Positions 1-64,000 of a DNA stretch of 64,000 nt are shown here, in pieces (the stretch's first letter is position 1; every line of letters begins with the position of its first letter). This DNA is from Gimesia algae (lineage in GTDB: Bacteria > Planctomycetota > Planctomycetia > Planctomycetales > Planctomycetaceae): positions 1,368,531 to 1,432,530 of the forward strand of contig NZ_CP036343.1 of the NCBI RefSeq assembly GCF_007746795.1, read 5' to 3'. A program made the position numbers and the translations under genes. The notes beneath the pieces were generated by a model that was not told where the DNA came from, searched no databases, and saw only the letters and a list, made by a program, of their open reading frames with translations.

Positions 1-2
1 TC

Positions 3-1775
3 AGCCAACTGCAACAAAGCGTCCCCGTATATCCGGTCCCTATCGGCAGCGAGATTCCTTCCACCGATTTAGCGATTACAAATACGTCGGTCAGTGATTC
101 GCCATTCGAAGATGCCCCGATTCGAATTCTGGCTGATGTCACTGCGACACACTGTCAGCAGAGCCAGGTGGAAACACAACTACTGGATCAGTCCGGGAAG
201 GTCGTGGAATCGGTCACTCGTAAAATCGTTGATCCCGATCAACAGTTACAGATCCGGTTTCAGGTTCGGCCAGATCAACCTGGGATCGCCTTTTATCAGA
301 TCAAAACCAGATTGCTTTCCAATGCTAACCCTGAACTGACTCTGTCCAATAATCACCGCACTCTCAAACTCGATCGAGGTCGGATTGCGCATCGTGTACT
401 CTATGTCTCAGGACGTCCTAACTGGGAATTCAAGTTTCTGCGGCGTGCCATTGAAGATGATGAGTATATTCAGCTGGTGGGATTGATCCGCATCGCGAAA
501 AAAGAAGCCAAGTTCGATTTTCGCAGCCGTGAAGGTGAAGAAGGAAATGCACTCTACCGAGGATTTGACCAGCAGAACGAAGCTGAACTGGAACGATATG
601 ACCAGCCTGTCTTCGTACGGATCAATACCCAGTCCCCAGATGAGTTAGGCGATGGATTCCCTAAAACAGAAGCAGAACTGTTTCAATATGAGACGATTAT
701 CATCGACGATCTGGAAGCAGCTTTCTTTACCCATGACCAGTTGGAATTGATCACCCGCTTTGTGTCTGAACGAGGGGGGGGACTGGTCATGCTGGGAGGA
801 CAGGAGTCTTTTCAGCAAGGAGGCTATGACAAAACGGACCTGAAACAGCTGCTACCAATCTATTTTTCACAAAGAATCGATGCGAACATCGAAAGTGACT
901 ACCAGTTTGGTCTGACTCGCGATGGCTGGCTGCAGCCGTGGATGCGACATCATAAAAATGAATCGGATGAACACAAACGGCTCGCCGATATGCCTGCATT
1001 TAAAACGGTCAATCATGTGGATTCTACCAAACCAGGTGCAATCTTGACTGCGGAACTCAAAGGTTCGCAACAAACCAGACGTCCCGCCATCGCCAGCCAG
1101 CGTTACGGCCTGGGACGCGTCTCGGCGGTCATGATTGGGGATTTATGGCGCTGGCGGTTGAAAGAAGACTCAACCGATCCGCAGTTGAATAAAGCCTGGC
1201 GGCAGTTATTAAGGTGGATGACCACTGATGCTCTGGAACCGGTGAATCTGCAAATGGAACAGAGTTCAGCTGGTTCGGCTGGTACCCGCATCAAAGTCCA
1301 TGTCCGCGATAAGGAATTTCAGAAACGAAGTGACTACCAGGTCGAACTGGAAATCACCACACCGGAAAAAGAAACACTCAAGCTGACTGCCGATCCCGTG
1401 GCTGATCAGCCCGGAGAATACCAGTCTGTTTACCTGCCCGATTCTCCAGGCGGTTATTCGATCACGGCTCGCGTCACCACACCCGACTCAAAAACCAGCA
1501 CGACGACGGGAGGCTGGGTGCATGCTCCCGAAGCAGTGGAATTCCGCTCTGTGAACCCGGATCTCGCATTATTAAAACAACTGGCAACTGTATCGAAAGG
1601 GGAAGTCATTCCTGCTTCTCAACTGTCGCAATTTGTTCGTTCACTCGATCAACGTTCGCTCCCCGTTACCGAAGAATCAATCTCTCCACTCTGGCATCAC
1701 CCCTGGGTTCTGCTGCTAGTCCTGGGATGCCTGTTTGGCGAATGGTCATTACGACGCTGGAAAGGATTGCCCTGA
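3..1775 (+). CDS. Membrane protein with glutamine-amidotransferase-like domain (5' end missing)
   Basis: The frame is open from base 3, so the true start lies left of the window and the in-frame GTG at 168 is internal. The visible 590 residues hold a segment (about 229-290) with hydrophobic strands, a Gly-rich turn and LVMLGGQESF, which resembles the class I glutamine-amidotransferase-like fold found in planctomycete BatA-type membrane proteins. No catalytic Cys is visible there, so it is probably not an active amidotransferase. A single hydrophobic segment (about 563-580) precedes a short basic tail, which places most of the chain outside the cytoplasm or in the periplasm. Relatives have N-terminal membrane and vWA-like parts, presumably off-window. 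The stop overlaps the next gene by one base, so the two are probably translated together. Family identification is by pattern only. Confidence 0.8.
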   Translation, partial: SQLQQSVPVYPVPIGSEIPSTDLAITNTSVSDSPFEDAPIRILADVTATHCQQSQVETQLLDQSGKVVESVTRKIVDPDQQLQIRFQVRPDQPGIAFYQIKTRLLSNANPELTLSNNHRTLKLDRGRIAHRVLYVSGRPNWEFKFLRRAIEDDEYIQLVGLIRIAKKEAKFDFRSREGEEGNALYRGFDQQNEAELERYDQPVFVRINTQSPDELGDGFPKTEAELFQYETIIIDDLEAAFFTHDQLELITRFVSERGGGLVMLGGQESFQQGGYDKTDLKQLLPIYFSQRIDANIESDYQFGLTRDGWLQPWMRHHKNESDEHKRLADMPAFKTVNHVDSTKPGAILTAELKGSQQTRRPAIASQRYGLGRVSAVMIGDLWRWRLKEDSTDPQLNKAWRQLLRWMTTDALEPVNLQMEQSSAGSAGTRIKVHVRDKEFQKRSDYQVELEITTPEKETLKLTADPVADQPGEYQSVYLPDSPGGYSITARVTTPDSKTSTTTGGWVHAPEAVEFRSVNPDLALLKQLATVSKGEVIPASQLSQFVRSLDQRSLPVTEESISPLWHHPWVLLLVLGCLFGEWSLRRWKGLP

Positions 1776-2839
1776 TGCATCTTGATAAGCCTTATGGATT
1801 TCTGACGGGATTCTTCTGCCTCAGTCTGCTGCTACACTGTCAGGCAAGTACTGCCGAGTCTTCAGATTCCGAAAAGAAGACCGAGCGAATTATCGTTGTG
1901 ATGGGAGCAGAAGGGACGTCGGAATACGGTCAGCAGTTTGCAGACTGGTCCGAGCGCTGGCAACAGCTGGCGGCTGCCAAACAGGCTGCATTAACAATCA
2001 TCGGTGAAAGTCTTGATGCCCGCCATAGTGATCTGGAACTGGTGCTACAGGAATTAAACCGGCAAACAGAACATACAGCAACCTGGCTGATCCTGATAGG
2101 ACATGGCACCTTCGATGGTAAAACCGCACGCTTTAACCTGCGTGGTCCGGATCTCACTGCTGAAGCGTTAAGCAGTTCGTGTGATGCCATTCAACATCCG
2201 CTGGCGGTGATCAACTGCTTTTCATCGAGCGCTCCCTTTCTGGAAACACTCTCCGCTAAAAACCGTGTTGTGATCACAGCGACCAAAACAGGCCACGAAT
2301 TCTATTTCTCACACTTCGGTAACTTTCTATCCAAAGCCGCCAGCAGCAAACTGGCTGACCTGGATCATGATGGACAGATTTCACTTCTGGAGGCTTATCT
2401 GGCTGCCTGTCGCCAGACCGCTGAATACTATCTGGAAAAAGGGGAACTGGCGACAGAGCATGCGCAGCTGGATGACAATGCGGACCAGCAGGGAACACGC
2501 GGAGATCAGTTCCAGGGATTGCATCAGGTTCCCGGATCAACCAGAACTGCGGCGCGACTACCCGATGGTCATCGCGCCCATCAATTCATCCTGTTTACCA
2601 CCCAGCGTATGACACTTGTATCTGGCGAACAGAAGCTGCTCAGGGATGAACTGGAAATTAAAATTCTGGAATTGAAACAACGCAAAGCTTCATTCATCAA
2701 TCTGGATGAATACTACAAACAGCTGGAACCTTTGATGATTCAACTGGCAAACGTGTATCGCAATATTGATCAAAAAGACAGACGGACAATCTACGATTCA
2801 CAAGTCATCCCCGCCAATGCAAAAAAGACCAGTCAATAA
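1775..2839 (+). CDS. Secreted clan-CD (C13/caspase-like) peptidase candidate
   Basis: The start is the ATG inside TGATG at 1775, overlapping the upstream stop. It gives a good signal peptide (about residues 1-26, FFCLSLLLHCQASTA). An in-frame start at 1727 would lie inside the previous gene and spoil the signal. The core shows the clan-CD signature: a hydrophobic strand ending in His110-Gly111 (LILIGHGTFDG), then a second strand ending in Asn-Cys148 (AVINCFSSSAPF). This matches the His/Cys dyad of legumain and caspase-type peptidases. Around 195-208 lies DLDHDGQISLLEAYL, an EF-hand-like calcium loop. The C-terminal third is helical and charged. Total length is 354 residues. Activity and substrate are unknown; the dyad and export are seen, the enzyme class is inferred. 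Confidence 0.8.
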   Translation: MHLDKPYGFLTGFFCLSLLLHCQASTAESSDSEKKTERIIVVMGAEGTSEYGQQFADWSERWQQLAAAKQAALTIIGESLDARHSDLELVLQELNRQTEHTATWLILIGHGTFDGKTARFNLRGPDLTAEALSSSCDAIQHPLAVINCFSSSAPFLETLSAKNRVVITATKTGHEFYFSHFGNFLSKAASSKLADLDHDGQISLLEAYLAACRQTAEYYLEKGELATEHAQLDDNADQQGTRGDQFQGLHQVPGSTRTAARLPDGHRAHQFILFTTQRMTLVSGEQKLLRDELEIKILELKQRKASFINLDEYYKQLEPLMIQLANVYRNIDQKDRRTIYDSQVIPANAKKTSQ

Positions 2840-2846
2840 CTGGTCT
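2821..2846 (-). terminator. Intrinsic terminator of the sigma-factor gene
   Basis: An 8-bp stem (2826-2833 with 2839-2846, 5-nt loop) is followed on the minus strand by six T residues. It lies about 30 bases past the stop of the minus-strand sigma gene and overlaps the last codons and stop of the plus-strand peptidase gene, an economical convergent arrangement. Confidence 0.75.
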
Positions 2847-2877
2847 CTTTGCGTGTTCATTTTGAATGAAGTGCTGG

Positions 2878-3717
2878 TTACTCGCCGGTAATTTCTTTGG
2901 CCAGTTTCTTCAATGCTTCACTCTCAATCTGCCGGACGCGTTCCCGGGTGAGACCTAAAGCCAGCCCGATCTCCTTGAGTGTTTTTGGTTCATCGCCATC
3001 CAGACCAAACCGCATCCTCAGGATATTGGCTTCGCGTTCTGGAATTTCCTTGAGCAGACGATAGACATGTTTGAGGTTGTCATTATCAACCAGTTCATCA
3101 TCAGGGCCTTTCAGGCGATCATCGGGAATCATTTCTCCCAGTGACCAGCCGGCATCATGCTGCTCTGACTGAGGTGAAGAGTTATAAAGCTGAATGGCTT
3201 TCTTCACGATTTTCAGTTTTTTCGGGGGCAAGTCCAGTTCGCGAGCGACTTCTTCAGTCGTCGGTGTCCGGTCCAGAGAATCCTGCAGTTGCGCGGTGGC
3301 TCGTCGCCACTTTGTAAGCAGTTCGACCATATAGGCCGGAATTCGAATGGTTTTAGCCGAATTCACCAGTGCCCGTTTGATAGACTGTTTGATCCAGTAA
3401 CTTGCGTAAGTACTGAAGCGGGTTCCCATCTCGGGATCGAAGCCTTCGACAGCTCTCAACAGTCCGAGGTTGCCTTCTTCAATCAAATCCTGAAGTGGCA
3501 GACCTTTCCCTGAATACGCCCGTGCAATATTCACTACGAGACGCAGATTGGCACGCACCATGCGGTCGCGGGCTTCTTTGTCACCGTTTTCAATACGGTT
3601 CGAAAGCTCTTTCTCTTCATCAGCAGAGAGCAGGGCGGTTTCGTTGATTTCTTTGAGATATGTTTCTAACGGATTCTGTACGGCTGAAGAGGAACGCCGT
3701 CGAGCAGTTTTCTGCAT
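2878..3717 (-). CDS. Sigma-70 family RNA polymerase sigma factor (SigA/RpoD-like)
   Basis: Directs RNA polymerase to promoters. A short region 1.2 (NPLETYLKEINE) is followed by a complete region 2 (RLVVNIARAY, DLIEEGNLGLLRAVEGFD, FSTYASYWIKQSIKRAL), region 3 and a region 4 helix-turn-helix ending LTRERVRQIESEALKKL. At 279 residues it lacks the long 1.1 region of the largest primary factors, as is common in planctomycete SigA paralogues. The ATG at 3717 is preferred: it has AGG about 8 bases upstream and begins MQKTARRRSSS. An in-frame ATG at 3831 would add 38 poorly conserved-looking residues. Whether this is the primary factor or a group 2 factor cannot be decided from one window. Confidence 0.92.
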   Translation of the reverse strand: MQKTARRRSSSAVQNPLETYLKEINETALLSADEEKELSNRIENGDKEARDRMVRANLRLVVNIARAYSGKGLPLQDLIEEGNLGLLRAVEGFDPEMGTRFSTYASYWIKQSIKRALVNSAKTIRIPAYMVELLTKWRRATAQLQDSLDRTPTTEEVARELDLPPKKLKIVKKAIQLYNSSPQSEQHDAGWSLGEMIPDDRLKGPDDELVDNDNLKHVYRLLKEIPEREANILRMRFGLDGDEPKTLKEIGLALGLTRERVRQIESEALKKLAKEITGE

Positions 3718-4218
3718 GGAAAACCTGTTATCTATTCGTTGTTGACAAATGGTTAGCCGTTCAATTCCCTGGCTTCCATTAGATTTGCAACCGTTCGCGG
3801 GAACTCGTTTCCTCTCGACACGATAATTCAATCACCGGTTGCAGGGTAAAAAGACCTGCAACTGATAAGATTCTTATCGGCAAGGTTTGGCCGATTCCTG
3901 AACGCTGTCTGGAAAAGCGAGACGCGAAAATCAGAAACTGCAGAATCTGTAACGATTATGTGAATCAGGCTGACTGGCGCTGCTAAAATGCAGCTATTAC
4001 TGGAGTTTTGAGCAAATCCACAATCCCGGGATTGCATAAATACCAGCTGATCTTTTCACAATCCGTTGTCATTAGAACGCACTCCATTTAACAATAGAGT
4101 CGCTTGATCTAATATACTCTGCCCAAACGGCCTTGGAGTCACTACAGTAAACCGGGACACAGGCTAGCAAGACAGTCTGGAACAGAGAACCTGACGTGCT
4201 CCAGGCCCTCTGATTAAT
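3718..4218. other. Intergenic region between sigma factor and S1 gene
   Basis: About 500 bases without a supportable gene. The minus-strand promoter of the sigma gene should lie here, but no convincing -35/-10 pair was found. The segment next to the sigma gene stays open in its frame up to 3831. Confidence 0.5.
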
Positions 4219-4253
4219 CAAAAAAGCGACGGCCTGTATCAGACCGTCGCTTT
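4219..4253 (-). terminator. Intrinsic terminator of rpsA
   Basis: A perfect 10-bp stem (4223-4232 with 4244-4253; arm AAAGCGACGG) with an 11-nt loop is followed on the minus strand by a T run. It sits 36 bases beyond the rpsA stop. Confidence 0.9.
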
Positions 4254-4288
4254 CAATTTATTCGATTTGATCCAAGATCAAATGAGAA

Positions 4289-6193
4289 TTATTCAGATTT
4301 TTCTTCTGTAACTTCTTCAGCAGCAGCTTCTTCAGCAGCAGCTTCTTCAGTTGCTTCTTCTTCAACTGCAGCTTCTTCAACTGCAGCTTCTTCAACTGCA
4401 GCTTCTTCACTGGTTTCAGAAGGCATTGAAAACAGAGGAGCATCGCCACCAGTTCCGCCCATCAGCTCCTTACGTGGTGCACCAGCAGTTGCAGTTTCAC
4501 CACCTTCACCTGAAGCGGATTCTTCCTCGATGGGCTCTTCCAGTTTACGACTTAATCCAATCTTGCGGTCGTCGGTGTCGACACGCAGAATCTTCACGTC
4601 GAGAGCTTCACCCACTTTGACGATGTCTTCTGGATTTTCGACTTTATGGTCTGCCAATTCAGAAATGTGGAGCAGGCCTTCGAGCTCATCTTCCAGTTCA
4701 ACGAACACACCGAAGTTGGTGATCTTGGTGACGGTACCCTGAACAATCGCACCGGGCTGATATTTCTGAGGAATATCAGTTTCCCAGGGATCGGAAGCCA
4801 GCTGCTTCAGACCCAGAGCGATCCGTTTGCGTTCTTCGTCCACAGAAATCACGAGACACTCGATTTCGTCGCCTTTCTTCATGACTTCACTGGCATGAGA
4901 AATCTTACGCGTCCAGGACATATCGCTCACATGCAACAGACCATCGACGCCTTCTTCCAGTTCGATGAAGGCACCGTAGTTGGTCAGATTGCGTACAGTC
5001 CCTTTGACCTGGGCTCCTTCCGGGTACTTCTTGGTGACTTCGTCCCATGGGTTGGACTGAGTCTGTTTCATACCCAGAGAGATTTCCTGCTTGTCTTTAT
5101 TAACGCCCAGAACAACGACTTCTACTTCATCGCCGATGTTGACCAGTTCGCTGGGGTGATTGATGCGTTTGGTCCAGGACATTTCACTGATGTGAACGAG
5201 ACCTTCAATCCCGTCTTCCAGTTTCACGAAGGCACCGTACGACATCACGTTGACAACGTGACCAATAACTTTGGTACCGACAGGGTATTTGGATTCGACC
5301 AGTTCCCAGGGGCTGGGTGATTTCTGTTTCAGGCCCAGAGCGATCTTTTCTTTATCGCGATCCACACTCAGGATCATGACTTCGATTTCGTCATCAATTT
5401 TAACGATTTCTGTGGGATGGTTAATTCGTCCCCAGCTCATGTCTGTAATGTGTAACAGACCATCGATGCCACCCAGATCGACGAAGGCACCGAAGTCGGC
5501 GATGTTCTTGACAATCCCTTTGACAATCTGACCTTCTTCGATTTTGCTGAGCAGGTCCTGTTTGAGTTTTTCACGTTTTTCTTCGATGAGCTTACGACGT
5601 GAAACAACAATGTTTCGGCGGGCTTCATCAATTTTCAGGATCACACACTCAATAGTGCGACCAATGTAATTAGCGATATCTGAAGGACGACGGATATCAA
5701 CCTGACTGGCTGGCAGGAAGACATTGACGCCGATATTGATCAGCAGACCACCTTTGATTTTGCGAACCACAGTACCGGATACCACATCGCCTTCGGCGTG
5801 GGTCGCGATAACTTTTTCCCATTCGCGAATCCGGTCTGCTTTCCGTTTGGAGAGCATGGTTAAGCCGAATTCATCTTCGACTTCTTCGAGCAGCACCTGG
5901 ACCTTGTCGCCGGCCTTGGGAACTTCTTCTTCCTCAGACCACTCATCGATGTGAACCACACCTTCACTCTTGAATCCGATGTCGACGAGAACCTCTTCAC
6001 CATCGACACTCAGAATCACACCATCAATAATCTGATTAACATCATAGGCACAGGAGACGGAAGCATACACATCATCCAATACCCAGTCGTTTTCTTCACC
6101 GTCGGCATCTACTACCGGCATGACCTCGGCAAACGCTGCATCCAGGTCTTCTTCGGAAATACTAAACTCTCGAATTAAATTACGATCAACCAT
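4289..6193 (-). CDS. rpsA: 30S ribosomal protein S1
   Basis: Binds mRNA on the small subunit and helps initiation on weakly structured or SD-poor messages. Six S1 OB-fold repeats are visible at about residues 54-118, 134-201, 220-291, 305-376, 392-463 and 479-551; the last four carry the typical (Y/F)GAF and GLLH(I/V)S signatures. The first two are more divergent, as in E. coli S1, where they contact the ribosome. The tail (553-634) is acidic and low in complexity, with VEEAA/AEEAA units made by short DNA repeats. At 634 residues it is longer than the roughly 557 of E. coli because of the N-terminal 50 residues and this tail. It is transcribed alone, with its own leader and terminator. Confidence 0.97.
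   Translation of the reverse strand: MVDRNLIREFSISEEDLDAAFAEVMPVVDADGEENDWVLDDVYASVSCAYDVNQIIDGVILSVDGEEVLVDIGFKSEGVVHIDEWSEEEEVPKAGDKVQVLLEEVEDEFGLTMLSKRKADRIREWEKVIATHAEGDVVSGTVVRKIKGGLLINIGVNVFLPASQVDIRRPSDIANYIGRTIECVILKIDEARRNIVVSRRKLIEEKREKLKQDLLSKIEEGQIVKGIVKNIADFGAFVDLGGIDGLLHITDMSWGRINHPTEIVKIDDEIEVMILSVDRDKEKIALGLKQKSPSPWELVESKYPVGTKVIGHVVNVMSYGAFVKLEDGIEGLVHISEMSWTKRINHPSELVNIGDEVEVVVLGVNKDKQEISLGMKQTQSNPWDEVTKKYPEGAQVKGTVRNLTNYGAFIELEEGVDGLLHVSDMSWTRKISHASEVMKKGDEIECLVISVDEERKRIALGLKQLASDPWETDIPQKYQPGAIVQGTVTKITNFGVFVELEDELEGLLHISELADHKVENPEDIVKVGEALDVKILRVDTDDRKIGLSRKLEEPIEEESASGEGGETATAGAPRKELMGGTGGDAPLFSMPSETSEEAAVEEAAVEEAAVEEEATEEAAAEEAAAEEVTEEKSE
4312..4410 (-). repeat. 15-bp tandem repeats coding the S1 acidic tail
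   Basis: The plus strand repeats GCTTCTTCAACTGCA and close variants head to tail. Read on the minus strand this gives the Glu/Ala pentapeptides VEEAA and AEEAA. The unit length is a multiple of three, so changes in copy number would alter tail length without a frameshift. Confidence 0.8.
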
Positions 6194-6228
6194 ACTAAAA
6201 AAAGTCCAACTACACTTAAAATTTCGAA

Positions 6229-6234
6229 ATTATA
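6229..6234 (-). promoter_or_regulatory. Possible -10 box of rpsA
   Basis: A perfect TATAAT on the minus strand 35 bases before the rpsA start. No good -35 box was seen at 16-18 bases, so this is a tentative promoter. The rest of 6194-6678 holds no supportable gene. Confidence 0.4.
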
Positions 6235-6678
6235 TTCCTGCAGAAAAGTCAGTCTCATTTTGATGTCAGGGGACCAGGGATCTCAAATCCTTTAGATCAG
6301 CTGTCCCGGTATTACAAAGACGTCTCTTTGTTAACGATTCTGCACGACCACGAGGGGTGTCAGATTTTCCGTCAACCTGCCAATGTACGCGAACTGACAA
6401 TCGAAAAAAAAAGCGAAGAGATCAGAGAATCTCCCGCAACCTTCCAGTGAATATTAACTTCTCCAAAACCAATTGTCTCACTGTTGTGGTCAATGCCCAA
6501 CGCATTAATCGATACACCCAGGAGATCAGTCCAGCAAATATATCAGAACCATTTGATTTAATTCCAGCCTTATAGGCGGCAGAATGTGATTAAATCGCTG
6601 ATTTCTTCTATTTTTTCATCGATTCTGGTTCTGCCAGACGATCCAGATCAGAGGAACCAGAACGCATCCGTTTCAGCA

Positions 6679-7857
6679 TCATGAAAACCGCGAATGAGGC
6701 GCGGAGTGGATCACGGAAGGGGCCTGTTCAGTTAGTTTCGTGATTTTCTGCCTTACGGCATCAACCGAATCCGAATTATTCAAAATCGAGACTTCAATTT
6801 CCGTCTCATAGCTGTCGCCTGGATCAAGGTTTTTCAGTCGCCCCCGTTCCCGCTCATCTGCCCGAAAATTCGGGAAATTAATCCCTGGCTCCAAACCTGT
6901 CACATACCCTCTCTCTTCAGACTGCGTATTCTTCCAGAGTGTAAAGCAGGGTAGAGTCGATCTCCTAAATTCCACCAGAAAACCCATTCCCCCCTCTCTA
7001 TCGGTCAGCAAAGCAGGGGAAAAACCATTCTCATCTGCAACGGGCTCAAAATAATAAGCCTGCTCGGCATATCCCGAAGTCGGTCCCAGATAAGTTCGAA
7101 ATTCATTCACACCTTCCGCAGCACGTGGATCACGAGGGGCCATCTCTGCAAAAGGCATAGCAAAATTTGCCCCCTCTTCGAGGAAAGGAGTACCTACATT
7201 AATGTGATACAATAGTTCAGATTCCACATTTTCTGCACCAGGATTAGTCACCCGATCACGAATTCGAAACTTGTTCGAGCCCAGTTGCGTCTCAAGAGTT
7301 GATTCCAGCTGCAGTTGGCTGCCAAACAGCATGCCTTCTTCTACTTTTCCGGTAATCCTGATCCAGCCCCCATCCGCTGGATCAAGTGTGGCGCTCACAT
7401 AATGGGCAGGGGTATTGGCAATCCGTCCATGCAGAGTCAAATCAGATTCCAGAGGATTCCCGGACGGGTCCTTTCCTGGTGGACCATTGGAAATCAGCCC
7501 ACAGCGACAGATCAGTTCATTGAAGCCACTTAACCAGCCCAGACCTCCGCGTTCGGAAAGATTCACATAGGCAGGATTGACTGGAGACTTCACCGGGGAC
7601 TGCCAGCCGAGTGGGGTTCCCTGAAAATCTCCCTTCCAGACTCCCATGCCTCTTGTCGGTACAATCGAAAGCGTTAAAGCCCCATTACTTACCGTAATGA
7701 GATCAACTCCCTCGGAGGTCCCTCCATGCAGTTGCTGCTTCTGAATGAACCAGCCAGGCTCGCTGGAAAATTCGGGATGGGTCTCATTATTCAACAGAGT
7801 CTCGTTGATCCAGGTTTGAGAACTCACGTCAGTGAACAGAACCGTTGTGGATTTCAT
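6679..7857 (-). CDS. DUF4432 / aldose 1-epimerase-like protein
   Basis: 392 residues with the galactose-mutarotase-like beta-sandwich features of DUF4432: LSIVPTRGMGVWKGDF near residue 85, a central FNELICRCGLISNG motif, LTLHGRIANTPA, and a C-terminal GLEPGINFPNFRADE stretch. Members bind hexose-type sugars. The general acid/base pair of true mutarotases cannot be assigned confidently here, so the reaction is uncertain. No signal peptide, so it is cytoplasmic. It stands alone, divergent from the glycosyltransferase at 8184. The start is the first ATG, with no strong ribosome binding site. Confidence 0.85.
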   Translation of the reverse strand: MKSTTVLFTDVSSQTWINETLLNNETHPEFSSEPGWFIQKQQLHGGTSEGVDLITVSNGALTLSIVPTRGMGVWKGDFQGTPLGWQSPVKSPVNPAYVNLSERGGLGWLSGFNELICRCGLISNGPPGKDPSGNPLESDLTLHGRIANTPAHYVSATLDPADGGWIRITGKVEEGMLFGSQLQLESTLETQLGSNKFRIRDRVTNPGAENVESELLYHINVGTPFLEEGANFAMPFAEMAPRDPRAAEGVNEFRTYLGPTSGYAEQAYYFEPVADENGFSPALLTDREGGMGFLVEFRRSTLPCFTLWKNTQSEERGYVTGLEPGINFPNFRADERERGRLKNLDPGDSYETEIEVSILNNSDSVDAVRQKITKLTEQAPSVIHSAPHSRFS

Positions 7858-8183
7858 GAGCGTGCCTTAACTATAGCGAATCAGTCGTTCAGTAAATCGT
7901 CATAATCGAAATAATAGATATGATGCGGAGAATCAGTCTGACAGTATGGATAATGTAAACCGGTTTGTTCCACTTCGCCAGTATCGAAAGCAAAAAGGAA
8001 ACAGAAACTCCTCTTGCAGTTACATTTTACGACTTATAATACAGAATAAGCAGTTTCCTGCTGGATTATTGAATCACTCTCCAGAAAGGGATGCATACTC
8101 GCATTCTGACCGAAACAGTTCTGTAAACCAGGCGTTATTATAAAATCTATCTTATTCAATTTTACTCTTACTCGAAGTTACCT
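7858..8183. other. Divergent intergenic region
   Basis: 326 bases between the epimerase-like gene and the glycosyltransferase, AT-rich and probably holding both promoters. No clear boxes, hairpins or coding sequence were recognised. Confidence 0.5.
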
Positions 8184-9041
8184 ATGGACCTCTATTCAAT
8201 GACTTCAGTTCCTCAAGCGGATGAACACGGCTATCCTTACACTGAAGAATGGTACAATTCGCTCAAAAAATCCCTGGGTGAGGCTGGTTGTCGCCAACTT
8301 GGCTTTTACGCTATCCCCAAAGACTTTCTGTTGTCTGTGGTCATCCCTATTTTCAACGAGCACAAAACCGTCGAAAACCTGATTAATCAGGTAAAAGCAG
8401 TCCCGATTCCCAAAGAACTGGTTCTGGTGGATGATGGCAGCACGGATGGGACACGGGAGATCCTGAGAACACTTGAAGAACAGATGCAGGCTGAAGATGA
8501 TCCGCGAAACCGGGTTCGAGTGATCTTCCACGAACAGAACCAGGGTAAAGGAGCCGCTGTCAGAACTGGCTTTATGGAAGCCGAGGGTGATGTAATGTTG
8601 ATTCAGGATGCCGACCTTGAGTATGATCCCTCAGAATATCCGCGGCTGTTACAACCCATCATTGAAGGCAAAGCCGATGTCGTTTATGGCAGCCGCTTCC
8701 TGGGAGATCAGCCACACCGGGTCCTGTATTATTGGCATTTTCTGGGAAACAAGTTCCTGACCACACTTTCCAACTGCTTTACCAACCTAAATCTGACAGA
8801 TATGGAAACCTGTTATAAACTCTTCAGGAAGGAAGTCATTAAAGAAATTGCGCCGGGACTGTGCCAGAATCGATTCGGAATCGAACCAGAGCTCACAGCA
8901 AAAGTGGCCCGCCGCCAGTGCCGTATCTTCGAAATGTCGATCAGCTACGATGGTCGCACCTACGATCAGGGCAAGAAAATCGGCTGGCGGGATGGCGTGA
9001 AGGCAATTTGGTGTATTGTGCGCTACGGCCTCAAGGATTGA
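8184..9041 (+). CDS. Family 2 glycosyltransferase
   Basis: Transfers a sugar from a nucleotide donor, probably to a lipid carrier. The GT-A fold is clear: [10 protein letters not shown] near residue 49, [12 protein letters not shown] (about 75-86), [10 protein letters not shown], then the metal-binding QDADLEYDP and YGSRF. It lacks C-terminal membrane helices, unlike the bactoprenol glucosyltransferases, and its [10 protein letters not shown] region is like that of dolichyl-phosphate-mannose-synthase-type enzymes. An extra N-terminal stretch of about 45 residues precedes the catalytic domain. 285 residues; it stands alone. The acceptor is unknown. Confidence 0.88.
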
Positions 9042-9326
9042 CTTCTGTCCCGGGCCTCATGCAATAAGGTCCCAATTATGAAGCACTTATTTTATTAATT
9101 GCTTACCTGATCCTTTCTAAAAACTGGCCTGCCAGCATTGCCTGTGACACAGATTTTCCCATAGAATCAGCAACATGTTACTGAAACTCAGAAAGAAACA
9201 TCTGTCACCTGTAATTTCGCAATCCTAATTTCCGCTAAGACGGCTGATTCGACGCGAATGTCACACCATGAGTAATGCAGTTATCAGCAAACAGTAATAG
9301 ATCTCAGTAAACGAACGGAATATCAT

Positions 9327-11318
9327 ATGGCCTCTCCTCCGGAGAACCCCCAGGCAAATCCTCCCAAAGGCAAAGCTCCTCAGAAGCAACCAGGTAAAGA
9401 AACTCAGAATGCCCCATCGACCGGTCCCTGGTTAATTATCCTGCTCATCCTGGTGATCGGCAGTCTGATGTTGATGAAAACTTCGCCGGAAAATACTGGT
9501 TCGAAGGTGGATTACAGTTTCTTTATTTCAGAACTGAAGCGGGGGAACGTTGATTCCGTTGACTTCCATGGTGATATCCTGACAGGAAAATGGAAAACCA
9601 AGCCAGAGAATCCTGATAAAGAGAAAAAAGATGAAAAGCTGTCCGAAGAATTTAATACTGTCCTGCCTTCACATCCAGTCGAAGACCGGGACCTGGTTCC
9701 GGAACTGATCAAACACGATGTAACTTTCAAGGCGGAGAGCACGAATGTAGGTATTGGTGCCTATATTCTCCCGTGGTTGATTGGACCATTGTTGATTATC
9801 GGCTTCTTCTGGTTCATGTTAAAACGATCTTCAGATCCCATGGGCTCCGGCATGCTGGGTAATTTTACCAAAAGTCCGGCAAAACGATTTCGTCCCTCGG
9901 AAGAACAAACCACCTTCGATGACGTGGCTGCCATGGAACAGGCCAAGGCGGAACTACAGGAAGTCGTGGAATTCTTAAAGACTCCCGCCAAGTTCCAGCG
10001 TCTGGGGGCACAGATCCCAAAAGGCGTGCTGTTGATGGGCTCGCCGGGAACCGGAAAAACACTGCTGGCACGTGCGACTGCGGGTGAGGCAGGAGTTCCC
10101 TTTTATTCCATCAATGGTTCTGAATTTATCCAGATGTTTGTCGGTGTTGGGGCCAGTCGAGTACGCGACTTGTTTCGTACGGCAAAAGAAAATGCCCCCT
10201 GTATCATCTTCGTAGATGAAATCGATGCCGTGGGTCGAATTCGAGGCGCCGGTCTGGGCGGTGGCCATGATGAACGGGAACAGACCCTCAATCAGATGTT
10301 GAGTGAGATGGACGGTTTCCAGCAGAATGAAGCTGTGATCATCATCGCTGCCACTAATCGTCCCGATGTATTGGACCCGGCATTACTGCGTCCCGGACGC
10401 TTTGACAGACATATTACAGTGGATCGTCCCACGAAAGAGGGTCGGGCCGCGATTTTGAAAGTTCACTCAAGGAAGATCCCACTTTCAGAAGATGTTGATT
10501 TACACAAAATTGCTGCAGGCACAATTGGATTCTCTGGCGCCGATTTGAAGAATCTGGTGAATGAAGCAGCATTGTCGGCAACCCGTTTAAATAAAGGGCA
10601 GGTCGACAATGACGATTTTGATAATGCCCGAGATCGTGTCCTGATGGGACCGCCTCGCGAGGAGATCTTGAGCAAAAAAGAAAGGGAAATGACAGCCTAT
10701 CACGAAGCCGGTCATGCATTGCTGGCCTGGTTATTGCCGGAAATTGATCCGGTACACAAAGTCACCGTAATTCCTCGTGGCAGAGCATTGGGTGTGACCC
10801 AGCTTCTTCCCGATGAAGAACGTTATAACATGGGAGAGAAACATCTTCACTCCCAGTTAGCGTTCATGTTAGGCGGACGCGCTGCAGAAGGCATTGTGTT
10901 TGGTGAACACACCGCCGGAGCAGCAGATGATATTAAACGTGCTACCCAGATCACACGAAAAATGGTGGGACAGTGGGGCATGAGTGATGTGATCGGACCA
11001 GTGGCATTCCGCCACTCCGATGAAAACCCGTTCCTGGGGAAAGACATGAAATCTCAAGGCGAATGCAGTGAAGAAACAGCACACGTCATTGACCAGGAAA
11101 TGCAGCGATTCATGAACGCTGCTGAAGAACGGGCCGAAAAAATATTAACAGAAAACAGGGAGAAACTTGATCTGCTGGCAAAAGCACTCGTAGAACAAGA
11201 GGCCATTGACAGTAATGACATCAAGCGTTTGATTGGGGTTTCGGTTCGAGAACAGGCAAGTCTCGACAGTTTAAGTCAGTCTGGTTTGGACAGCGAAAGC
11301 GACCCGCAACCAGAGTAA
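9327..11318 (+). CDS. ftsH: ATP-dependent zinc metalloprotease FtsH
   Basis: Membrane-anchored hexameric AAA protease that degrades misfolded and regulatory membrane and cytosolic proteins. Order: a Pro/Lys-rich cytosolic tail (1-32), TM1 (about 34-50), a periplasmic domain, TM2 (about 147-166), an AAA module with Walker A GSPGTGKT (238-245), Walker B IIFVDEID (about 293-300) and an SRH with arginines in RPGRFDRH, then the M41 protease with zinc site HEAGH (459-463). 663 residues is a normal length. The tail [14 protein letters not shown] is acidic, a frequent end for this family. The start ATG follows CGGAAT at suitable distance. Transcribed in the direction of the helicase 66 bases downstream. 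Confidence 0.97.
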
Positions 11319-11353
11319 TCATCCCATCACGGATGCCTCATCGCAGAGCGAGT

Positions 11354-11376
11354 TTTCTCCTGCTTCAGCAGGAAAA
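11354..11376 (+). promoter_or_regulatory. Hairpin over the helicase ribosome binding site
   Basis: The segment can form TCCTGC-TTCA-GCAGGA, extended by three A-T pairs past a bulged C. The right arm contains the AGGA that is the best-spaced ribosome binding site (11 bases) for the start at 11385. It may limit helicase translation or act as a weak ftsH 3' structure; no T run follows. Confidence 0.35.
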
Positions 11377-11384
11377 CACAGGAT

Positions 11385-12641
11385 ATGAATCCCAAACAGA
11401 AAAAGAAGAAAAAAAAACCAGCTAAAACCAGTTTTTCAGAATTAGGATTGAATGAAAAAATCCTGAAGGACTTAAGTAAGGCAGGGTATGAAACCCCCAG
11501 CCCGATTCAGTCTGAACTGATTCCTATCGCCGTTACTGGTCAGGACTGCATAGGCCAGGCCCGCACCGGAACCGGTAAAACGGCAGCGTTTTCACTGCCT
11601 GTGCTGCAGCAACTTGACTTCAGGCGGCCCGGGATGCAGGCCCTGATTCTGGCTCCGACCCGCGAATTGAGTGAGCAGGTGGCCGCTGAAATCCGGAAAC
11701 TATGCACCTCGAAATCGTTGAGCATCGCTGTCCTGGTTGGAGGCAAACCGGTCCGCCCCCAGGAAAACCAGTTGAAAAAAGGGGCACAGATCGCCGTGGG
11801 GACCCCCGGGCGGGTGATTGACCACATCAACCGCGGTAACCTCAAACTGGGCACACTGGGATTTGTCGTGCTGGATGAGGCAGACCGGATGCTTGACATC
11901 GGCTTCCGACCGGATATTGAAAAGATTCTGCGGAAGTGCCCCGAGAAAAGACAGACGCTGCTTCTGTCCGCAACCTTACCCCCGCCTGTGGAGCGACTGG
12001 CAAATCGCTACATGCAGAACCCTGTGATGATTGACCTCTCTGAGGATAAAGTCAGCGTCGATGCCATCGATCAGTACTACATCACCGTTGACCCCGACCG
12101 TAAAATCAAACTGCTGTCTCGACTGCTGTTTCAAGAACGACCGAAACAGACGATTGTGTTTACCCGAACAAAACGCGGTGCCGACAAACTGGACCGAATC
12201 TTCTCTAAAAAGCTCAAAGATGTGGCTGCCATCCATGGAGATTTACCTCAACCCAAACGCGATCGGGTTCTGAAACAATTCCGTGAAGGAAAAATCAGAC
12301 TTTTGATTGCTACTGATGTGATGGGGCGTGGCATTGATGTCAGTGGCATTTCCCATATCATCAATTTCGATATCCCGGAATTCAGCGATGATTATGTGCA
12401 CCGCATTGGTCGTGTCGGTCGGCTCTCTTCCGATCAGAAAGGGGCTGCCTTCACATTTGTTGCGCCTGATGAAGGGGAACAGCTGACGAATATCGAGAAC
12501 CGGATCAACAATATGGTGACTGAGTTTCGCATCGATGGTTTTGAAGCTTATAAACCTAAAAAACCTCGGAAGAAAATCGAAAAGGTCTCCCACCTGGGCA
12601 GCACCGAGCATCTGCTCAATCCCGATTTTGGTGATTTTTAA
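11385..12641 (+). CDS. DEAD-box ATP-dependent RNA helicase
   Basis: RNA remodelling in ribosome assembly or mRNA decay. All core motifs are visible: Q motif (GYETPSPIQ), motif I ARTGTGKT (58-65), Ia PTRELSEQ, Ib TPGR, II DEAD (164-167), III SAT (about 194-196), IV IVFTRTK, V ATDVMGRGID and VI HRIGRVGR. The chain is 418 residues with only a short basic C-terminal extension, closest in architecture to RhlE. The N-terminus is strongly Lys-rich (KKKKKKPAK). Convergent with the minus-strand hydrolase, the two stops being only six bases apart. The choice among RhlE, SrmB and CsdA types is uncertain. Confidence 0.94.
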   Translation: MNPKQKKKKKKPAKTSFSELGLNEKILKDLSKAGYETPSPIQSELIPIAVTGQDCIGQARTGTGKTAAFSLPVLQQLDFRRPGMQALILAPTRELSEQVAAEIRKLCTSKSLSIAVLVGGKPVRPQENQLKKGAQIAVGTPGRVIDHINRGNLKLGTLGFVVLDEADRMLDIGFRPDIEKILRKCPEKRQTLLLSATLPPPVERLANRYMQNPVMIDLSEDKVSVDAIDQYYITVDPDRKIKLLSRLLFQERPKQTIVFTRTKRGADKLDRIFSKKLKDVAAIHGDLPQPKRDRVLKQFREGKIRLLIATDVMGRGIDVSGISHIINFDIPEFSDDYVHRIGRVGRLSSDQKGAAFTFVAPDEGEQLTNIENRINNMVTEFRIDGFEAYKPKKPRKKIEKVSHLGSTEHLLNPDFGDF

Positions 12642-12647
12642 ACACGT

Positions 12648-13526
12648 TCAAACATGCTGCTCCAGAAACGCCTCAATGCGGGGCAGCATGACTTCGTGTG
12701 CATCTTCAAATACGTAATGACCGGCATCGGGAATTCGCAGAGTTTCCGCGTCTGGGAAACGGCGTTCAAATTCATCAAGAAAGTTGGTCGTGAAGCACCA
12801 GTCCTTTTCCCCCCAGATCAACAACATGGGGTGCTCTGTGAACTGCTGCAACCCCGCTTCTACATGCTGCAGTGTCTGATAGCTGGGGTGTGAAGGTTTT
12901 AAGGGGATGTCTTTGACAAACTGATGGACGGCGATCCGATTTTTCCAGGAATCATAAGGGCCGAGGAATCCGGCTTTGGCTTCCGCGGTCATCCGTTCGG
13001 GTTTCTCAACCGCCATTTTCACTGCAGCTCCTGAAAACAGGTTCAAACCTCGTACCCCCCAGGCCCCCAGAAACGGGATGCGGCAGACGGCGATCCGCAG
13101 GGGGATTTCCTGCGAACGAAAAGCGGCAGTATTCATAAGCACAAATCGCTGGAACCGCTCCGGCAAATCGACGGCTGCTCCCATGCCGATGGCACCGCCC
13201 CAGTCATGCGCAAATAAAGTAATATTTTGCAGATCCAGTTCCCGAATCAGGGTTTTCAGGTTCTTGATGTGTGTCGCCAGTTGATATGAATAATTCTGAG
13301 GTTTATCAGACAACCCACACCCCATGTGGTCCACAGCGATCACACGGTATTTTTGAGAGAGCTGTTTGATCAGTCGTCTCCAGGCAAAACTCCACGTCGG
13401 ATTACCGTGCACCATCAGCAGGACCGGGCCTGCGCCTTCATCCAGATAGTGATATTGATGACCGTCGACCTTCAACCAATGGGATTCAAACGGGTATTCA
13501 TTTTTAATCTGATCACGAAAATTCAT
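12648..13526 (-). CDS. OleB-like alpha/beta hydrolase (haloalkane dehalogenase family)
   Basis: Alpha/beta hydrolase with an aspartate nucleophile: [11 protein letters not shown] (oxyanion and halide-type Asn42), nucleophile elbow AHDWGG (Asp108), acid probably Asp242 in WGEKDW and base His270 in DAGHYV. The MNTAAF, RGLNLF and [11 protein letters not shown] segments recall OleB, the beta-lactone decarboxylase of long-chain olefin biosynthesis, more than classical dehalogenases. OleA, OleC and OleD partners are not in this window. It is the last gene of a minus-strand run with the bioF-like gene, 91 bases after it. 292 residues, no signal peptide. The alpha/beta family is firm; the OleB assignment is from memory of motifs. 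Confidence 0.8.
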
Positions 13527-13617
13527 ACGGAGTTCTTCAAACGTTGATTAAATCTGCCTGAACAGAAGCTGTGCGTTTTATTTCAACTGGTGGATAGAAA
13601 ATACTGATCTGCATACC

Positions 13618-14808
13618 TTATCGCGATTCCCCGTATCTGGCGAGGGAACAATCCAACGCTTTTAAAAACCGCTCCAGATCATCGCGCTGATGAGCACTGG
13701 TGACTGAAATTCGCAGACGGGAGGTCCCGTGAGGGACGGTGGGAGGTCGGATTGCCCCGACAAGAAATCCAGCAGCCTGTAAATCTGCTGCAATCGACAT
13801 CGTTCGTTCAGGATTTTCCAGAATCACGGGAATGATCGGTCCGCTAGACGTAACGTCAGCCAGGAGTGATCGATGTGCCAGTTCCTGGCGCAGAAATACG
13901 GATAGTTGATGCAGATGCTGTTTGCGCTCTGGTTCTGCCTTAATAATCAGGAGAGATTCACAGGCCGCTGCACAGATTGCCGGGGGCAGGGCAGTCGAAT
14001 AAATTTGTGTCCGTACCCGGTTCCAGAGCCAGTTGATCAGAGAATCTGAGCCAGCCACAAATCCTCCCATGGCTCCCAGCCCCTTACTGAGCGTACCGAT
14101 GCGAATGGTGACTCTTGATTCCACATTCAATTCTTCAGCCAGTCCGCGTCCCGTCTCGCCCCAGACTCCCGTCCCGTGTGCTTCATCTACTACCAGATAC
14201 GCATGATGTTGTTCTGCCAGATCACAGAGTTCAACCAGAGGTGCCCAGGTACCATCCATGCTGAAGATCGAATCCGTCACAATGATCGTTTTCCCTTCAC
14301 CCGTTTTTTTATCCAGTTCCCGTTTCAGCTTCTCGAGACGATCATGACGATAGACGCGGAACGCTGCCCCTGCGAGTCGACATCCATCGATCAGGCTGGC
14401 ATGATTCAGACGATCACAATAGATTGTGTCTCCCTCACCCGCGATGGCAGACACAACTCCCAGGTTCGCCGCATAACCACTGGGAAACAGAATCGCCGCT
14501 TCCGTACCCTCAAAATCAGCCAGTCGTTGTTCGAGCCGAGCATGCCATTCGGTACGACCACTCACCAGGGCACTGGCGCGCGCGCCCACTCCCATTTCCT
14601 GTAGTGCTGAAGCAGCAGCAGAAATCAGACGTGGATCGTGAGCCAGATTGAGATAGTCATTACTGGAAAGATTGATCAGCTCCTGGCCTTCCAGCAGACA
14701 GCGCCCATTTGGCAGCGGCTTGAAGGTTCGTCGCGTACGAAACAAACCTTCTTTCCGGAGTTTCTGCAGGTCATCTTCTATCCAGTCCGAGAATTCAGAA
14801 GAGGACAT
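13618..14808 (-). CDS. bioF: 8-amino-7-oxononanoate synthase / alpha-oxoamine synthase
   Basis: PLP enzyme condensing an amino acid with an acyl-thioester, classically pimeloyl-CoA/ACP plus alanine in biotin synthesis. Fold type I signatures: FPSGYAANLG, DEAHGTGVWG, and the PLP-binding Lys242 in GTLSKGLGAMGG. ATG at 14808 is chosen because AGGTG lies nine bases upstream; a GTG at 14820 has no binding site. The length of 396 residues is typical of BioF, and the N-terminus matches BioF better than Kbl or SPT. No other biotin genes are nearby, so a related acyl-CoA/amino acid condensation is possible. It follows the M24 peptidase gene by about 40 bases, suggesting cotranscription. Confidence 0.85.
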   Translation of the reverse strand: MSSSEFSDWIEDDLQKLRKEGLFRTRRTFKPLPNGRCLLEGQELINLSSNDYLNLAHDPRLISAAASALQEMGVGARASALVSGRTEWHARLEQRLADFEGTEAAILFPSGYAANLGVVSAIAGEGDTIYCDRLNHASLIDGCRLAGAAFRVYRHDRLEKLKRELDKKTGEGKTIIVTDSIFSMDGTWAPLVELCDLAEQHHAYLVVDEAHGTGVWGETGRGLAEELNVESRVTIRIGTLSKGLGAMGGFVAGSDSLINWLWNRVRTQIYSTALPPAICAAACESLLIIKAEPERKQHLHQLSVFLRQELAHRSLLADVTSSGPIIPVILENPERTMSIAADLQAAGFLVGAIRPPTVPHGTSRLRISVTSAHQRDDLERFLKALDCSLARYGESR

Positions 14809-14848
14809 ATTCACGGGCACCTGATTTGAGATTGAATGCCGGGTCCAG

Positions 14849-15988
14849 TTATTTCAGCGCGATCACGTGGTTACTCAATCGCTCAAATCCATCTTCTGTA
14901 ATCAGATAGTTATGCTCGATCCGCATTCCGCCAATCCCTTCCACATACACCCCAGGCTCCAATGTAACAACATCTCCCGCCAAAAGCGTATCAATGCTCT
15001 CAGGAACCAGGATCGGTGCTTCGGGATGACCGAGTCCCAGTCCGTGACCGGCATGGTGCTGGAAGTTCTCCTGATAGCCGGCTTCCCAGATCGGTGCGGC
15101 AGTCGCTGCATGCACGTCGGCACATTTTGTACCTGCTTTGAGTGTCGACTCACCTCCCTGCATGGCTGCCTGACAGAGGCCGAACAGCATCTGCTGATCA
15201 GCCGATGGCTCACCGACTGCAATCGTGTTTGTGAAGTCACTGCGATAACCGTGAATCACCACCGAATAATCCAGGACGAACAGATCGCCATTCGCCAAGA
15301 CATGACCGGTAGGTAATCCCCCCGCCTTGGGAACAGCAGGAGTTGACGCACGGAAGTCACCGTAAATTATGACGGGCAGACCCGCGGCCTGCAGGACTGC
15401 CGCCTGGACTTTGCGGAAGATATCGAATTCACTTTTACCCGCTTCGACGACTTCTCGGGCACACGCATGCCCGGCATCGCAAGCCTGCATGCATTGTTTG
15501 AGTAACGCAATTTCATCAGCATGTTTCTGACGACGTAATTTACGCAGGACGCTTCCCAGTTCCAGAGTCGCATCGGTCTGAGAGATCTCCAGTTCCTGCA
15601 ATGCTCCTACCGGCAGCCATTCTGCTTCAATCGCACCGGGACGACCTTTCAGCTGAGGTACTACTGACTTCAAGGCTTTAAAAAGTGCATGGTCGCGATT
15701 TTCGACGGAGTGTTTGTGATCGTACCAGGTTTCAATCGCTTCATGATCGACATAAAACTCAGCAGCGGAAGAACGGAGAGTGAAATTATCACCAACCAGG
15801 GTGACACCTTTATCACGATCCAGCAGCAACAATGCCCGCTCACCCCGTGAAAAGCTGCAGGGCTGCACCAGGAAGTTGGAAAGATACAGAACGTGACGGG
15901 GGTCCGCGATCAGAATCCATTCCAGGTGATCGGGAACCGATTCCCACAACCGTTTCTGTCGTGCCAGACAACCTTCTTGAGTCAGCAT
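14849..15988 (-). CDS. M24 family (Xaa-Pro) aminopeptidase
   Basis: Cytoplasmic dinuclear metallopeptidase removing N-terminal residues before proline, or a related creatinase-fold enzyme. The N-terminal creatinase domain spans about 1-135. The catalytic pita-bread domain follows with the ligand set [17 protein letters not shown] (two Asp), [10 protein letters not shown] (His), TLEPGVY (Glu) and MRIEHNYL (Glu). 379 residues, as for PepP/PepQ-like proteins. In a minus-strand series with trxB upstream (54 bases) and bioF downstream. The substrate range is not deducible. Confidence 0.9.
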
Positions 15989-16042
15989 ACTTTATTCGTC
16001 CTTTCAGACGGGGATCTATCAATTAGTAATCAGGGATGTGGC

Positions 16043-17095
16043 TTATTCAAAACCTTTTTCAACAAGCCAGCGTTCGGCATCCAAAGCAGCCATACATCCG
16101 CTGCCCGCTGCTGTAATGGCCTGTTTGTAGTTATCATCGGCGACATCTCCGGCGGCAAATACACCTTCCACATTGGTATTCGTACGGAAGGGAATCTTCC
16201 ATTCAATGAAACCTTTGTCGTTCGTTTCAATCTGTCCTTTAAGGAAGTTGGTATTGGGTGTGTGACCAATGGCAGCAAAATAGCCGGAGGCATCCAGATC
16301 TTCGGTCTGACTTTCATCAACCGTGCTGCGAATCCGCACTCCGGTCACCCCTTTTTCGTCATCGCCCAGAACTTCCTCGACGACAGAATTCCATTTCACC
16401 TCGATTTTTTCGTTGGCAAGCGCCCGCTCCGCCATGATTTTGCTGGCACGAAATTCGTCACGACGGTGGATGATATAAACCTTGGACGCAAACTTGGTCA
16501 GGTAATTGGCTTCTTCCATGGCGCTGTCACCTCCGCCAACCACAACCAGCGGGTGATTCCGGAAGCGGGGCATGGCTCCATCACAGACAGCACACGCGGA
16601 AACGCCCATGTTCTTAAAACGGTTTTCCGATTCGAGCCCCAGATAGTTCGCTCGGGCACCGGTGGCAATGATCACGGACAGCGCTTCGACGCTTTCACCG
16701 TTAGCACGTGTAATTTTGAATGGATGCGTAGAAAAATCGACATCCACCACATCATCAGTCACGACTTTGGTACCGAAATTGACCGACTGTTGACGCATCA
16801 GTTCCATTAACTCAGGACCACTGACACCATGCCCCAGATGGGGCGCCATATACTGTCGCTTAGATTTATCGATCGAACCATCGAGGTATGATTCCAGATT
16901 CCCGGCTGGAAAACCCGGATAATTCTCGACTTCCGTGGTTAAAGCCAGCTGTCCCAGAGGAAGGGTCCCCTGCAGTCGATTTTCCTCAGATATCGCTCCT
17001 TCGAAGCAGAGGGGTTCCAAGTTGGCTCGAGATGTGTAAATGCAAGCTGCCCAACCAGCGGGTCCTGATCCGATCACGACGACTTTTTCTGGCAC
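16043..17095 (-). CDS. trxB: Thioredoxin reductase (NADPH)
   Basis: FAD enzyme passing electrons from NADPH to thioredoxin. An N-terminal dinucleotide fold [12 protein letters not shown], the redox-active CAVC pair (Cys168 and Cys171), the NADPH fold GGGDSAMEE, and the C-terminal FAD motif [16 protein letters not shown] are all present. The GTG at 17095 is chosen because AGGAGG lies nine bases before it; an in-frame ATG at 17119 would put this perfect site inside the gene. The protein is 350 residues, somewhat longer than the usual 310-320 because of an insertion before the CAVC motif, around the Met/Gln-rich loop. First gene of the probable trxB-M24-bioF-oleB-like run. Confidence 0.95.
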
Positions 17096-17099
17096 GGTA

Positions 17100-17106
17100 A
17101 GTGACC
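17100..17106 (-). promoter_or_regulatory. Strong Shine-Dalgarno fixing the trxB start
   Basis: AGGAGGT on the minus strand, correctly spaced for GTG 17095 and misplaced for ATG 17119. It decides the start of thioredoxin reductase. Confidence 0.75.
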
Positions 17107-17326
17107 TCCTGATATGCATTCTCCCTGTCAGAAATCTGTAAATAGATCTCCTGTCAGAGAAGTTGCGTGTGAATTGTAATCTTGAAACACAACCAGCATT
17201 CGAACCTGGCGTGTGTCACAATCCTAATGAAGTACGGTCAGGAATTCCAGATGCCCGGAGGAAGGGTTTTTAAGCCGGACCAGAAAATGGGTTCTTCGAA
17301 GGAAGACAGAAAGTGATTTGAAGGGA

Positions 17327-17465
17327 TAAAAAAAAGGTGCTTCGAATCATGTGAATGACTGAAGCACCTTTTCTGTGCTGAATGGAGCAAGTGCGGGCCA
17401 ACGCTTGCCACCATCGCTGATATAGGATAGAAGCATAAGTCGTACCATTCAGAAACTTATTCACA
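17327..17465 (-). ncRNA. Candidate small structured RNA with its own terminator
   Basis: On the minus strand a classic terminator (12-bp stem 17332-17343 with 17361-17372, then nine T) has no protein gene upstream of it. Just before it, CTGAATGG (17445-17452) pairs perfectly with CCATTCAG (17378-17385), enclosing a small inner hairpin with GCAAG and CTTGC arms. TTGTCA, 16 bases, TATTGT upstream is a fair promoter. The open frame across this segment reads through the terminator and looks non-coding. No known RNA family was recognised; it is not clearly 6S RNA. The transcript would be about 130-140 bases and diverge from panB. Confidence 0.5.
17332..17372 (-). terminator. Intrinsic terminator without a protein gene upstream
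   Basis: Stem arm AAAAGGTGCTTC pairs perfectly with GAAGCACCTTTT around a 17-nt loop; the minus-strand product ends in a run of nine T. It cannot serve trxB, which begins at 17095 and reads away. It therefore marks the end of a separate minus-strand transcript. Confidence 0.8.
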
Positions 17466-17770
17466 ACAATATCCGTAAGTAATTTATTGACAAGCATTTA
17501 CAATTTAAATCTATATATTGGGTAGAAATCAGGCCAGATCTGAGTGGTGAATTACGCAACAGGTGGTGCAAAATCAAACAGTGCAAAATGCAACACTGCC
17601 TTACGCGACCCCGTTTTCAAAGAAAACCCGACCCAAGTATTGCGAATGAGGTCTTAGTTTTCATATTGTGCACCCTCCAACTTAGGACGATGTCTACAAT
17701 TACTTAAGTTGATGATTTCCCTGACTCTGACTGTGATTCAGATTTGCTGAGCGTTTTTAAGGAGAGTTCC

Positions 17771-18586
17771 GTGTCCGAAGCGTCCCCCGCACGGCCCCAG
17801 AAGTTTACTGTCCCCCGGTTTCTCGCAGCCAAAGAGAAAAAGCAGAAAATCACCATGTTGACAGCCTATGATTACCTGTCAGCAAAAATTCTGGATGAAG
17901 CCGGTCTGGACTGCCTGCTGGTAGGCGACACTTTAGGAATGGTCGTACAAGGCAAGAGTACTACATTGCCTGTGACTGTTGACGAAATGATCTATCACGG
18001 GGAAATGGTAAGTCGCGCAGTTGAGCGCGCCCTCATCATTGTTGACATGCCTTTTATGTCCTTTCACATTTCCCCGGCACAGGCTTTAGAGAACGCCGGA
18101 CGAATCCTGAAAGAGACGGGAGCCGATGCCGTCAAACTGGAAGGGGGAGTCAACCAGGCAAAAACCATTGAAGCGATCGCGTCCGCAGATATCCCCGTGA
18201 TGGCACATCTGGGCCTGAAACCACAGTCCGTACGTGCGATTGGCAGCATGGGAAAGATTCAGCGTGATGAAGATCAATTGATTGCCGATGCACTCGCCGC
18301 GGAACGGGCCGGTGCCTTTGGAATTCTATTGGAAATGATTACTGCTCCGATCGCCCGGCAGATTACTGATACAGTCACAGTGCCCACCATCGGAATCGGA
18401 TCGGGCTCAGGTTGCGATGGGCAGGTCTTGGTCACTCCGGATATGCTGGGAATGAACCCCGATTTCCATCCCCGTTTCCTGAAGAAATATGCCAATTTTG
18501 CAGCAGATATGAAATCCGCTGTCCAGACATATGCCAGTGAAGTGCGGGAAGGCACATTTCCTGATGACTCCCACAGTCATCACTAA
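17771..18586 (+). CDS. panB: 3-methyl-2-oxobutanoate hydroxymethyltransferase
   Basis: First committed step of pantothenate (coenzyme A) synthesis: adds a hydroxymethyl group from methylene-tetrahydrofolate to ketoisovalerate. TIM-barrel signatures: TMLTAYDYLSAKILDEAG, VGDTLGMVVQG, DMPFMSF, KLEGG, MAHLGLKPQS, and GIGSGSGCDGQVLV. GTG 17771 is preferred because AAGGAG lies eight bases before it; an earlier TTG at 17744 has no binding site. 271 residues, normal for PanB. Not adjacent to panC or panD here, and alone on its strand. Confidence 0.96.
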   Translation: MSEASPARPQKFTVPRFLAAKEKKQKITMLTAYDYLSAKILDEAGLDCLLVGDTLGMVVQGKSTTLPVTVDEMIYHGEMVSRAVERALIIVDMPFMSFHISPAQALENAGRILKETGADAVKLEGGVNQAKTIEAIASADIPVMAHLGLKPQSVRAIGSMGKIQRDEDQLIADALAAERAGAFGILLEMITAPIARQITDTVTVPTIGIGSGSGCDGQVLVTPDMLGMNPDFHPRFLKKYANFAADMKSAVQTYASEVREGTFPDDSHSHH

Positions 18587-18700
18587 AGCGCATCACATTT
18601 CATCATAGCGTCTCTCAGTCTATTGCACTCGGTCCCACTGGCCTTCAAAACGCTACAGTAAAACTGGATACAGTCTAAACTGCTTCAAGAGCTGATCAGA

Positions 18701-19462
18701 TTACTCTGCAGAATCGGAGGGCAGCGTGCGTACCCGCTTTCCCAGACAGTTATCAAACCCCAGCACCAGCATCACCCCTAAAGCAGAGAACGCCTCGCCC
18801 ATATTGATTTTAGAGCTTCCAAACCGGCGTTCCTCGAACGTAAAGGGGACTTCCCGAAAAGTGCACCCGACTCTCCGACAACGGTACAGGATCTCTTCCT
18901 GGAACGCATATCCTTTGGCACGCAACAGAGCAAAATCGATCTCAGCCAGTTTGGAAACCCGATAACAACGAAAGCTGCCACTACAGTCACGGGATTTGAG
19001 TCTTAATAACAACCGGGCGTACCAGTTGATGGCCCCACTCATGAAATAGCGTTTGGGTCCCCAGCCTTCAATCTTACCTCCCGGGACATAACGCGAACCA
19101 ATGGCCACATCCGCTGCTTTCGTCGCCTCGACCAGATCCGGCATGAACCTGGGAGGATGACTGAAGTCGGCGTCCAGATTCAGTACCAGTTCGTAATGAT
19201 TTTCAATTGCATATTGAAAACCGGCAATCGTGGCAGTTCCCAACCCCAGTTTCCCCGTACGATGGATGGAATGAATGCGAGAATCAGCCTTTCGCAGTTC
19301 TTTGGCATACTCTCCCGTACCGTCGGGTGAATTATCATCAATCACCAGAATCGCAGCATAAGGTAAGTACTTATGTATCTCTGGAATCAACAGCTCCAGA
19401 TTTTCTCGCTCATTGTAGGTACACAATGTCACTAACAGTCGGGGATGTGCAGAATCGGTCAT
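18701..19462 (-). CDS. Polyprenol-phosphate mannosyltransferase-like GT2
   Basis: A dolichyl-phosphate-mannose-synthase-type enzyme that charges a polyprenyl phosphate with mannose or glucose from a nucleotide sugar. Motifs: LCTYNERENLELLIPEI at the N-terminus, VIDDNSPDGT, GLGTATIAGF, LDADFSHPP, AIGSRYVPGG, and the C-terminal EVPFTFEERRFGSSKI typical of DPM1. No C-terminal membrane helices, as in the soluble class. 253 residues. Separated from the upstream TPR gene by about 40 bases and on the same strand, so possibly cotranscribed with it. The nucleotide donor is not proven. Confidence 0.9.
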   Translation of the reverse strand: MTDSAHPRLLVTLCTYNERENLELLIPEIHKYLPYAAILVIDDNSPDGTGEYAKELRKADSRIHSIHRTGKLGLGTATIAGFQYAIENHYELVLNLDADFSHPPRFMPDLVEATKAADVAIGSRYVPGGKIEGWGPKRYFMSGAINWYARLLLRLKSRDCSGSFRCYRVSKLAEIDFALLRAKGYAFQEEILYRCRRVGCTFREVPFTFEERRFGSSKINMGEAFSALGVMLVLGFDNCLGKRVRTLPSDSAE

Positions 19463-19500
19463 TGGATATATCAGGCCCAGTCGATCAGGGATGGTTCAGA

Positions 19501-20877
19501 TCATTTTGGTGGTATCAACAACGGTGCTTGTGGTTGACTTTTAACAGGCTCTGGCAGAGGAATCAACGGCTCACCCGGTGCATCTGCCTTTTGTGGAAGA
19601 GGAGGCAGTGCTGAATCGTTGCCTGCAGGCTTTTGGGGAATTTTCTGCGGAGGGGGAGGCAGAGGCTTGGAAAGTGGTTGAGATCGGGCTGGCCCCAGTG
19701 GCTTTCCTGGAAGGACCGGAGTCTGTTTGGATTCGAACGCTGGCGGTCGGGTTTTCGCAGGGTCTACAACATAACCTTGCTGATTTCTACCTTTCTGTTT
19801 CACCGTCTGCTGATCGACGGGGACAGGCTGAGGATTCAGGAATGCCAGAAAATGATCACCGCGACCAGCCAGCCGGGCAGCGGTTTCCATGACATCATGC
19901 GCCTCTTCGGTCTGACCGTTAAAATGCAGGACGACTCCAAACACAAATAACCGTTCCGGGTCACGAATATCTTCTTTCACCCATTCAGCAACCTGATTCA
20001 CCATCGAATCTTTGGCAATTACCTGATCTGCACCGAACAGTTCGTTCAGACTTTCTCCCGTCGAAGGCCAGGTGGGATCCAGCTCCAGACCCTGTTTAAA
20101 CTCAAAGGCAGCGCGATCGTACTGCCCCAGGGCAACCAGAGAATATCCTTTTCTGAAATGCGGAGTGGCGAGGTCTTTCGTCAAGGATGCTGCCAGCTTG
20201 TAACGCTCGTAGGCCCGGCGATAATCCAGTTTCTTAAAGTATTCATCCCCCTTTACCTGATTCCGCAGGCTCAACTCCCGGGCATGTCGAGTAGAGGGAA
20301 CAATGTACTTCTGAATCTTGCGAGAAGGTTCCGGGAGGTAATTCTTGTCGTTCCAGCGTTCCAGATCATTCTGGAGTGCATTATTGAGCGGTACGTTACT
20401 CGCCGCTGGTCCATAAAATTGTGATGAATTCGGATCTGTGGGCAAAGTACCGGGAATATTACTGTAAGGATAAACGGCGGGGGGAGAAATTCCCTGTCCC
20501 GGTAAAATCGGATAAAAACCGTTTATGGAATATCCATTGGAATAGAGGACCGGATTTCCAGGGATAAATGCATCCGTACTGTAATAACCAAATCGGTTAT
20601 ACATATAAGGCCCCCACGGATTTCCATAATAGGAATTTCCGGGAAACGAGAAGTTGAAACTGGTATTTCCCGAGTAACCACTGACAGACCAGCCCGGATT
20701 AGGCCAGGTACGTCCATAATTGCGTGGGTATGAGTTTCTATGGTATGAGCTTCCCCGATGATGGTGCTGATGGGAGCGAGACTGTTGCACGGGTGCGGAA
20801 AGATACTTCTGGGCAGAAACCTGCTCAGGAGATCCCACAAACAGAAAAACTGTGCTCACGATGAGAAGTGATCGCAT
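19501..20877 (-). CDS. Secreted TPR protein with His/Tyr/Gly-rich N-terminus
   Basis: A signal peptide (about 1-22, ending EQVSAQ) is followed by a low-complexity stretch rich in His, Ser, Tyr, Asn and Gly (about 25-135), then a linker. TPR helices lie around residues 205-330 (EYFKKLDYRRAYERYKLAA, GYSLVALGQYDRAAFEFKQGL, FVFGVVLHFNGQTEEAHDVM). The C-terminal hundred residues are Pro/Gln/Lys-rich. Probably an envelope scaffold in the periplasm or at the surface. No catalytic motif was seen. 458 residues; the start ATG follows GGAGAGTACC. No closer family could be named. Confidence 0.85.
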   Translation of the reverse strand: MRSLLIVSTVFLFVGSPEQVSAQKYLSAPVQQSRSHQHHHRGSSYHRNSYPRNYGRTWPNPGWSVSGYSGNTSFNFSFPGNSYYGNPWGPYMYNRFGYYSTDAFIPGNPVLYSNGYSINGFYPILPGQGISPPAVYPYSNIPGTLPTDPNSSQFYGPAASNVPLNNALQNDLERWNDKNYLPEPSRKIQKYIVPSTRHARELSLRNQVKGDEYFKKLDYRRAYERYKLAASLTKDLATPHFRKGYSLVALGQYDRAAFEFKQGLELDPTWPSTGESLNELFGADQVIAKDSMVNQVAEWVKEDIRDPERLFVFGVVLHFNGQTEEAHDVMETAARLAGRGDHFLAFLNPQPVPVDQQTVKQKGRNQQGYVVDPAKTRPPAFESKQTPVLPGKPLGPARSQPLSKPLPPPPQKIPQKPAGNDSALPPLPQKADAPGEPLIPLPEPVKSQPQAPLLIPPK

Positions 20878-21790
20878 TGGTACTCTCCTGTCTGGCCCAG
20901 TTCTTGATGAATAAAGTTATTATGCAGGTACTGAGAGGGAAATGCAAGAACTGTTCAATCGCTCCCACGGGATGCAGTTCACTTCAGTCACGACTGAAAT
21001 TAACGAATACCAGTCTGTCAGCACGACTGGCCAATCAGTCATATTTCCAGTATTTCGCACAATTCCCCTTTCAAGGGCAGATGAATCAGCAGGAATGTTG
21101 AAAAGAAATCCTGTGACCGTTTGAAACTGGCCTGATCGGTATAAATTAAATCGCTTCCAGACAGGCTGGTGAAAGTTTATGGCCACAAATTGCATACGAC
21201 CGGAGTGAGCGCTGGTGCAAACCTTCCAGCAAATTTAACTCGCGGGAACGGGTCCCTCCTCACATTAGGTACAGCCGCGAAGCTCACGCACATTTCACCC
21301 TGCGATATACATCTTACCCAGACCTACAGTTTTTCGGGTCAGTGGATGGGCAATTCCAGACGTAAAGATCTCCCAGATTAGCCAACCGTTACGATGCATA
21401 CAACCATGCGTAAAATTGACGTAACCTTTTTATCTGATAATGACTTGAGACATTCAAGCGACGATTACAGCACGCCGATGAAATGTACCAGTCGCAATGA
21501 GAATTCACATCAGAATGATCGAAGGAAACGATTCGGATGTGAATTCAGGCGGTGCTCACAGGGGCATCGACCGCAATCAAAATTACTAGGAAGATTTTTG
21601 TAAGGGTGTTGTCGTAGGCAATGCTCTTAGATTCAAGCCAGCGCGAGTTGAAGATTTCAACTTGGACGAAAAAAGCAGTCCCTAAAGGAACGATACTAGA
21701 TTCGCGCCCAAACCACTGTGATGTGACAAAAGAGGCACATCAATCTGTCTATGATGGTCAGAAAACGACCCAAGAAGGAGACGCTGTTCT
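20878..21790. other. Long intergenic region upstream of the Cys-rich gene
   Basis: More than 900 bases with only short frames whose translations look non-coding. It holds a long perfect inverted repeat (21501-21546). A TTGACG at 21416-21421 could be a -35 box, but no well-spaced -10 was convincing. It may contain a long leader for the Cys-rich gene or an unrecognised RNA. Confidence 0.5.
21501..21546 (+). repeat. 46-bp perfect inverted repeat / hairpin
   Basis: GAATTCACATC (21501-21511) and GATGTGAATTC (21536-21546) are exact reverse complements. The 24 bases between can add a further GAAT..CG/CGATTC stem with a bulge, giving a long rod capped by an AAGGAAA loop. There is no T run, so it is not a simple terminator. 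It lies 245 bases before the Cys-rich gene. Confidence 0.7.
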
Positions 21791-22879
21791 ATGAAATGGA
21801 TTAGTCTGTTAAGTGCATTTGTTGTGGCATTGGGGATGAATGCCGTTGCACAAGCAGATCTTTTTGACCTTTCGCTTAATTGCGGGGCTGCAAAGAGCTG
21901 TGAATGTGCCTCGACCTGTCAACCCGAGTGTTGTAAACCCACTATTACGAAACCATGTGAGCCTAACGTTTATACTTATCAACGTCAGTGTTCATCAATT
22001 AAACCACCTTGCTGCTGCGAAGCTGCACCAGCATGCTGCAAGCCAGCCCACAAACTGCGTGGCTGGTTCAAAAGACGCCGCTGCTCAGATTCTGGTTGTG
22101 CCCAGGATAACTGCTGCACCCCAGCTCCAAAAGCTTGCTGTGCTCCTGCTCCCAAAGCATGTGCCGCACCTGCTCCTAAAGCTTGCTGTGCACCAGCCCC
22201 TAAAGCCTGCTGTGCTCCTGCTCCTAAAGCATGTGCCGCTCCAGCTCCCAAGGCCTGCTGTGCTCCTGCTCCAAAAGCTTGCTGTGCACCAGCCCCTAAG
22301 ACCTGTGCTGCTCCTGCTGCAGACACCTGCTGCAACGAAGAACCTTGCTGCAACGCCGATCCTTGCGTGATTGCAGAATTGATCTACCAGTCACAGACTG
22401 CCTGCTACGCTAAACACCGTCGCAAAGCAATCCACAAACTGGGTGATCACTTCAACTGCGAATGCAATCCTGAGATCATGTGTGCTTTCATCTACGCTCT
22501 GAACGACGCTGACGAACGTGTTCGTGCCAAAGCTGCTGATGAAATCGGCGACCAGCTTCGCAAGCACTGCTGTGGATGCTCTCCTGAGCTGACAGCTGCT
22601 CTGACTTGTGCTCTGGGCGATTGCGACAAGAAGGTTGTTCGTGAAGCAACTCAGGCTCTGGAATTGTGTGGATACGAAGTTGTTGAAGGCTGCTGTGACA
22701 CACCTTGCTGTCACACAAATGGATGTGCTCCCGCTGGATGCTCACCATCAGCAGCTCCTGCTGCTCCTGCTCCTGCTTCTGATCCTAAAGCTTACTTCCC
22801 CAGCCGTCTGCAGAACCAGAAGCAGACACGTCGTCTGAGTGGAAACAGCCTGTCAAACCTGTTCGGACTGATTGACTAG
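21791..22879 (+). CDS. Secreted Cys-rich octapeptide-repeat protein with HEAT-like domain
   Basis: Signal peptide (about 1-22, LGMNAVAQA). About fifty of the 362 residues are cysteine. Residues 23-110 hold CC and CxC pairs, including CCCEAAPACC. Residues 111-174 are eight copies of PAPKAC(C/A)A. Residues 190-298 form paired amphipathic helices resembling HEAT repeats, each opened by C-x-C-x-PE (CECNPEIM, CGCSPELT). A second Cys cluster and an Ala/Pro linker end the chain. Probably an exported, disulfide-linked or metal-binding envelope component. AGGAG eight bases before the ATG is a strong binding site, and a strong terminator follows, suggesting high expression. Function unknown; planctomycete-restricted by impression only. 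Confidence 0.88.
   Translation: MKWISLLSAFVVALGMNAVAQADLFDLSLNCGAAKSCECASTCQPECCKPTITKPCEPNVYTYQRQCSSIKPPCCCEAAPACCKPAHKLRGWFKRRRCSDSGCAQDNCCTPAPKACCAPAPKACAAPAPKACCAPAPKACCAPAPKACAAPAPKACCAPAPKACCAPAPKTCAAPAADTCCNEEPCCNADPCVIAELIYQSQTACYAKHRRKAIHKLGDHFNCECNPEIMCAFIYALNDADERVRAKAADEIGDQLRKHCCGCSPELTAALTCALGDCDKKVVREATQALELCGYEVVEGCCDTPCCHTNGCAPAGCSPSAAPAAPAPASDPKAYFPSRLQNQKQTRRLSGNSLSNLFGLID
22121..22312 (+). repeat. Eight 24-bp coding repeats with a 72-bp super-period
   Basis: Each unit codes PAPKAC(C/A)A. The CC/CA choice runs CC, CA, CC, CC, CA, CC, CC, CA, so the array is best read as two and two-thirds copies of a 72-bp triple unit. Synonymous third-base differences separate the copies. 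Confidence 0.85.
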
Positions 22880-22918
22880 TTCAATTAAGACTTCAGCTTG
22901 ACTGAATCGAAGTATCGA

Positions 22919-22952
22919 AACGGCTCTCCTTAACGGGAGAGCCGTTTTTTTT
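22919..22952 (+). terminator. Intrinsic terminator of the Cys-rich gene
   Basis: CGGCTCTCC and GGAGAGCCG pair perfectly around a 6-nt loop and are followed by eight T. It lies 40 bases after the stop. Confidence 0.93.
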
Positions 22953-23351
22953 GGTTTCTACAGAACCTGGAAATCCTGTATTGAACAACTCCTTTCCGGA
23001 CATTATAATCCAATTTCACTACTTCTGTTGTCTTAAAGAATTGAAAACACTAGACTTAAAAATAAAGATTCGTAAACGCTGATTTGATCTGTTAAGATAG
23101 AAATGAAATGATTTAGTCAGTTTTTGATGTCATTTTGTATTAGAATATGAGTTACGCGATTCCCTCCTCAAATGTGACTGTGTAAAACCAGTTGACGCCT
23201 GCCATTGAAAGCTCCACTGAGTACTGCTGTCCGAGTTGAACAAATTAAACCGTTACCTTTTAAGGCATAAGTTGTTTGAATCAGAATCCAATCAGTTCAT
23301 ACCGGACTGCTGACTGACGACTGATGCTTTTCAGATTTAAAGGTTCTTCCC
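22953..23351. other. Intergenic region upstream of the Rieske gene
   Basis: About 400 bases, AT-rich, no supportable gene. It should hold the promoter of the cytochrome bc operon; no box pair stood out. Confidence 0.45.
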
Positions 23352-23870
23352 ATGCGACGTCGAAAATTTCTCAAACACTGCACGAGTATTCTGGGGTCCC
23401 TTTACGCCACAATCCTCGCAGTACCTGCTTTGGGCTTTTTGTTTTCGACTCTCAAAAGAGGCAAGCAAACAGAAAAACCATACCGCCTGGCGCGCCTGAA
23501 TGACCTGGAACCTGGTGTTCCACAGCGATTTACAATCATAGATCAGCGGGTTGATGCCTGGACCAAATATCCTTCCGGACCGATCGGTTCAGTCTGGCTC
23601 AGTAAATCGCAGGACGGGGCAGTCACCGCGTTCTCATCCACCTGTCCCCACCTGGGCTGCGTGGTTGATTATGTCGCCGGTGACGAAGAATACTTTTGCC
23701 CCTGTCATGCAGCTACCTTCCAGACAGATGGCGCAATGGTCAGTGGCCCACAGCCGCGGGGAATGGATGAGTTAAAGACAACCATCGAAACCATCCGGGG
23801 AGACCAGTGGGTCATGGTAGAATACCAGAAGTTTGAAACCGGCATCGCTGAAAAAGTTCCCATCGGTTAA
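23352..23870 (+). CDS. Rieske iron-sulfur protein of a cytochrome bc-type complex
   Basis: Carries electrons from quinol to cytochrome c in a bc/b6f-type complex. An N-terminal arginine-rich anchor (MRRRKFLKH, then a hydrophobic segment about 12-31) fits a Tat-exported, membrane-tethered subunit. The [2Fe-2S] site is complete: Cys98-x-His100 and Cys116-x-x-His119 as ligands, with Cys103 and Cys118 placed for the stabilising disulfide (CPHLGC, CPCHAA). 172 residues. The cytochrome b gene follows after 77 bases, so the two form an operon. The second Rieske box ends HAA where bc1 proteins usually have HGS. Confidence 0.95.
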   Translation: MRRRKFLKHCTSILGSLYATILAVPALGFLFSTLKRGKQTEKPYRLARLNDLEPGVPQRFTIIDQRVDAWTKYPSGPIGSVWLSKSQDGAVTAFSSTCPHLGCVVDYVAGDEEYFCPCHAATFQTDGAMVSGPQPRGMDELKTTIETIRGDQWVMVEYQKFETGIAEKVPIG

Positions 23871-23947
23871 GGGAACCTGAAGTTCGACCCTCTAACTGAC
23901 AGACAAAAAAGACTCATCAATTTGATTTCCCATAGGGAGATATTTCA

Positions 23948-25945
23948 GTGCTGCCTCAAAAAGCCCAACAGTGGATCGATGAACGAACCGGTTACAAAAA
24001 TTTCCTGCATGCGATCTTTCTGTTAAATTTCCCCACCAAACGACGCTCCCGCTGGCAATTCATCTGGGGAGGGGCACTCGTGTTGATGATGCTGGTGGAA
24101 ATGGTAACCGGCGCACTTCTAATGACTGTCTACAGCCCCTCGGAAGCATCTGCCTGGGGAAGCGTGCACTTTATTGAAACTCAGGTCGATCTGGGCTGGT
24201 TTGTACGCGGGTTACATCACTACACCGCACATATGATGATCGTGGCAATTATAGTGCACATCTTTCTGGTGATCATCTCAGCCGGTTATCGCAAGCCTAA
24301 AGAATTTATCTACTGGACCAGCCTGCTGATTGGCGGCGTCATCATTGGATTGACGATTACCGGTAACCCGCTGCCCTGGGACCAGAAAGGCTACTGGTCT
24401 TATCAGATTGAAACAGGTATCGCCGGTACCATGCCGGTTATAGGTTCAACTTTACGGTCCCTGGTAGTGGGGGGAAGTGAATTCGGCAATCTGACTCTCA
24501 CCCGGCTCTATACAATCCATGTGATTGTCCTGCCCGTCATCGCCATGTTGCTGTTTACGTTTCATATGGCGCTCATCCGTCGGGAACGTCTGCGGACTGC
24601 GAAAATAAAAGAAGCAGCCGATGATCCGGAAGTCGACTTTCAGCTGGATGAAGATGACCCGGTCAAAGATGAAATCACCCAACCTTACTGGCCTTACCAG
24701 ACCACACGCACACTGGTGCTGACTCTGGTACTGATCGGTATCGTGATTATTCAGATGATCGTTTATCCCGCCCTCAAAAATCAGCACGTCTCAGTCGGCC
24801 ATCTGGACTGGGAGGCAGATCTGCCTGCCAGCGAGATCAAACTGGAAGCTCCCGCAGACAGTTCAATCCCTTATGTCGCACGTCCTGAATGGTTTGTCCG
24901 GTTTCTGTTTGAACTGCGACATATGGTTCCTAAAGAGATGGAAGTCCTGGTGACAGCAGTACTACCCGGAGTCATTCTGGCAGTATTGTTCCTCGTTCCC
25001 TTTTACGAAAAAGTTTTGGGTGAGAAGTGGGGGCAGCGGGTCGCCATCATTGTCTATGTCGGTGGTTTACTCATTATCTCTGGTATCAGCTGGTATGGCG
25101 TTAAGATGGAACGCAGCGCACCAAACTACGCTCTGAATCGGTCACAGGAAGTCGCTTATGCAGCCCGGGCTTCCTGGTTGGCCAGCCAGAATGGTGTTCC
25201 CCCTGAAGGTCCCGACTTCCTGCTGAGGAACGATCCCAAATCGATGGGGCCCCTGATTTTCGCACGGCACTGTGGTATCTGCCATACATGGAATGGCCAT
25301 GACGGAACAGGCCACAATATCATGGAAATGAAAGATGGTAAAAAAGTCAAAGCCACTCCCCGGGCTTCCGATCTGGCAGGTTTCGCCACCACTCAATGGC
25401 TGACGGAATTTCTGATGAACCCCAGATCGCCGAAATTTTTTGGTCATGTCGGATCGACAAAAGGTGGCGACGCTATCCTCAACGGTGATATGAGCGACTG
25501 GGCAGACAGCTATGTCGGGCCGGAAGGCATTCTCACCAAAGCAGACATCGAAGCAGTGGCAGCTCTGGTAGCTCGTGAAGCAAACCGCAGAGATTTTAAA
25601 CCGCTGAGTGAAGAAGTTGTTAAGCGAGGCATCTCAGTCTTCAGTGGTATCGACTTCAAAGATAAATCAGGCAAGGTCGCTGAATTTTATGGCTACTGTG
25701 CTCAGTGTCACGCGATGAAAGCAGGCGACCCGGAAGAAGAAGGAGGCGGTGCTGCCCCGGACTTCAACGGATACGGATCTGAAAAGTGGCTGGCTGATTT
25801 CATCCGCAAACCAGGAGCAGAACGCTTCTATGGCGACAAAAACATCATGCCTGCCTTTGAAGAATCAAAACTCTCAAAACACGACCTGAACCTGCTCGTC
25901 AAATGGATGCGCGGAGAATGGCAGCGCCCTGAACAGGAAAAATAA
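23948..25945 (+). CDS. Cytochrome b fused to two c-type cytochrome domains
   Basis: Quinol-oxidising core of the respiratory bc complex. GTG start with AGGGAGA upstream. The N-terminal half (1-215) is a b6-type four-helix bundle: His90/His104 and His191/His206, spaced 14 and 15 as in cytochrome b6. Two to three further helices (about 255-275, 335-355, 363-383) replace subunit IV. The C-terminal 230 residues hold two haem c sites, CGICH (442-446) and CAQCH (584-588), so cytochrome b and the electron-accepting cytochrome c are one 665-residue chain. The canonical PEWY motif of the Qo site appears as ARPEWFVRFLF around residue 314. No separate cytochrome c1 gene is present. Confidence 0.93.
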   Translation: MLPQKAQQWIDERTGYKNFLHAIFLLNFPTKRRSRWQFIWGGALVLMMLVEMVTGALLMTVYSPSEASAWGSVHFIETQVDLGWFVRGLHHYTAHMMIVAIIVHIFLVIISAGYRKPKEFIYWTSLLIGGVIIGLTITGNPLPWDQKGYWSYQIETGIAGTMPVIGSTLRSLVVGGSEFGNLTLTRLYTIHVIVLPVIAMLLFTFHMALIRRERLRTAKIKEAADDPEVDFQLDEDDPVKDEITQPYWPYQTTRTLVLTLVLIGIVIIQMIVYPALKNQHVSVGHLDWEADLPASEIKLEAPADSSIPYVARPEWFVRFLFELRHMVPKEMEVLVTAVLPGVILAVLFLVPFYEKVLGEKWGQRVAIIVYVGGLLIISGISWYGVKMERSAPNYALNRSQEVAYAARASWLASQNGVPPEGPDFLLRNDPKSMGPLIFARHCGICHTWNGHDGTGHNIMEMKDGKKVKATPRASDLAGFATTQWLTEFLMNPRSPKFFGHVGSTKGGDAILNGDMSDWADSYVGPEGILTKADIEAVAALVAREANRRDFKPLSEEVVKRGISVFSGIDFKDKSGKVAEFYGYCAQCHAMKAGDPEEEGGGAAPDFNGYGSEKWLADFIRKPGAERFYGDKNIMPAFEESKLSKHDLNLLVKWMRGEWQRPEQEK

Positions 25946-26173
25946 CTTCATAGCTCCATTGATCAACGAGACACTACCAGTTTCTTCCCCGGTGACAGAC
26001 GCTGGTAGACCGCTGATGTTCTTTCTTCGTGAATTCAACTCCTGATCTCACACCGACTTGTCTGGTAGAGAGATCGCATTGTTCCAGTCTGTTGAAGTCT
26101 GCTGTTGCGTCGTCAATCGTTAGCAATTTGATGCGCACACATAGCATAATCTGGTCAATCTCAAATTTTCTGC

Positions 26174-26202
26174 TTGCACCGTTATTACACTTGTGGTAAC
26201 AC
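26174..26202 (+). promoter_or_regulatory. Tentative promoter of the blaI-like operon
   Basis: TTGCAC, a 17-base gap and TAACAC. The -35 is good, the -10 weak. Both operator dyads overlap or directly follow it, as expected for repression by BlaI. Confidence 0.4.
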
Positions 26203-26230
26203 TAATCCAGAACATTACTACACACGTAGT
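26185..26230 (+). promoter_or_regulatory. Double dyad, probable BlaI operator
   Basis: Two palindromes precede the repressor gene: TTACACTTGTGGTAA (26185-26199) and ACTACACACGTAGT (26217-26230). The second resembles the TACAnnTGTA-type core bound by BlaI/MecI. Position and spacing suit autoregulation. Confidence 0.55.
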
Positions 26231-26243
26231 CACAAGGGATACC

Positions 26244-26690
26244 ATGAGTCAGCGATCAGAATTACAAATCACTGAGGCAGAATGGGATGTGATGCTCAGC
26301 GTCTGGGAAGCAGACGACCAGACAGCCGGCGAAATCATCGCCCGCGTCGAACCAATTCAAAAGCGAAGTCATCGAACTGTGAGAACGCTTCTCACGCGTC
26401 TGGTCGAAAAGGGTGCAGTCACAGTGCGCATTGATGGTTCACGACATCTCTATCGTGCGGCAGTCACGCGCAATGAATGTGTTCGTCTGGCAGCCCGCTC
26501 CTTCACAGACAGATTCTTTGCCGGGGACCTGCAGTCATTATTGATCCATTTTGTCGAGAATGAAACGCTTTCCAGTGACGAAGTAGAAGAACTCAGGCAA
26601 CGTTTAGATGAACGTCTCACAGAAAAGTCAGAACCGAATGCTAACCAAGCTACCAACAAATCATCTTCAAGACGGAGAAAGAAAAAATGA
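26244..26690 (+). CDS. BlaI/MecI-family transcriptional repressor
   Basis: Winged-helix repressor that is cleaved when its partner M56 protease is activated. The wHTH covers about residues 8-75 (ITEAEWDVMLSVWE, RTVRTLLTRLVEKGAV, RHLYRAAV), with a dimerisation helix at 85-130 and a basic tail ending SSRRRKKK. ATG 26244 is chosen because AAGGGA lies six bases upstream; an earlier in-frame GTG-like start at 26193 would overlap the operator. The stop overlaps the protease start in ATGA, so the pair is translationally coupled. 148 residues, against about 126 in classical BlaI; the extra length is the tail. Confidence 0.92.
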   Translation: MSQRSELQITEAEWDVMLSVWEADDQTAGEIIARVEPIQKRSHRTVRTLLTRLVEKGAVTVRIDGSRHLYRAAVTRNECVRLAARSFTDRFFAGDLQSLLIHFVENETLSSDEVEELRQRLDERLTEKSEPNANQATNKSSSRRRKKK

Positions 26691-29600
26691 ACTTCGATTT
26701 TGAATTGACCACGTTATGGGCACTTGTCTGGCGTGCCACCTGGCAGGCATTCGTACTGGCTGGCATCATCTTTTTCCTAACCTCGACAATGCACCGCTGG
26801 ATTTCACCCAAATGGCGTGCACTACTGTGGGCTATTCCGCTAACACGACTGGCTGTACTGCTGATTCCAGCAAGCGGATTGAGTCTCTTCCATTTTCTAG
26901 AATTTGAAAAAAGAAATTCAACCCCCGCTGCCGCGGTCTCCTCCTTTGAATCGACTGCCATAGGATTCACTTCCCGCCCAGATTCGCTTCAGTCAGATCA
27001 CCGGAACCCAAATACTGCGATGGCTCAAGAATACCACGCGTCGAACACTCCAGTCATTCTGCCACAAGAGTCTCAAACCAGCGTCCCCATTTCGCGTTCC
27101 GGTATTTTGGCGTTTCTCTGGCTGACTGGTTGTTGCGTTCTGCTTTGCAGATGGATCGGTTCCAAAATCATATTGGCACGCATCATCAAAAATAGTGAAC
27201 TGCTCCGGGATATAGGTCTGCTTAAGCTGATTGAAGAGAGACAAAAGCGGGACAGACTCTGGTTCCCGGTTCACTGTTTCGTTACCGATGCTCATATTGG
27301 ACCGTCCACTTGTGGATTCTGGCGGCCGACCATTTTGCTGCCCCAAAATTTGTGGTCAGATTTCGGCGAAGAGGAACGGCAGGCGATTGTCAACCATGAA
27401 CTGGAACACATACGCCGCTGTGACGTGTTACTGCTACTCATCAGCCGTATCGCCATCACCATTCACTGGTTCAACCCGTTAGCCTATCTAATCAGCCATC
27501 GGATGCGCCGTGAAATAGAACAGGCCGTGGATTCTGCTACGGTTAAGAATTTCGATGAGCAAGCACGCCATGCTTATGGTGAGTTATTAATCCGCCTTGC
27601 CCGGCAGACACAGGGGCCAGTTGCTGCGCTCCCTATGGCGGGCAAACGTTCTGCGCTGCGTGCACGCATCAATCAGTTGGCTAATCCGGTCCGGGAGAGT
27701 CGAACCAGATCCGCTTTCGCGATTTGCGTGTTGCTGATTTTCATTGTCACAGGCTTGAGTGATGTGGCACGGACGGAAGAACAACCTGAATCGAACAAAA
27801 AGAGCCCAGCGGTCTCCACCAGACCAGAACAGCCCCCCGAGAGCAAACCACAAGACCAATACTTCGTCACAGGCACCGTTCGAGATGCGCGCACAGGTAA
27901 ACCGGTTTCGGACGCAGAAATCCGAATGTTTGTCGCCTCCGAACCAGTTGTTAATCAGAGAGAAAGAAAGGGGATCACAAATGACAAAGGTCAGTATCGC
28001 ATTGAAGTCCCTTTAGGAAATGTGCAAATCTGGTTTCCCACTTTAAAACCGGGGTACTGGCTCCTGCCTGAAGAATGCACGCAAGCGTTAGTCACGACGG
28101 CTGAAAATCCCGTGCTGGAACACAACATCAAAGCCCAATCGGGCCCCATCTGGAATATTCATTGGAAAGGCAAGCTCAACGAACAGCAACTGAAGTTCCT
28201 GACCGCGCATCTCAAGGACCAGCCGATCCAATACCGGGTGTCCCTTGGGGAAGTGGAAGACGATGCAAAACGGGACGCCTGGCTAAAGGGAGAACCGGTC
28301 TCGTTCCAGAAAGCTTACGCCAGTTCCGTGAGCAATCTGGATCAGTCAGGTCGCGGCAAACTGACGCAAGTGGGAACGAGCGGCAAATATATTTTGACAC
28401 TCGTCAATATGACAGCCGAGCTGATTGTGGAAACTGGCTTTGACAATACTCGGGTCGTCTCGCTGAAGCAGATTCCCGATACTGAAAAAACAGTGATGAT
28501 CGATGCCTCGGGAAAGAAAGCCACTGTCAGTAAAGCGACCGTCACACTCACCGACGGCGTTCCTTTACTTACCTTTCAGACCGTAGCAGCGAAACCGGCT
28601 GGCTATCAGAGGCTGACCGGTCGTGTCGTGGACGAGAAAGGGAATCCACTCGCTAATGTGCGGGTCGGAGTGATCGAAGGCTTAAAGGGGGGAGGCAGTG
28701 GTGAAACGGGACAAGAAACCAAGACCACTGATGATGGAACATTCTCTATAAAACTTCCGATATATGATAACCAGGTATTTAATAATCAGCAATTTTCGGT
28801 CATGCTGACAAAAGACGGTTTCGCTGGCATGGACTCAGAAATCGTGGAAGCCAAAAAGGATTTCTCCCCCATCAACTTCAAGACACTCACGCTCCAACCG
28901 GGCCACACACTTTCGATCCGCGTTCTGGACGAAAAGGAACAGCCCCTGGCGGGAGCAATACTGGAACCCGGTAATGATTATGCTTTGAGGCGCCAGATCA
29001 CCCGGACTGACTCTGCTGGCCGGGGTCTATTAAAAAACTTACCGAGTGGAGTAGTTCAAGTCTCCGTCCACTGGGGCACGAAAATCAAATGGACCAATCT
29101 GGTGATCAGCAAAAACCAGTCTAAAAATCAGGAAGTTACGATTCATGTCAATGAGTTCGTACCTGCTACCACATCCAAGGTAGAAAAATCCAAACCGCTG
29201 GCCGTCGGTCAGATTGCCCCTGAGTGGGATATTGCGGAGTGGTCAGATGGACAAACCCGTAAACTCTCCGACTTTCGCGGTCAGGTGGTAGTACTTGATT
29301 TCTGGGGTCTCCGCTGCAGTGGCTGCGTCGCTTCCATTCCTGCACAGAAACGACTGGCACAGAAATACAGAGCGCAAGGCGTTATCTTCCTGGGCATCCA
29401 CACAGCGGATGGAGAAATGAGCCAGATCAAAAAGCTGAAACAGAGTGAGCAGTGGACAATCCCAACGGGAATTGATCAAGGAACCTCAATTCTGGATAGC
29501 GAGACGGGAAAGAAATATGGCGTGCAAGGATATCCGGCACTGATTGTCATCAATCCGGAAGGCCAGATCACATTTCGCAGCGATGTCAATCCTCCGGGGG

Positions 29601-29758
29601 ATCGTGAAGCTTTCATGAAAACCCTGGCCGAAGCGAGCGGCGTGAAATGGCCGCCCGCGGAGAATGCCACTCAAGCTGAGATGATAGAAATCATGAACCA
29701 ACTTCAATTTACAATACTGAGCCAGGAAATAGACCGCGTACTGAAAACGAAAAAATAA
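26687..29758 (+). CDS. BlaR1-like M56 metallopeptidase fused to C-terminal thioredoxin domain
   Basis: 1023 residues. Membrane helices at about 11-33 and 42-66, and 138-158, then a cytoplasmic zinc protease with HELEH (about 236-240) and the downstream EIEQAVDSA element, then a last helix (about 342-360). In BlaR1 the part after this helix is outside the cell and senses the signal. Here it is not a penicillin-binding domain: it has three carboxypeptidase-regulatory-like beta-sandwich segments (about 390-470, 640-720, 740-800) and a TlpA/redoxin domain (about 840-985) with the active pair CSGC (876-879) in FWGLRCSGC. The gene overlaps blaI by four bases. Sensing of redox state or of a cell-envelope thiol is inferred. 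Confidence 0.9.
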   Translation: MNFDFELTTLWALVWRATWQAFVLAGIIFFLTSTMHRWISPKWRALLWAIPLTRLAVLLIPASGLSLFHFLEFEKRNSTPAAAVSSFESTAIGFTSRPDSLQSDHRNPNTAMAQEYHASNTPVILPQESQTSVPISRSGILAFLWLTGCCVLLCRWIGSKIILARIIKNSELLRDIGLLKLIEERQKRDRLWFPVHCFVTDAHIGPSTCGFWRPTILLPQNLWSDFGEEERQAIVNHELEHIRRCDVLLLLISRIAITIHWFNPLAYLISHRMRREIEQAVDSATVKNFDEQARHAYGELLIRLARQTQGPVAALPMAGKRSALRARINQLANPVRESRTRSAFAICVLLIFIVTGLSDVARTEEQPESNKKSPAVSTRPEQPPESKPQDQYFVTGTVRDARTGKPVSDAEIRMFVASEPVVNQRERKGITNDKGQYRIEVPLGNVQIWFPTLKPGYWLLPEECTQALVTTAENPVLEHNIKAQSGPIWNIHWKGKLNEQQLKFLTAHLKDQPIQYRVSLGEVEDDAKRDAWLKGEPVSFQKAYASSVSNLDQSGRGKLTQVGTSGKYILTLVNMTAELIVETGFDNTRVVSLKQIPDTEKTVMIDASGKKATVSKATVTLTDGVPLLTFQTVAAKPAGYQRLTGRVVDEKGNPLANVRVGVIEGLKGGGSGETGQETKTTDDGTFSIKLPIYDNQVFNNQQFSVMLTKDGFAGMDSEIVEAKKDFSPINFKTLTLQPGHTLSIRVLDEKEQPLAGAILEPGNDYALRRQITRTDSAGRGLLKNLPSGVVQVSVHWGTKIKWTNLVISKNQSKNQEVTIHVNEFVPATTSKVEKSKPLAVGQIAPEWDIAEWSDGQTRKLSDFRGQVVVLDFWGLRCSGCVASIPAQKRLAQKYRAQGVIFLGIHTADGEMSQIKKLKQSEQWTIPTGIDQGTSILDSETGKKYGVQGYPALIVINPEGQITFRSDVNPPGDREAFMKTLAEASGVKWPPAENATQAEMIEIMNQLQFTILSQEIDRVLKTKK

Positions 29759-29807
29759 GAGTTCCTCTCATTGCGGTAGATGCGATATTCACCATCCGCT
29801 TTGAATC

Positions 29808-31439
29808 TCATTTGCGCGGGATCAGCGCCTCATCAGAGCCACTCGGCTGATTTTCAGATGGTTTTCTCAGTCTTTGTAACGCAGCGGACAGAACTGGATC
29901 ACTGGATTTCGTAAAGTCATCAGGAGTGGTCTTTACTTTAATATCCGGTTGAACTCCCACCGTCTCAAACGGTTTTCCAGACACGTCATAAGCGATCCAG
30001 CGGGGAAGATTGACCATAATGCCCGCTCCCGCATCAATCCTCCGTGGATTACCGCTGGATCCTGCCGTCCGGTCTCCCATCGTTGTCACGGTGGGGCACT
30101 CAGCCAGCATCAGTGCAAAGGCTTCCGCGGAACTCATTGTTTTTTCGCCCTGAAGTACGATCACGGGCGCTCGGTAGTACCAGTCTTTACTGGGAGTCAA
30201 ACTCCGTTTTTGCATGGAACCCAGGTCACTGTGTTGAGGTCCATTACGATATTGATGCATGGCGTAGAGACAGGGCTGATCTAAAAAGTAACCTGCCATT
30301 TTCTGCCCCAGCGGTTCGGCTCCTCCACCATTCGCACGAATATCCAGAACCAGGCCGCGCGTGTCCTGCATCTGTTTCAGAACGGATTCAAACTCCTCCG
30401 GAAGTGCCTGATTCGAGAGGTTGTCAACAGCGATATAACCAATCTTGTCTTCTGTGCGCCCCCAGCGCATGCCTTTGACCTGGTTGATTTCTCCAATCAG
30501 ATGCGCTGCTGCTGCAGGACTCGCATTAAAATGCCGCTCGCGGTTGAACCCTTTCATATAGGTTCCCTCCACCTGCACAAAGACATGCAGATCTTTCAGG
30601 TGCGCGAGCATCTCACTAAGGACATCAGCCAGTTCACGATTGTTTTTCGCGCCGACTGCCTGAGGGCGATACTGGTCTCGCAACTTCTTCCAGTTGACCT
30701 CCGGTTTAATCACAAACATCGCATACTCCTGATCAAAGGAGTTCCAGACTTTGTCGAAGATAGCGGCTCCGTCCCCAGGCTTAAATGGGACCGCGACGGG
30801 CAGCGTCCGTTGGCGAAATGCATCGACATACTTTACGGTTTGTTTATCGGTGTCAAGCACATAGAAACGTCGTACTCCTTCTTTGGTTTCGAGATCGACA
30901 ATGAGGGATTCTCGAAGTGGCACCATTGGCTTCCCCCCCTGATGCCAGCTTGATCGCATCTTATGTCTGGCCAGAGCAACCGCCTGTTCGATCCATTTTG
31001 AATCTCCCTGCTTTGTCACAGTGTCGGCAGGAAACAGTTCTCCCACTCGTGCCGGATGAAATCGCAACCAGAGACTGGTGACATGTTCCCCTTTGCCTGC
31101 GCCCGCTATTACAATTTCCCCTGGAGTCTCGGGAAAAACAGCCGCCCATAGCACATTCCTGCCGTGCCTGCCCAATACAACCTGAGAGGGCCCGAGTTGG
31201 ATCGCGAATTTATCTGCCAATTTCAAATCAAACGAAGAGAGACTCCAGACATCCTCTTGTGTCGTCGTCGAATCGTAACTGCGAGGCTGCTTCGAATACT
31301 CCAGACTGGCAGGATACTTCGTGCCGAGATCTTCGGCAGACGCGGTCGAGATCGTCAGGAAAACCATTAGCGGCACAGCACAACAGAAGAATACGTTTCT
31401 CGCTTGAAACATCACACAATTAATAGCACGCCCGGTCAT
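29808..31439 (-). CDS. Secreted S41-family (C-terminal-processing-like) peptidase
   Basis: Serine protease of the tail-specific/TSP group. Signal peptide (VPLMVFLTISTASA), a beta-rich N-terminal region, and the S41 core: IGYIAVDNLSN, LVLDIRANGGGA, then TMSSAEAFALML, where the Ser is the likely nucleophile, and MGDRTAGSSGNP. No obvious PDZ domain lies between, as in S41B members. ATG 31439 is preferred because AAGGA lies nine bases before it; ATG 31457 lacks a site. 543 residues. Follows the PVC haem protein gene by 83 bases on the same strand, so possibly an operon. The catalytic Lys was not assigned. Confidence 0.88.
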   Translation of the reverse strand: MTGRAINCVMFQARNVFFCCAVPLMVFLTISTASAEDLGTKYPASLEYSKQPRSYDSTTTQEDVWSLSSFDLKLADKFAIQLGPSQVVLGRHGRNVLWAAVFPETPGEIVIAGAGKGEHVTSLWLRFHPARVGELFPADTVTKQGDSKWIEQAVALARHKMRSSWHQGGKPMVPLRESLIVDLETKEGVRRFYVLDTDKQTVKYVDAFRQRTLPVAVPFKPGDGAAIFDKVWNSFDQEYAMFVIKPEVNWKKLRDQYRPQAVGAKNNRELADVLSEMLAHLKDLHVFVQVEGTYMKGFNRERHFNASPAAAAHLIGEINQVKGMRWGRTEDKIGYIAVDNLSNQALPEEFESVLKQMQDTRGLVLDIRANGGGAEPLGQKMAGYFLDQPCLYAMHQYRNGPQHSDLGSMQKRSLTPSKDWYYRAPVIVLQGEKTMSSAEAFALMLAECPTVTTMGDRTAGSSGNPRRIDAGAGIMVNLPRWIAYDVSGKPFETVGVQPDIKVKTTPDDFTKSSDPVLSAALQRLRKPSENQPSGSDEALIPRK

Positions 31440-31522
31440 CACGCTTTCCTTCCACATCGTAGAATAAGAATTCGAGATTATTATTTCAGTGTGCCTGCGA
31501 TTTCAAACTTTCATACCACACT

Positions 31523-34500
31523 TCAAGGGCCCGTTGTCGCGGATGCCACAGGTGGTTTGACTTGTGTATTACCAGCAAGGTAGGCAATCAGATCCGCAAG
31601 CTGCTCTTCGCTCAGTTGATCGAGTTGTCCCTCCGGCATCAGGGACAGCTTGGAAGCAGTCATCTCGTCGATCTGCTGGCGGTCGAGCACGAGCAATTCA
31701 TTCTGTGTCTGTAATGACAGCTGTTTATCAGTCTTTCTGACAACGTTCCCATTCAGCACACGACCATCGGTGAGAGCAACCACTACCATTTCATAGCCTT
31801 TGGGAATCAAAGCAGAGGGGTCCACCATGTTCTCCAGTAGATAATCCATATTGGCCCGATTCGCTCCCGTCAGATCAGGACCGATCTGACCTCCGGTTCC
31901 AAACAAACGATGACATTTCGCACAGGTTTTTTCGTAAAGTGCTCGACCATGAATACGATCTGCTTTTCCCAGTCGTTCCGCCGTCAACAGGATCTTGTAC
32001 TTCTCAATCTGTGCCCGTTTCTTTTCGGGAGTTTCGCGTGCCTGTCCCCAGACCTGATTCAGTTTTTCAACAACATCCTTGTCCTGAAAATTGCGTAGCT
32101 GACGCACATGAAATGCAGAGATATCCTCCTGGGGTACCTGTTTTTTATCGATGGCGGTCAGCAGCAGCAGAGCATATTCCTTACGACTGCAAACGGTATC
32201 AAGCAGAACCTGACGCCCCTCATGTTTAATACTGCGGTAGCGTCCCAGCATGCGTTGAATCGTCTGGGGATCATGAAATCGTGACAGTCCCCGAAACGCC
32301 AATGGCTGCAGCTCAGTCGTATATACCGATTTCTGAATGATAGACAGCAGGTCTTTGTCCTGAGAACTGTTCAATAAGGTTTCTAATGCCTGGTAACGGC
32401 TTTTCATGGACTGCTCTGAATCAACGGCGATCTGTTTGAGCGCATCCATGGTCTGTCCATCACCAAAAACGACAGATAATTCTGTAATCTGATTCTGCAA
32501 TTCTTTGGAATCGGTCTTGGAAGTCGCCTGTTTAAATGCCTGCCAGTTCTCTGGTGCCTGTGCTTTTAAGCGTCCCTGCAAAGCAGCCTGAATTCCGGCT
32601 AACAGATCCTGCTGCTTTGCAGAGTCTTTTGTTTCGATGGCCTGCTGGATCAGCTGTACCACATACTCTGGATGCTGATCAATGTCTTCCGTCAGGCGAC
32701 GTGCCACCAGTTGTCGCACCAGTGGTCGTGTGGCACGACCGAGAAACTTTAATGCGGATTCACTTTCGCTCATGACAGCGGGTTCAATTCCATACCAGAG
32801 CATCAGTGTAAAATTACGGTCTTCGGTATCCTGATGATTCTGATCGAGAGCAGCAGCAATTTCCCAACAGTGCTGCGGTGACAGCGACTGCATCGCCGAT
32901 GCCAGATAGAGTCGTACCAGACCGGAAGAATCAGTGCGTGCTAACTGAGAAAGTTTCTTTACCGCCTGAGCAGAAACTTTGTCGTCATCAACCAGGTAGC
33001 GAATCGCCCAGATGCGAACGTGCTCACTGGGATCATTCAATTGCTCCGTCAACCAGGCATCATTCACTTGATTCGTACAGTAGAGCGTCCACATGGCACG
33101 CAGACGCCGGGAAACCTCTTGGGAGGTATTATAGATGTTCAACAATTCGGCTTTCGGCTGACTCCCGTTGCCTGCCACTGCCGCACGTTCCATCAGAATC
33201 CGGCGGGCATGACGGACATACCAGTCATTCGGATGCAGCTGTAACCCGACAAGTTCACTGTCAGACAACTGATTCAGATCCAGCTTTTCAGGTTGTGCAA
33301 CATCTCCATACGAAATTTTGTAGATCCGGCCACTCGTCCGATGCACTCCGTCATGGTCATGACATTCTCCCAAATCAGCCCAGTCAGTGAGATAGACACT
33401 GCCATCGGGACCATATTTTAATTCGGTGCCGCGAAACCAGTCTGATCCGGTCAACAGAAAATCGGGACGGTGTGTCCCCACATAGCCCGAGCCTTCTCGC
33501 TCCAGCGCATCGTTATTCACACGATGTCCATGCGTGTTGCACAAGAACAGGGAATTGCGATATTTTTGAGGCCAGCTGTCACCCAGGTAAATCATGCCAC
33601 CACAATGACTGTGTCCGCCTCCCAGTTTTCCGTGAACACCGGAAGTATCCCGGGAATCAGTCCATTTTCCTGAAGAGCTGTCCCAGTGATCGTGGTCCGC
33701 ACACTTTGTCATCAGTTCATAAACATAAGGATTAGGATCGCTGCCATGTCCTGACATCCGAATATAGTGAGAGCCGGGAATCATATGCCAGAGGTGACCA
33801 TTCACATTATTCGTGAAAAACATCTGGCCATATTCGTCATAGTCGAAGCCCCAGGGATTAGTCGTACCGGAGCTGACTTCTTCAATTTTATGACTGACAG
33901 GGTGATAGCGCCAGATACCACAATGAATCAGCGTGCGGTCTGCAGGCACCGTCTCGGGAGTACCAACGAGTGAGGAGTCCGTGATTCCGTGACGACCATA
34001 TAACCAGCCATCAGGCCCCCAGGTCAAACCGCTTACAATATTGTGCCGGATTGTTTTATAGTTCCAGCCTTCGAGTAGAACCTGCGGTTTCCCGTCGGGA
34101 ACATCGTCGTGGTTTTTGTCTTCGTAGTAGCGTAATTCTCCGCGGCACAAAGCCCAGACTCCACTAGACCCCACGGTCACACTGGTTAAAGGTCCCGGTC
34201 CCTGCCAGAAGATTTTCCGCTGATCCATTTTGCCATCACCATCGGTATCTTCCAGAATGACAATCCGATCTTCATACTGATCATCAAAGGTACCGCGTTC
34301 ATAGCTGAAACATTCGGCAACCCAGAGCCGTCCCCGATCATCGATCTCAAATCCGATCGGCTGATGCACATCAGGTTCACTGGCAAACACAGTCACCTTG
34401 AATCCTTCGGGAACCGTCATGTTTTTCACTGTCTGTTCCGGCGAGGTGGCAATATCTTTGGGATCTTGCGTATTGCGAATCGGGCTCTCGGCCACACAGA

Positions 34501-34576
34501 AATCGCCCGGTAAGCTCAGAATTGAGTAACAGGTAAACAGGCAGATCAAAAATCGGAGTTGGTCGTGAAAGCGCAT
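31523..34576 (-). CDS. PVC-type membrane-bound dehydrogenase with HEAT repeats and haem c domain
   Basis: One of the large secreted proteins typical of planctomycetes. Signal peptide (about 1-28). Residues about 50-430 form a beta-propeller of the sugar-dehydrogenase/glucose-sorbosone type (FEIDDRGRLWVAECFSYE, GLTWGPDGWLYGRHG, LKYGPDGSVYLTDWAD). A HEAT-like helical region follows (about 450-800), then a PVC haem domain with CAKCH (885-889) and IGPDLTGANR. It presumably oxidises a sugar or polyol and passes electrons to its own haem, outside the cytoplasm. 1017 residues. The substrate is unknown; several dozen paralogues per genome are usual in this phylum. Confidence 0.92.
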   Translation of the reverse strand: MRFHDQLRFLICLFTCYSILSLPGDFCVAESPIRNTQDPKDIATSPEQTVKNMTVPEGFKVTVFASEPDVHQPIGFEIDDRGRLWVAECFSYERGTFDDQYEDRIVILEDTDGDGKMDQRKIFWQGPGPLTSVTVGSSGVWALCRGELRYYEDKNHDDVPDGKPQVLLEGWNYKTIRHNIVSGLTWGPDGWLYGRHGITDSSLVGTPETVPADRTLIHCGIWRYHPVSHKIEEVSSGTTNPWGFDYDEYGQMFFTNNVNGHLWHMIPGSHYIRMSGHGSDPNPYVYELMTKCADHDHWDSSSGKWTDSRDTSGVHGKLGGGHSHCGGMIYLGDSWPQKYRNSLFLCNTHGHRVNNDALEREGSGYVGTHRPDFLLTGSDWFRGTELKYGPDGSVYLTDWADLGECHDHDGVHRTSGRIYKISYGDVAQPEKLDLNQLSDSELVGLQLHPNDWYVRHARRILMERAAVAGNGSQPKAELLNIYNTSQEVSRRLRAMWTLYCTNQVNDAWLTEQLNDPSEHVRIWAIRYLVDDDKVSAQAVKKLSQLARTDSSGLVRLYLASAMQSLSPQHCWEIAAALDQNHQDTEDRNFTLMLWYGIEPAVMSESESALKFLGRATRPLVRQLVARRLTEDIDQHPEYVVQLIQQAIETKDSAKQQDLLAGIQAALQGRLKAQAPENWQAFKQATSKTDSKELQNQITELSVVFGDGQTMDALKQIAVDSEQSMKSRYQALETLLNSSQDKDLLSIIQKSVYTTELQPLAFRGLSRFHDPQTIQRMLGRYRSIKHEGRQVLLDTVCSRKEYALLLLTAIDKKQVPQEDISAFHVRQLRNFQDKDVVEKLNQVWGQARETPEKKRAQIEKYKILLTAERLGKADRIHGRALYEKTCAKCHRLFGTGGQIGPDLTGANRANMDYLLENMVDPSALIPKGYEMVVVALTDGRVLNGNVVRKTDKQLSLQTQNELLVLDRQQIDEMTASKLSLMPEGQLDQLSEEQLADLIAYLAGNTQVKPPVASATTGP

Positions 34577-34711
34577 CGATCACCCTCTAAGTCAAAATGG
34601 ACATCCAGATATTAATAGATATCACTTATGCTATAACAGGCTAAGACCAAGAGCAATCAAATCAGGAAAATAGTTTCAGCAAAACAGTACAAAGAGCAGA
34701 GGACTGTTTTT

Positions 34712-35710
34712 TTATTTTTCGAGAGTGTCAAACATCTCACGAAATTTCCCGAGAACTTTTGTGACAGCGGAAGAGAGGGGACCGTTCAACATGGCGCCAG
34801 AAGCCTGGCGGTGTCCGCCACCTCCAAACGATTCGGCAACTTTAGAAACATCCCAGGTGGTGCGGCTGCGAAAACTGATTTTCACTTGCCGACTGCGCTG
34901 TTCCACAGCAATAAATGCCGCCTGAGTCCCCGCCAGTGTCAGACAATAGTTGACGAGCCCTTCCGTATCAACGGGCGTGGTGCCCGTCGCGCTGAAGTCT
35001 TCACAACTGACGACCGTATAAGCCAGCAGACCATCGAAGTCAGTCTGCACCTGCCCCAGCACACGCCCCATCAATTTTAGCTGGGGCAAGTTATTCTGTT
35101 CATAGAGTAGCTCATAAATCTGATGTGGTTCCGCCCCTGCTTTGATGAGCTCACTGATAATTTGCATGGTATAGGCAGTAGTGGAAGGGAACCGAAACCA
35201 GCCCGTATCCGTAGCAATTGCTGCATACAGCAATGTCGCGATCTCAGGATTCAGGCTGCAGTTTAAAGCACGTCCCAGATCATACACCAGACAGCCAGTG
35301 GCAGGGGAGGTGACGTCTTTGAATTCTTCCGCCCCCAGAGAATCTGAGCTGACATGGTGATCAATAATGACTTTTTTTGAATTTGTTTTTCGATAGAAAT
35401 TGGCCAGACCAGGCAGTTGAGACCAGGCGCTGGTATCAAGCACAATGTGAACCTCGGCCCATTCAAATTCTGCGGTTGAAACTCCATCACCAACGTAACG
35501 GACTTCATGTTCCTGAACCAGAAAATCCATACTCTTGGGATGAGCTGAAGGATTGATGACCCGAACTTCTTTTCCCAGTTCCTTGAGAAAACAAGCCAGC
35601 GCCAGTTCCGATCCCAGCGCATCGGCATCGGGCCGGACATGACAGGAGAGCAGAAATTTCTGATGTGCATGAATCAGTTCACAGAGGGGGGCCCAGTTAA
35701 TCGTACTCAT
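34712..35710 (-). CDS. nrnA: DHH-family nanoRNase / pAp phosphatase
   Basis: Degrades short oligoribonucleotides and 3'-phosphoadenosine 5'-phosphate. DHH core motifs are intact: HVRPDADALGS (24-34), IVLDTS (89-94), IIDHH (115-119, catalytic DHH 117-119), TDTGWFRF and, in the DHHA1 domain, FGGGGHRQASG. 332 residues, a standard length. Located 75 bases after ribF on the same strand; nrnA and ribF are neighbours in many bacterial rbfA-nrnA-truB-ribF operons, which supports both calls. Cytoplasmic. Confidence 0.92.
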   Translation of the reverse strand: MSTINWAPLCELIHAHQKFLLSCHVRPDADALGSELALACFLKELGKEVRVINPSAHPKSMDFLVQEHEVRYVGDGVSTAEFEWAEVHIVLDTSAWSQLPGLANFYRKTNSKKVIIDHHVSSDSLGAEEFKDVTSPATGCLVYDLGRALNCSLNPEIATLLYAAIATDTGWFRFPSTTAYTMQIISELIKAGAEPHQIYELLYEQNNLPQLKLMGRVLGQVQTDFDGLLAYTVVSCEDFSATGTTPVDTEGLVNYCLTLAGTQAAFIAVEQRSRQVKISFRSRTTWDVSKVAESFGGGGHRQASGAMLNGPLSSAVTKVLGKFREMFDTLEK

Positions 35711-35785
35711 TCATTTTTCCTGCTCTGCGAATTCATGCTGCTACCAGTGACTGGTTTCACTTTGTTAACTGGCCATCTTAGCGCA

Positions 35786-36721
35786 TTATTGTAAATCTAT
35801 CCATTGACTGGCCAGTTTTTTTGCTGATTCGACATCAATCAGAAGTTGCGATTTGAGGGCGTCCGTATCGGCAAACGTTTGAGTTCCCCGCAATCGATCC
35901 AGAAACTGGACCTGCAGGATCTGTCCGTAAATATCCTCAGAAAAACCAATCAAATGTACTTCGACCTTGGTTTCATCTTGTTGAAATGTCGGGTTTCCCC
36001 CAATATGAATGGCGGCCGGGTATTGCTTGCCTGCGATCTCCCCGACTCCGCAATAGACGCCATCTGCGGGAATCAGTGTTTTAATTTCGGTGAGATTCGC
36101 CGTAGGAAAACCCAGCATGCGCCCCCGTTCAGCACCATGCCCGACCGTGCCCGTAATCTGATAAAGACGTCCCAGCATTCGGGTCGCCTCTCCGATGTCT
36201 CCCTCTTGAATGGATTTGCGGACTTCAGAAGAGGAGATCATACGCGATCCACAAACGGTTGGCTCGACCACTTTGAAAAACATCCCCGCCTGATCACACA
36301 GTTGACCTAATAAAGTGACGTCTCCTGCCCGGTTTTTGCCAAAGTAAAAATTGGGGCCTTCCACCATGCCTTTGGCCTGCAGTTGATCACACAGGACCTG
36401 TTGAAAGAACTCTTCCGCTGTCAGATTCAGTAATGCCCGATCGGTGGGATAAGCAATCACACAATCAACGCCCAGTCCTTGCAGAACCTCCGCACGTTGC
36501 TCAATCGTCATTAACTCTGGGGGAGCATGTTCGGGCCGCAATAGATGAATCGGGTGGGGATCAAAGGTAAAAACAATCGCAGGTATTTTTTGTGTTCGAG
36601 CATGCAGAACTAATGTTAGAATCATCAACTGATGCCCTCGATGCACTCCATCGAAGTTACCAATTGAGACCATGCCTCCCTGACACTCGCCAAAACCTGC
36701 TAATTCACGTATTAACACCAC
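35786..36721 (-). CDS. ribF: Bifunctional riboflavin kinase / FAD synthetase
   Basis: Converts riboflavin to FMN and FAD. The N-terminal adenylyltransferase domain has SIGNFDGVHRGHQ (about 21-33), TFDPHP, and the SSSEVRKSIQEG-type motif (SRMISSSEVRKSI). The C-terminal flavokinase has GTVGHGAERGRMLGFPTANL, where most bacterial enzymes have G-x-V-x-x-G-x-x-x-GR-x-x-GFPTAN, and an IHIGGNPTF motif. 311 residues, normal. Probably starts the ribF-nrnA operon. Confidence 0.95.
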   Translation of the reverse strand: MVLIRELAGFGECQGGMVSIGNFDGVHRGHQLMILTLVLHARTQKIPAIVFTFDPHPIHLLRPEHAPPELMTIEQRAEVLQGLGVDCVIAYPTDRALLNLTAEEFFQQVLCDQLQAKGMVEGPNFYFGKNRAGDVTLLGQLCDQAGMFFKVVEPTVCGSRMISSSEVRKSIQEGDIGEATRMLGRLYQITGTVGHGAERGRMLGFPTANLTEIKTLIPADGVYCGVGEIAGKQYPAAIHIGGNPTFQQDETKVEVHLIGFSEDIYGQILQVQFLDRLRGTQTFADTDALKSQLLIDVESAKKLASQWIDLQ

Positions 36722-37002
36722 TTAACCCAACAATTTATTGTCTTTATTTAGAAAAACACTCCGGCCAGTACTCGGTTCTGTCTGTATCAGTTGAATCGGC
36801 AACAATCCAGAAAATGTAGAGTGTTAAGTACCATCTGGTCCATAATATTGCTACTATTGAGCGTAGGGAAAGCAGTTTCCTTCTCCTTCCCCCATGAGCG
36901 CTTGAAGGTACGCGCCTGCGAACCTGAAACGCATTTGGTATCACCGACCATTGATACCATCCAGTAACTGTCACACTTTATTATATCACTGGAGATAACG
37001 AA

Positions 37003-38499
37003 ATGGATCAAAGCCCCATCAATCGAAGAGATTTCCTGAAAACCTCAGGAAACACGGCCGTCGCTGCCAGTGCGATCGCCGGACTGGCTTCCGCCCCCGC
37101 TTTCGGAGCCGGAAACAGCAATGAAGCAATCCGCATCGCATTTATCGGTCCTGGTGGTCGTGGATTTGGTGCCCATGTCAAAAAGCTGGTGCAGCTGAAA
37201 AAAGATGGCATGAACATTGAACTGGTCGCTGTTTCTGATGTGTATTCAGAACATCGGGACCGCACTGCCAATTATATCAAAAAAGAGCTGGGTAATGACG
37301 TCACTGCCTACGTCGATTACCGCGACATGCTTGAAAAAGAAAAACTGGATGCCGTCTGTATCGGAACTCCCGACCACTGGCACGCCAAGCAGACAATCGA
37401 CTCAATGAACGCCGGTCTGAATGTCTACTGTGAAAAACCAATGACCAAGAAAGTCGAAGAAGCTCTGGAAGTCGTCGAAACCTGGAAAAAAACCGGCAAA
37501 ATCATGCAGGTCGGCGTGCAGTCCACAAGTCTCCCTGTCTGGGATGATGTACGGGCCCGTCTGCAGGACGGACAACTGGGTAAAGTGCTTCAGTTCCAGA
37601 CCGAATACTTCCGCAACTCTTCCATGGGCCAGTGGCGGTACTATGCTCTGAAAAAAGAGATGAACCCACAGAACATCGACTGGAACCTCTGGCTCGGAAC
37701 CAAAGAAGGTCTGGCCGAATATCAGCCATTCGACCGTGCCGTTTATGCACAATGGCGTCGCTTCTGGCCATTCGGATCCGGCATGTTTACCGACCTGTTC
37801 GTGCACAGAACAACTGCGATGCTCAAAGCAACCGGTCTGCGTTATCCCGGTCGCGTTGTCGGAGCAGGGGGTCTGTACCTGGAATATGACGGCCGCGACG
37901 TTCCTGATGTAGCGACTGTCGCTGCTGACTTCAACGAAGGAGTCCAGGGGCTGGTGAACGCCACCATGTGTAACCAGGAAACACGCATCAAACAGATCAT
38001 CCGCGGACATAATGGTTCGTTTGTCTTTGGTAACGGCGAAGGGTTCGACGGATATGATTTCATTCCCGAACGACCTCAGGTGACTCGAGACAGTTCGCTG
38101 AAACAGCAGCGGATCGATGTCGCTCAGATCAAAGACACGACCTACGCTCACTTCAAGAACTGGGTCGAAGCAATGCAGGCCAATGATCAAAGCAAGTGTA
38201 ACAACCCACCTGATCTGGGTGCTGCAGCAATCGCAGTGGTCAACATGGGATCAAACAGCTATCGCAATGGTAAGGTGTACCACTTCGATGCCGATTCCCA
38301 TGCCATAACCGAAGGCGACGGCAGTTGGTCGAAAAAATGGGAAGCCATGTCTGAAGCCAGACAGAAACCCAAACACATTCCTGGCTGGAAAGCCGGCGAT
38401 AAAGGAAGTGTGCTGGAAGAGCCCAGCTACATGACTCTCGCTGGTCCCTGGGTCGATGGGAAACCCCCGAAAAACGATCCTAATTCCAACGCAGGTTAA
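37003..38499 (+). CDS. Tat-exported Gfo/Idh/MocA-family oxidoreductase
   Basis: NAD(P)-dependent sugar or inositol-type dehydrogenase family. A twin-arginine signal (NRRDFLKTSG, residues 8-17, then an Ala-rich segment ending ASAPAFGA) sends the folded protein out with its cofactor. The Rossmann start IRIAFIGPGGRGFGAH (about 44-59), the CIGTPDHWH motif and the EKPMTK motif (family EKP lysine) are clear. The C-terminal half is the usual alpha/beta domain of the planctomycete group. 498 residues. Closed by its own strong terminator, 22 bases after the stop. Substrate unknown. Confidence 0.93.
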   Translation: MDQSPINRRDFLKTSGNTAVAASAIAGLASAPAFGAGNSNEAIRIAFIGPGGRGFGAHVKKLVQLKKDGMNIELVAVSDVYSEHRDRTANYIKKELGNDVTAYVDYRDMLEKEKLDAVCIGTPDHWHAKQTIDSMNAGLNVYCEKPMTKKVEEALEVVETWKKTGKIMQVGVQSTSLPVWDDVRARLQDGQLGKVLQFQTEYFRNSSMGQWRYYALKKEMNPQNIDWNLWLGTKEGLAEYQPFDRAVYAQWRRFWPFGSGMFTDLFVHRTTAMLKATGLRYPGRVVGAGGLYLEYDGRDVPDVATVAADFNEGVQGLVNATMCNQETRIKQIIRGHNGSFVFGNGEGFDGYDFIPERPQVTRDSSLKQQRIDVAQIKDTTYAHFKNWVEAMQANDQSKCNNPPDLGAAAIAVVNMGSNSYRNGKVYHFDADSHAITEGDGSWSKKWEAMSEARQKPKHIPGWKAGDKGSVLEEPSYMTLAGPWVDGKPPKNDPNSNAG

Positions 38500-38520
38500 C
38501 CCCTGTCTCTGACTCTTCAC

Positions 38521-38554
38521 ATCCCGTATTCCTGCCTGGAATACGGGATTTTTT
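38521..38554 (+). terminator. Intrinsic terminator of the Gfo/Idh gene
   Basis: Perfect 12-bp stem (38521-38532 with 38538-38549, loop TGCCT) followed by T6. Confidence 0.95.
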
Positions 38555-38600
38555 ACGAGACAGCCTTGATCCATCAAGACCTCACTCTACATTTACTTCC

Positions 38601-39605
38601 ATGGAACCAGTTATGAAGCATCCTACAGTACTCTCTCTTATTCTACTGTCCCTCTTCTCTGTTACCGCAGGAATTCAGGCCAGTGAAAAATCAGGATTCA
38701 CCTGGAAGGATCAGCCAGAAAACAAGGTGGCCGATCTGTACTATAATGGAAACCCTGTCCTGCAGTATGTCTATCCTTATGACGACTCATCGAAAGAAAG
38801 TTTTCACGACACATACAAGGTTTTTCATCATGTCTATGGACCTGGCAGCAAAGCCATCATCACCAAAGGCCCCGGTGGCAAATATACACACCACCGTGGC
38901 TTGTACGTCGGCTGGAATAAAACCAAATTCGAAGGCAAAGAGCTGGATTTCTGGCACTGTAAGAATGGCGCGCATCTGCGTCATGAAAAAATGCTGGAAA
39001 TGAAAGGGGACTCCAAGCAAGGCACGATGACTTCGGAAATCCGCTGGGAAGATGCCAAGGGAAAACCGGTGATCATTGAAACTCGCACAGTAACAGTCAC
39101 CCCGATTGAAGTCGCCAACTCTAAACTCCCTGCCTGGCAGATCGACTGGCAAACGCAACTGGAAAGCCAGCGCGGCGAAATTGTTCTGGACGGTGACCGC
39201 CAGCATGCCGGATTCCAGTACCGTGCCGCACAAGACGTTGCGGAATCTAACAATGCGACTTACGTCCGACCTGAAGGATTTCCCCAGCAGCCCGCTCCGT
39301 TTCAGGTCTCTGATAAAACCGATCCCAATGGCCATATCAACCTGGGCTGGTTTGCCATGTCCTACGAAATCGACGGAAAACGCTACAACGTGGAATATCT
39401 GGAAGACCCCAGCGTTCCCAAACCATCGCGTTATTCGGAACGTCCCTACGGTCGCTTTGGTGCCTTTTTCGATACGAAATTTGACGAAAGCAAACCACTG
39501 GAAATGAAGTACCGGGTGATTGTCAGTGAAGGAAACAAACCTACCCAGGCAGAAGTCCAGAAACATTACAACGAGTTTGTCTCTTCTTTAAAAAAGCAGG
39601 ACTAG
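38601..39605 (+). CDS. DUF6807 (PmoA-like) secreted protein
   Basis: Signal peptide (LSLILLSLFSVTAGIQA) then the DUF6807 domain: VLQYVYPYDDSS near residue 50, PGGKYTHHRGLYVGWNK, WHCKNG and the C-terminal RPYGRFGAFFD. The family is annotated in planctomycetes as PmoA-like, although no methane-oxidation role is shown; the fold resembles sugar-binding beta-sandwiches and genes often lie beside Gfo/Idh oxidoreductases, as here. 334 residues from the first ATG; ATG 38613 is an equally possible start, as neither has a good binding site. Two bases separate its stop from the next start. Confidence 0.88.
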   Translation: MEPVMKHPTVLSLILLSLFSVTAGIQASEKSGFTWKDQPENKVADLYYNGNPVLQYVYPYDDSSKESFHDTYKVFHHVYGPGSKAIITKGPGGKYTHHRGLYVGWNKTKFEGKELDFWHCKNGAHLRHEKMLEMKGDSKQGTMTSEIRWEDAKGKPVIIETRTVTVTPIEVANSKLPAWQIDWQTQLESQRGEIVLDGDRQHAGFQYRAAQDVAESNNATYVRPEGFPQQPAPFQVSDKTDPNGHINLGWFAMSYEIDGKRYNVEYLEDPSVPKPSRYSERPYGRFGAFFDTKFDESKPLEMKYRVIVSEGNKPTQAEVQKHYNEFVSSLKKQD

Positions 39606-39607
39606 TC

Positions 39608-39991
39608 ATGTCACAACCGACAGTTGCCATCATTGGAGCCAGTGCGGATCGACAGAAATACGGTAACAAGTCGGTCCGCGCTCATCTGAAACAAGGTTAC
39701 AAAGTCTTCCCGGTTCATCCGACCGAAACGAATATCGAAGGCCTGACAGCTTACACAAGTCTGGCAGGGATTCCCGATGTGCATCTAAATCGGATTAGCG
39801 TGTATGTTCCACCTCACATCGGGATGGGCTTACTGGAAGAAATTCAGGCGAAAGGAGCCGACGAACTCTGGTTTAATCCGGGCAGCGAAAGTCCTGAGTT
39901 ACTGCAGCGGGCCAGCGATCTCGGTTTGAATATCATCCAGGCCTGCAGTATCGTCGACATCGGTGAATCGCCGTCCGCTCATCCGGATTGA
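39608..39991 (+). CDS. CoA-binding protein (YccU-like)
   Basis: Small Rossmann protein of the CoA-binding family (YccU). VAIIGASADRQKYGNKSVRAHLKQGY gives the nucleotide-binding loop, followed by VFPVHPTETNIEGL, VYVPPHIGMGLLEEI, and LWFNPGSES. 127 residues, as expected. Starts two bases after the DUF6807 stop, so the genes are probably cotranscribed. Biological role in this family is poorly defined. Cytoplasmic. Confidence 0.9.
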   Translation: MSQPTVAIIGASADRQKYGNKSVRAHLKQGYKVFPVHPTETNIEGLTAYTSLAGIPDVHLNRISVYVPPHIGMGLLEEIQAKGADELWFNPGSESPELLQRASDLGLNIIQACSIVDIGESPSAHPD

Positions 39992-40055
39992 AATCAAATT
40001 GGGAATCGCGATTGAGCCCCGCTACCGGTTTGTATAGAATCAGAGTAGAGGTGGC

Positions 40056-40637
40056 ATGTTTCCTGTTCAGGAAAACCTTATCAGTCCGTTATCCAAAAAA
40101 GTTTCGACCATGAAAAAATGTAGAGTCTGCAATAAACCCGCCGTCTACCACCTGACCGAAATTCAAAACGGGCAGGCACAGGCGCTTCATTTCTGCGAAG
40201 AACATTTCCAGGAATATATCAGCGGTCAGGCTCCCTCTGATGAATGGGAACCTCAGGATGAAGCCACACTGATCGAATTGAATTCACAGGATCTGGAACT
40301 GGATGAGGAACTGGAATGTCCGAATTGCGGGATTACTTTCCAGGAATTTCGCAGTGAAGGACGGCTGGGCTGTCCACATGACTACATCGCGTTCCGCGAG
40401 CCCTTAATTCAGCTCCTGGAAAATATTCATGGCGCCTGTGAGCATATTGGCAAGTTTCCGAAGCGGGCTCCCACGTCCAGTCAGCAGCAGTACAACCTGA
40501 TCAAGCTCCGCAGAGAGCTGACGGCTGCGGTTGCAGAGGAAAATTACGAGACCGCCGCCTCGCTTCGTGATCAAATTTCAAAGCTGGAGCAGGAAGAAGA
40601 AAAAGAATCACCCGAGTCTGGTCCCTCAACAGAATAA
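40056..40637 (+). CDS. UvrB/UvrC-motif, McsA-like zinc protein
   Basis: Two Cys-based zinc sites: CRVCNKPAVYHL with HFCEEH near the N-terminus, and CPNCGITFQEF with LGCPHDY in the middle, then a UVR coiled-coil motif at the C-terminus (LIKLRRELTAAVAEENYETAASLRDQISKLE). This is the McsA layout; in Firmicutes McsA activates the arginine kinase McsB. No mcsB or clpC is nearby. ATG 40056 has GAGG only four bases upstream; ATG 40110 begins exactly at MKKCRVC, the usual family start, but lacks a binding site. 193 or 175 residues. Confidence 0.87.
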   Translation: MFPVQENLISPLSKKVSTMKKCRVCNKPAVYHLTEIQNGQAQALHFCEEHFQEYISGQAPSDEWEPQDEATLIELNSQDLELDEELECPNCGITFQEFRSEGRLGCPHDYIAFREPLIQLLENIHGACEHIGKFPKRAPTSSQQQYNLIKLRRELTAAVAEENYETAASLRDQISKLEQEEEKESPESGPSTE

Positions 40638-40777
40638 CGCGAATATTCCGTCTCAGATGCAGTAGATTCGAGAGAAGAAATCTTCGGGAATCCTACTGAA
40701 AATCAGACTTTTACTCTCCTTCGATTTGTATCAACTCCGGAAAATCGTTAGTATTCGCACTGAAAGTGACTCCATCC

Positions 40778-40859
40778 GGGGATGTGGTGGAATTGGCAGA
40801 CACGCTAGATTTAGGATCTAGTGCCGCAAGGCGTGCAGGTTCAAGTCCTGTCATCCCCA
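40778..40859 (+). tRNA. tRNA-Leu (anticodon UAG)
   Basis: Acceptor arm GGGGATG pairs with CATCCCC; discriminator A; anticodon stem CTAGA/TCTAG with loop TTTAGGA, anticodon TAG at 40812-40814. A long variable arm (GTGCCGCAAGGCGT) marks a class II leucine tRNA, and the T loop is TTCAAGT. It reads CUN codons. CCA is not encoded. A terminator follows immediately. Confidence 0.97.
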
Positions 40860-40863
40860 TTCA

Positions 40864-40900
40864 AAAGCACCGATGCCTGACTGGTATCAGTGCTTTTTTT
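40864..40900 (+). terminator. Intrinsic terminator of the tRNA gene
   Basis: A 14-bp stem with one mismatch, AAAGCACCGATGCC against GGTATCAGTGCTTT, loop TGACT, then T7. The last bases touch the stop of the converging minus-strand gene. Confidence 0.88.
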
Positions 40901-42953
40901 ATTTCGACTGCTTCTTCTCCAGAATTCGCACAACCTGGGCGTAGGTATCAATTTCGATCAGATCCCCGGTTTGGATTCTTATGGTTGCTTCTCGCGTACC
41001 GATTAATGTTGGTTTTTTCAACTCCCGCGCCAGAATGGCTGCGTGGCAGGCAATTCCGCCGTCATCAGTCACGATCGCACCACACTGCTGCAGTAAAGGC
41101 ATCAATGCTGGATTGGACTGGATGGAAACCAAAACCTCATCAGGCGAGATGGTCAGACCCAGCGCATCCAGCTTGAGTACGACCCGCGCCCGCCCTTGAA
41201 AGATTCCCGGCCAGGCGACCTGGCCTGTCAGCTCATTGGTACTGGAACTGGCCTGCAATTTCCGCTGCTTAGACAGTCGAGTCAGTAAATATCCGGTTTG
41301 TGAGACCAGGTGAAATTCTTCCTGACCATCAATCATCTGGAAAATAAACCGTTTACCATTCTGTATTGCTTCGAAACGGGATTCCAACAGATCACGCGTC
41401 ACAGTTCCTGCTTTCAACTCGCTCCACAACAGTAGATCACAGGCGCGATCCGGTTCTACAAAACCCAGTTGTTCTGCCGTCTGTAACGCCAGGGGCTGCA
41501 GGATATTTCGTTCGATCACCGGATACAGAGAGTGGGAGCGAATCTCCTCGGCCAATGCTCTCACTTCGGGGTCTTCAATCTGATGCGCTTCAATATAGAT
41601 CAGAACCCAGGCAGGAAATACCGTTGTATGCTGGGCAATATCTGCAAACAGGTCCTCCAGTTCTGCCAAATTTTCAAATCCGCTCAAACCCTGTTCAATC
41701 ACGGGAGCTGCCTGTGCATAAATTCCGAGACCGTATCTTAAGATTCGGATGAGTTGCTCTCGATCATTCTGAAACAGATCACCGATACGATCGAGAAATG
41801 CTTCGCTGGAAGTATGGGGATAAAACAGATTCATCATCCCTGTTTCATCCTGAATCAGTAATGCTTCATTCAGGTGCCCCCCGAGAGTATTGTCCGCATG
41901 CTTTGCATCCAGCCAGTAAGGTAAGATGGATGCAGCCAGCAGGAAAAAAGGACGACGCACGGTAAACTGCCATCCCTGCGAATCATCAATCAGCGTTTTA
42001 TCGTATTCCGCTGCCAGGGTTGTAATCGGCCGCGCCTGTAAAACCTGAAAGTTCCCATCCTGAATAGCCCACTCTGTATCTATGGGATGGCCGTAATGCT
42101 TGTGTAACTGGTTCAGCAGGGCGGAATACTCGGAAACCTGTTGCTGTGTGATTTTCGGTTGTCTGCCTCGACTATCTAGCTTCTGCCAGACTGGCTTCGA
42201 GTTGCCCTCTCTGATCCACAACGCTTCTTTCTGATCCCCGGTGATTGATTCCAGAATCTGACAGGAACCCCGCTCGACAACAAACTGATCTGGAGTGATT
42301 CGTCCGGAAACGATCGCTTCTCCCAACCCCAGGCAGGCTTCGATTAATTGAATTTCAGATTCCTGAGTAACGGGATGAACCGAAAACCCAATTCCTGAGA
42401 TATCACTCTGCACCATCTGTTGCACGACCACTGCCACAGATATTTCTCCAGTAGAAAATCCGTGACACCCGCCATAAGCCAACGCGGACTCGCTAAACAG
42501 AGACAACCAGCAGCTTCGGATTTTTTCAATAATTTCTCCAGGAGTAACATCCAGATATGTCTCCAGTTGTCCCGCCCAGGCGCTGGTGGCACTGTCTTCA
42601 CACGTCGCACTGGATCGGACCGAAACACGCGGAGCTGCTAATTCCTCTGCTGCGATCTGCACAGCTTCACAGATTTCAACAGGCACCTCAACGGCTTCAA
42701 TACAGGATCGAATGCGCTGATGAGCCTGTGAATAATCGATCTCATTGGATTTCGATGCCTGCATTATTTCAAGCATCGGGCGCTGGAGTACAGTTGCAGA
42801 AAAAAAACTGCGGAAAGCAGCGCTTGTTACAACAAAACCAGGGGGAACCGGCGCCCGTGCACGCATCAACTCTCCCAGGGAAGCTCCTTTCCCTCCCGCT
42901 TCAGCTACCAACGAGGAGTCCAGCTCAGAGAGTTGATAAATAAGACGGCCCAT
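40899..42953 (-). CDS. PEP-synthase-like phosphotransferase lacking the PEP-binding barrel
   Basis: The N-terminal 320 residues are the ATP-grasp domain of PEP synthase/PPDK (EAGGKGASLGEL, PPGFVVTS, RVSVRSSATCEDSATSAWAG, DTEWAIQDGNFQVLQARP). Residues about 610-675 are the swivelling phosphohistidine domain with DDGGIACHAAILARE and catalytic His637. The usual C-terminal PEP/pyruvate TIM barrel is absent. In its place residues about 330-600 form an unrecognised helical domain between the two. The same order (ATP, acceptor, His) is seen in rifampin phosphotransferase, so a small-molecule kinase acting through phosphohistidine is possible. 684 residues, no signal peptide. Confidence 0.88.
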   Translation of the reverse strand: MGRLIYQLSELDSSLVAEAGGKGASLGELMRARAPVPPGFVVTSAAFRSFFSATVLQRPMLEIMQASKSNEIDYSQAHQRIRSCIEAVEVPVEICEAVQIAAEELAAPRVSVRSSATCEDSATSAWAGQLETYLDVTPGEIIEKIRSCWLSLFSESALAYGGCHGFSTGEISVAVVVQQMVQSDISGIGFSVHPVTQESEIQLIEACLGLGEAIVSGRITPDQFVVERGSCQILESITGDQKEALWIREGNSKPVWQKLDSRGRQPKITQQQVSEYSALLNQLHKHYGHPIDTEWAIQDGNFQVLQARPITTLAAEYDKTLIDDSQGWQFTVRRPFFLLAASILPYWLDAKHADNTLGGHLNEALLIQDETGMMNLFYPHTSSEAFLDRIGDLFQNDREQLIRILRYGLGIYAQAAPVIEQGLSGFENLAELEDLFADIAQHTTVFPAWVLIYIEAHQIEDPEVRALAEEIRSHSLYPVIERNILQPLALQTAEQLGFVEPDRACDLLLWSELKAGTVTRDLLESRFEAIQNGKRFIFQMIDGQEEFHLVSQTGYLLTRLSKQRKLQASSSTNELTGQVAWPGIFQGRARVVLKLDALGLTISPDEVLVSIQSNPALMPLLQQCGAIVTDDGGIACHAAILARELKKPTLIGTREATIRIQTGDLIEIDTYAQVVRILEKKQSK

Positions 42954-43492
42954 TTTTTCTCCTGATTAAATCGAAGGAAGCCAGTTTCAGGATCACTTAA
43001 GCAGAATCAGTAAAGAAGTAACGAATTTAATTCTCAATGTTAACTCACCTCCGAATTTCCACGGATCTGACTGCTCTCCGAAAATAAATAACTTTGATCA
43101 CTTCCCTTCATCAGAGAAAATAGACACACAAGTATCACCTGTCTTATTCGATTTCCAATGAAACGTTAAGAAAATACCCCGCCCAACGACATAATCGATT
43201 CGTCTATGTGAAGGGCGACCTTTAAGCCTTTATTATACAATGTCTTACTAACCGAAAATTTTGATCAATCAAAATTCTCAAAGAAAAACCCAGCATTTAA
43301 TTAAATTTCTTAACAAACGAGGTTGCGTGAGCTTAATACCAGTCACATAATTAGCTGGCACTGTTAAGTAATGTTTACAAACAGTAGCAAAACTGATTTC
43401 GCTAGTTGCGCGCTCCCATTAACGAAACACCAGTCTCGTCCATTCTTCTGAGTTCTATTTCGTTATTCTCATTCTATGAAAAAGGCACTTTC
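42954..43492. other. AT-rich intergenic region before the DUF1559 gene
   Basis: About 540 bases, divergent, without coding signs. It should hold promoters for both flanking genes; no convincing pair of boxes or hairpin was identified. Confidence 0.5.
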
Positions 43493-44434
43493 ATGCGCGC
43501 ACTTAAATCACGGAAACATGGTTTCACATTAATTGAGCTACTGGTAGTGATTGCGATCATTGCAATCTTAATCGCACTGCTGTTACCTGCAGTTCAACAG
43601 GCCCGCGAAGCAGCTCGTCGCAGTACCTGTAAAAACAATCTGAAACAGATGGGCCTGGCCCTTCATAACTACCACGATACACATCGCGTGTTCCCACCAG
43701 CCACAGTTAATGCAGGTCTGCAATATTGTGATAACGTTCATGGAAACACTGGTAATTTATTGAATCACACTTGTTATCAAATGATACTCCCCTTCATAGA
43801 TCAGGCAAATATTTACAATCAGTACAACTGGAGTCTTCCCAGTGGCCGTGCTAACCATGGAACCACTTGCACTGGGACTGTCACTACAGACCAGTACTCA
43901 GTAGTGAAATCTCCCGTACCCGTTTTTCTCTGCCCATCGGATCCGGGTAATCCATCGAACTCAACCACATCCAGTGCTTATTATGTAAGTCCAGGCTGGC
44001 GTACCAGCTATGGAGTTGTGAACTATACGACGGGTGGTAACGGTGGAAGCTGGGGGGCCAACACAAGTACTTCAAAGGGAGCATTAGGTCCTAACGGTGC
44101 AGCAAGATTCCGAGACATCACAGATGGCACTACCAATACGATGATCTTTTGTGAAACAAAATTACTCAAAACTTCATCCAGCTATGGTCCCTACTGGAAT
44201 GCAGCCACCCATACGTTTTTTATTCTGCCGGGTTCAGCATCTTATGCCATCAATTACAACTATGATGGAAACAACAAGCAGTATGCCTGGGGCGCAGGCA
44301 GTCATCACGTAGGTGGTGCTCATGTTATGCTGGCTGATGGATCCGTGCGATTCCTCAGTGAAAATGTCGACCGGGTCGGCGTTGTTGCTGCTTTGATTTC
44401 TATCCGAGGTGGGGAGATCGTTCCGGAATTCTAA
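43493..44434 (+). CDS. DUF1559 protein with type IV prepilin-like N-terminus
   Basis: Planctomycete secreted protein with a pseudopilin leader: [20 protein letters not shown], cleaved after Gly and methylated at Phe by analogy with type II pseudopilins. The DUF1559 domain follows, with [33 protein letters not shown] and C-terminal [23 protein letters not shown] (the H-X9-DG signature region). ATG 43493 is chosen because AAGG lies seven bases upstream and it places the KHGFTLIE motif at residues 8-15. 313 residues. Genomes of this phylum carry dozens of copies. The small lipoprotein downstream is its usual partner. Confidence 0.94.
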
Positions 44435-44471
44435 CGGACTGAAATCTCTTACTACTTCTGTCTATCGTCTG

Positions 44472-44510
44472 CAATACCGCGATGGCATATTGCCGTCGCG
44501 GTATTTTTAA
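44472..44510 (+). terminator. Intrinsic terminator of the DUF1559 gene
   Basis: AATACCGCGA pairs with TCGCGGTATT; the interior GGCA-TAT-TGCC extends the stem to almost the full length, and T4-5 follows. The downstream lipoprotein may still be reached by read-through or have its own promoter. Confidence 0.88.
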
Positions 44511-44576
44511 TCTCCAATAGCAGTCTGCGTACATTTTCACTGTTTGCGCACTTTTTGAATAAGAACTTTATATATC

Positions 44577-45008
44577 ATGATCGATGTATTTATTCCCCAA
44601 CGCTTTAACTCAGTCTTCTATGCCTTTTTCATTTTATGCGTTGCAGGCTGCGGAAGCGGGGGAGAACCCATCCCCGAACTCGCGCAAGTCACAGGCGTCG
44701 TCACCATGGATGGTGCTCCACTCGAAGGCGCAAAAGTTATTTTTGAACCACAGCAGGCCACTGACAAAGCCAGACGCCGTGCTTCCAGTGCAACCACGGA
44801 AAGTGATGGTTCTTACACACTCGAGTACAATTCTGATGCCTCCGGGGCGACACCAGGAACCCACAAAGTCATGATTCTAAAGATGCCAGACAACCCGGAA
44901 GATGCGGGCATACAACTGGTACCCGCTAAATATAATGATAAAACGGAACTGACAGCTGAGGTCGAAGTAGGCAACAACACTTTCAACTTCGATTTAAAAT
45001 CAAAGTAG
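44577..45008 (+). CDS. Lipoprotein with carboxypeptidase-regulatory-like fold
   Basis: N-terminal signal ending in a lipobox LCVAGC (lipid on Cys24), then a single beta-sandwich (VTGVVTMDGAPLEGAKVIFEP through TTESDGSYTLEYN and PGTHKVMI). 143 residues. This protein is found after DUF1559 genes across planctomycetes and probably sits in the membrane facing the periplasm. No enzyme motif. Function unknown; the association with DUF1559 proteins suggests a shared envelope task. Confidence 0.9.
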   Translation: MIDVFIPQRFNSVFYAFFILCVAGCGSGGEPIPELAQVTGVVTMDGAPLEGAKVIFEPQQATDKARRRASSATTESDGSYTLEYNSDASGATPGTHKVMILKMPDNPEDAGIQLVPAKYNDKTELTAEVEVGNNTFNFDLKSK

Positions 45009-45010
45009 CA

Positions 45011-46114
45011 TCACTCCACAGACAGGCTGGTTGGTTGCCGAACCGTCAGCTTGTCTTCCGTGGGCTCTACCGCGGCAACATAATGACTGCTGCGTAACAG
45101 GAAGCGTTTCTCGACCAGGTTCCACATCAAAATTGCCCCGACTGCAGTCAAACAGATTGTTGTCAGCAGGAACAGCCACGGTCGGTCCACAAACCAGCCG
45201 GAAACCAGCAGTAACTGCAAAATAGGGACGTGCAGAATATAGACCCCGTAGGAAAAATCACCGTATTTCCCGAAGTTCCCTGCATACAGAAACAGTCCAA
45301 AAAAGACGATCAGCGCTGCCAGCGCGGCAGGCTGCAGCCAGGGCAGGGGAAAAGCCAGAGCATCAATCGCCAGAATACCTGCAGCAGCAGCCACAAAATA
45401 TTTGATGTGACGCTCAAAAAATGGCAGGTAATAAAACAGCGCTGCTCCTGACATAAAGAAACACATCTGCCCCGGCAGTTGTCGTGCCAGTTGCGCGTAG
45501 AACTCAACCCCCGTCCTCGTAGAAGCCGACAACAGCAGTTCGCTGTAGGCAATCGAGAGCACATAAATCAAAATCAGGAACGGCAGCCTGGGGAAACGTC
45601 TGAAGAAATAAACCAGCACTGGCACTGCAATATAAAACATCACCTCAATCTTGAGTGTCCATAGAGCGCCGTTGACTGCAACAAACTTATTTTCTGTAAA
45701 GACTCCAGGCAGTGAAAGGTGCAGGAAATTCAAGAATGTCAGGTTCGCCGCAACGTACTTTACCCACTCCAGTGAAAAATAATCCTGAACTGAACTCTGA
45801 CTGACCAGCACCAGACAGAACGCAGACAGCATCACCACCGTAAAGTAAGCCGGATAAATCCTCCGGAATCGTTTACCAGAATACGATTTTAGTGAAGAAG
45901 AGCGTTCGTAACTCATCACGATCAGAAAACCACTGACAACAAAAAATCCCTGAACGGCGATTTTTGAAGACAGGAGGCCCGCCAGAGACTCCAGCGCTGC
46001 GAAATCGGAAACCTGGTAGGTATGAACCAGACAGACGATTGACGCCAGCAGTAATCGTATCAGATCGAAGTTATTCTTTTTCAGACGAGGGTGATCAAGA
46101 GGCAGCGAATCCAT
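45011..46114 (-). CDS. Acyltransferase family 3 membrane protein (OafA-like)
   Basis: Transfers acyl groups onto surface polysaccharides. About ten hydrophobic segments span the 367 residues. The N-terminal FDLIRLLLASIVCLVHTYQ has the conserved His of the family (usual R-x-x-A-x-x-x-V-x-x-x-H pattern). GFFVVSGFLIVMSYERS and the RRIYPAYFTVV segment match acyltransferase 3 motifs. The C-terminal tail is short and cytoplasmic. Convergent with the lipoprotein gene, two bases apart. Acceptor unknown. Confidence 0.9.
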   Translation of the reverse strand: MDSLPLDHPRLKKNNFDLIRLLLASIVCLVHTYQVSDFAALESLAGLLSSKIAVQGFFVVSGFLIVMSYERSSSLKSYSGKRFRRIYPAYFTVVMLSAFCLVLVSQSSVQDYFSLEWVKYVAANLTFLNFLHLSLPGVFTENKFVAVNGALWTLKIEVMFYIAVPVLVYFFRRFPRLPFLILIYVLSIAYSELLLSASTRTGVEFYAQLARQLPGQMCFFMSGAALFYYLPFFERHIKYFVAAAAGILAIDALAFPLPWLQPAALAALIVFFGLFLYAGNFGKYGDFSYGVYILHVPILQLLLVSGWFVDRPWLFLLTTICLTAVGAILMWNLVEKRFLLRSSHYVAAVEPTEDKLTVRQPTSLSVE

Positions 46115-46280
46115 TTTCTGTCCCGGAGTGAAACCATCAATAATAGTGAAATTTCGGTTCGGACTGTCGCTGAACTCTCAAAATCTGTCAATATGGATGT
46201 CAATCGATAATAAAGCGTGTACCCCCGTAAACACTCAGGTGATCGGGAGCAGGCAGTAGCAAATTCTCCTGAATGTTCGC

Positions 46281-46715
46281 TCACTCGAACTGCTGGTTGT
46301 CCCTGCTTTGATCGGCGGATTTCATCTCAGAACCTGCATCAGAGTGAATCCGATTATCATGCGCCGCCGATCGCTGATGCTCCTGAAACAGACTGGCCGT
46401 AAAGTCCTGTTCCTGCTCGGTTAAGCGAAACCCGTGATCATAGGTAGGCCTTTCTGGAAATCGATCTGTGGAGGTGACAAAGACGCCTGCCAGACTGACC
46501 AGAATATTTAATGCCAGCATGATCATACAACTACTGGTCGGCTCGCTTGCCACAGGACTGGAAAGATTCGGCGATTCCCGCTCTGAATCCTGCTCCTCGT
46601 AAGCCATGTTACAGTCGCAAAATTGACACTGATCTACATCCAGTTCGATGTCCGCCTGACAGCCGGGACATTTCTGATACTGGGTGCGTTGTTCTCTGAA
46701 ATAATACTCCCTCAT
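46281..46715 (-). CDS. Zinc-ribbon, single-TM hypothetical protein
   Basis: 144 residues. Four cysteines in CPGCQADIELDVDQCQFCDC make a zinc-ribbon-like site near residue 18. A hydrophobic segment (about 66-84, MIMLALNILVSLAGVFV) forms one membrane span. The C-terminal half is polar, His/Glu/Gln-rich. No family recognised. The start ATG is preceded by GGGGGAAATG-type sequence (GGGGGAACGGAA), a plausible binding site. May be a small membrane protein of unknown role. Confidence 0.7.
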   Translation of the reverse strand: MREYYFREQRTQYQKCPGCQADIELDVDQCQFCDCNMAYEEQDSERESPNLSSPVASEPTSSCMIMLALNILVSLAGVFVTSTDRFPERPTYDHGFRLTEQEQDFTASLFQEHQRSAAHDNRIHSDAGSEMKSADQSRDNQQFE

Positions 46716-46893
46716 TTCCGTTCCCCCTATACTGGTACATCAAACTGAAAATACAGATGCCAGGACGAATGGGCCCGCAATCTCCTGAGGGTTATTTTAA
46801 ATCATGGAAACGAAGGTGACAATCTTTTTCTGAAAATGACAACAGTGAGAAAACGATTATTCACAGAATATAAATACAGAGTATTGCATAGTC

Positions 46894-48435
46894 CTAATTT
46901 TTAGCATCCTTCTCTCTCATCAGCTTGTCATTAAAATCAGCAGGTTTTGAGCCACTTTTGAGTCGCAGGTTGGCCCCCATGCGACGTTTGTGACTGAAGG
47001 GGACCCGGTCGGCGTCCGCTTTCTCCAGGATCGCATGCAGGTCTGCACGCATTTTCTGAATGCGTTTCTGCTGGTCCTTGTCAAAAATCAGATTATGCTC
47101 TTCGTGGGGATCTTTCTCCATATCGTAGAGTTCGTCGATATCCCAGATGCCGTGGTATTGAATGAATTTATACCGCGGTGTTCGCAGCGCGAACGTAGTC
47201 GGCGTCTGGGGGAAATTGTATTCCCAGTAGTACTCATAGAGAATATTCTGTCGCCAGTCTTTCGCAGGTATCTTCCCGGCTGCCAGTTGCAGAAAGCTTT
47301 GGCCATCCATTTGAGGGGGTGTTTTCAAACCGGCCGCTGCCAGGATCGTCGGTCCGATATCAATATTTGCAACGACTTCATTAATGACGGTTCCCGGTTT
47401 CCAGAGACCGGGGCAGACCCCCACCAGAGGCACACGCATCGATGCTTCATAGGCAGTCCGTTTGTCGATGAGACCATGTTCGCCCCACTGAAACCCGTTG
47501 TCTCCCATATACATCACCAGCGTATTCTCTGCCAGGCCGTTTTCTTTCAGCCATTTCCGGACGCGGGCAATCGACTCGTCGACACTCAATAAGGCTTCAC
47601 AATACAGGCGGTAATGTTCTTCGATATCAGTATCCTGGTGATAGGCGAAATCGACGCCATGCCAGCTGTTCCGCTGGTTCTTGAGCCACATCGGCTTGTT
47701 AAAGTAATTCTCCGAGGTGTTCTCCATTGTTTTCGGAATCGGCATCGACTTGTCTTTATAACGTCCCGCGTGTCGCTTCGCCGGATGGAACATCCCGTGC
47801 ACGCCTTTATGAGACAGATAGACGAAGAACGGTTTTCCACTTGGTTTCACCGTATCATCCAGCCACTCGATGGCGTAATCTGTCAGTTCATCTGTGATAT
47901 ACCCTTTCTGAGGCACTGATTTCCCATCGATATTCAACGACCATTTTTTCAGATGTTCCGGCGGATAATAATGGCCTTGTCCGCGAAATGAGATCCATTT
48001 ATCAAAACCAGGTCGTGGATCATCCGAGTGTCCCCCCATATGCCACTTCCCAAAAAAACCAGTCTTATAGCCTGCATCCTGCAGATACTGGGGAAAGAAG
48101 ATCGTGCCCGGTTTTGCTGATACGTTGTTATCCACGACGCCATGATTATGCATGTACTGACCGGTTAAGATCGATGCACGGCTGGGCGAACAGAGCGAAG
48201 TCGTAACCATCGCATTTTTGAAGTACACGCCGTCTTTGGCCAGCGCATCCATTGCCGGAGTCTCCACCCACGGATGCCCCAGAAAACCCATCACATCGTA
48301 ACGATGATCATCGGCAAGGATGAAAACCACGTTTTTGGGTTTCGCTCCCTCAATCTTTTCCAGTTTTAAATCGGCGGCGGAAACCGAAGTGAGCAGGATA
48401 CAGAACAGTAAGCACATCAGAGAAATCAGTCGCAT
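46894..48435 (-). CDS. Secreted sulfatase (formylglycine-dependent)
   Basis: Hydrolyses sulfate esters, in marine planctomycetes usually of algal polysaccharides. Signal peptide (1-20, ILLTSVSA). Calcium ligands are likely Asp42-Asp43 (VVFILADDHRYD). The sulfatase signature CSPSR starts at Cys82, which must be turned into formylglycine by a sulfatase-maturing enzyme, followed by ILTGQYMHNHGV. Also GKWHMGG, and MYMGDNGFQWGEHGLIDKRT, a second metal and sulfate-binding stretch. 513 residues, matching the choline-sulfatase/arylsulfatase A group (S1). No sulfatase-maturing enzyme in the window. Confidence 0.95.
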   Translation of the reverse strand: MRLISLMCLLFCILLTSVSAADLKLEKIEGAKPKNVVFILADDHRYDVMGFLGHPWVETPAMDALAKDGVYFKNAMVTTSLCSPSRASILTGQYMHNHGVVDNNVSAKPGTIFFPQYLQDAGYKTGFFGKWHMGGHSDDPRPGFDKWISFRGQGHYYPPEHLKKWSLNIDGKSVPQKGYITDELTDYAIEWLDDTVKPSGKPFFVYLSHKGVHGMFHPAKRHAGRYKDKSMPIPKTMENTSENYFNKPMWLKNQRNSWHGVDFAYHQDTDIEEHYRLYCEALLSVDESIARVRKWLKENGLAENTLVMYMGDNGFQWGEHGLIDKRTAYEASMRVPLVGVCPGLWKPGTVINEVVANIDIGPTILAAAGLKTPPQMDGQSFLQLAAGKIPAKDWRQNILYEYYWEYNFPQTPTTFALRTPRYKFIQYHGIWDIDELYDMEKDPHEEHNLIFDKDQQKRIQKMRADLHAILEKADADRVPFSHKRRMGANLRLKSGSKPADFNDKLMREKDAKN

Positions 48436-48533
48436 GAGTTCACCCGTTGTCAGGAATTATTAGTCGTTTTCTATAACAAAATCGAAAGAGCTTTCCGCTC
48501 GTGGATAAATGTGATCGCTCTCAACTCGTTCAA

Positions 48534-49022
48534 TTATTGAGCTGTCGCGGCGTCTGTATTTTTCACATCGGATCCCGATTTTTCCAGTTTCATTTCCTCT
48601 TTGTCGTCCTCTGGATCCGCTTTCAGAATGACACCACCATAGGTCGATTTCAGATGTCCGTCCGGGGATTCAAAGAGAACAATTTCATTCGCATTGGCGT
48701 TTTTGTCTTTCAACACCATATTATCAATGCCCCAGGTAACCTTATAGTTCAAGTCTTTGATTTTCTTGATCGCATCCAGAGCATCCTGCTGCGCAGGGTT
48801 CTGCAAACTGGCTGCATAAGTTTCGAGATCTCCCCAGTTCTGAGGCACTTTTTTCTTGATCTCTGCACTGATTTTATAGATGGCTGTCACGATATCCAGT
48901 GCGTTTTCTTCAGGACTCATCGGGGCCACTGCTTTCGGCGGAGACGCTGATCGACCGCAACCGGCGATTAAGAAAACGCACATCAGAGACATGACCGCCA
49001 ACCAAATTCGATTCGTTTCCAT
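48534..49022 (-). CDS. Small lipoprotein of unknown function
   Basis: Signal with lipobox FLIAGC (Cys22), then a mostly helical, Lys-rich domain (EENALDIVTAIYKISAEIKKKVPQNW, DALDAIKKIKD) and a beta segment. 162 residues. No family recognised. Located 98 bases upstream of the sulfatase on the same strand, possibly the first gene of a pair. Membrane-anchored in the periplasm by inference. Confidence 0.78.
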   Translation of the reverse strand: METNRIWLAVMSLMCVFLIAGCGRSASPPKAVAPMSPEENALDIVTAIYKISAEIKKKVPQNWGDLETYAASLQNPAQQDALDAIKKIKDLNYKVTWGIDNMVLKDKNANANEIVLFESPDGHLKSTYGGVILKADPEDDKEEMKLEKSGSDVKNTDAATAQ

Positions 49023-49253
49023 CCTGTATCATTCCGAAATAAGCTTATGATTTTCTTTGAGAGTTAAATACAAACAAAATCATAACGGGCTCTCTAACGA
49101 CTGTACACACTCCCTCTGTATCCGTACTCTTTTTTTAAAACATAACCACAGCGTACAGGATTGATCCTCTCCCACACTGGTACATCATCCTTTTTTTTTC
49201 ATAATACAACCTGTTTAGTAAATTCATGCTTTACTCATCGGGATTCAATATTG

Positions 49254-50870
49254 ATGTACGACTGTGTGATTATCGGAGCAGGGCATAACGGTCTGGTGTG
49301 CGCCCATCAGTTGGCAAAGCAGGGCTGGAAAATCCTGGTACTGGAACGTCGCGATCTGGTCGGCGGCGCCTGCGTGACCGAGGAACTCTGGCCCGGTTTC
49401 AAAGTCTCAACGGCTTCTTACCTGGTCAGTCTACTGTTGCCCGAAATCGAACAGGAAATGCAACTGGCCCGTCACGGTTATCGTGTGCTGCCGCGCAACC
49501 CCAGTTCTTTCACACCAGGCACTGATGGCAGATCTCTGCTGCTCGGCCCTGACCAGAAACAGAATCAGGAACAGATTTCACAGTTCAGTCCACGTGATGC
49601 CGAACAGTTCCCCCAATATGAAGCGATGCTGGAAAAAATCGCCGAATGTCTGGAACCTGCGCTAATGCAGACGCCACCCGATCTGCTGCCTTTACCTGCC
49701 AGTTGGCGGACGGTCGGCTTGAGGAAAAAACTCCGCGACACGAAAACCGCATACCACTTGCATCAGTCATTGAAAAAACTGGGAGAAACGATTCCCGAAG
49801 CAATCGAACTGCTCACCGGCCCCGCGCTTCCTATTCTGAATCGTTGGTTCGAATCCGATATCCTCAAAGCAACACTGGCCACCGATGCGATTATCGGCAC
49901 CTTTCAACCTCCATCCGCTCCGGGAACGGCTTATGTATTACTGCATCACGTCATGGGTTCCGCCGGCGGCGCGCGTGGTGTGTGGGGTTATGTGGAAGGA
50001 GGCATGGGAGCTTTGAGCCAGGCAATGGCGGCCTCTGCGAAAGCAGCAGGTGTTGAGATTCGCACGGGTGTCACTGTTGAAGAAATCCTAATCTCGGATC
50101 AGCAGATCTCTGGAGTTCGCTTATCCAATGGTGAAACGATCCCTACTCGTTCTGTTGCTTCGAACGCCGACGCCCATATTACCTTCGAAAAACTGATCCC
50201 GACTGGCACGCTTCCTGCACCTTTCGAAAAAGCCGTCAGCCGGATTGACTACAGCAGCGCCAGTATGAAAATTAACGTTGCCGTCAGTGAACTCCCCGAT
50301 TTTACCTGTCTACCCGGCTGTCAGGAACCACAACCACAACATCGCGGGACCATCCACATCGGTGCCACCTGTGAAGAAATCGAACGGGCCTACGATGATG
50401 CCAAGTACGGTAAACCGTCACAAAAGCCCATCATTGAAATGACGATTCCCTCAGCCGTCGACACCACTCTGGCTCCTCCCGGCCAGCACATCCTGTCACT
50501 GTTCGTGCAATACGCCCCGTACCAACTGGCCAGTGGTACCTGGGATGAGATCAAAGAAGACTTCGCGGATCGTTGTATTAATCGTATTGCCGAATTCGCG
50601 CCGAATGTACCTGCTTCAGTGCTGCATCGTCAGGTTCTCTCACCACTCGATCTGGAACGGACCTTCAGCCTGACAGGTGGCAATATTTTCCAGGGCGCAA
50701 TGCCCGCTCATCAGTTATACAACATGCGTCCGGTCCCCGGCTGGAGCGATTACCGCACGCCCATCAAAGGGCTCTACCTGTGTGGAAGTGCCGCCCATCC
50801 AGGAGGCGGTGTGATGGGTGCCTGCGGTCGCAACGCCGCGCGGGAGATGCTGCGGGATGGCAAGTCTTAG
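49254..50870 (+). CDS. Phytoene-desaturase-like FAD oxidoreductase
   Basis: NAD(P)/FAD protein of the carotenoid-desaturase superfamily. FAD Rossmann motif at the start, CVIIGAGHNGLVCAHQLAKQG, then ERRDLVGGACVTEELWPG and, at the C-terminus, GLYLCGSAAHPGGGVMGACGRNAA, the second FAD contact. ATG 49254 is chosen because the Rossmann fold starts at residue 4; upstream in-frame starts would add 31 unrelated residues. 538 residues, as for the pyridine nucleotide-disulfide oxidoreductase domain 2 type (PYROXD2). Probably no carotenoid role is implied; no crt genes are adjacent. Confidence 0.92.
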   Translation: MYDCVIIGAGHNGLVCAHQLAKQGWKILVLERRDLVGGACVTEELWPGFKVSTASYLVSLLLPEIEQEMQLARHGYRVLPRNPSSFTPGTDGRSLLLGPDQKQNQEQISQFSPRDAEQFPQYEAMLEKIAECLEPALMQTPPDLLPLPASWRTVGLRKKLRDTKTAYHLHQSLKKLGETIPEAIELLTGPALPILNRWFESDILKATLATDAIIGTFQPPSAPGTAYVLLHHVMGSAGGARGVWGYVEGGMGALSQAMAASAKAAGVEIRTGVTVEEILISDQQISGVRLSNGETIPTRSVASNADAHITFEKLIPTGTLPAPFEKAVSRIDYSSASMKINVAVSELPDFTCLPGCQEPQPQHRGTIHIGATCEEIERAYDDAKYGKPSQKPIIEMTIPSAVDTTLAPPGQHILSLFVQYAPYQLASGTWDEIKEDFADRCINRIAEFAPNVPASVLHRQVLSPLDLERTFSLTGGNIFQGAMPAHQLYNMRPVPGWSDYRTPIKGLYLCGSAAHPGGGVMGACGRNAAREMLRDGKS

Positions 50871-50995
50871 CCCAGTTCCAGAATCACGTTTGTGCCTCCA
50901 GAACCATCAATGCCGTGTATCATCGCCATGAGAAATGCAATCGTGGAATGTGATGCACTCGAGGTCAAGTCTTTCTTAAAAACATACGCCGCCAT
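50867..50995 (-). CDS. Small 42-residue hypothetical protein
   Basis: The minus strand reads MAAYVFKKDLTSSASHS and ends GGTNVILELG. An AAGGTGAG binding site lies five to seven bases before the ATG. The stop overlaps the stop of the converging oxidoreductase by three bases. A mid-protein hydrophobic stretch (TIAFLMAMI) is too short for a clear membrane span. No homologue is recognised. It may be a real short gene or the relic of a longer one. Confidence 0.4.
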   Translation of the reverse strand: MAAYVFKKDLTSSASHSTIAFLMAMIHGIDGSGGTNVILELG

Positions 50996-51393
50996 TTATT
51001 CTCACCTTTAAAGCAGCCTGTACAGAGTAAACCTCAGAAACCTATCCCTGAACAGGCACATCTATGAGGGTTTTCATCGTGTCGTGGGCGTTACAGTCGC
51101 ATGAATCGGATCGATCCTTCTACCCGCATTAATGAAGCGGCACTCCAGTTTCATTGTATGCGGTCCAGCCGTTTTAAACTGATTTGTCGCTACAGAAATT
51201 CTGATTACCAGAGATCACGCGTCACATCATTTCCTTCCTTGATATTTCTTCATTGGGATGCCGAAAGAGATAATGCCGGACGCAAGTCTCAGACTGAACA
51301 GCGCTCACCCATCAACACTTTCAATTTCATATTTTTAGATCAGGTCATGAGCTCGGAACCAGATTCCCTGCACAGACATTTTGGAGAACTGCT
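50996..51393. other. Intergenic region before the amide hydrolase gene
   Basis: About 400 bases with no gene I can support. A plus-strand open frame (51101-51397) has no binding site and an uneven composition and is treated as chance. Confidence 0.45.
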
Positions 51394-52488
51394 TTGATAC
51401 GTCTTATTAAATACATGGTCCTCATGGGTATTATCATCACTACGACACTGTGCCCCTCGAAGACTTTCGCCTGCACAGGGATCACCATCAAACCGAAAGA
51501 TGGCTCGATCATCTTCGGACGCACACTCGAGTTTGCACAGGAACTGCATTCGAATATTATCATCGTACCCCGGAACCTCAATTTTGTGGGTACAGCACCT
51601 GACCAGAAGCAGGGGCTCACCTGGACCACCCAATACGGATTCGTCGGGATGAATGCCTTTGGTCTGCCGATTATAGCAGATGGGGTCAACGAGAAAGGGC
51701 TACACGTCGGTATCTTTTATTTTCCCGGTTATGCCGATTTTGAGACAGTTACAGAGAAAGACCTCACCCGAACCATCAGTCCTCAGCAAGTGCCCGTTTA
51801 CCTCTTGAGCAACTGTATCACAGTCGATGACGTGATTGAAAAAATCAAACAGGTCAAAGTCGGCAAAGTCGTTCTGGAGCAGTTGGGCGGCATTCCCCCT
51901 TTTCACTATATCGCGACTGACGCGAGTGGCAAATCAATCGTTCTCGAATACATCAAAGGCGAATTAAATATCCATCAAAACCCGTTGGGAGTTTTTACCA
52001 ATGCTCCTGCATTTGACTGGCATCTCACAAATCTGGGAAATTATGTGAACCTGACAGACACGAATAAACCAGATGTGATGATTGGCGATATCAAAATTAA
52101 TGGGTTTGGTAAAGTAGCAGGCATGTTTGGAATCCCCGGAGACTTTACACCACCATCAAGATTTGTACGCGCAACTGCTTTTTCAGGAACTGCCTTACCG
52201 GTCCAGACGGCCCTTGAGGGTGTCCTGCAGACTTTCCATATTCTCAACCAGTTCGACATTCCCAAAGGGGCAGTACGTGGCTCCATGAATGGTAAATCAT
52301 CCGTGGATTATACTTTGTGGACCGCAGTCACCGATCTCACAAATTTACGTTATTACTTTCGCACACATGAAGACAGCACCATTCGTATGATTAATTTAAA
52401 TTGTGTCGACCTGAATGCAACCGAGATCAAAACAATCTCGATTCAAGGTGAAGAGCAGATTATAGATGTCTCTGGTTGTGCCAGATAA
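51394..52488 (+). CDS. Secreted linear-amide C-N hydrolase (choloylglycine hydrolase family)
   Basis: Ntn-type amidase of the bile-salt hydrolase/penicillin V acylase family. The TTG at 51394 is used because GGAG lies eight bases before it. The signal peptide (to about residue 26, TLCPSKTFA) would be cut to expose Cys27 as the N-terminal nucleophile (ACTGI). Arg at FGRTLEF, the TQYGFVGMNAFG and DGVNEKGLHVG segments, and TNAPAFDWHLTNL with Asn and Arg (SRF, about residue 255) follow the family pattern. 364 residues. Bile acids are unlikely in the sea; an acyl-homoserine lactone or acyl amide is possible. No neighbours of related function. Confidence 0.88.
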   Translation: MIRLIKYMVLMGIIITTTLCPSKTFACTGITIKPKDGSIIFGRTLEFAQELHSNIIIVPRNLNFVGTAPDQKQGLTWTTQYGFVGMNAFGLPIIADGVNEKGLHVGIFYFPGYADFETVTEKDLTRTISPQQVPVYLLSNCITVDDVIEKIKQVKVGKVVLEQLGGIPPFHYIATDASGKSIVLEYIKGELNIHQNPLGVFTNAPAFDWHLTNLGNYVNLTDTNKPDVMIGDIKINGFGKVAGMFGIPGDFTPPSRFVRATAFSGTALPVQTALEGVLQTFHILNQFDIPKGAVRGSMNGKSSVDYTLWTAVTDLTNLRYYFRTHEDSTIRMINLNCVDLNATEIKTISIQGEEQIIDVSGCAR

Positions 52489-52535
52489 AAAAGTCTCAGC
52501 CAAGGTCGTCTATGTAAACTGATCTATCGCATTGG

Positions 52536-53591
52536 CTACTTCGGCCGAACCAGTTCGACCTCGACATGAGTCAGCATTTTTTCTGCTGCTTCACCGTCTA
52601 TCTGTCGTATCAGCATCCTGCCGATCTCCTGGCCATAGGCAACAGGAGAAAGGCAGGCGCGGATGTAAGGAAACGGGCAGTCTGACTGCTCTCGGGCGAA
52701 CCGGTCTGCTACAACCAGCACCGGACGCCTGCTCTTAGGCAGTGGCTCTCCGAATACACATTCTCCAATCGCCCGCGCTGCCGGTTCCGAGCGACACAGT
52801 ACTCCCAGCTTGTCTCTTGACTGATGGAGCACTTCTAAAACAGCCGCCTGTATCGCCCGGTCATCTGCGGGAAGACAACGAATACAAAGTTGACCCAGAC
52901 CAAAACCCGCTGCATTCAGCTCCCGTTGAATCGTATCCAGCAACTGATGATCTCCCGCCGTCACCTGATCCCGCAGTACAACCAGAATCCGCGCGCACTT
53001 CTTTCGCAGCAGTTCCTGAATCAACAGACGACTAATCTGTTCCTGATCACGATCAATCTGCGCCAGTCCGGTAATCGAAGGCTGCAGTAGGCCATTTACC
53101 ACTGTGGGAAGGCCACTCTCTTCCAGAATTCGCTGCACTCCCACTTGAGCCCGCTGCAGAACAAATCCTTCCGTCTCGCTCGACTTCAACGCACGATTGA
53201 CAATCTCCTCCACATACGCTTCTTCCTCACGATGGGGCAGAAAGTTGAATTGCAACTCAGCATCCGGCAGTTCCCGCTGTATACCGATCACAATCCCATC
53301 AGCCAGTAAGCCTTCTCGTTCCAGAAACTTTTGATGTACCACCAGATGCACGCACTTCAAACTATGTAACTGTTCCACATCGTGTTCAGCAATGAATGTT
53401 CCCGCACGTTGCTTGCGAACCAGTACGCGACGCTGCGTCAGCAACTGCAACGCCCGGTTGGCGGTGGTACCACTCACTTGAAACGAGCGAGCCGTCTCAC
53501 TGGTTGTAAAATAAGGATCGCCGGGTTTCAGCTTACGCGCCTGAATATCAGTCTGAATCCGCTCGGCCAGATCCACAATCGCCGGTTTCAT
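52536..53591 (-). CDS. GntR-family regulator with LacI-type sensor domain
   Basis: An N-terminal winged helix (about 1-75: IQTDIQARKLKPGDPYFTTSE, SGTTANRALQLLTQRRVLVRKQRAGTF) is followed by a periplasmic-binding-like effector domain (about 80-351) as in AraR. Length 351 residues. It is divergent from the sialidase gene with 129 bases between, where a 9-bp inverted repeat lies, so it probably controls that sialidase/oxidoreductase pair and itself in response to a sugar. Direct ligand unknown. Confidence 0.88.
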   Translation of the reverse strand: MKPAIVDLAERIQTDIQARKLKPGDPYFTTSETARSFQVSGTTANRALQLLTQRRVLVRKQRAGTFIAEHDVEQLHSLKCVHLVVHQKFLEREGLLADGIVIGIQRELPDAELQFNFLPHREEEAYVEEIVNRALKSSETEGFVLQRAQVGVQRILEESGLPTVVNGLLQPSITGLAQIDRDQEQISRLLIQELLRKKCARILVVLRDQVTAGDHQLLDTIQRELNAAGFGLGQLCIRCLPADDRAIQAAVLEVLHQSRDKLGVLCRSEPAARAIGECVFGEPLPKSRRPVLVVADRFAREQSDCPFPYIRACLSPVAYGQEIGRMLIRQIDGEAAEKMLTHVEVELVRPK

Positions 53592-53669
53592 AGAGGTATC
53601 TCATTCGTTTGAAAAAATGGGTTTTATGCTTTCAATTCTGTTCGCACTTTTATAATATTACAACAGAGA

Positions 53670-53697
53670 TAATAATATCGCAACATAAATATTATTA
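53670..53697. promoter_or_regulatory. Inverted repeat, probable operator of the GntR-type regulator
   Basis: TAATAATAT (53670-53678) and ATATTATTA (53689-53697) are exact reverse complements, ten bases apart, in the 129-base gap between the regulator and the sialidase gene. A TATAAT-like block (53651-53656) sits beside it. Confidence 0.55.
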
Positions 53698-53720
53698 ACC
53701 TGAAACGGGAAACTGGTAAA

Positions 53721-54896
53721 ATGACACACCTTCCGCTGCGTTCCATGCTGTTTTTCTCCCTCTCACTGTTCGTGATTCTCTCGCCGCTGCAATACAGCCA
53801 GGCCGACGATCTGCAGAAAACGGTCCTGTTCGAAGCACGCGACGGTCTATATCATCACTACCGAATCCCCGGCATCATCACCTCGAAGCAGGGGACACTG
53901 CTCGCATACTGTGAAGCCCGTAAAGCAGCCGGCGACTGGGCCAACATCGATATTCTGATGCGCCGCAGCACCGATGGCGGCAAGACCTGGTTGGCCCCTC
54001 AGACAATTCATGATGCGAAAGAAAACACCGTCAATAATGTCGTCGCCTTCGCCGATAACCAGACCGGTCAGGTCCATCTGCTTTATTGTGAAAACTACGG
54101 CCGTTGCTTTTATATCGACAGCAAAGATGACGGCAAGACGTTCAGTGACCCCGTTGAAATCACCAGTGTCTTCGAACAGTTTCGCAAAGAATACGACTGG
54201 AACGTGATCGCCACCGGCCCCGGTCATGGAATTCAACTGCAGAACGGGCGATTGCTCGTTCCTGTCTGGCTTTCGACGGGGGGTAAAAAACATCGTCCGT
54301 CCAGCGTCGCCACCATCTTCAGTGACAATCACGGCAAAACCTGGCAGCGCGGTGACATTATTGTCAAGCAGGGAGATACCGTCGCCGGTGAAACGGTTGT
54401 GAATCCCAGCGAAACCGTCGCCGTCCAGTTGTTCAATAATCAGGTCCTGGTTAATATCCGTACTGAATCAGAGCCTCATCGTCGTCTGATTGCCGTAAGC
54501 GACAACGGTGCCACCAACTGGACGAACAAACATTTTGACGATCAACTCCTCGAACCGGTCTGCATGGCCAGCATCCTGCGTCTGCCCGCCAGCAAATCAC
54601 AGCCGAAGAATGCCATTGTCTTCGCCAACCCGGACAATCTGGAAAACAAAACCAAACGCAGAAAGCCCAATCGCGACCGCAAAAACCTGACGCTGCAGGT
54701 CAGCTTTGATGACTGTCACACCTGGGCCAGCAAACAGGTCCTCGAACCGGGTATCAGCGGCTACAGCGATTTAGCAGCGCTGTCCGATGGTACGATCTTC
54801 TGTTTCTACGAAGATGGCGGCTTTAAAAATAATGGTTACGACACAACCGCCTTGACAATCGCCCGATTTCCATTGAAATGGATCCTACAGGACTGA
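53721..54896 (+). CDS. Secreted sialidase (exo-alpha-sialidase-like)
   Basis: Releases terminal sialic acid or a related sugar. Signal peptide (about 1-28, SPLQYSQA). The YRIP motif (47-50) and Asp-box repeats S-x-D-x-G-x-T-W/F (STDGGKTW 83-90, then SKDDGKTF and SDNHGKTW) build a six-bladed sialidase propeller. ARDGL-YHHYRIPGI gives the first of the catalytic arginines; TESEPHRR and SGYSDLAAL match the later Arg and Tyr/Glu regions. 391 residues. First gene of an apparent two-gene operon with the double FAD oxidoreductase 69 bases downstream. Sialidase-fold proteins in this phylum may act on other acidic sugars. Confidence 0.9.
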   Translation: MTHLPLRSMLFFSLSLFVILSPLQYSQADDLQKTVLFEARDGLYHHYRIPGIITSKQGTLLAYCEARKAAGDWANIDILMRRSTDGGKTWLAPQTIHDAKENTVNNVVAFADNQTGQVHLLYCENYGRCFYIDSKDDGKTFSDPVEITSVFEQFRKEYDWNVIATGPGHGIQLQNGRLLVPVWLSTGGKKHRPSSVATIFSDNHGKTWQRGDIIVKQGDTVAGETVVNPSETVAVQLFNNQVLVNIRTESEPHRRLIAVSDNGATNWTNKHFDDQLLEPVCMASILRLPASKSQPKNAIVFANPDNLENKTKRRKPNRDRKNLTLQVSFDDCHTWASKQVLEPGISGYSDLAALSDGTIFCFYEDGGFKNNGYDTTALTIARFPLKWILQD

Positions 54897-54965
54897 CCCG
54901 AACACAGAAGTCATAATCAACTCTGAACCCCGGTATCGCTCCCCGAGAAAGATTGAGTTCCTGCC

Positions 54966-57900
54966 ATGCTTTGCAACATCCTCACTGTATTCACCCTGGT
55001 CTACTGCTGTCTGCTTCCTCTCCAATCTGTCTCCGCTGAGAAACCCAATCACAGTGTCGACATCTGTGTCTATGGCGGAACATCCGGTGGCGTCGTCGCG
55101 GCCGTCAAAGCAGCCCGACTCGGAAAACGTGCCATTCTCATTGAACCTGGACAGCATCTGGGTGGCATGAGTTCCGGTGGCCTCAGCTTTTCTGACATGG
55201 GTAAAGCAGCAACCGTCGCTGGCATGGCGCGGGAGTTCTATCAGCGCATCGGCAGGAAATACAACAAGCCTCTGGAAACACAGCTCGAACCCCATGTCGC
55301 CGAGCAGGTGTTCGACGAGATGATCAAAGAAGCCGGCGTCACTGTACTTAAAGGAGAACCGCTGAAAGAAGTCATCAAACAGGGCCCCCGTATTCAAACC
55401 CTGATCACCGAAAAGGGGACCCGCATCGACGCGAAGATGTTTATCGACACTACATACGAAGGTGATCTGCTGGCAGCAGCCGGTGTTTCCTATTCGCTGA
55501 CTCGCGAAGCCAATTCGCAATACAACGAAACTCTGAATGGCATTCAGTATCATGAAATCCCCCAGGTCCTGTTCGGAAAAGTCAATGCTATCGGCCGCCG
55601 AAAAGATCGCCGCGGCCTATGGGATCGCTCCATCCCACTCGATCCGTATTGTATTCCCGGAAATCCGGAAAGCGGTCTGCTACCTCTGATCGAGGAAGGT
55701 GAACTCGGAAATCATGGGGAAGCCGCTCCCGGCGTACAGGCTTACTGCTTTCGACTCTGCGTGACCGATCAACCCGAGAATCGGATCCCCATCGAACCTC
55801 CCGCCAACTACGATCCTGCCCGCTATGAAATCGTCGCCCGTTACATCAAAGCCTGTCAGAAAGCCGGCGATGACATGGACCTCCGCTGGTTCACCAAACA
55901 CGATGCACTCCCTAACGGCAAATTCGATTTCAACACCGCCTACTTCGGTTTGAATTACGTCGGCGGGAACAAAGGTTACACCGAAGCCAGCCACGCAGAG
56001 CGTCAGAAAATCATTAAAGAACATGAGAACTACGCCCGCGGCCTGTATCATTTTTTGAAGACGGACCCGCGTGTTCCTGAAAAAGTCCGACAGCAGATCA
56101 GTCAATATGGTCTCTGCAAAGATGAATTTCTCGACAACGGAGGCTGGCCGCATCAGCTTTATATTCGCGAGTCACGGCGGATGATTTCCGACCTGGTCAT
56201 GACAGAACATCACTGTCGCCACACGGAAGTTGCTCCCCAATCTGTGGGACTGGCCTCGTATGGAGTCGACATCCACGAAATCCGTCGGATTGCTCATGAC
56301 GGTATGATGATCCGCGAAGGCAAACTGCTCGGTCATACCGGCACCCGCGGGCCTTATCCCATTGGCTTGGCAGCGATCGTCCCCAAAGCCTCCGAATGTA
56401 ATAACCTGCTGGTCACCTTTGCGATCTCCGCCAGTCATGTCGCCTTTGGTTCCACCCGTATGGAACCCGTGCTCATGATCCTCAGCCAGTCCGCTGCCAC
56501 CGCCGCCAGCCAGGCCATTGATGCCGACTCCCCGATCCAGGAAATCAACTACCAGCGACTCCGCACCCAACTCCTTGCCGATGGTCAACTGCTCGATTGG
56601 CCTTCGCCCGTCAAACGAGGTCAACCGCAGGCGCGCGTCGTCACCACGGCGGAAAAATTGCCGGGTATCGTCCTCGATGATTCCGCAGCCGAATACACAG
56701 GTGGTTGGAGTGAAAGCAATCGTCAGCCGTCTCCCATCGGCCCCACCTACACACATGATAACAACAAAGACCGCGGTAAGAAAACCGCCCGCTTCTCGCC
56801 CGAAATCAAACACACAGGCGACTACGAAGTCCGTCTGCTCTATACCTGGCATGAGAACCGTTCCACGAAAGTGCCGGTCACCATTCTGAGTGCCGACGGC
56901 GAAAAAACCGTCACCATCAATCAGCGACAGCCCGCTCTCATCAACCGCATCCCCGTGTCGCTGGGTGAATTCCATTTCGAAGCCGGGCAGCCGGCGTACA
57001 TCACCATTTCCAATACCGGCGCCGATGGCTACGTTGTCGTCGATGGCCTGCAACTGCTTCCGGTAGAAATCGCTGCTGATGAACGTGCCGGCACAAAAGC
57101 TTCCGGCTTCCCGGAAATCAGCATGGCGGAAAAACCGATCGCGAAACCGCTTCCCAATCCAGAGGCGGCCCGCGTCGCTGTTTCCCCCCTCGCTGCCAAA
57201 ACCGAACCCCGCACACCCGGTGAAAGTACCCGACATTCCGACGAACCCGTCACGCTCGCGAAAGAGACTCCCGCAGCAAAAGTAGATGGCAAATCTTACG
57301 ACGTCGTCGTTGTCGGCGGAACGGGCGGCGGTGTCGCCTGTGCCGTGCGTGCTGCCCGCGAAGGCTGTTCCGTGCTGCTCGTGCAACACAACGGTCATCT
57401 CGGCGGCATGATGACCAACGGCCTGATGCAGTGGGATGCACTTTACGGCGGCCCCCGTTCTCCCCTCTTCAGCGAACTGCTTGAGAACATTGAAAACTAT
57501 TACATCGACACCTTCGGTCGCGACTCCCACGATCACCAGACGATCCGCTACACACACGAAAAATACCCCATCGGCTGGGCCGAACCGCATGTCGCTGAAC
57601 GCGAATTTAATCGACTCGTCGCTCAGGAAAACAACATCACACTCCTGTTGAATCATTACCCGACGGAAGTGAATCGCCTGGACGCTCTCATCAAAAGTGT
57701 CACCCTCTGCCGCTTCGGTACTCCCGAAACGATCCAGGTAAAGGGTACCACCTTTGTCGATGCGACTTATGAAGGCGATCTGTTCGCGCTGGCTGATGTC
57801 CCGTATCGCGTCGGTCGTGAAGCCCGCGAGGAATTCAACGAACCGCACGCCGGTAAAGTATTCGTTAATATTGATGGTCACCGTCCCGAAGGCATCGTCA

Positions 57901-59078
57901 AGGAAGGACTCAACATTCGCGTCTACGGAGCAAGGCAGGGGAGTATGGATCCCACCAGTCCGTTCACAGCAGATGGCGCCGTCCAGGCCTACAATTATCG
58001 TTTCTGCGTCACCTCCGACCCCGCTAATCGGCTGCCCATCCCCAAACCGGCCAGCTATGATCGTGAGAATTATCTCAACTTTCATCGTCGCTATATCCAC
58101 GCCAGCCAAGGCCCCAACCACAAATCGCACGTTAACAGCCCGATCATGCCGGGACAGAATCATGCATATCCTGAAGCCGACTGGTCCACCCGCGAACAGA
58201 TCATCCAGCAGCATCTCGACTTCGGCCTGGGATTGATGTGGTTCCTGCAGCATGATGAAACGATCCCCGCAGCGCAGCGTAAGAAGTTTCTCGAATGGGG
58301 GCTGCCCAAAGATGAATACGCCGACCACAATCACGTTCCCTACGAAATGTATGTCCGCGAAGCCCGCCGTATAGTCGGGCGTCATGTCTTCAATGAAAAC
58401 GATGGCATGCTCACCAAAGACTACCAGCGGACTCCCATCCACCCGGACAGCATCGCGGTCACCGACTGGTATATGGACTCGCATTCCTGCACCACCGACA
58501 GTCGGCCCGGATTCAAGTACGACGGCAAACTGATTCTTACCGAAGAATCCCGTCCGTCGCAGATTCCCTATCGCGCACTGCTGCCACAAGGCGTCGACAA
58601 TTTGCTGGTCCCCGTCTGTCTCTCTGCGACCCACATCGCCTGGGGTGCCATCCGTCTGGAACCCGTCTTTCTGCAGACCGGAGAAGCGGCCGGCTATGCC
58701 GCCGCGCTCGCGAAACAACAGTCGACGACTCCCGCCAACCTCGATCCCGAACTGCTGCTGCAAACTCTCGTGCGCCATCGTCAACTGGTCAGCTTCTTTA
58801 ACGACATCAAAATCACCGATTCGGACCCGGCAATACCGGCTGCCCTCTATTTCGCGACAAAAGGCTTCTTCAACGACTACGACGCCCGGCTCAACGAACC
58901 GCTGACTCAATCTGTGCAGACCGCCTGGGAACAGGGACTGCAGCAACTGGAGCAGGGAACTCTCAATCCGCGACAACTCGCGAAGCAGGTGCAGCAGGCC
59001 GAAGAGCAACCGTCGCCGACTACTAAAACCAGACGAGGCGTCTTTCTGCTGCAGGCCTGGGACCGCATTCAAAAATAA
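54966..59078 (+). CDS. Tandem FAD-dependent oxidoreductase with golvesin-like domain
   Basis: 1370 residues. Signal peptide (about 1-24, LQSVSA). First FAD unit (about 27-560) begins VDICVYGGTSGGVVAAVKAA and has PGQHLGGMSSGG. A golvesin C-terminal-like beta-sandwich (about 565-700; IVLDDSAAEYTGGWSES through GADGYVVVDGLQLLP) and a Pro/Ala-rich linker (about 700-775) follow. Then comes a second FAD unit (about 776-1325; VVVVGGTGGGVACAVRAA, HNGHLGGMMTNG). The two halves share many motifs, such as YEGDL and MYVREARR/LYIRESRR, so they arose by duplication. Probably two secreted oxidoreductase sites acting on glycans. It overlaps long antisense open frames with no independent support. Confidence 0.9.
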   Translation: MLCNILTVFTLVYCCLLPLQSVSAEKPNHSVDICVYGGTSGGVVAAVKAARLGKRAILIEPGQHLGGMSSGGLSFSDMGKAATVAGMAREFYQRIGRKYNKPLETQLEPHVAEQVFDEMIKEAGVTVLKGEPLKEVIKQGPRIQTLITEKGTRIDAKMFIDTTYEGDLLAAAGVSYSLTREANSQYNETLNGIQYHEIPQVLFGKVNAIGRRKDRRGLWDRSIPLDPYCIPGNPESGLLPLIEEGELGNHGEAAPGVQAYCFRLCVTDQPENRIPIEPPANYDPARYEIVARYIKACQKAGDDMDLRWFTKHDALPNGKFDFNTAYFGLNYVGGNKGYTEASHAERQKIIKEHENYARGLYHFLKTDPRVPEKVRQQISQYGLCKDEFLDNGGWPHQLYIRESRRMISDLVMTEHHCRHTEVAPQSVGLASYGVDIHEIRRIAHDGMMIREGKLLGHTGTRGPYPIGLAAIVPKASECNNLLVTFAISASHVAFGSTRMEPVLMILSQSAATAASQAIDADSPIQEINYQRLRTQLLADGQLLDWPSPVKRGQPQARVVTTAEKLPGIVLDDSAAEYTGGWSESNRQPSPIGPTYTHDNNKDRGKKTARFSPEIKHTGDYEVRLLYTWHENRSTKVPVTILSADGEKTVTINQRQPALINRIPVSLGEFHFEAGQPAYITISNTGADGYVVVDGLQLLPVEIAADERAGTKASGFPEISMAEKPIAKPLPNPEAARVAVSPLAAKTEPRTPGESTRHSDEPVTLAKETPAAKVDGKSYDVVVVGGTGGGVACAVRAAREGCSVLLVQHNGHLGGMMTNGLMQWDALYGGPRSPLFSELLENIENYYIDTFGRDSHDHQTIRYTHEKYPIGWAEPHVAEREFNRLVAQENNITLLLNHYPTEVNRLDALIKSVTLCRFGTPETIQVKGTTFVDATYEGDLFALADVPYRVGREAREEFNEPHAGKVFVNIDGHRPEGIVKEGLNIRVYGARQGSMDPTSPFTADGAVQAYNYRFCVTSDPANRLPIPKPASYDRENYLNFHRRYIHASQGPNHKSHVNSPIMPGQNHAYPEADWSTREQIIQQHLDFGLGLMWFLQHDETIPAAQRKKFLEWGLPKDEYADHNHVPYEMYVREARRIVGRHVFNENDGMLTKDYQRTPIHPDSIAVTDWYMDSHSCTTDSRPGFKYDGKLILTEESRPSQIPYRALLPQGVDNLLVPVCLSATHIAWGAIRLEPVFLQTGEAAGYAAALAKQQSTTPANLDPELLLQTLVRHRQLVSFFNDIKITDSDPAIPAALYFATKGFFNDYDARLNEPLTQSVQTAWEQGLQQLEQGTLNPRQLAKQVQQAEEQPSPTTKTRRGVFLLQAWDRIQK

Positions 59079-59573
59079 TTCAAGTGACTGCATCCTGTTC
59101 ACTTTCTACTGCATAAATTCGTCTTGACACTCACTCGCTGCGCGGCATGATAAACGCTTATAAGCAAGTCGCGCGCGATCCACTACTGGTTCAGGTGATG
59201 ATCACGAACAGGAGATAACAACGGCACTATCAAACCCGCTTGCCTCAACGCGATCTGAAAAAACAACTGCTCAAAAGCACGCTGTGGGTCGACACACATC
59301 GCCGCATTTTGGCGCTGCTCTCGTCCCCGGTTCGCCTTTACATCAAAACATATCAGCACATATCGCGCACTCTTTTTGTCCATCTCCGCTTGACGACCCC
59401 ACGCCATTCCACAAAATAATCGACAATAAAATTGAAAACAGATTTCAGACATCAGCTCAAACACCGTACAAATGAAAAGAAATCCCTCGCCTGTGGCTCG
59501 TCTCTGCACCGTATTCCCTTGTGTTGCGTGACACTTCTGGCAAACCAACAGTGATCGATTCACCAACCCCCAA
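59079..59573. other. Intergenic region after the FAD oxidoreductase gene
   Basis: No supportable gene. A 171-codon minus-strand open frame (59183-59698) runs through the hairpins at 59588-59683, has no usable binding site, and is rated unlikely. No plus-strand terminator of the oxidoreductase gene was recognised. Confidence 0.45.
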
Positions 59574-59762
59574 TAAAAAAAGCTGGCCCCGAATGAAATT
59601 CGGGGTTGTCGCAGACAACAGGAAACAGTCAGTGTAAACACACAAATAAGTTCTACGTAACCAAACGGCCTCCCGCAGGAGGCTGACACATGTAACATCC
59701 CCCAGAAATTTTGCGGAGATTCTTCAAGCCACCGGGTTCCAACTGTCGGCTTACCCGACAGT
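59574..59762 (-). repeat. Cluster of three perfect hairpins (repeat or structured RNA)
   Basis: Three perfect stems: ACTGTCGG/CCGACAGT (59742-59762), GCCTCC/GGAGGC (59668-59683) and CCCCGAAT/ATTCGGGG (59588-59606). On the minus strand the last is followed by CCAGC then T7, like a terminator with a spacer. The segment beside the first stem, AACCCGGTGGC, resembles planctomycete intergenic repeats remembered from other genomes. Confidence 0.5.
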
Positions 59763-59951
59763 GCGCAGGGTCATCCCGCCAGGAAAAATAGTTGCAGTCC
59801 GATTTTACCCGATCTCACCCGACCCACCTCAGATGAACACCGCGCAGTAAACTTCAGATTCTGCGTGACAAATCAGCACGGCTGATTTAAGATAAACAGA
59901 GTGAATGCACCCAGCGAAGCAGATTACCCCTAAGATGGAGTTCCCGATTTG

Positions 59952-60413
59952 ATGCCACTCAAGGTGAAACGATATCTGCTGATTTTCCTCACATCGTTCG
60001 GCTGCCTGCTGTTGATGACCATCGTCATTTACTTCAAATACGCCCCCCACAATCCAGTGACCGAACTGGAAACCGTCACCGCCCGCATCCCCCTGGGCAT
60101 TTCCGCAGCAGAAGCAGACGCCTTGATGGGTACGCCCCCCGACGCCATTTCTCAAACACGGGGCACACTCATGAATTCCATGACGCTGCTATCCACGGAC
60201 AACTCTCAGTCAGCGCAACAGGGCAGCGTGCAACTCTATTCCCTGCGCACCTGGCACCGCGGCGACAGGCATGCCACCGTCGTTATCGATCAATCCGACA
60301 AAGTCGCCGGCCACTGGACCTGGTCCGATCACCCACCGAGCAGCAAATCGCAATTCAACCTGAACCAGGTAGCCCAAAGCATCCTTAAACTCTGGCGCGC
60401 CCTGATTGGCTGA
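59952..60413 (+). CDS. Membrane-anchored hypothetical protein
   Basis: 153 residues with one N-terminal membrane helix (about 7-28, LLIFLTSFGCLLLMTIVIYF) and a periplasmic domain. IPLGISAAEADALMGTPPD recalls the BamE/SmpA helix-turn element, only as a loose resemblance. TTG 59949 (spaced eight bases from GGAG) is an alternative start. The stop lies 18 bases from the converging Nudix gene stop. Function unknown. Confidence 0.7.
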   Translation: MPLKVKRYLLIFLTSFGCLLLMTIVIYFKYAPHNPVTELETVTARIPLGISAAEADALMGTPPDAISQTRGTLMNSMTLLSTDNSQSAQQGSVQLYSLRTWHRGDRHATVVIDQSDKVAGHWTWSDHPPSSKSQFNLNQVAQSILKLWRALIG

Positions 60414-60431
60414 TGAAGGCGACGACTCGTT

Positions 60432-60923
60432 TCAGTACTGCAAATGTATCAAATCGGCATGAACTTGAAATGCATGCTCCACCAGTTCCGGCAACGCAGC
60501 CGGTCGTAGTATCTCAGTCGTTTCACTGAGTTCTTCCCGCGACCACCAGTGAATCGCTTTACACACCCGCCGTTCCGATTCCGATAAACCTTGACGATTC
60601 AGCACAGGCGTCTCACTCCCCCGGCACACATAGTACGTCTCATGACTGAGTACAGCCCCGATCCCCGGCAGGTCCAGTTGAACTTCACGCACGCCAATCC
60701 GCCGCCCGACCTTCACGTCCGCCAGCCTCAGTTCCTCCCGCAACTCCCGCCGCAGTGCCTCAACTTCCGATTCCCCACCTTCAACCCCACCACCGGGAGT
60801 CGCCCAGTAACCGAGCAACTCCGGCCACGACCGATCTGCGGGCAGCGCATCTTCATGCCGCACCAACAGCACCTGATCCTGCTCATTCAACAAAATCGCC
60901 CGAGCCGACTTGCGTTGTTTCAT
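60432..60923 (-). CDS. Nudix hydrolase
   Basis: Pyrophosphohydrolase that cleaves nucleoside diphosphate-linked compounds. The Nudix box is complete: GGGVEGGESEVEALRRELREE, with the two catalytic glutamates in REEL. 163 residues, a normal size. The ends (ARAILLNEQDQVLLVRHED and EELSETTEILRP) fit the MutT-type fold. Substrate not deducible. Alone, convergent with the membrane protein. Confidence 0.93.
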   Translation of the reverse strand: MKQRKSARAILLNEQDQVLLVRHEDALPADRSWPELLGYWATPGGGVEGGESEVEALRRELREELRLADVKVGRRIGVREVQLDLPGIGAVLSHETYYVCRGSETPVLNRQGLSESERRVCKAIHWWSREELSETTEILRPAALPELVEHAFQVHADLIHLQY

Positions 60924-61088
60924 GGGATTTTTCTTTTTTTATCTGGCAGATATAGGAAGAATGAGTGATCCTTGACTTACATAACTCTGAACCAAGTGAA
61001 TTAATAATAGTAATCCCCAGTATGATCAGTGTATACTAATAAGACTGACTGGCCGATCATCGATAATCTCTAACCCGTGATTGAAATC

Positions 61089-62462
61089 ATGTATTTTTGC
61101 AATATACCCAAACTATCGCGTACACTTTTTTTTGGTTTAGTCACCATTTTTTTCATATTCCCATCATCGCTCTACGCAGAAGACTGGATTGGCAAGAAAT
61201 TCATGCCGAACGCCGACATAAAATATTTCAAAACCAGCAAAGCAGTTGAGGAAGTCCCTGCTGAGAGTATTGAATTCCCATTAACGGTCACTCAAACCGA
61301 TAAAGAACACTTGAAGGTAAGTGGCGGGTGGGTCAAGAAAACACATGTCATCCCTTTGGATGAAGCGATTGACTACTATAGCGATTATCTGAAAACCAAA
61401 AATCCATTCAGTTCCTGGGCTTATACGAATCGCGCCATTTCCTGGCATGAAAAGAACGAGAACAGTAAAGCAATCAATGATTTTATCTGGGCGACTCGTT
61501 TCGATTCCAAGAATGCAATCGCATACCATTATGAAGGAGTCACCTGGTTAGTTCGGCGAGAAAATGACACAGCCGTTGATCGATTCGACAACGCTGCTAA
61601 ATTTTTTCCCGATAATCCTAAAACCTATTTTTATCGCGGTGTGGCTAAGTACGAAAGAGGGACTTACTATCGACCTGCATATGATCTTGCGCTGAAAGAT
61701 TTTGACAAATCCATCGCCCTCGCACCTGATTTTCCAGAGGCTTACCAGAAACGGGGAGACACTTATTTTCAATTAGAAAAATTCGAGCAAGCACTCAAAG
61801 ATTATGATACGGCAGTTCGACTCAACCCAAACTCTCACATCGCTTACTTCAACCGTGGACTGGCCTGGACTCGAAAAGGAAAACCCCAAAAAGCGATCAA
61901 GGACTTTGATGCGGCAATCCGGCTCAACGCTGAGTTCTGGCTTGCTTATCAAAGTCGGGGTTATGCTTGGAATGCACTTGGGGAATACGAAAAAGCAATC
62001 AAAGAATTTAACGCACTGATTAAACAAGATCCAGATTATTTCTTTTACATAATTGACCGGGCTTACTGTCATAGTTCAAAAGGAAAATACGATTTAGCAA
62101 TTCAAGATTATCAGGAAGTAATCCACCAACGTCCCGATTCACCTCACGGACATAACGGAGTTTCCTGGATTCGATCCACTTGTCCTGACCCACAATATCG
62201 AGATGGCAATGCCGCTGTTGAATCAGGGAAAAAAGCATGTGAACTGTCTCGATGGAGGAACCCTGAATACCTTGACACGCTGGCAGCCGCTTATGCTGAA
62301 AATAATGACTTCGAGCAATCAATCAAATATCAAAAAAGAGCAATACAACTATCCGATGGCGATTCAAGCAGGGAAGAGTTCGAATCACGACTGAAACTCT
62401 ATCAGGCTGGTAAACCCTACCACCAAACTCCAGCAGAAATTCAACTACCGAAACCTGAATAG
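61089..62462 (+). CDS. Secreted TPR-repeat protein
   Basis: Signal peptide (about 8-31, LFFGLVTIFFIFPSSLYA), an N-terminal SH3-like stretch (about 35-80; IGKKFMPNADIKYF and HLKVSGGWVKKTHVIPLDEAIDYY), then at least seven TPR units (about 85-420) with the W-x-x-x-G-x-x-Y/A-x-x-A-I-x-D-F pattern (for example AYFNRGLAWTRKGKPQKAIKDFDAAI). 457 residues from ATG 61089; GTG 61077 is the alternative. Base composition is AT-richer than neighbouring genes. Role unknown; a periplasmic protein-protein interaction module. Confidence 0.82.
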   Translation: MYFCNIPKLSRTLFFGLVTIFFIFPSSLYAEDWIGKKFMPNADIKYFKTSKAVEEVPAESIEFPLTVTQTDKEHLKVSGGWVKKTHVIPLDEAIDYYSDYLKTKNPFSSWAYTNRAISWHEKNENSKAINDFIWATRFDSKNAIAYHYEGVTWLVRRENDTAVDRFDNAAKFFPDNPKTYFYRGVAKYERGTYYRPAYDLALKDFDKSIALAPDFPEAYQKRGDTYFQLEKFEQALKDYDTAVRLNPNSHIAYFNRGLAWTRKGKPQKAIKDFDAAIRLNAEFWLAYQSRGYAWNALGEYEKAIKEFNALIKQDPDYFFYIIDRAYCHSSKGKYDLAIQDYQEVIHQRPDSPHGHNGVSWIRSTCPDPQYRDGNAAVESGKKACELSRWRNPEYLDTLAAAYAENNDFEQSIKYQKRAIQLSDGDSSREEFESRLKLYQAGKPYHQTPAEIQLPKPE

Positions 62463-62539
62463 CAAAACCCTAGATAGAATCGTTTTTCCTTATTGTTGTG
62501 ATTGTCTTAAATTTTCACATCGTATCAGGACTTACACCA

Positions 62540-63274
62540 ATGTTCGATTTCGCAACTCCCACGATCCACGAAATTGCTCCGGATGTGTTTCGGATTGGCT
62601 GTTATGCGCAGGGGCTGGATCTGCAGTTTAATTATTTTCTGGTCCGCGATGACGCGCCGCTGCTGTTTACGACCGGGTATAAGTCCAGCTTTCCGCTGGT
62701 ACACAAAGCGGTCGCGCAGGTGATGGATCCGGCGGACCTGCGGTATATCGCCTTCAGTCATTTTGAGTCGGATGAATGCGGGGCGCTCAACCAGTGGCTC
62801 GAAGTCGCTCCCGACGCAGTGCCGGTCTGCAGCCTGGTCTCGGCGATGGTCAATATCAATGACTTCGCCATCCGGCCGCCCAAAGGCATGGTCGACGGCG
62901 AACTGCTCAACACGGGCAGACATCAATACCGCTTTTGCTCGACCGCGCAACTGCCGCACGGCTGGGATGCGGGGCTCCTGTATGAAGAGACGCAAGGCAC
63001 GCTGTTCTGTTCCGACCTGTTTCACCAGGGAGGCAACCCCGACGCGCTCACCGAAAGTGATCTGTCAGAACAGGTGCTGGCCGCAATGCAGCAGATGCAG
63101 GCGGGACCGCTGGCCGACTACATCCCCTACACAAAACAGACCGACCGGATACTCAACCGCCTGGCAGACCTCAAACCCAAAACGCTCGCCGTCATGCACG
63201 GCTCCAGTTTCACCGGCAACGGCGAACAGGCCTTCCGGGATCTGTCGACCGCGATGAAAACTGTTTTCGATTGA
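62540..63274 (+). CDS. MBL-fold metallo-hydrolase, ODP (diiron) type
   Basis: Metallo-beta-lactamase fold with the diiron/oxygen-binding set: HFESDECG (H-x-E-x-D) near residue 75, LPHGWDAG (His), CSDLFHQGG (Asp, His) and MHGSSFTGNG (His). This is the pattern of the oxidase half of flavodiiron proteins and of ODP chemosensors; no flavodoxin domain follows, so it is an ODP-like single domain. ATG 62540 is chosen because AGGA lies nine bases before it; an earlier start at 62498 has no support. 244 residues. Cytoplasmic. An O2 or redox sensing role is possible but unproven. Confidence 0.85.
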   Translation: MFDFATPTIHEIAPDVFRIGCYAQGLDLQFNYFLVRDDAPLLFTTGYKSSFPLVHKAVAQVMDPADLRYIAFSHFESDECGALNQWLEVAPDAVPVCSLVSAMVNINDFAIRPPKGMVDGELLNTGRHQYRFCSTAQLPHGWDAGLLYEETQGTLFCSDLFHQGGNPDALTESDLSEQVLAAMQQMQAGPLADYIPYTKQTDRILNRLADLKPKTLAVMHGSSFTGNGEQAFRDLSTAMKTVFD

Positions 63275-63594
63275 GAGCGCTCAAACGGATTTTGCGACCA
63301 CGAAAAACACGTAATATCACGAAACGAGCTTTGTTTACCTTCCCATACTATATTTGAAAGAATCCCAGCCTCTCAGTCCTGGCGAGAGTCGCTTGAACCG
63401 CGACTAACGCCGAAAGGCTGATCTTGTTTACGGTAATCCCCCCCCGCTCAATGTCGACCGCAGGCTGTCTCCATTAGCCGAAGGGCATTAGCCCCGGTTT
63501 TCGTCCAGTCCATTTTTGACAGCCCATCCTGATTGTTTCTTTTTAAGACAAATCCGCACCCAGAAGTAACATCGGGACGCGTTCGAAAATAACC
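63275..63594. other. Intergenic region with repeat-like hairpins
   Basis: About 320 bases with no gene. It contains the hairpin and mirrored elements listed separately at 63387-63493. Confidence 0.5.
63387..63493. repeat. Repeat-like segment with hairpin and near-palindromic pair
   Basis: AGTCGC (63387-63392) and GCGACT (63400-63405) form a hairpin. The block 63402-63422 (GACTAACGCCGAAAGGCTGAT) is a near reverse complement of 63473-63493 (ATTAGCCGAAGGGCATTAGCC), matching at roughly 14 of 21 places. Such paired motifs are typical of planctomycete intergenic repeats. Confidence 0.45.
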
Positions 63595-64000
63595 CTATTT
63601 CACCTTCGCGAACTGCTTCTGAAAGAACTCCAGCATTGCCTGGGGGGAGGCGCCGCTTTTGTTGTCGCCGGTGTAGACGAAGACGTTTTCGATACCCAGC
63701 TCATTCATTTTCTTGACCAGGTCGCGGCCGAAGTTGGGGTGATGAATGCCCTGGCCGGGCCGCGCATTGGCGGGCAGGGGGCCGTCGGCTTCGCTGTAGA
63801 TCATGTACAATGCCGGATCGTCTTTGGTCAGATGCGTAATGGCAGACGACTCATCGTAGCGTTTCTGCTGTTCCGCCGTCGGGTTCAATGCTTCTTCGGC
63901 AGTCGTCACGCCATACGCTTTGAAGATGGAAGGATGCTCCCAGGCCCGTCCCCCCACCAGGGCTTTGATTTTAATCGGATCGTAGGTGCTCTGACCGCCG
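63595..64000 (-). CDS. Alpha/beta hydrolase, C-terminal part (5' end off window)
   Basis: The frame is open to the right edge, so the gene is truncated by the window; only about 135 residues are visible. It ends in a typical esterase/BD-FAE-like C-terminus: a likely acid Asp in MIYSEADGPLP, a likely catalytic His in GQGIHHPNFGRDL, and GGQSTYDPIKIKA at the start of the visible part. The GTG at 63957 is internal. The nucleophilic Ser is off-window. Confidence 0.8.
   Translation of the reverse strand, partial: GGQSTYDPIKIKALVGGRAWEHPSIFKAYGVTTAEEALNPTAEQQKRYDESSAITHLTKDDPALYMIYSEADGPLPANARPGQGIHHPNFGRDLVKKMNELGIENVFVYTGDNKSGASPQAMLEFFQKQFAKVK

Follow-up and report, generated by a model that had tools for sequence, protein, structure and literature searches.

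A BlaI-M56 protease cassette of Gimesia algae with an exported beta-sandwich and redoxin arm

BlaR1 has been studied as an antibiotic sensor. A gene pair of Gimesia algae raises the question of what this kind of circuit responds to, and what it controls, when the exported part of the protease carries beta-sandwich modules and a redoxin where BlaR1 carries its penicillin sensor. The window analysed here is a stretch of 64,000 nt (GCF_007746795.1, NZ_CP036343.1 1,368,531-1,432,530, forward strand); all coordinates are positions in this window, and all features described lie on its + strand.

Domain layout of the gene pair

The gene for the BlaI-family repressor occupies 26244-26690 (ATG at 26244, stop ending at 26690). 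The gene for the M56 protein, an open reading frame of 1023 aa, occupies 26687-29758 (ATG at 26687, stop ending at 29758); the two frames share 4 bp, ATGA, the same four-base overlap that the initial annotation had described. In a Pfam search, the repressor matched Penicillinase_R (PF03965) over its full length (profile positions 1-115 of 115, E 4e-31), and in a sequence comparison with the PDB it matched the solved BlaI structure 1sd4 (E 1.2e-20). The M56 protein matched Peptidase_M56 (PF05569) at aa 14-330 (E 3.2e-43, 148 bits), CarboxypepD_reg (PF13620) in three stretches (E 1.4e-19), and AhpC-TSA at aa 840-963 (E 7.9e-15). Together with the alignment to BlaR1 (8exp), these matches bear out the initial reading of a BlaI-type repressor and a BlaR1-like protease fused to a thioredoxin domain.

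The membrane protease part (aa 14-330; 26726-27676) contains the motif HELEH at aa 237-241. H237, E238, H241, E278, D282, and R327 align with the zinc-binding and catalytic set of BlaR1 in 8exp and are invariant in alignment A2; the features of M56 membership, namely HExxH, the downstream Glu ligand, and the Asp/Arg pair, are present in the 8exp alignment. BlaR1 was the only solved relative of this part at E <= 0.1 in the PDB sequence search. The NCBIfam model blaR1_generic gave the M56 protein 108 bits against a cut-off of 400, with a match to the N-terminal half of the model only. No penicillin-binding sensor domain was among the Pfam and NCBIfam matches of the protein at E <= 1.

The last membrane helix (aa 339-355; 27701-27751), which basic residues precede and the exported part follows, was placed from the sequence and from a low-confidence full-length fold model (mean pLDDT 42.6, used for rough secondary structure only). 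The first TTR/prealbumin-like module (aa 389-487; 27851-28147) has a weak CarbopepD_reg_2 match at aa 394-448, and its model resembles an SdrD B-type module (Z 9.6). Two further TTR-like modules are covered by PF13620 stretches: one at aa 639-739 (28601-28903), similar to the TTR-like domain of carboxypeptidase D (5aq0, Z 11.3), and one at aa 740-824 (28904-29158), similar to the TTR-like domains of carboxypeptidases N and M (Z 10.7-10.9). The redoxin domain (aa 840-970; 29204-29596), assigned by the AhpC-TSA match and its ResA relatives, contains CSGC at aa 877-880 (29315-29326), and a C-terminal helical tail (aa 986-1023; 29642-29755) is common to other redoxin proteins of the group. The exported beta sandwiches and CSGC redoxin that had been annotated at the place of the penicillin sensor were thus recovered with Pfam. 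To them we add an unnamed beta region (aa about 488-633; 28148-28585), whose motif LTQVG(T/S)SG is conserved in alignment A2; Pfam gave no model for it, and the PDB sequence search gave no match. By sequence, aa 389-838 had no PDB match at E <= 1. With a model of the exported beta part (mean pLDDT 72.4, pTM 0.46), the Foldseek and VIA-align rows were mostly pilin, TTR, and carboxypeptidase-like sandwiches, and they barely covered the unnamed region. The sandwich fold predicted by this model is a common fold and shows no function.

Operators, cleavage positions, and the predicted switch

The putative blaI promoter (26174-26202) consists of a -35 hexamer TTGCAC (26174-26179), a 17-bp spacer, and a -10 hexamer TAACAC (26197-26202). 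Both hexamers are weak by consensus, and others nearby scored higher in the consensus scan of the window; the orthologue L110 has TTGACA-17-TAAACT in the same position and spacing. Two dyads are predicted operators of BlaI: O1, TTATTACACTTGTGGTAAC (26182-26200), lies within the promoter spacer, and O2, TTACTACACACGTAGTCAC (26215-26233), lies 33 bp downstream of O1 and ahead of the blaI start. Dyads at the repressor's own promoter fit the BlaI/MecI family. Scored as a twin, O1 and O2 outscore 59 of 60 dinucleotide shuffles, and twin operators recur upstream of blaI in five orthologues of the same genus and two distant ones (8/8 orthologous cassettes examined have them at the blaI promoter), so the operator dyads of the initial annotation stand.

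We searched for operator-like sites with up to two mismatches and one spacing; the window's own O1 itself counts two mismatches. Sites with at most one mismatch occurred only at the promoter of the cassette itself in 6/6 genomes searched, because of which the visible target of the repressor is the cassette. Eleven further places had two mismatches. Ten were inspected: seven lie within long ORFs, and three lie in or near intergenic gaps (in G014, G016, and G012), each matched in one genome only. A weak second target of the window's BlaI is conceivable from this search. The operators of paralogues 259653 and 581972 were likewise found at their own promoters only; none of the three operators searched genome-wide has a close copy elsewhere.

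The expected cut in BlaI is H102-F103, where the alignment to 1sd4 puts N101-F102. According to PMC9834060, the cut site in BlaI of S. aureus has Phe at P1', and Phe is also P1' of BlaR1 autocleavage. A P1' Phe is present in BlaI of 8/8 orthologous cassettes. The autocleavage Ser-Phe bond of BlaR1 has no match in the 8exp alignment, in which P316-M317 align with S283-F284; a bond other than P316-M317 may serve as the autocleavage site. The orthologue in G008 has a frameshift that splits the gene where the protease part ends, and paralogue 1909351 is without HExxH.

The cassette is probably a proteolytic anti-repressor switch of the BlaR1/BlaI type, with a non-beta-lactam exported sensor and closed on itself. 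BlaI dimers on O1 and O2 would close the promoter of blaI and the M56 gene. The M56 protein would span the membrane, and an external event would be felt by its arm of beta sandwiches and redoxin, whose response would move the last helix and open the inner zinc protease. The opened protease would then cut BlaI at H102-F103, and the induced operon would yield more M56-redoxin protein together with fresh repressor. Within this scheme we infer that the protease cuts the window's BlaI, that the exported arm is the sensor, and that there are no weaker operators at work at other places.

The redoxin and the signal

The closest solved redoxins are mostly of the ResA/DsbE type (best 4nmu, 1e-9), and the NCBIfam ResA model gave the redoxin 59 bits against a cut-off of 170. 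Its thioredoxin-type domain and CxxC suggest a ResA/TlpA-type redoxin, for which thiol-disulphide exchange is at most a prediction.

It is quite possible, if short of probable, that the arm senses something else, such as a ligand, a peptide, a glycan, or envelope stress, and that signalling involves no redox step, the redoxin being either a remnant that still folds or a module for binding. The exported parts vary widely over the 26 paralogues in this genome, and the motif was lost both in one orthologue (G012/L108, with YAGC in place of CxxC) and in one paralogous lineage, the 5069589-type M56-redoxin proteins, where 6/6 aligned proteins have no CxxC at that place though fold and tail are kept. 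This reading fits less well with the strong purifying selection on the redoxin, a segment whose low dN/dS (0.07/0.73 to G006 and 0.11/1.98 to G016, for example) indicates constraint, and with the retention of both Cys in six of the seven orthologues with a readable redoxin (CSGC in four, CKGC, and CSPC).

It appears rather unlikely that cleavage of BlaI is set off by the CSGC pair forming a disulphide or being reduced. In its favor, those six orthologues keep the cis-Pro region along with CxxC, including one, 39-41% identical, that carries WCSPC; the redoxin ranks with the best-conserved parts of the protein (81% identity between G000 and G016, versus 62-75% for the other parts); and a second paralogue (271922) has CGPC. 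However, in the genus Arg or Ser takes the place of the Trp that usually precedes the first Cys, and Gly that of the usual Pro; an enzyme that senses nothing would equally be expected to conserve CxxC. With YAGC in one of the seven orthologues and the 5069589-type lineage devoid of the motif, the redox or thiol trigger proposed by the initial annotation is unsupported as stated.

An ordinary beta-lactam resistance circuit, which the family resemblance of BlaI and M56 would suggest, is rejected as highly improbable because Pfam and NCBIfam found no penicillin-binding domain; moreover, none of the 26 M56 proteins of the genome has a Transpeptidase/beta-lactamase-type domain among its Pfam matches, the neighbors identified include no beta-lactamase gene, and the NCBIfam BlaR1, MecR1, BlaI, and MecI scores are far below cut-offs.

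Paralogous pairs and comparison with known systems

The preferred reading, a self-closed proteolytic switch, applies to a cassette that belongs to a set of 26 BlaI-M56 pairs in the genome, in which 26/26 M56 genes have a blaI upstream on the same strand. Many of these pairs have their own twin operators and differing exported domains: 11/26 exported parts are above the CarboxypepD_reg cut-off, and for the others Pfam found secretin, DUF1559, or nothing. Exchange of the exported part is the norm in the genome, and the redoxin is one option of several; the claim of a switch of a new kind does not survive this comparison. Among the matches listed from many taxa, blaI lies upstream on the same strand for 77/84 M56 ORFs (77 loci), and M56 and BlaI copy numbers correlate across 59 genomes (r 0.986; 0.977 without the window's genome).

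The proposed profile search for the same fusion elsewhere was answered in part. A home-made profile from three sequences, applied to 77 of 79 loci (L108 and L109 were excluded as close orthologues, and Bacteroidota were left out), found a redoxin fusion in one of the 84 M56 ORFs of other taxa (L111), among the matches listed. The full-length search of 294 genomes of the phylum, with two candidates scored per genome at E <= 1e-40, returned only the window's own protein, which is a weak negative. In the open literature, with subscription papers and preprints outside the search, none of the matches listed named an M56-redoxin protein or planctomycete BlaI-M56 pairs.

The cassette is accessory and stands alone. 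The flanking genes are adjacent in 6/8 cassette-free genomes of the same genus. That the cassette is functionally tied to the Rieske/cytochrome b-c genes upstream was rejected as a general rule, since the neighbors differ in L110 and L111 and six genomes have those genes without the cassette. The protease half and the exported half have different divergence histories in dS and identity, and this contrast makes it look as if the halves were exchanged as blocks. The trees of the two halves do not conflict, and AU tests reject no alternative; the trees alone are no proof, and a clean phylogenetic demonstration of block exchange was not reached.

More tentatively, and with considerable doubt, the cassette may be a self-contained accessory unit whose repressor targets only its own operon and whose product, the exported redoxin arm, merges sensor and effector. 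The 26 pairs, many with their own operator, would then be insulated, self-inducing surface proteins whose transducing and exported halves are traded between species as blocks. BlaR1-type proteolytic logic here serves exported domains with no visible tie to penicillin, in 26 copies, each protease having a repressor of its own. This makes it testable what M56 anti-repressors are used for in general, both as to what is sensed and as to why each drives itself only; natural variation in CxxC and the block-like way in which protease and arm have diverged offer ready comparisons.

As in BlaR1/BlaI of Staphylococcus aureus and Bacillus licheniformis (and MecR1/MecI), repressor and membrane zinc protease are encoded together in an operon whose promoter carries operators, and the pair has retained the zinc ligands, the Asp/Arg catalytic residues, and a Phe at P1' of the BlaI cleavage site. 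Unlike in those systems, TTR-like modules and a redoxin replace the penicillin-sensor domain, the cassette is without a neighboring beta-lactamase or PBP target, P1' at the autocleavage position is Met (Met317), and close operators occur at the cassette's own promoter only (six genomes). The same kind of redoxin occurs in planctomycetes in secreted proteins that combine it with CarboxypepD_reg and in a fusion to a sigma factor, and L202 has the same C-terminal tail; these proteins have no M56 match, L100 and L202 having no transducer match and L105 having sigma-70 region 4. With the ResA/TlpA/DsbE oxidoreductases, the window's redoxin shares the AhpC-TSA/redoxin fold, CxxC, and the downstream Pro region; unlike them, it falls under the NCBIfam ResA cut-off, has CSGC preceded by Arg in the genus versus WCxPC, and is fused to a transducer.

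The cassette and its operators

The 7.93-Mb, single-contig genome that holds the window carries blaI at window positions 26244-26690, with a PF03965 match across the full length of BlaI. The M56 gene (26687-29758), which overlaps blaI by ATGA, encodes an M56 domain (aa 14-330), three CarboxypepD_reg stretches, an AhpC-TSA/redoxin domain, and then a helical tail. The exported beta part was modelled at moderate confidence (mean pLDDT 72.4) as sandwiches predicted to resemble the transthyretin-like domain of carboxypeptidase D (Z 11.3).

Two dyads are located at the blaI promoter: O1 (26182-26200) within the 17-bp spacer of TTGCAC/TAACAC, and O2 (26215-26233) 33 bp further. This layout was found in 8/8 cassettes: the window's, those of five same-genus genomes (G006, G008, G012, G014, and G016), and two distant orthologues (L110 and L111). 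The overlap and the dyads had both been claimed in the initial annotation, and both are present. The window's promoter hexamers match the consensus poorly; those of L110 are TTGACA and TAAACT.

A pattern search of six genomes (G006 among them only 76% complete), allowing up to two mismatches, located sites with at most one mismatch at the cassette's own promoter only. Eleven two-mismatch places lie elsewhere; ten were read, of which seven are within long ORFs and three are in or near intergenic gaps, each in a single genome only. The reversed control pattern gave more matches than the operator pattern in every one of the six genomes. By analogy with BlaR1, BlaI would repress the operon that encodes it, some event affecting the exported arm would activate the M56 protease, and the activated protease would cut BlaI and switch the operon on. 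Because no other close operator was found in the six genomes searched, the main product of induction would be the M56-redoxin protein itself.

The redoxin domain

The redoxin Cys pair reads CSGC in the window, G006, G008, and G016, CKGC in G014, CSPC in L111, and YAGC in G012, both cysteines being kept in six of the seven orthologues. To the initial annotation the cassette looked like a redox- or thiol-triggered switch. The conserved cysteines are compatible with a sensor and also with an enzyme, and a strict need for the pair is made doubtful by its natural loss from one orthologue and from a lineage of paralogues; we consider a redox trigger possible but unlikely.

Redoxins of this kind are also present in secreted proteins that lack M56 (L100 and L202); L202:3417-5390 encodes a seemingly secreted 658-aa protein with redoxin and tail as in the window's M56-redoxin protein, and with WCGPC. 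L105:3-2216, a single open frame with sigma-70 region 4 (Pfam 1e-10) and a C-terminal redoxin (8.6e-18), reads as a redoxin carried by another kind of regulator. Because of these occurrences, with and without the sigma-70 fusion, the redoxin is a widely reused module.

Distribution and divergence of the cassette

Among 40 relatives, 5/16 same-genus genomes have an orthologue (67-74% identity where whole). In G008 (L092:7392-10635), a frameshift at the protease end splits off the exported part; the upstream blaI and operators are intact. The two distant orthologues were among the matches listed from a named genome collection: L111, from a Pirellula-like MAG, is complete (39% identity by tblastn, 41% in the alignment), and L110 (37-39%) ends before the redoxin. 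Eight of the 11 cassette-free same-genus genomes were examined. In six, about 45 bp separate the end of the cytochrome b-c gene from a convergent S41 gene, which is shortened at one of these sites; two have other neighbours there. The cassette-free sites, and the different surroundings of the cassette in L110 and L111, mark it as accessory and self-contained. In the window, cytochrome b is fused to two cytochrome c domains (23948-25945), with a Rieske gene adjoining (23352-23870), and a Cys-rich protein (21791-22879) has HEAT repeats and CCAPAPKAC-type repeats.

Compared with G014/G016, the window's M56 protein is 68-77% identical over aa 1-335 and 43-64% over aa 336-835; compared with G012/G006/G008, the values are 41-60% and 74-88%. 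Synonymous divergence agrees. For G012, the protease part has dS values of 2.03 and 1.45, the exported part 0.33 and 0.60, and the flanking cytochrome gene 0.94; for G014, the corresponding values are 0.57 and 0.92, 1.44 and 1.20, and, for the flank, 1.70. Between G014 and G016, dS is 0.23-0.31 in the flanks and 0.47-1.26 along the M56 gene. These sequence contrasts fit a blockwise exchange whose border lies close to aa 335, at the protease/last-helix junction. Trees built for the two halves are not in conflict, and no AU test reached significance, so this exchange is something we infer.

Paralogous pairs and comparison with BlaR1/BlaI

The window's genome has 26 M56 and 26 BlaI profile matches, the highest counts among 59 phylum genomes. 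Across these, the counts correlate (r 0.986, or 0.977 when the window's genome is left out), with totals of 153 M56, weak matches counted, and 139 BlaI. All 26 M56 genes have blaI upstream on the same strand, and 25 of the proteins keep HExxH. In the paralogue at 1909351-1909998 (L030:4853-5947), YEWSH replaces HExxH and the exported part is almost missing; it is likely a dead protease, with upstream blaI intact. Exported parts vary: CarboxypepD_reg is above cut-off in 11/26, secretin in one, and DUF1559 in one. L011:4634-6940 and L029:4585-7401 match secretin (weakly, barely above cut-off) or DUF1559/SBP_bac_10. Thioredoxin-like C-termini occur in the window's protein (CSGC), 271922 (CGPC), 5022511 (CAPC; Pfam scores below cut-off), and paralogue 5069589, whose C-terminus lacks CxxC but can be aligned to the window redoxin at 2.1e-12.

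Twin dyads rise above shuffled sequence at 16/26 promoters (at most 3/60 shuffles doing as well) and not at the other ten. Half-sites are unlike between most pairs, and the operators of 259653 and 581972 were each located at their own promoter only. Paralogues 5028444 and 5817527 are 91% identical and have half-sites in common. For the BlaI-M56 pairs at L016:11997-13814 and L019:4995-6812, with M56 proteins 91% identical, a shared operator makes cross-regulation probable.

The window BlaI matches S. aureus BlaI (1sd4) at 1.2e-20. In an alignment to BlaR1 (8exp), H237, E238, H241, E278, D282, and R327 match the zinc and catalytic set. Relative to the S. aureus cleavage sites given in PMC9834060, BlaI F103 falls on the P1' Phe of the site where BlaI is cut, whereas the P1' Phe of BlaR1 autocleavage is Met317 in the window's protein. 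Among the open-access papers searched, we found no description of such a cassette. The initial annotation had proposed a switch of a new kind; the cassette instead belongs to the BlaR1/BlaI kind, as a variant.
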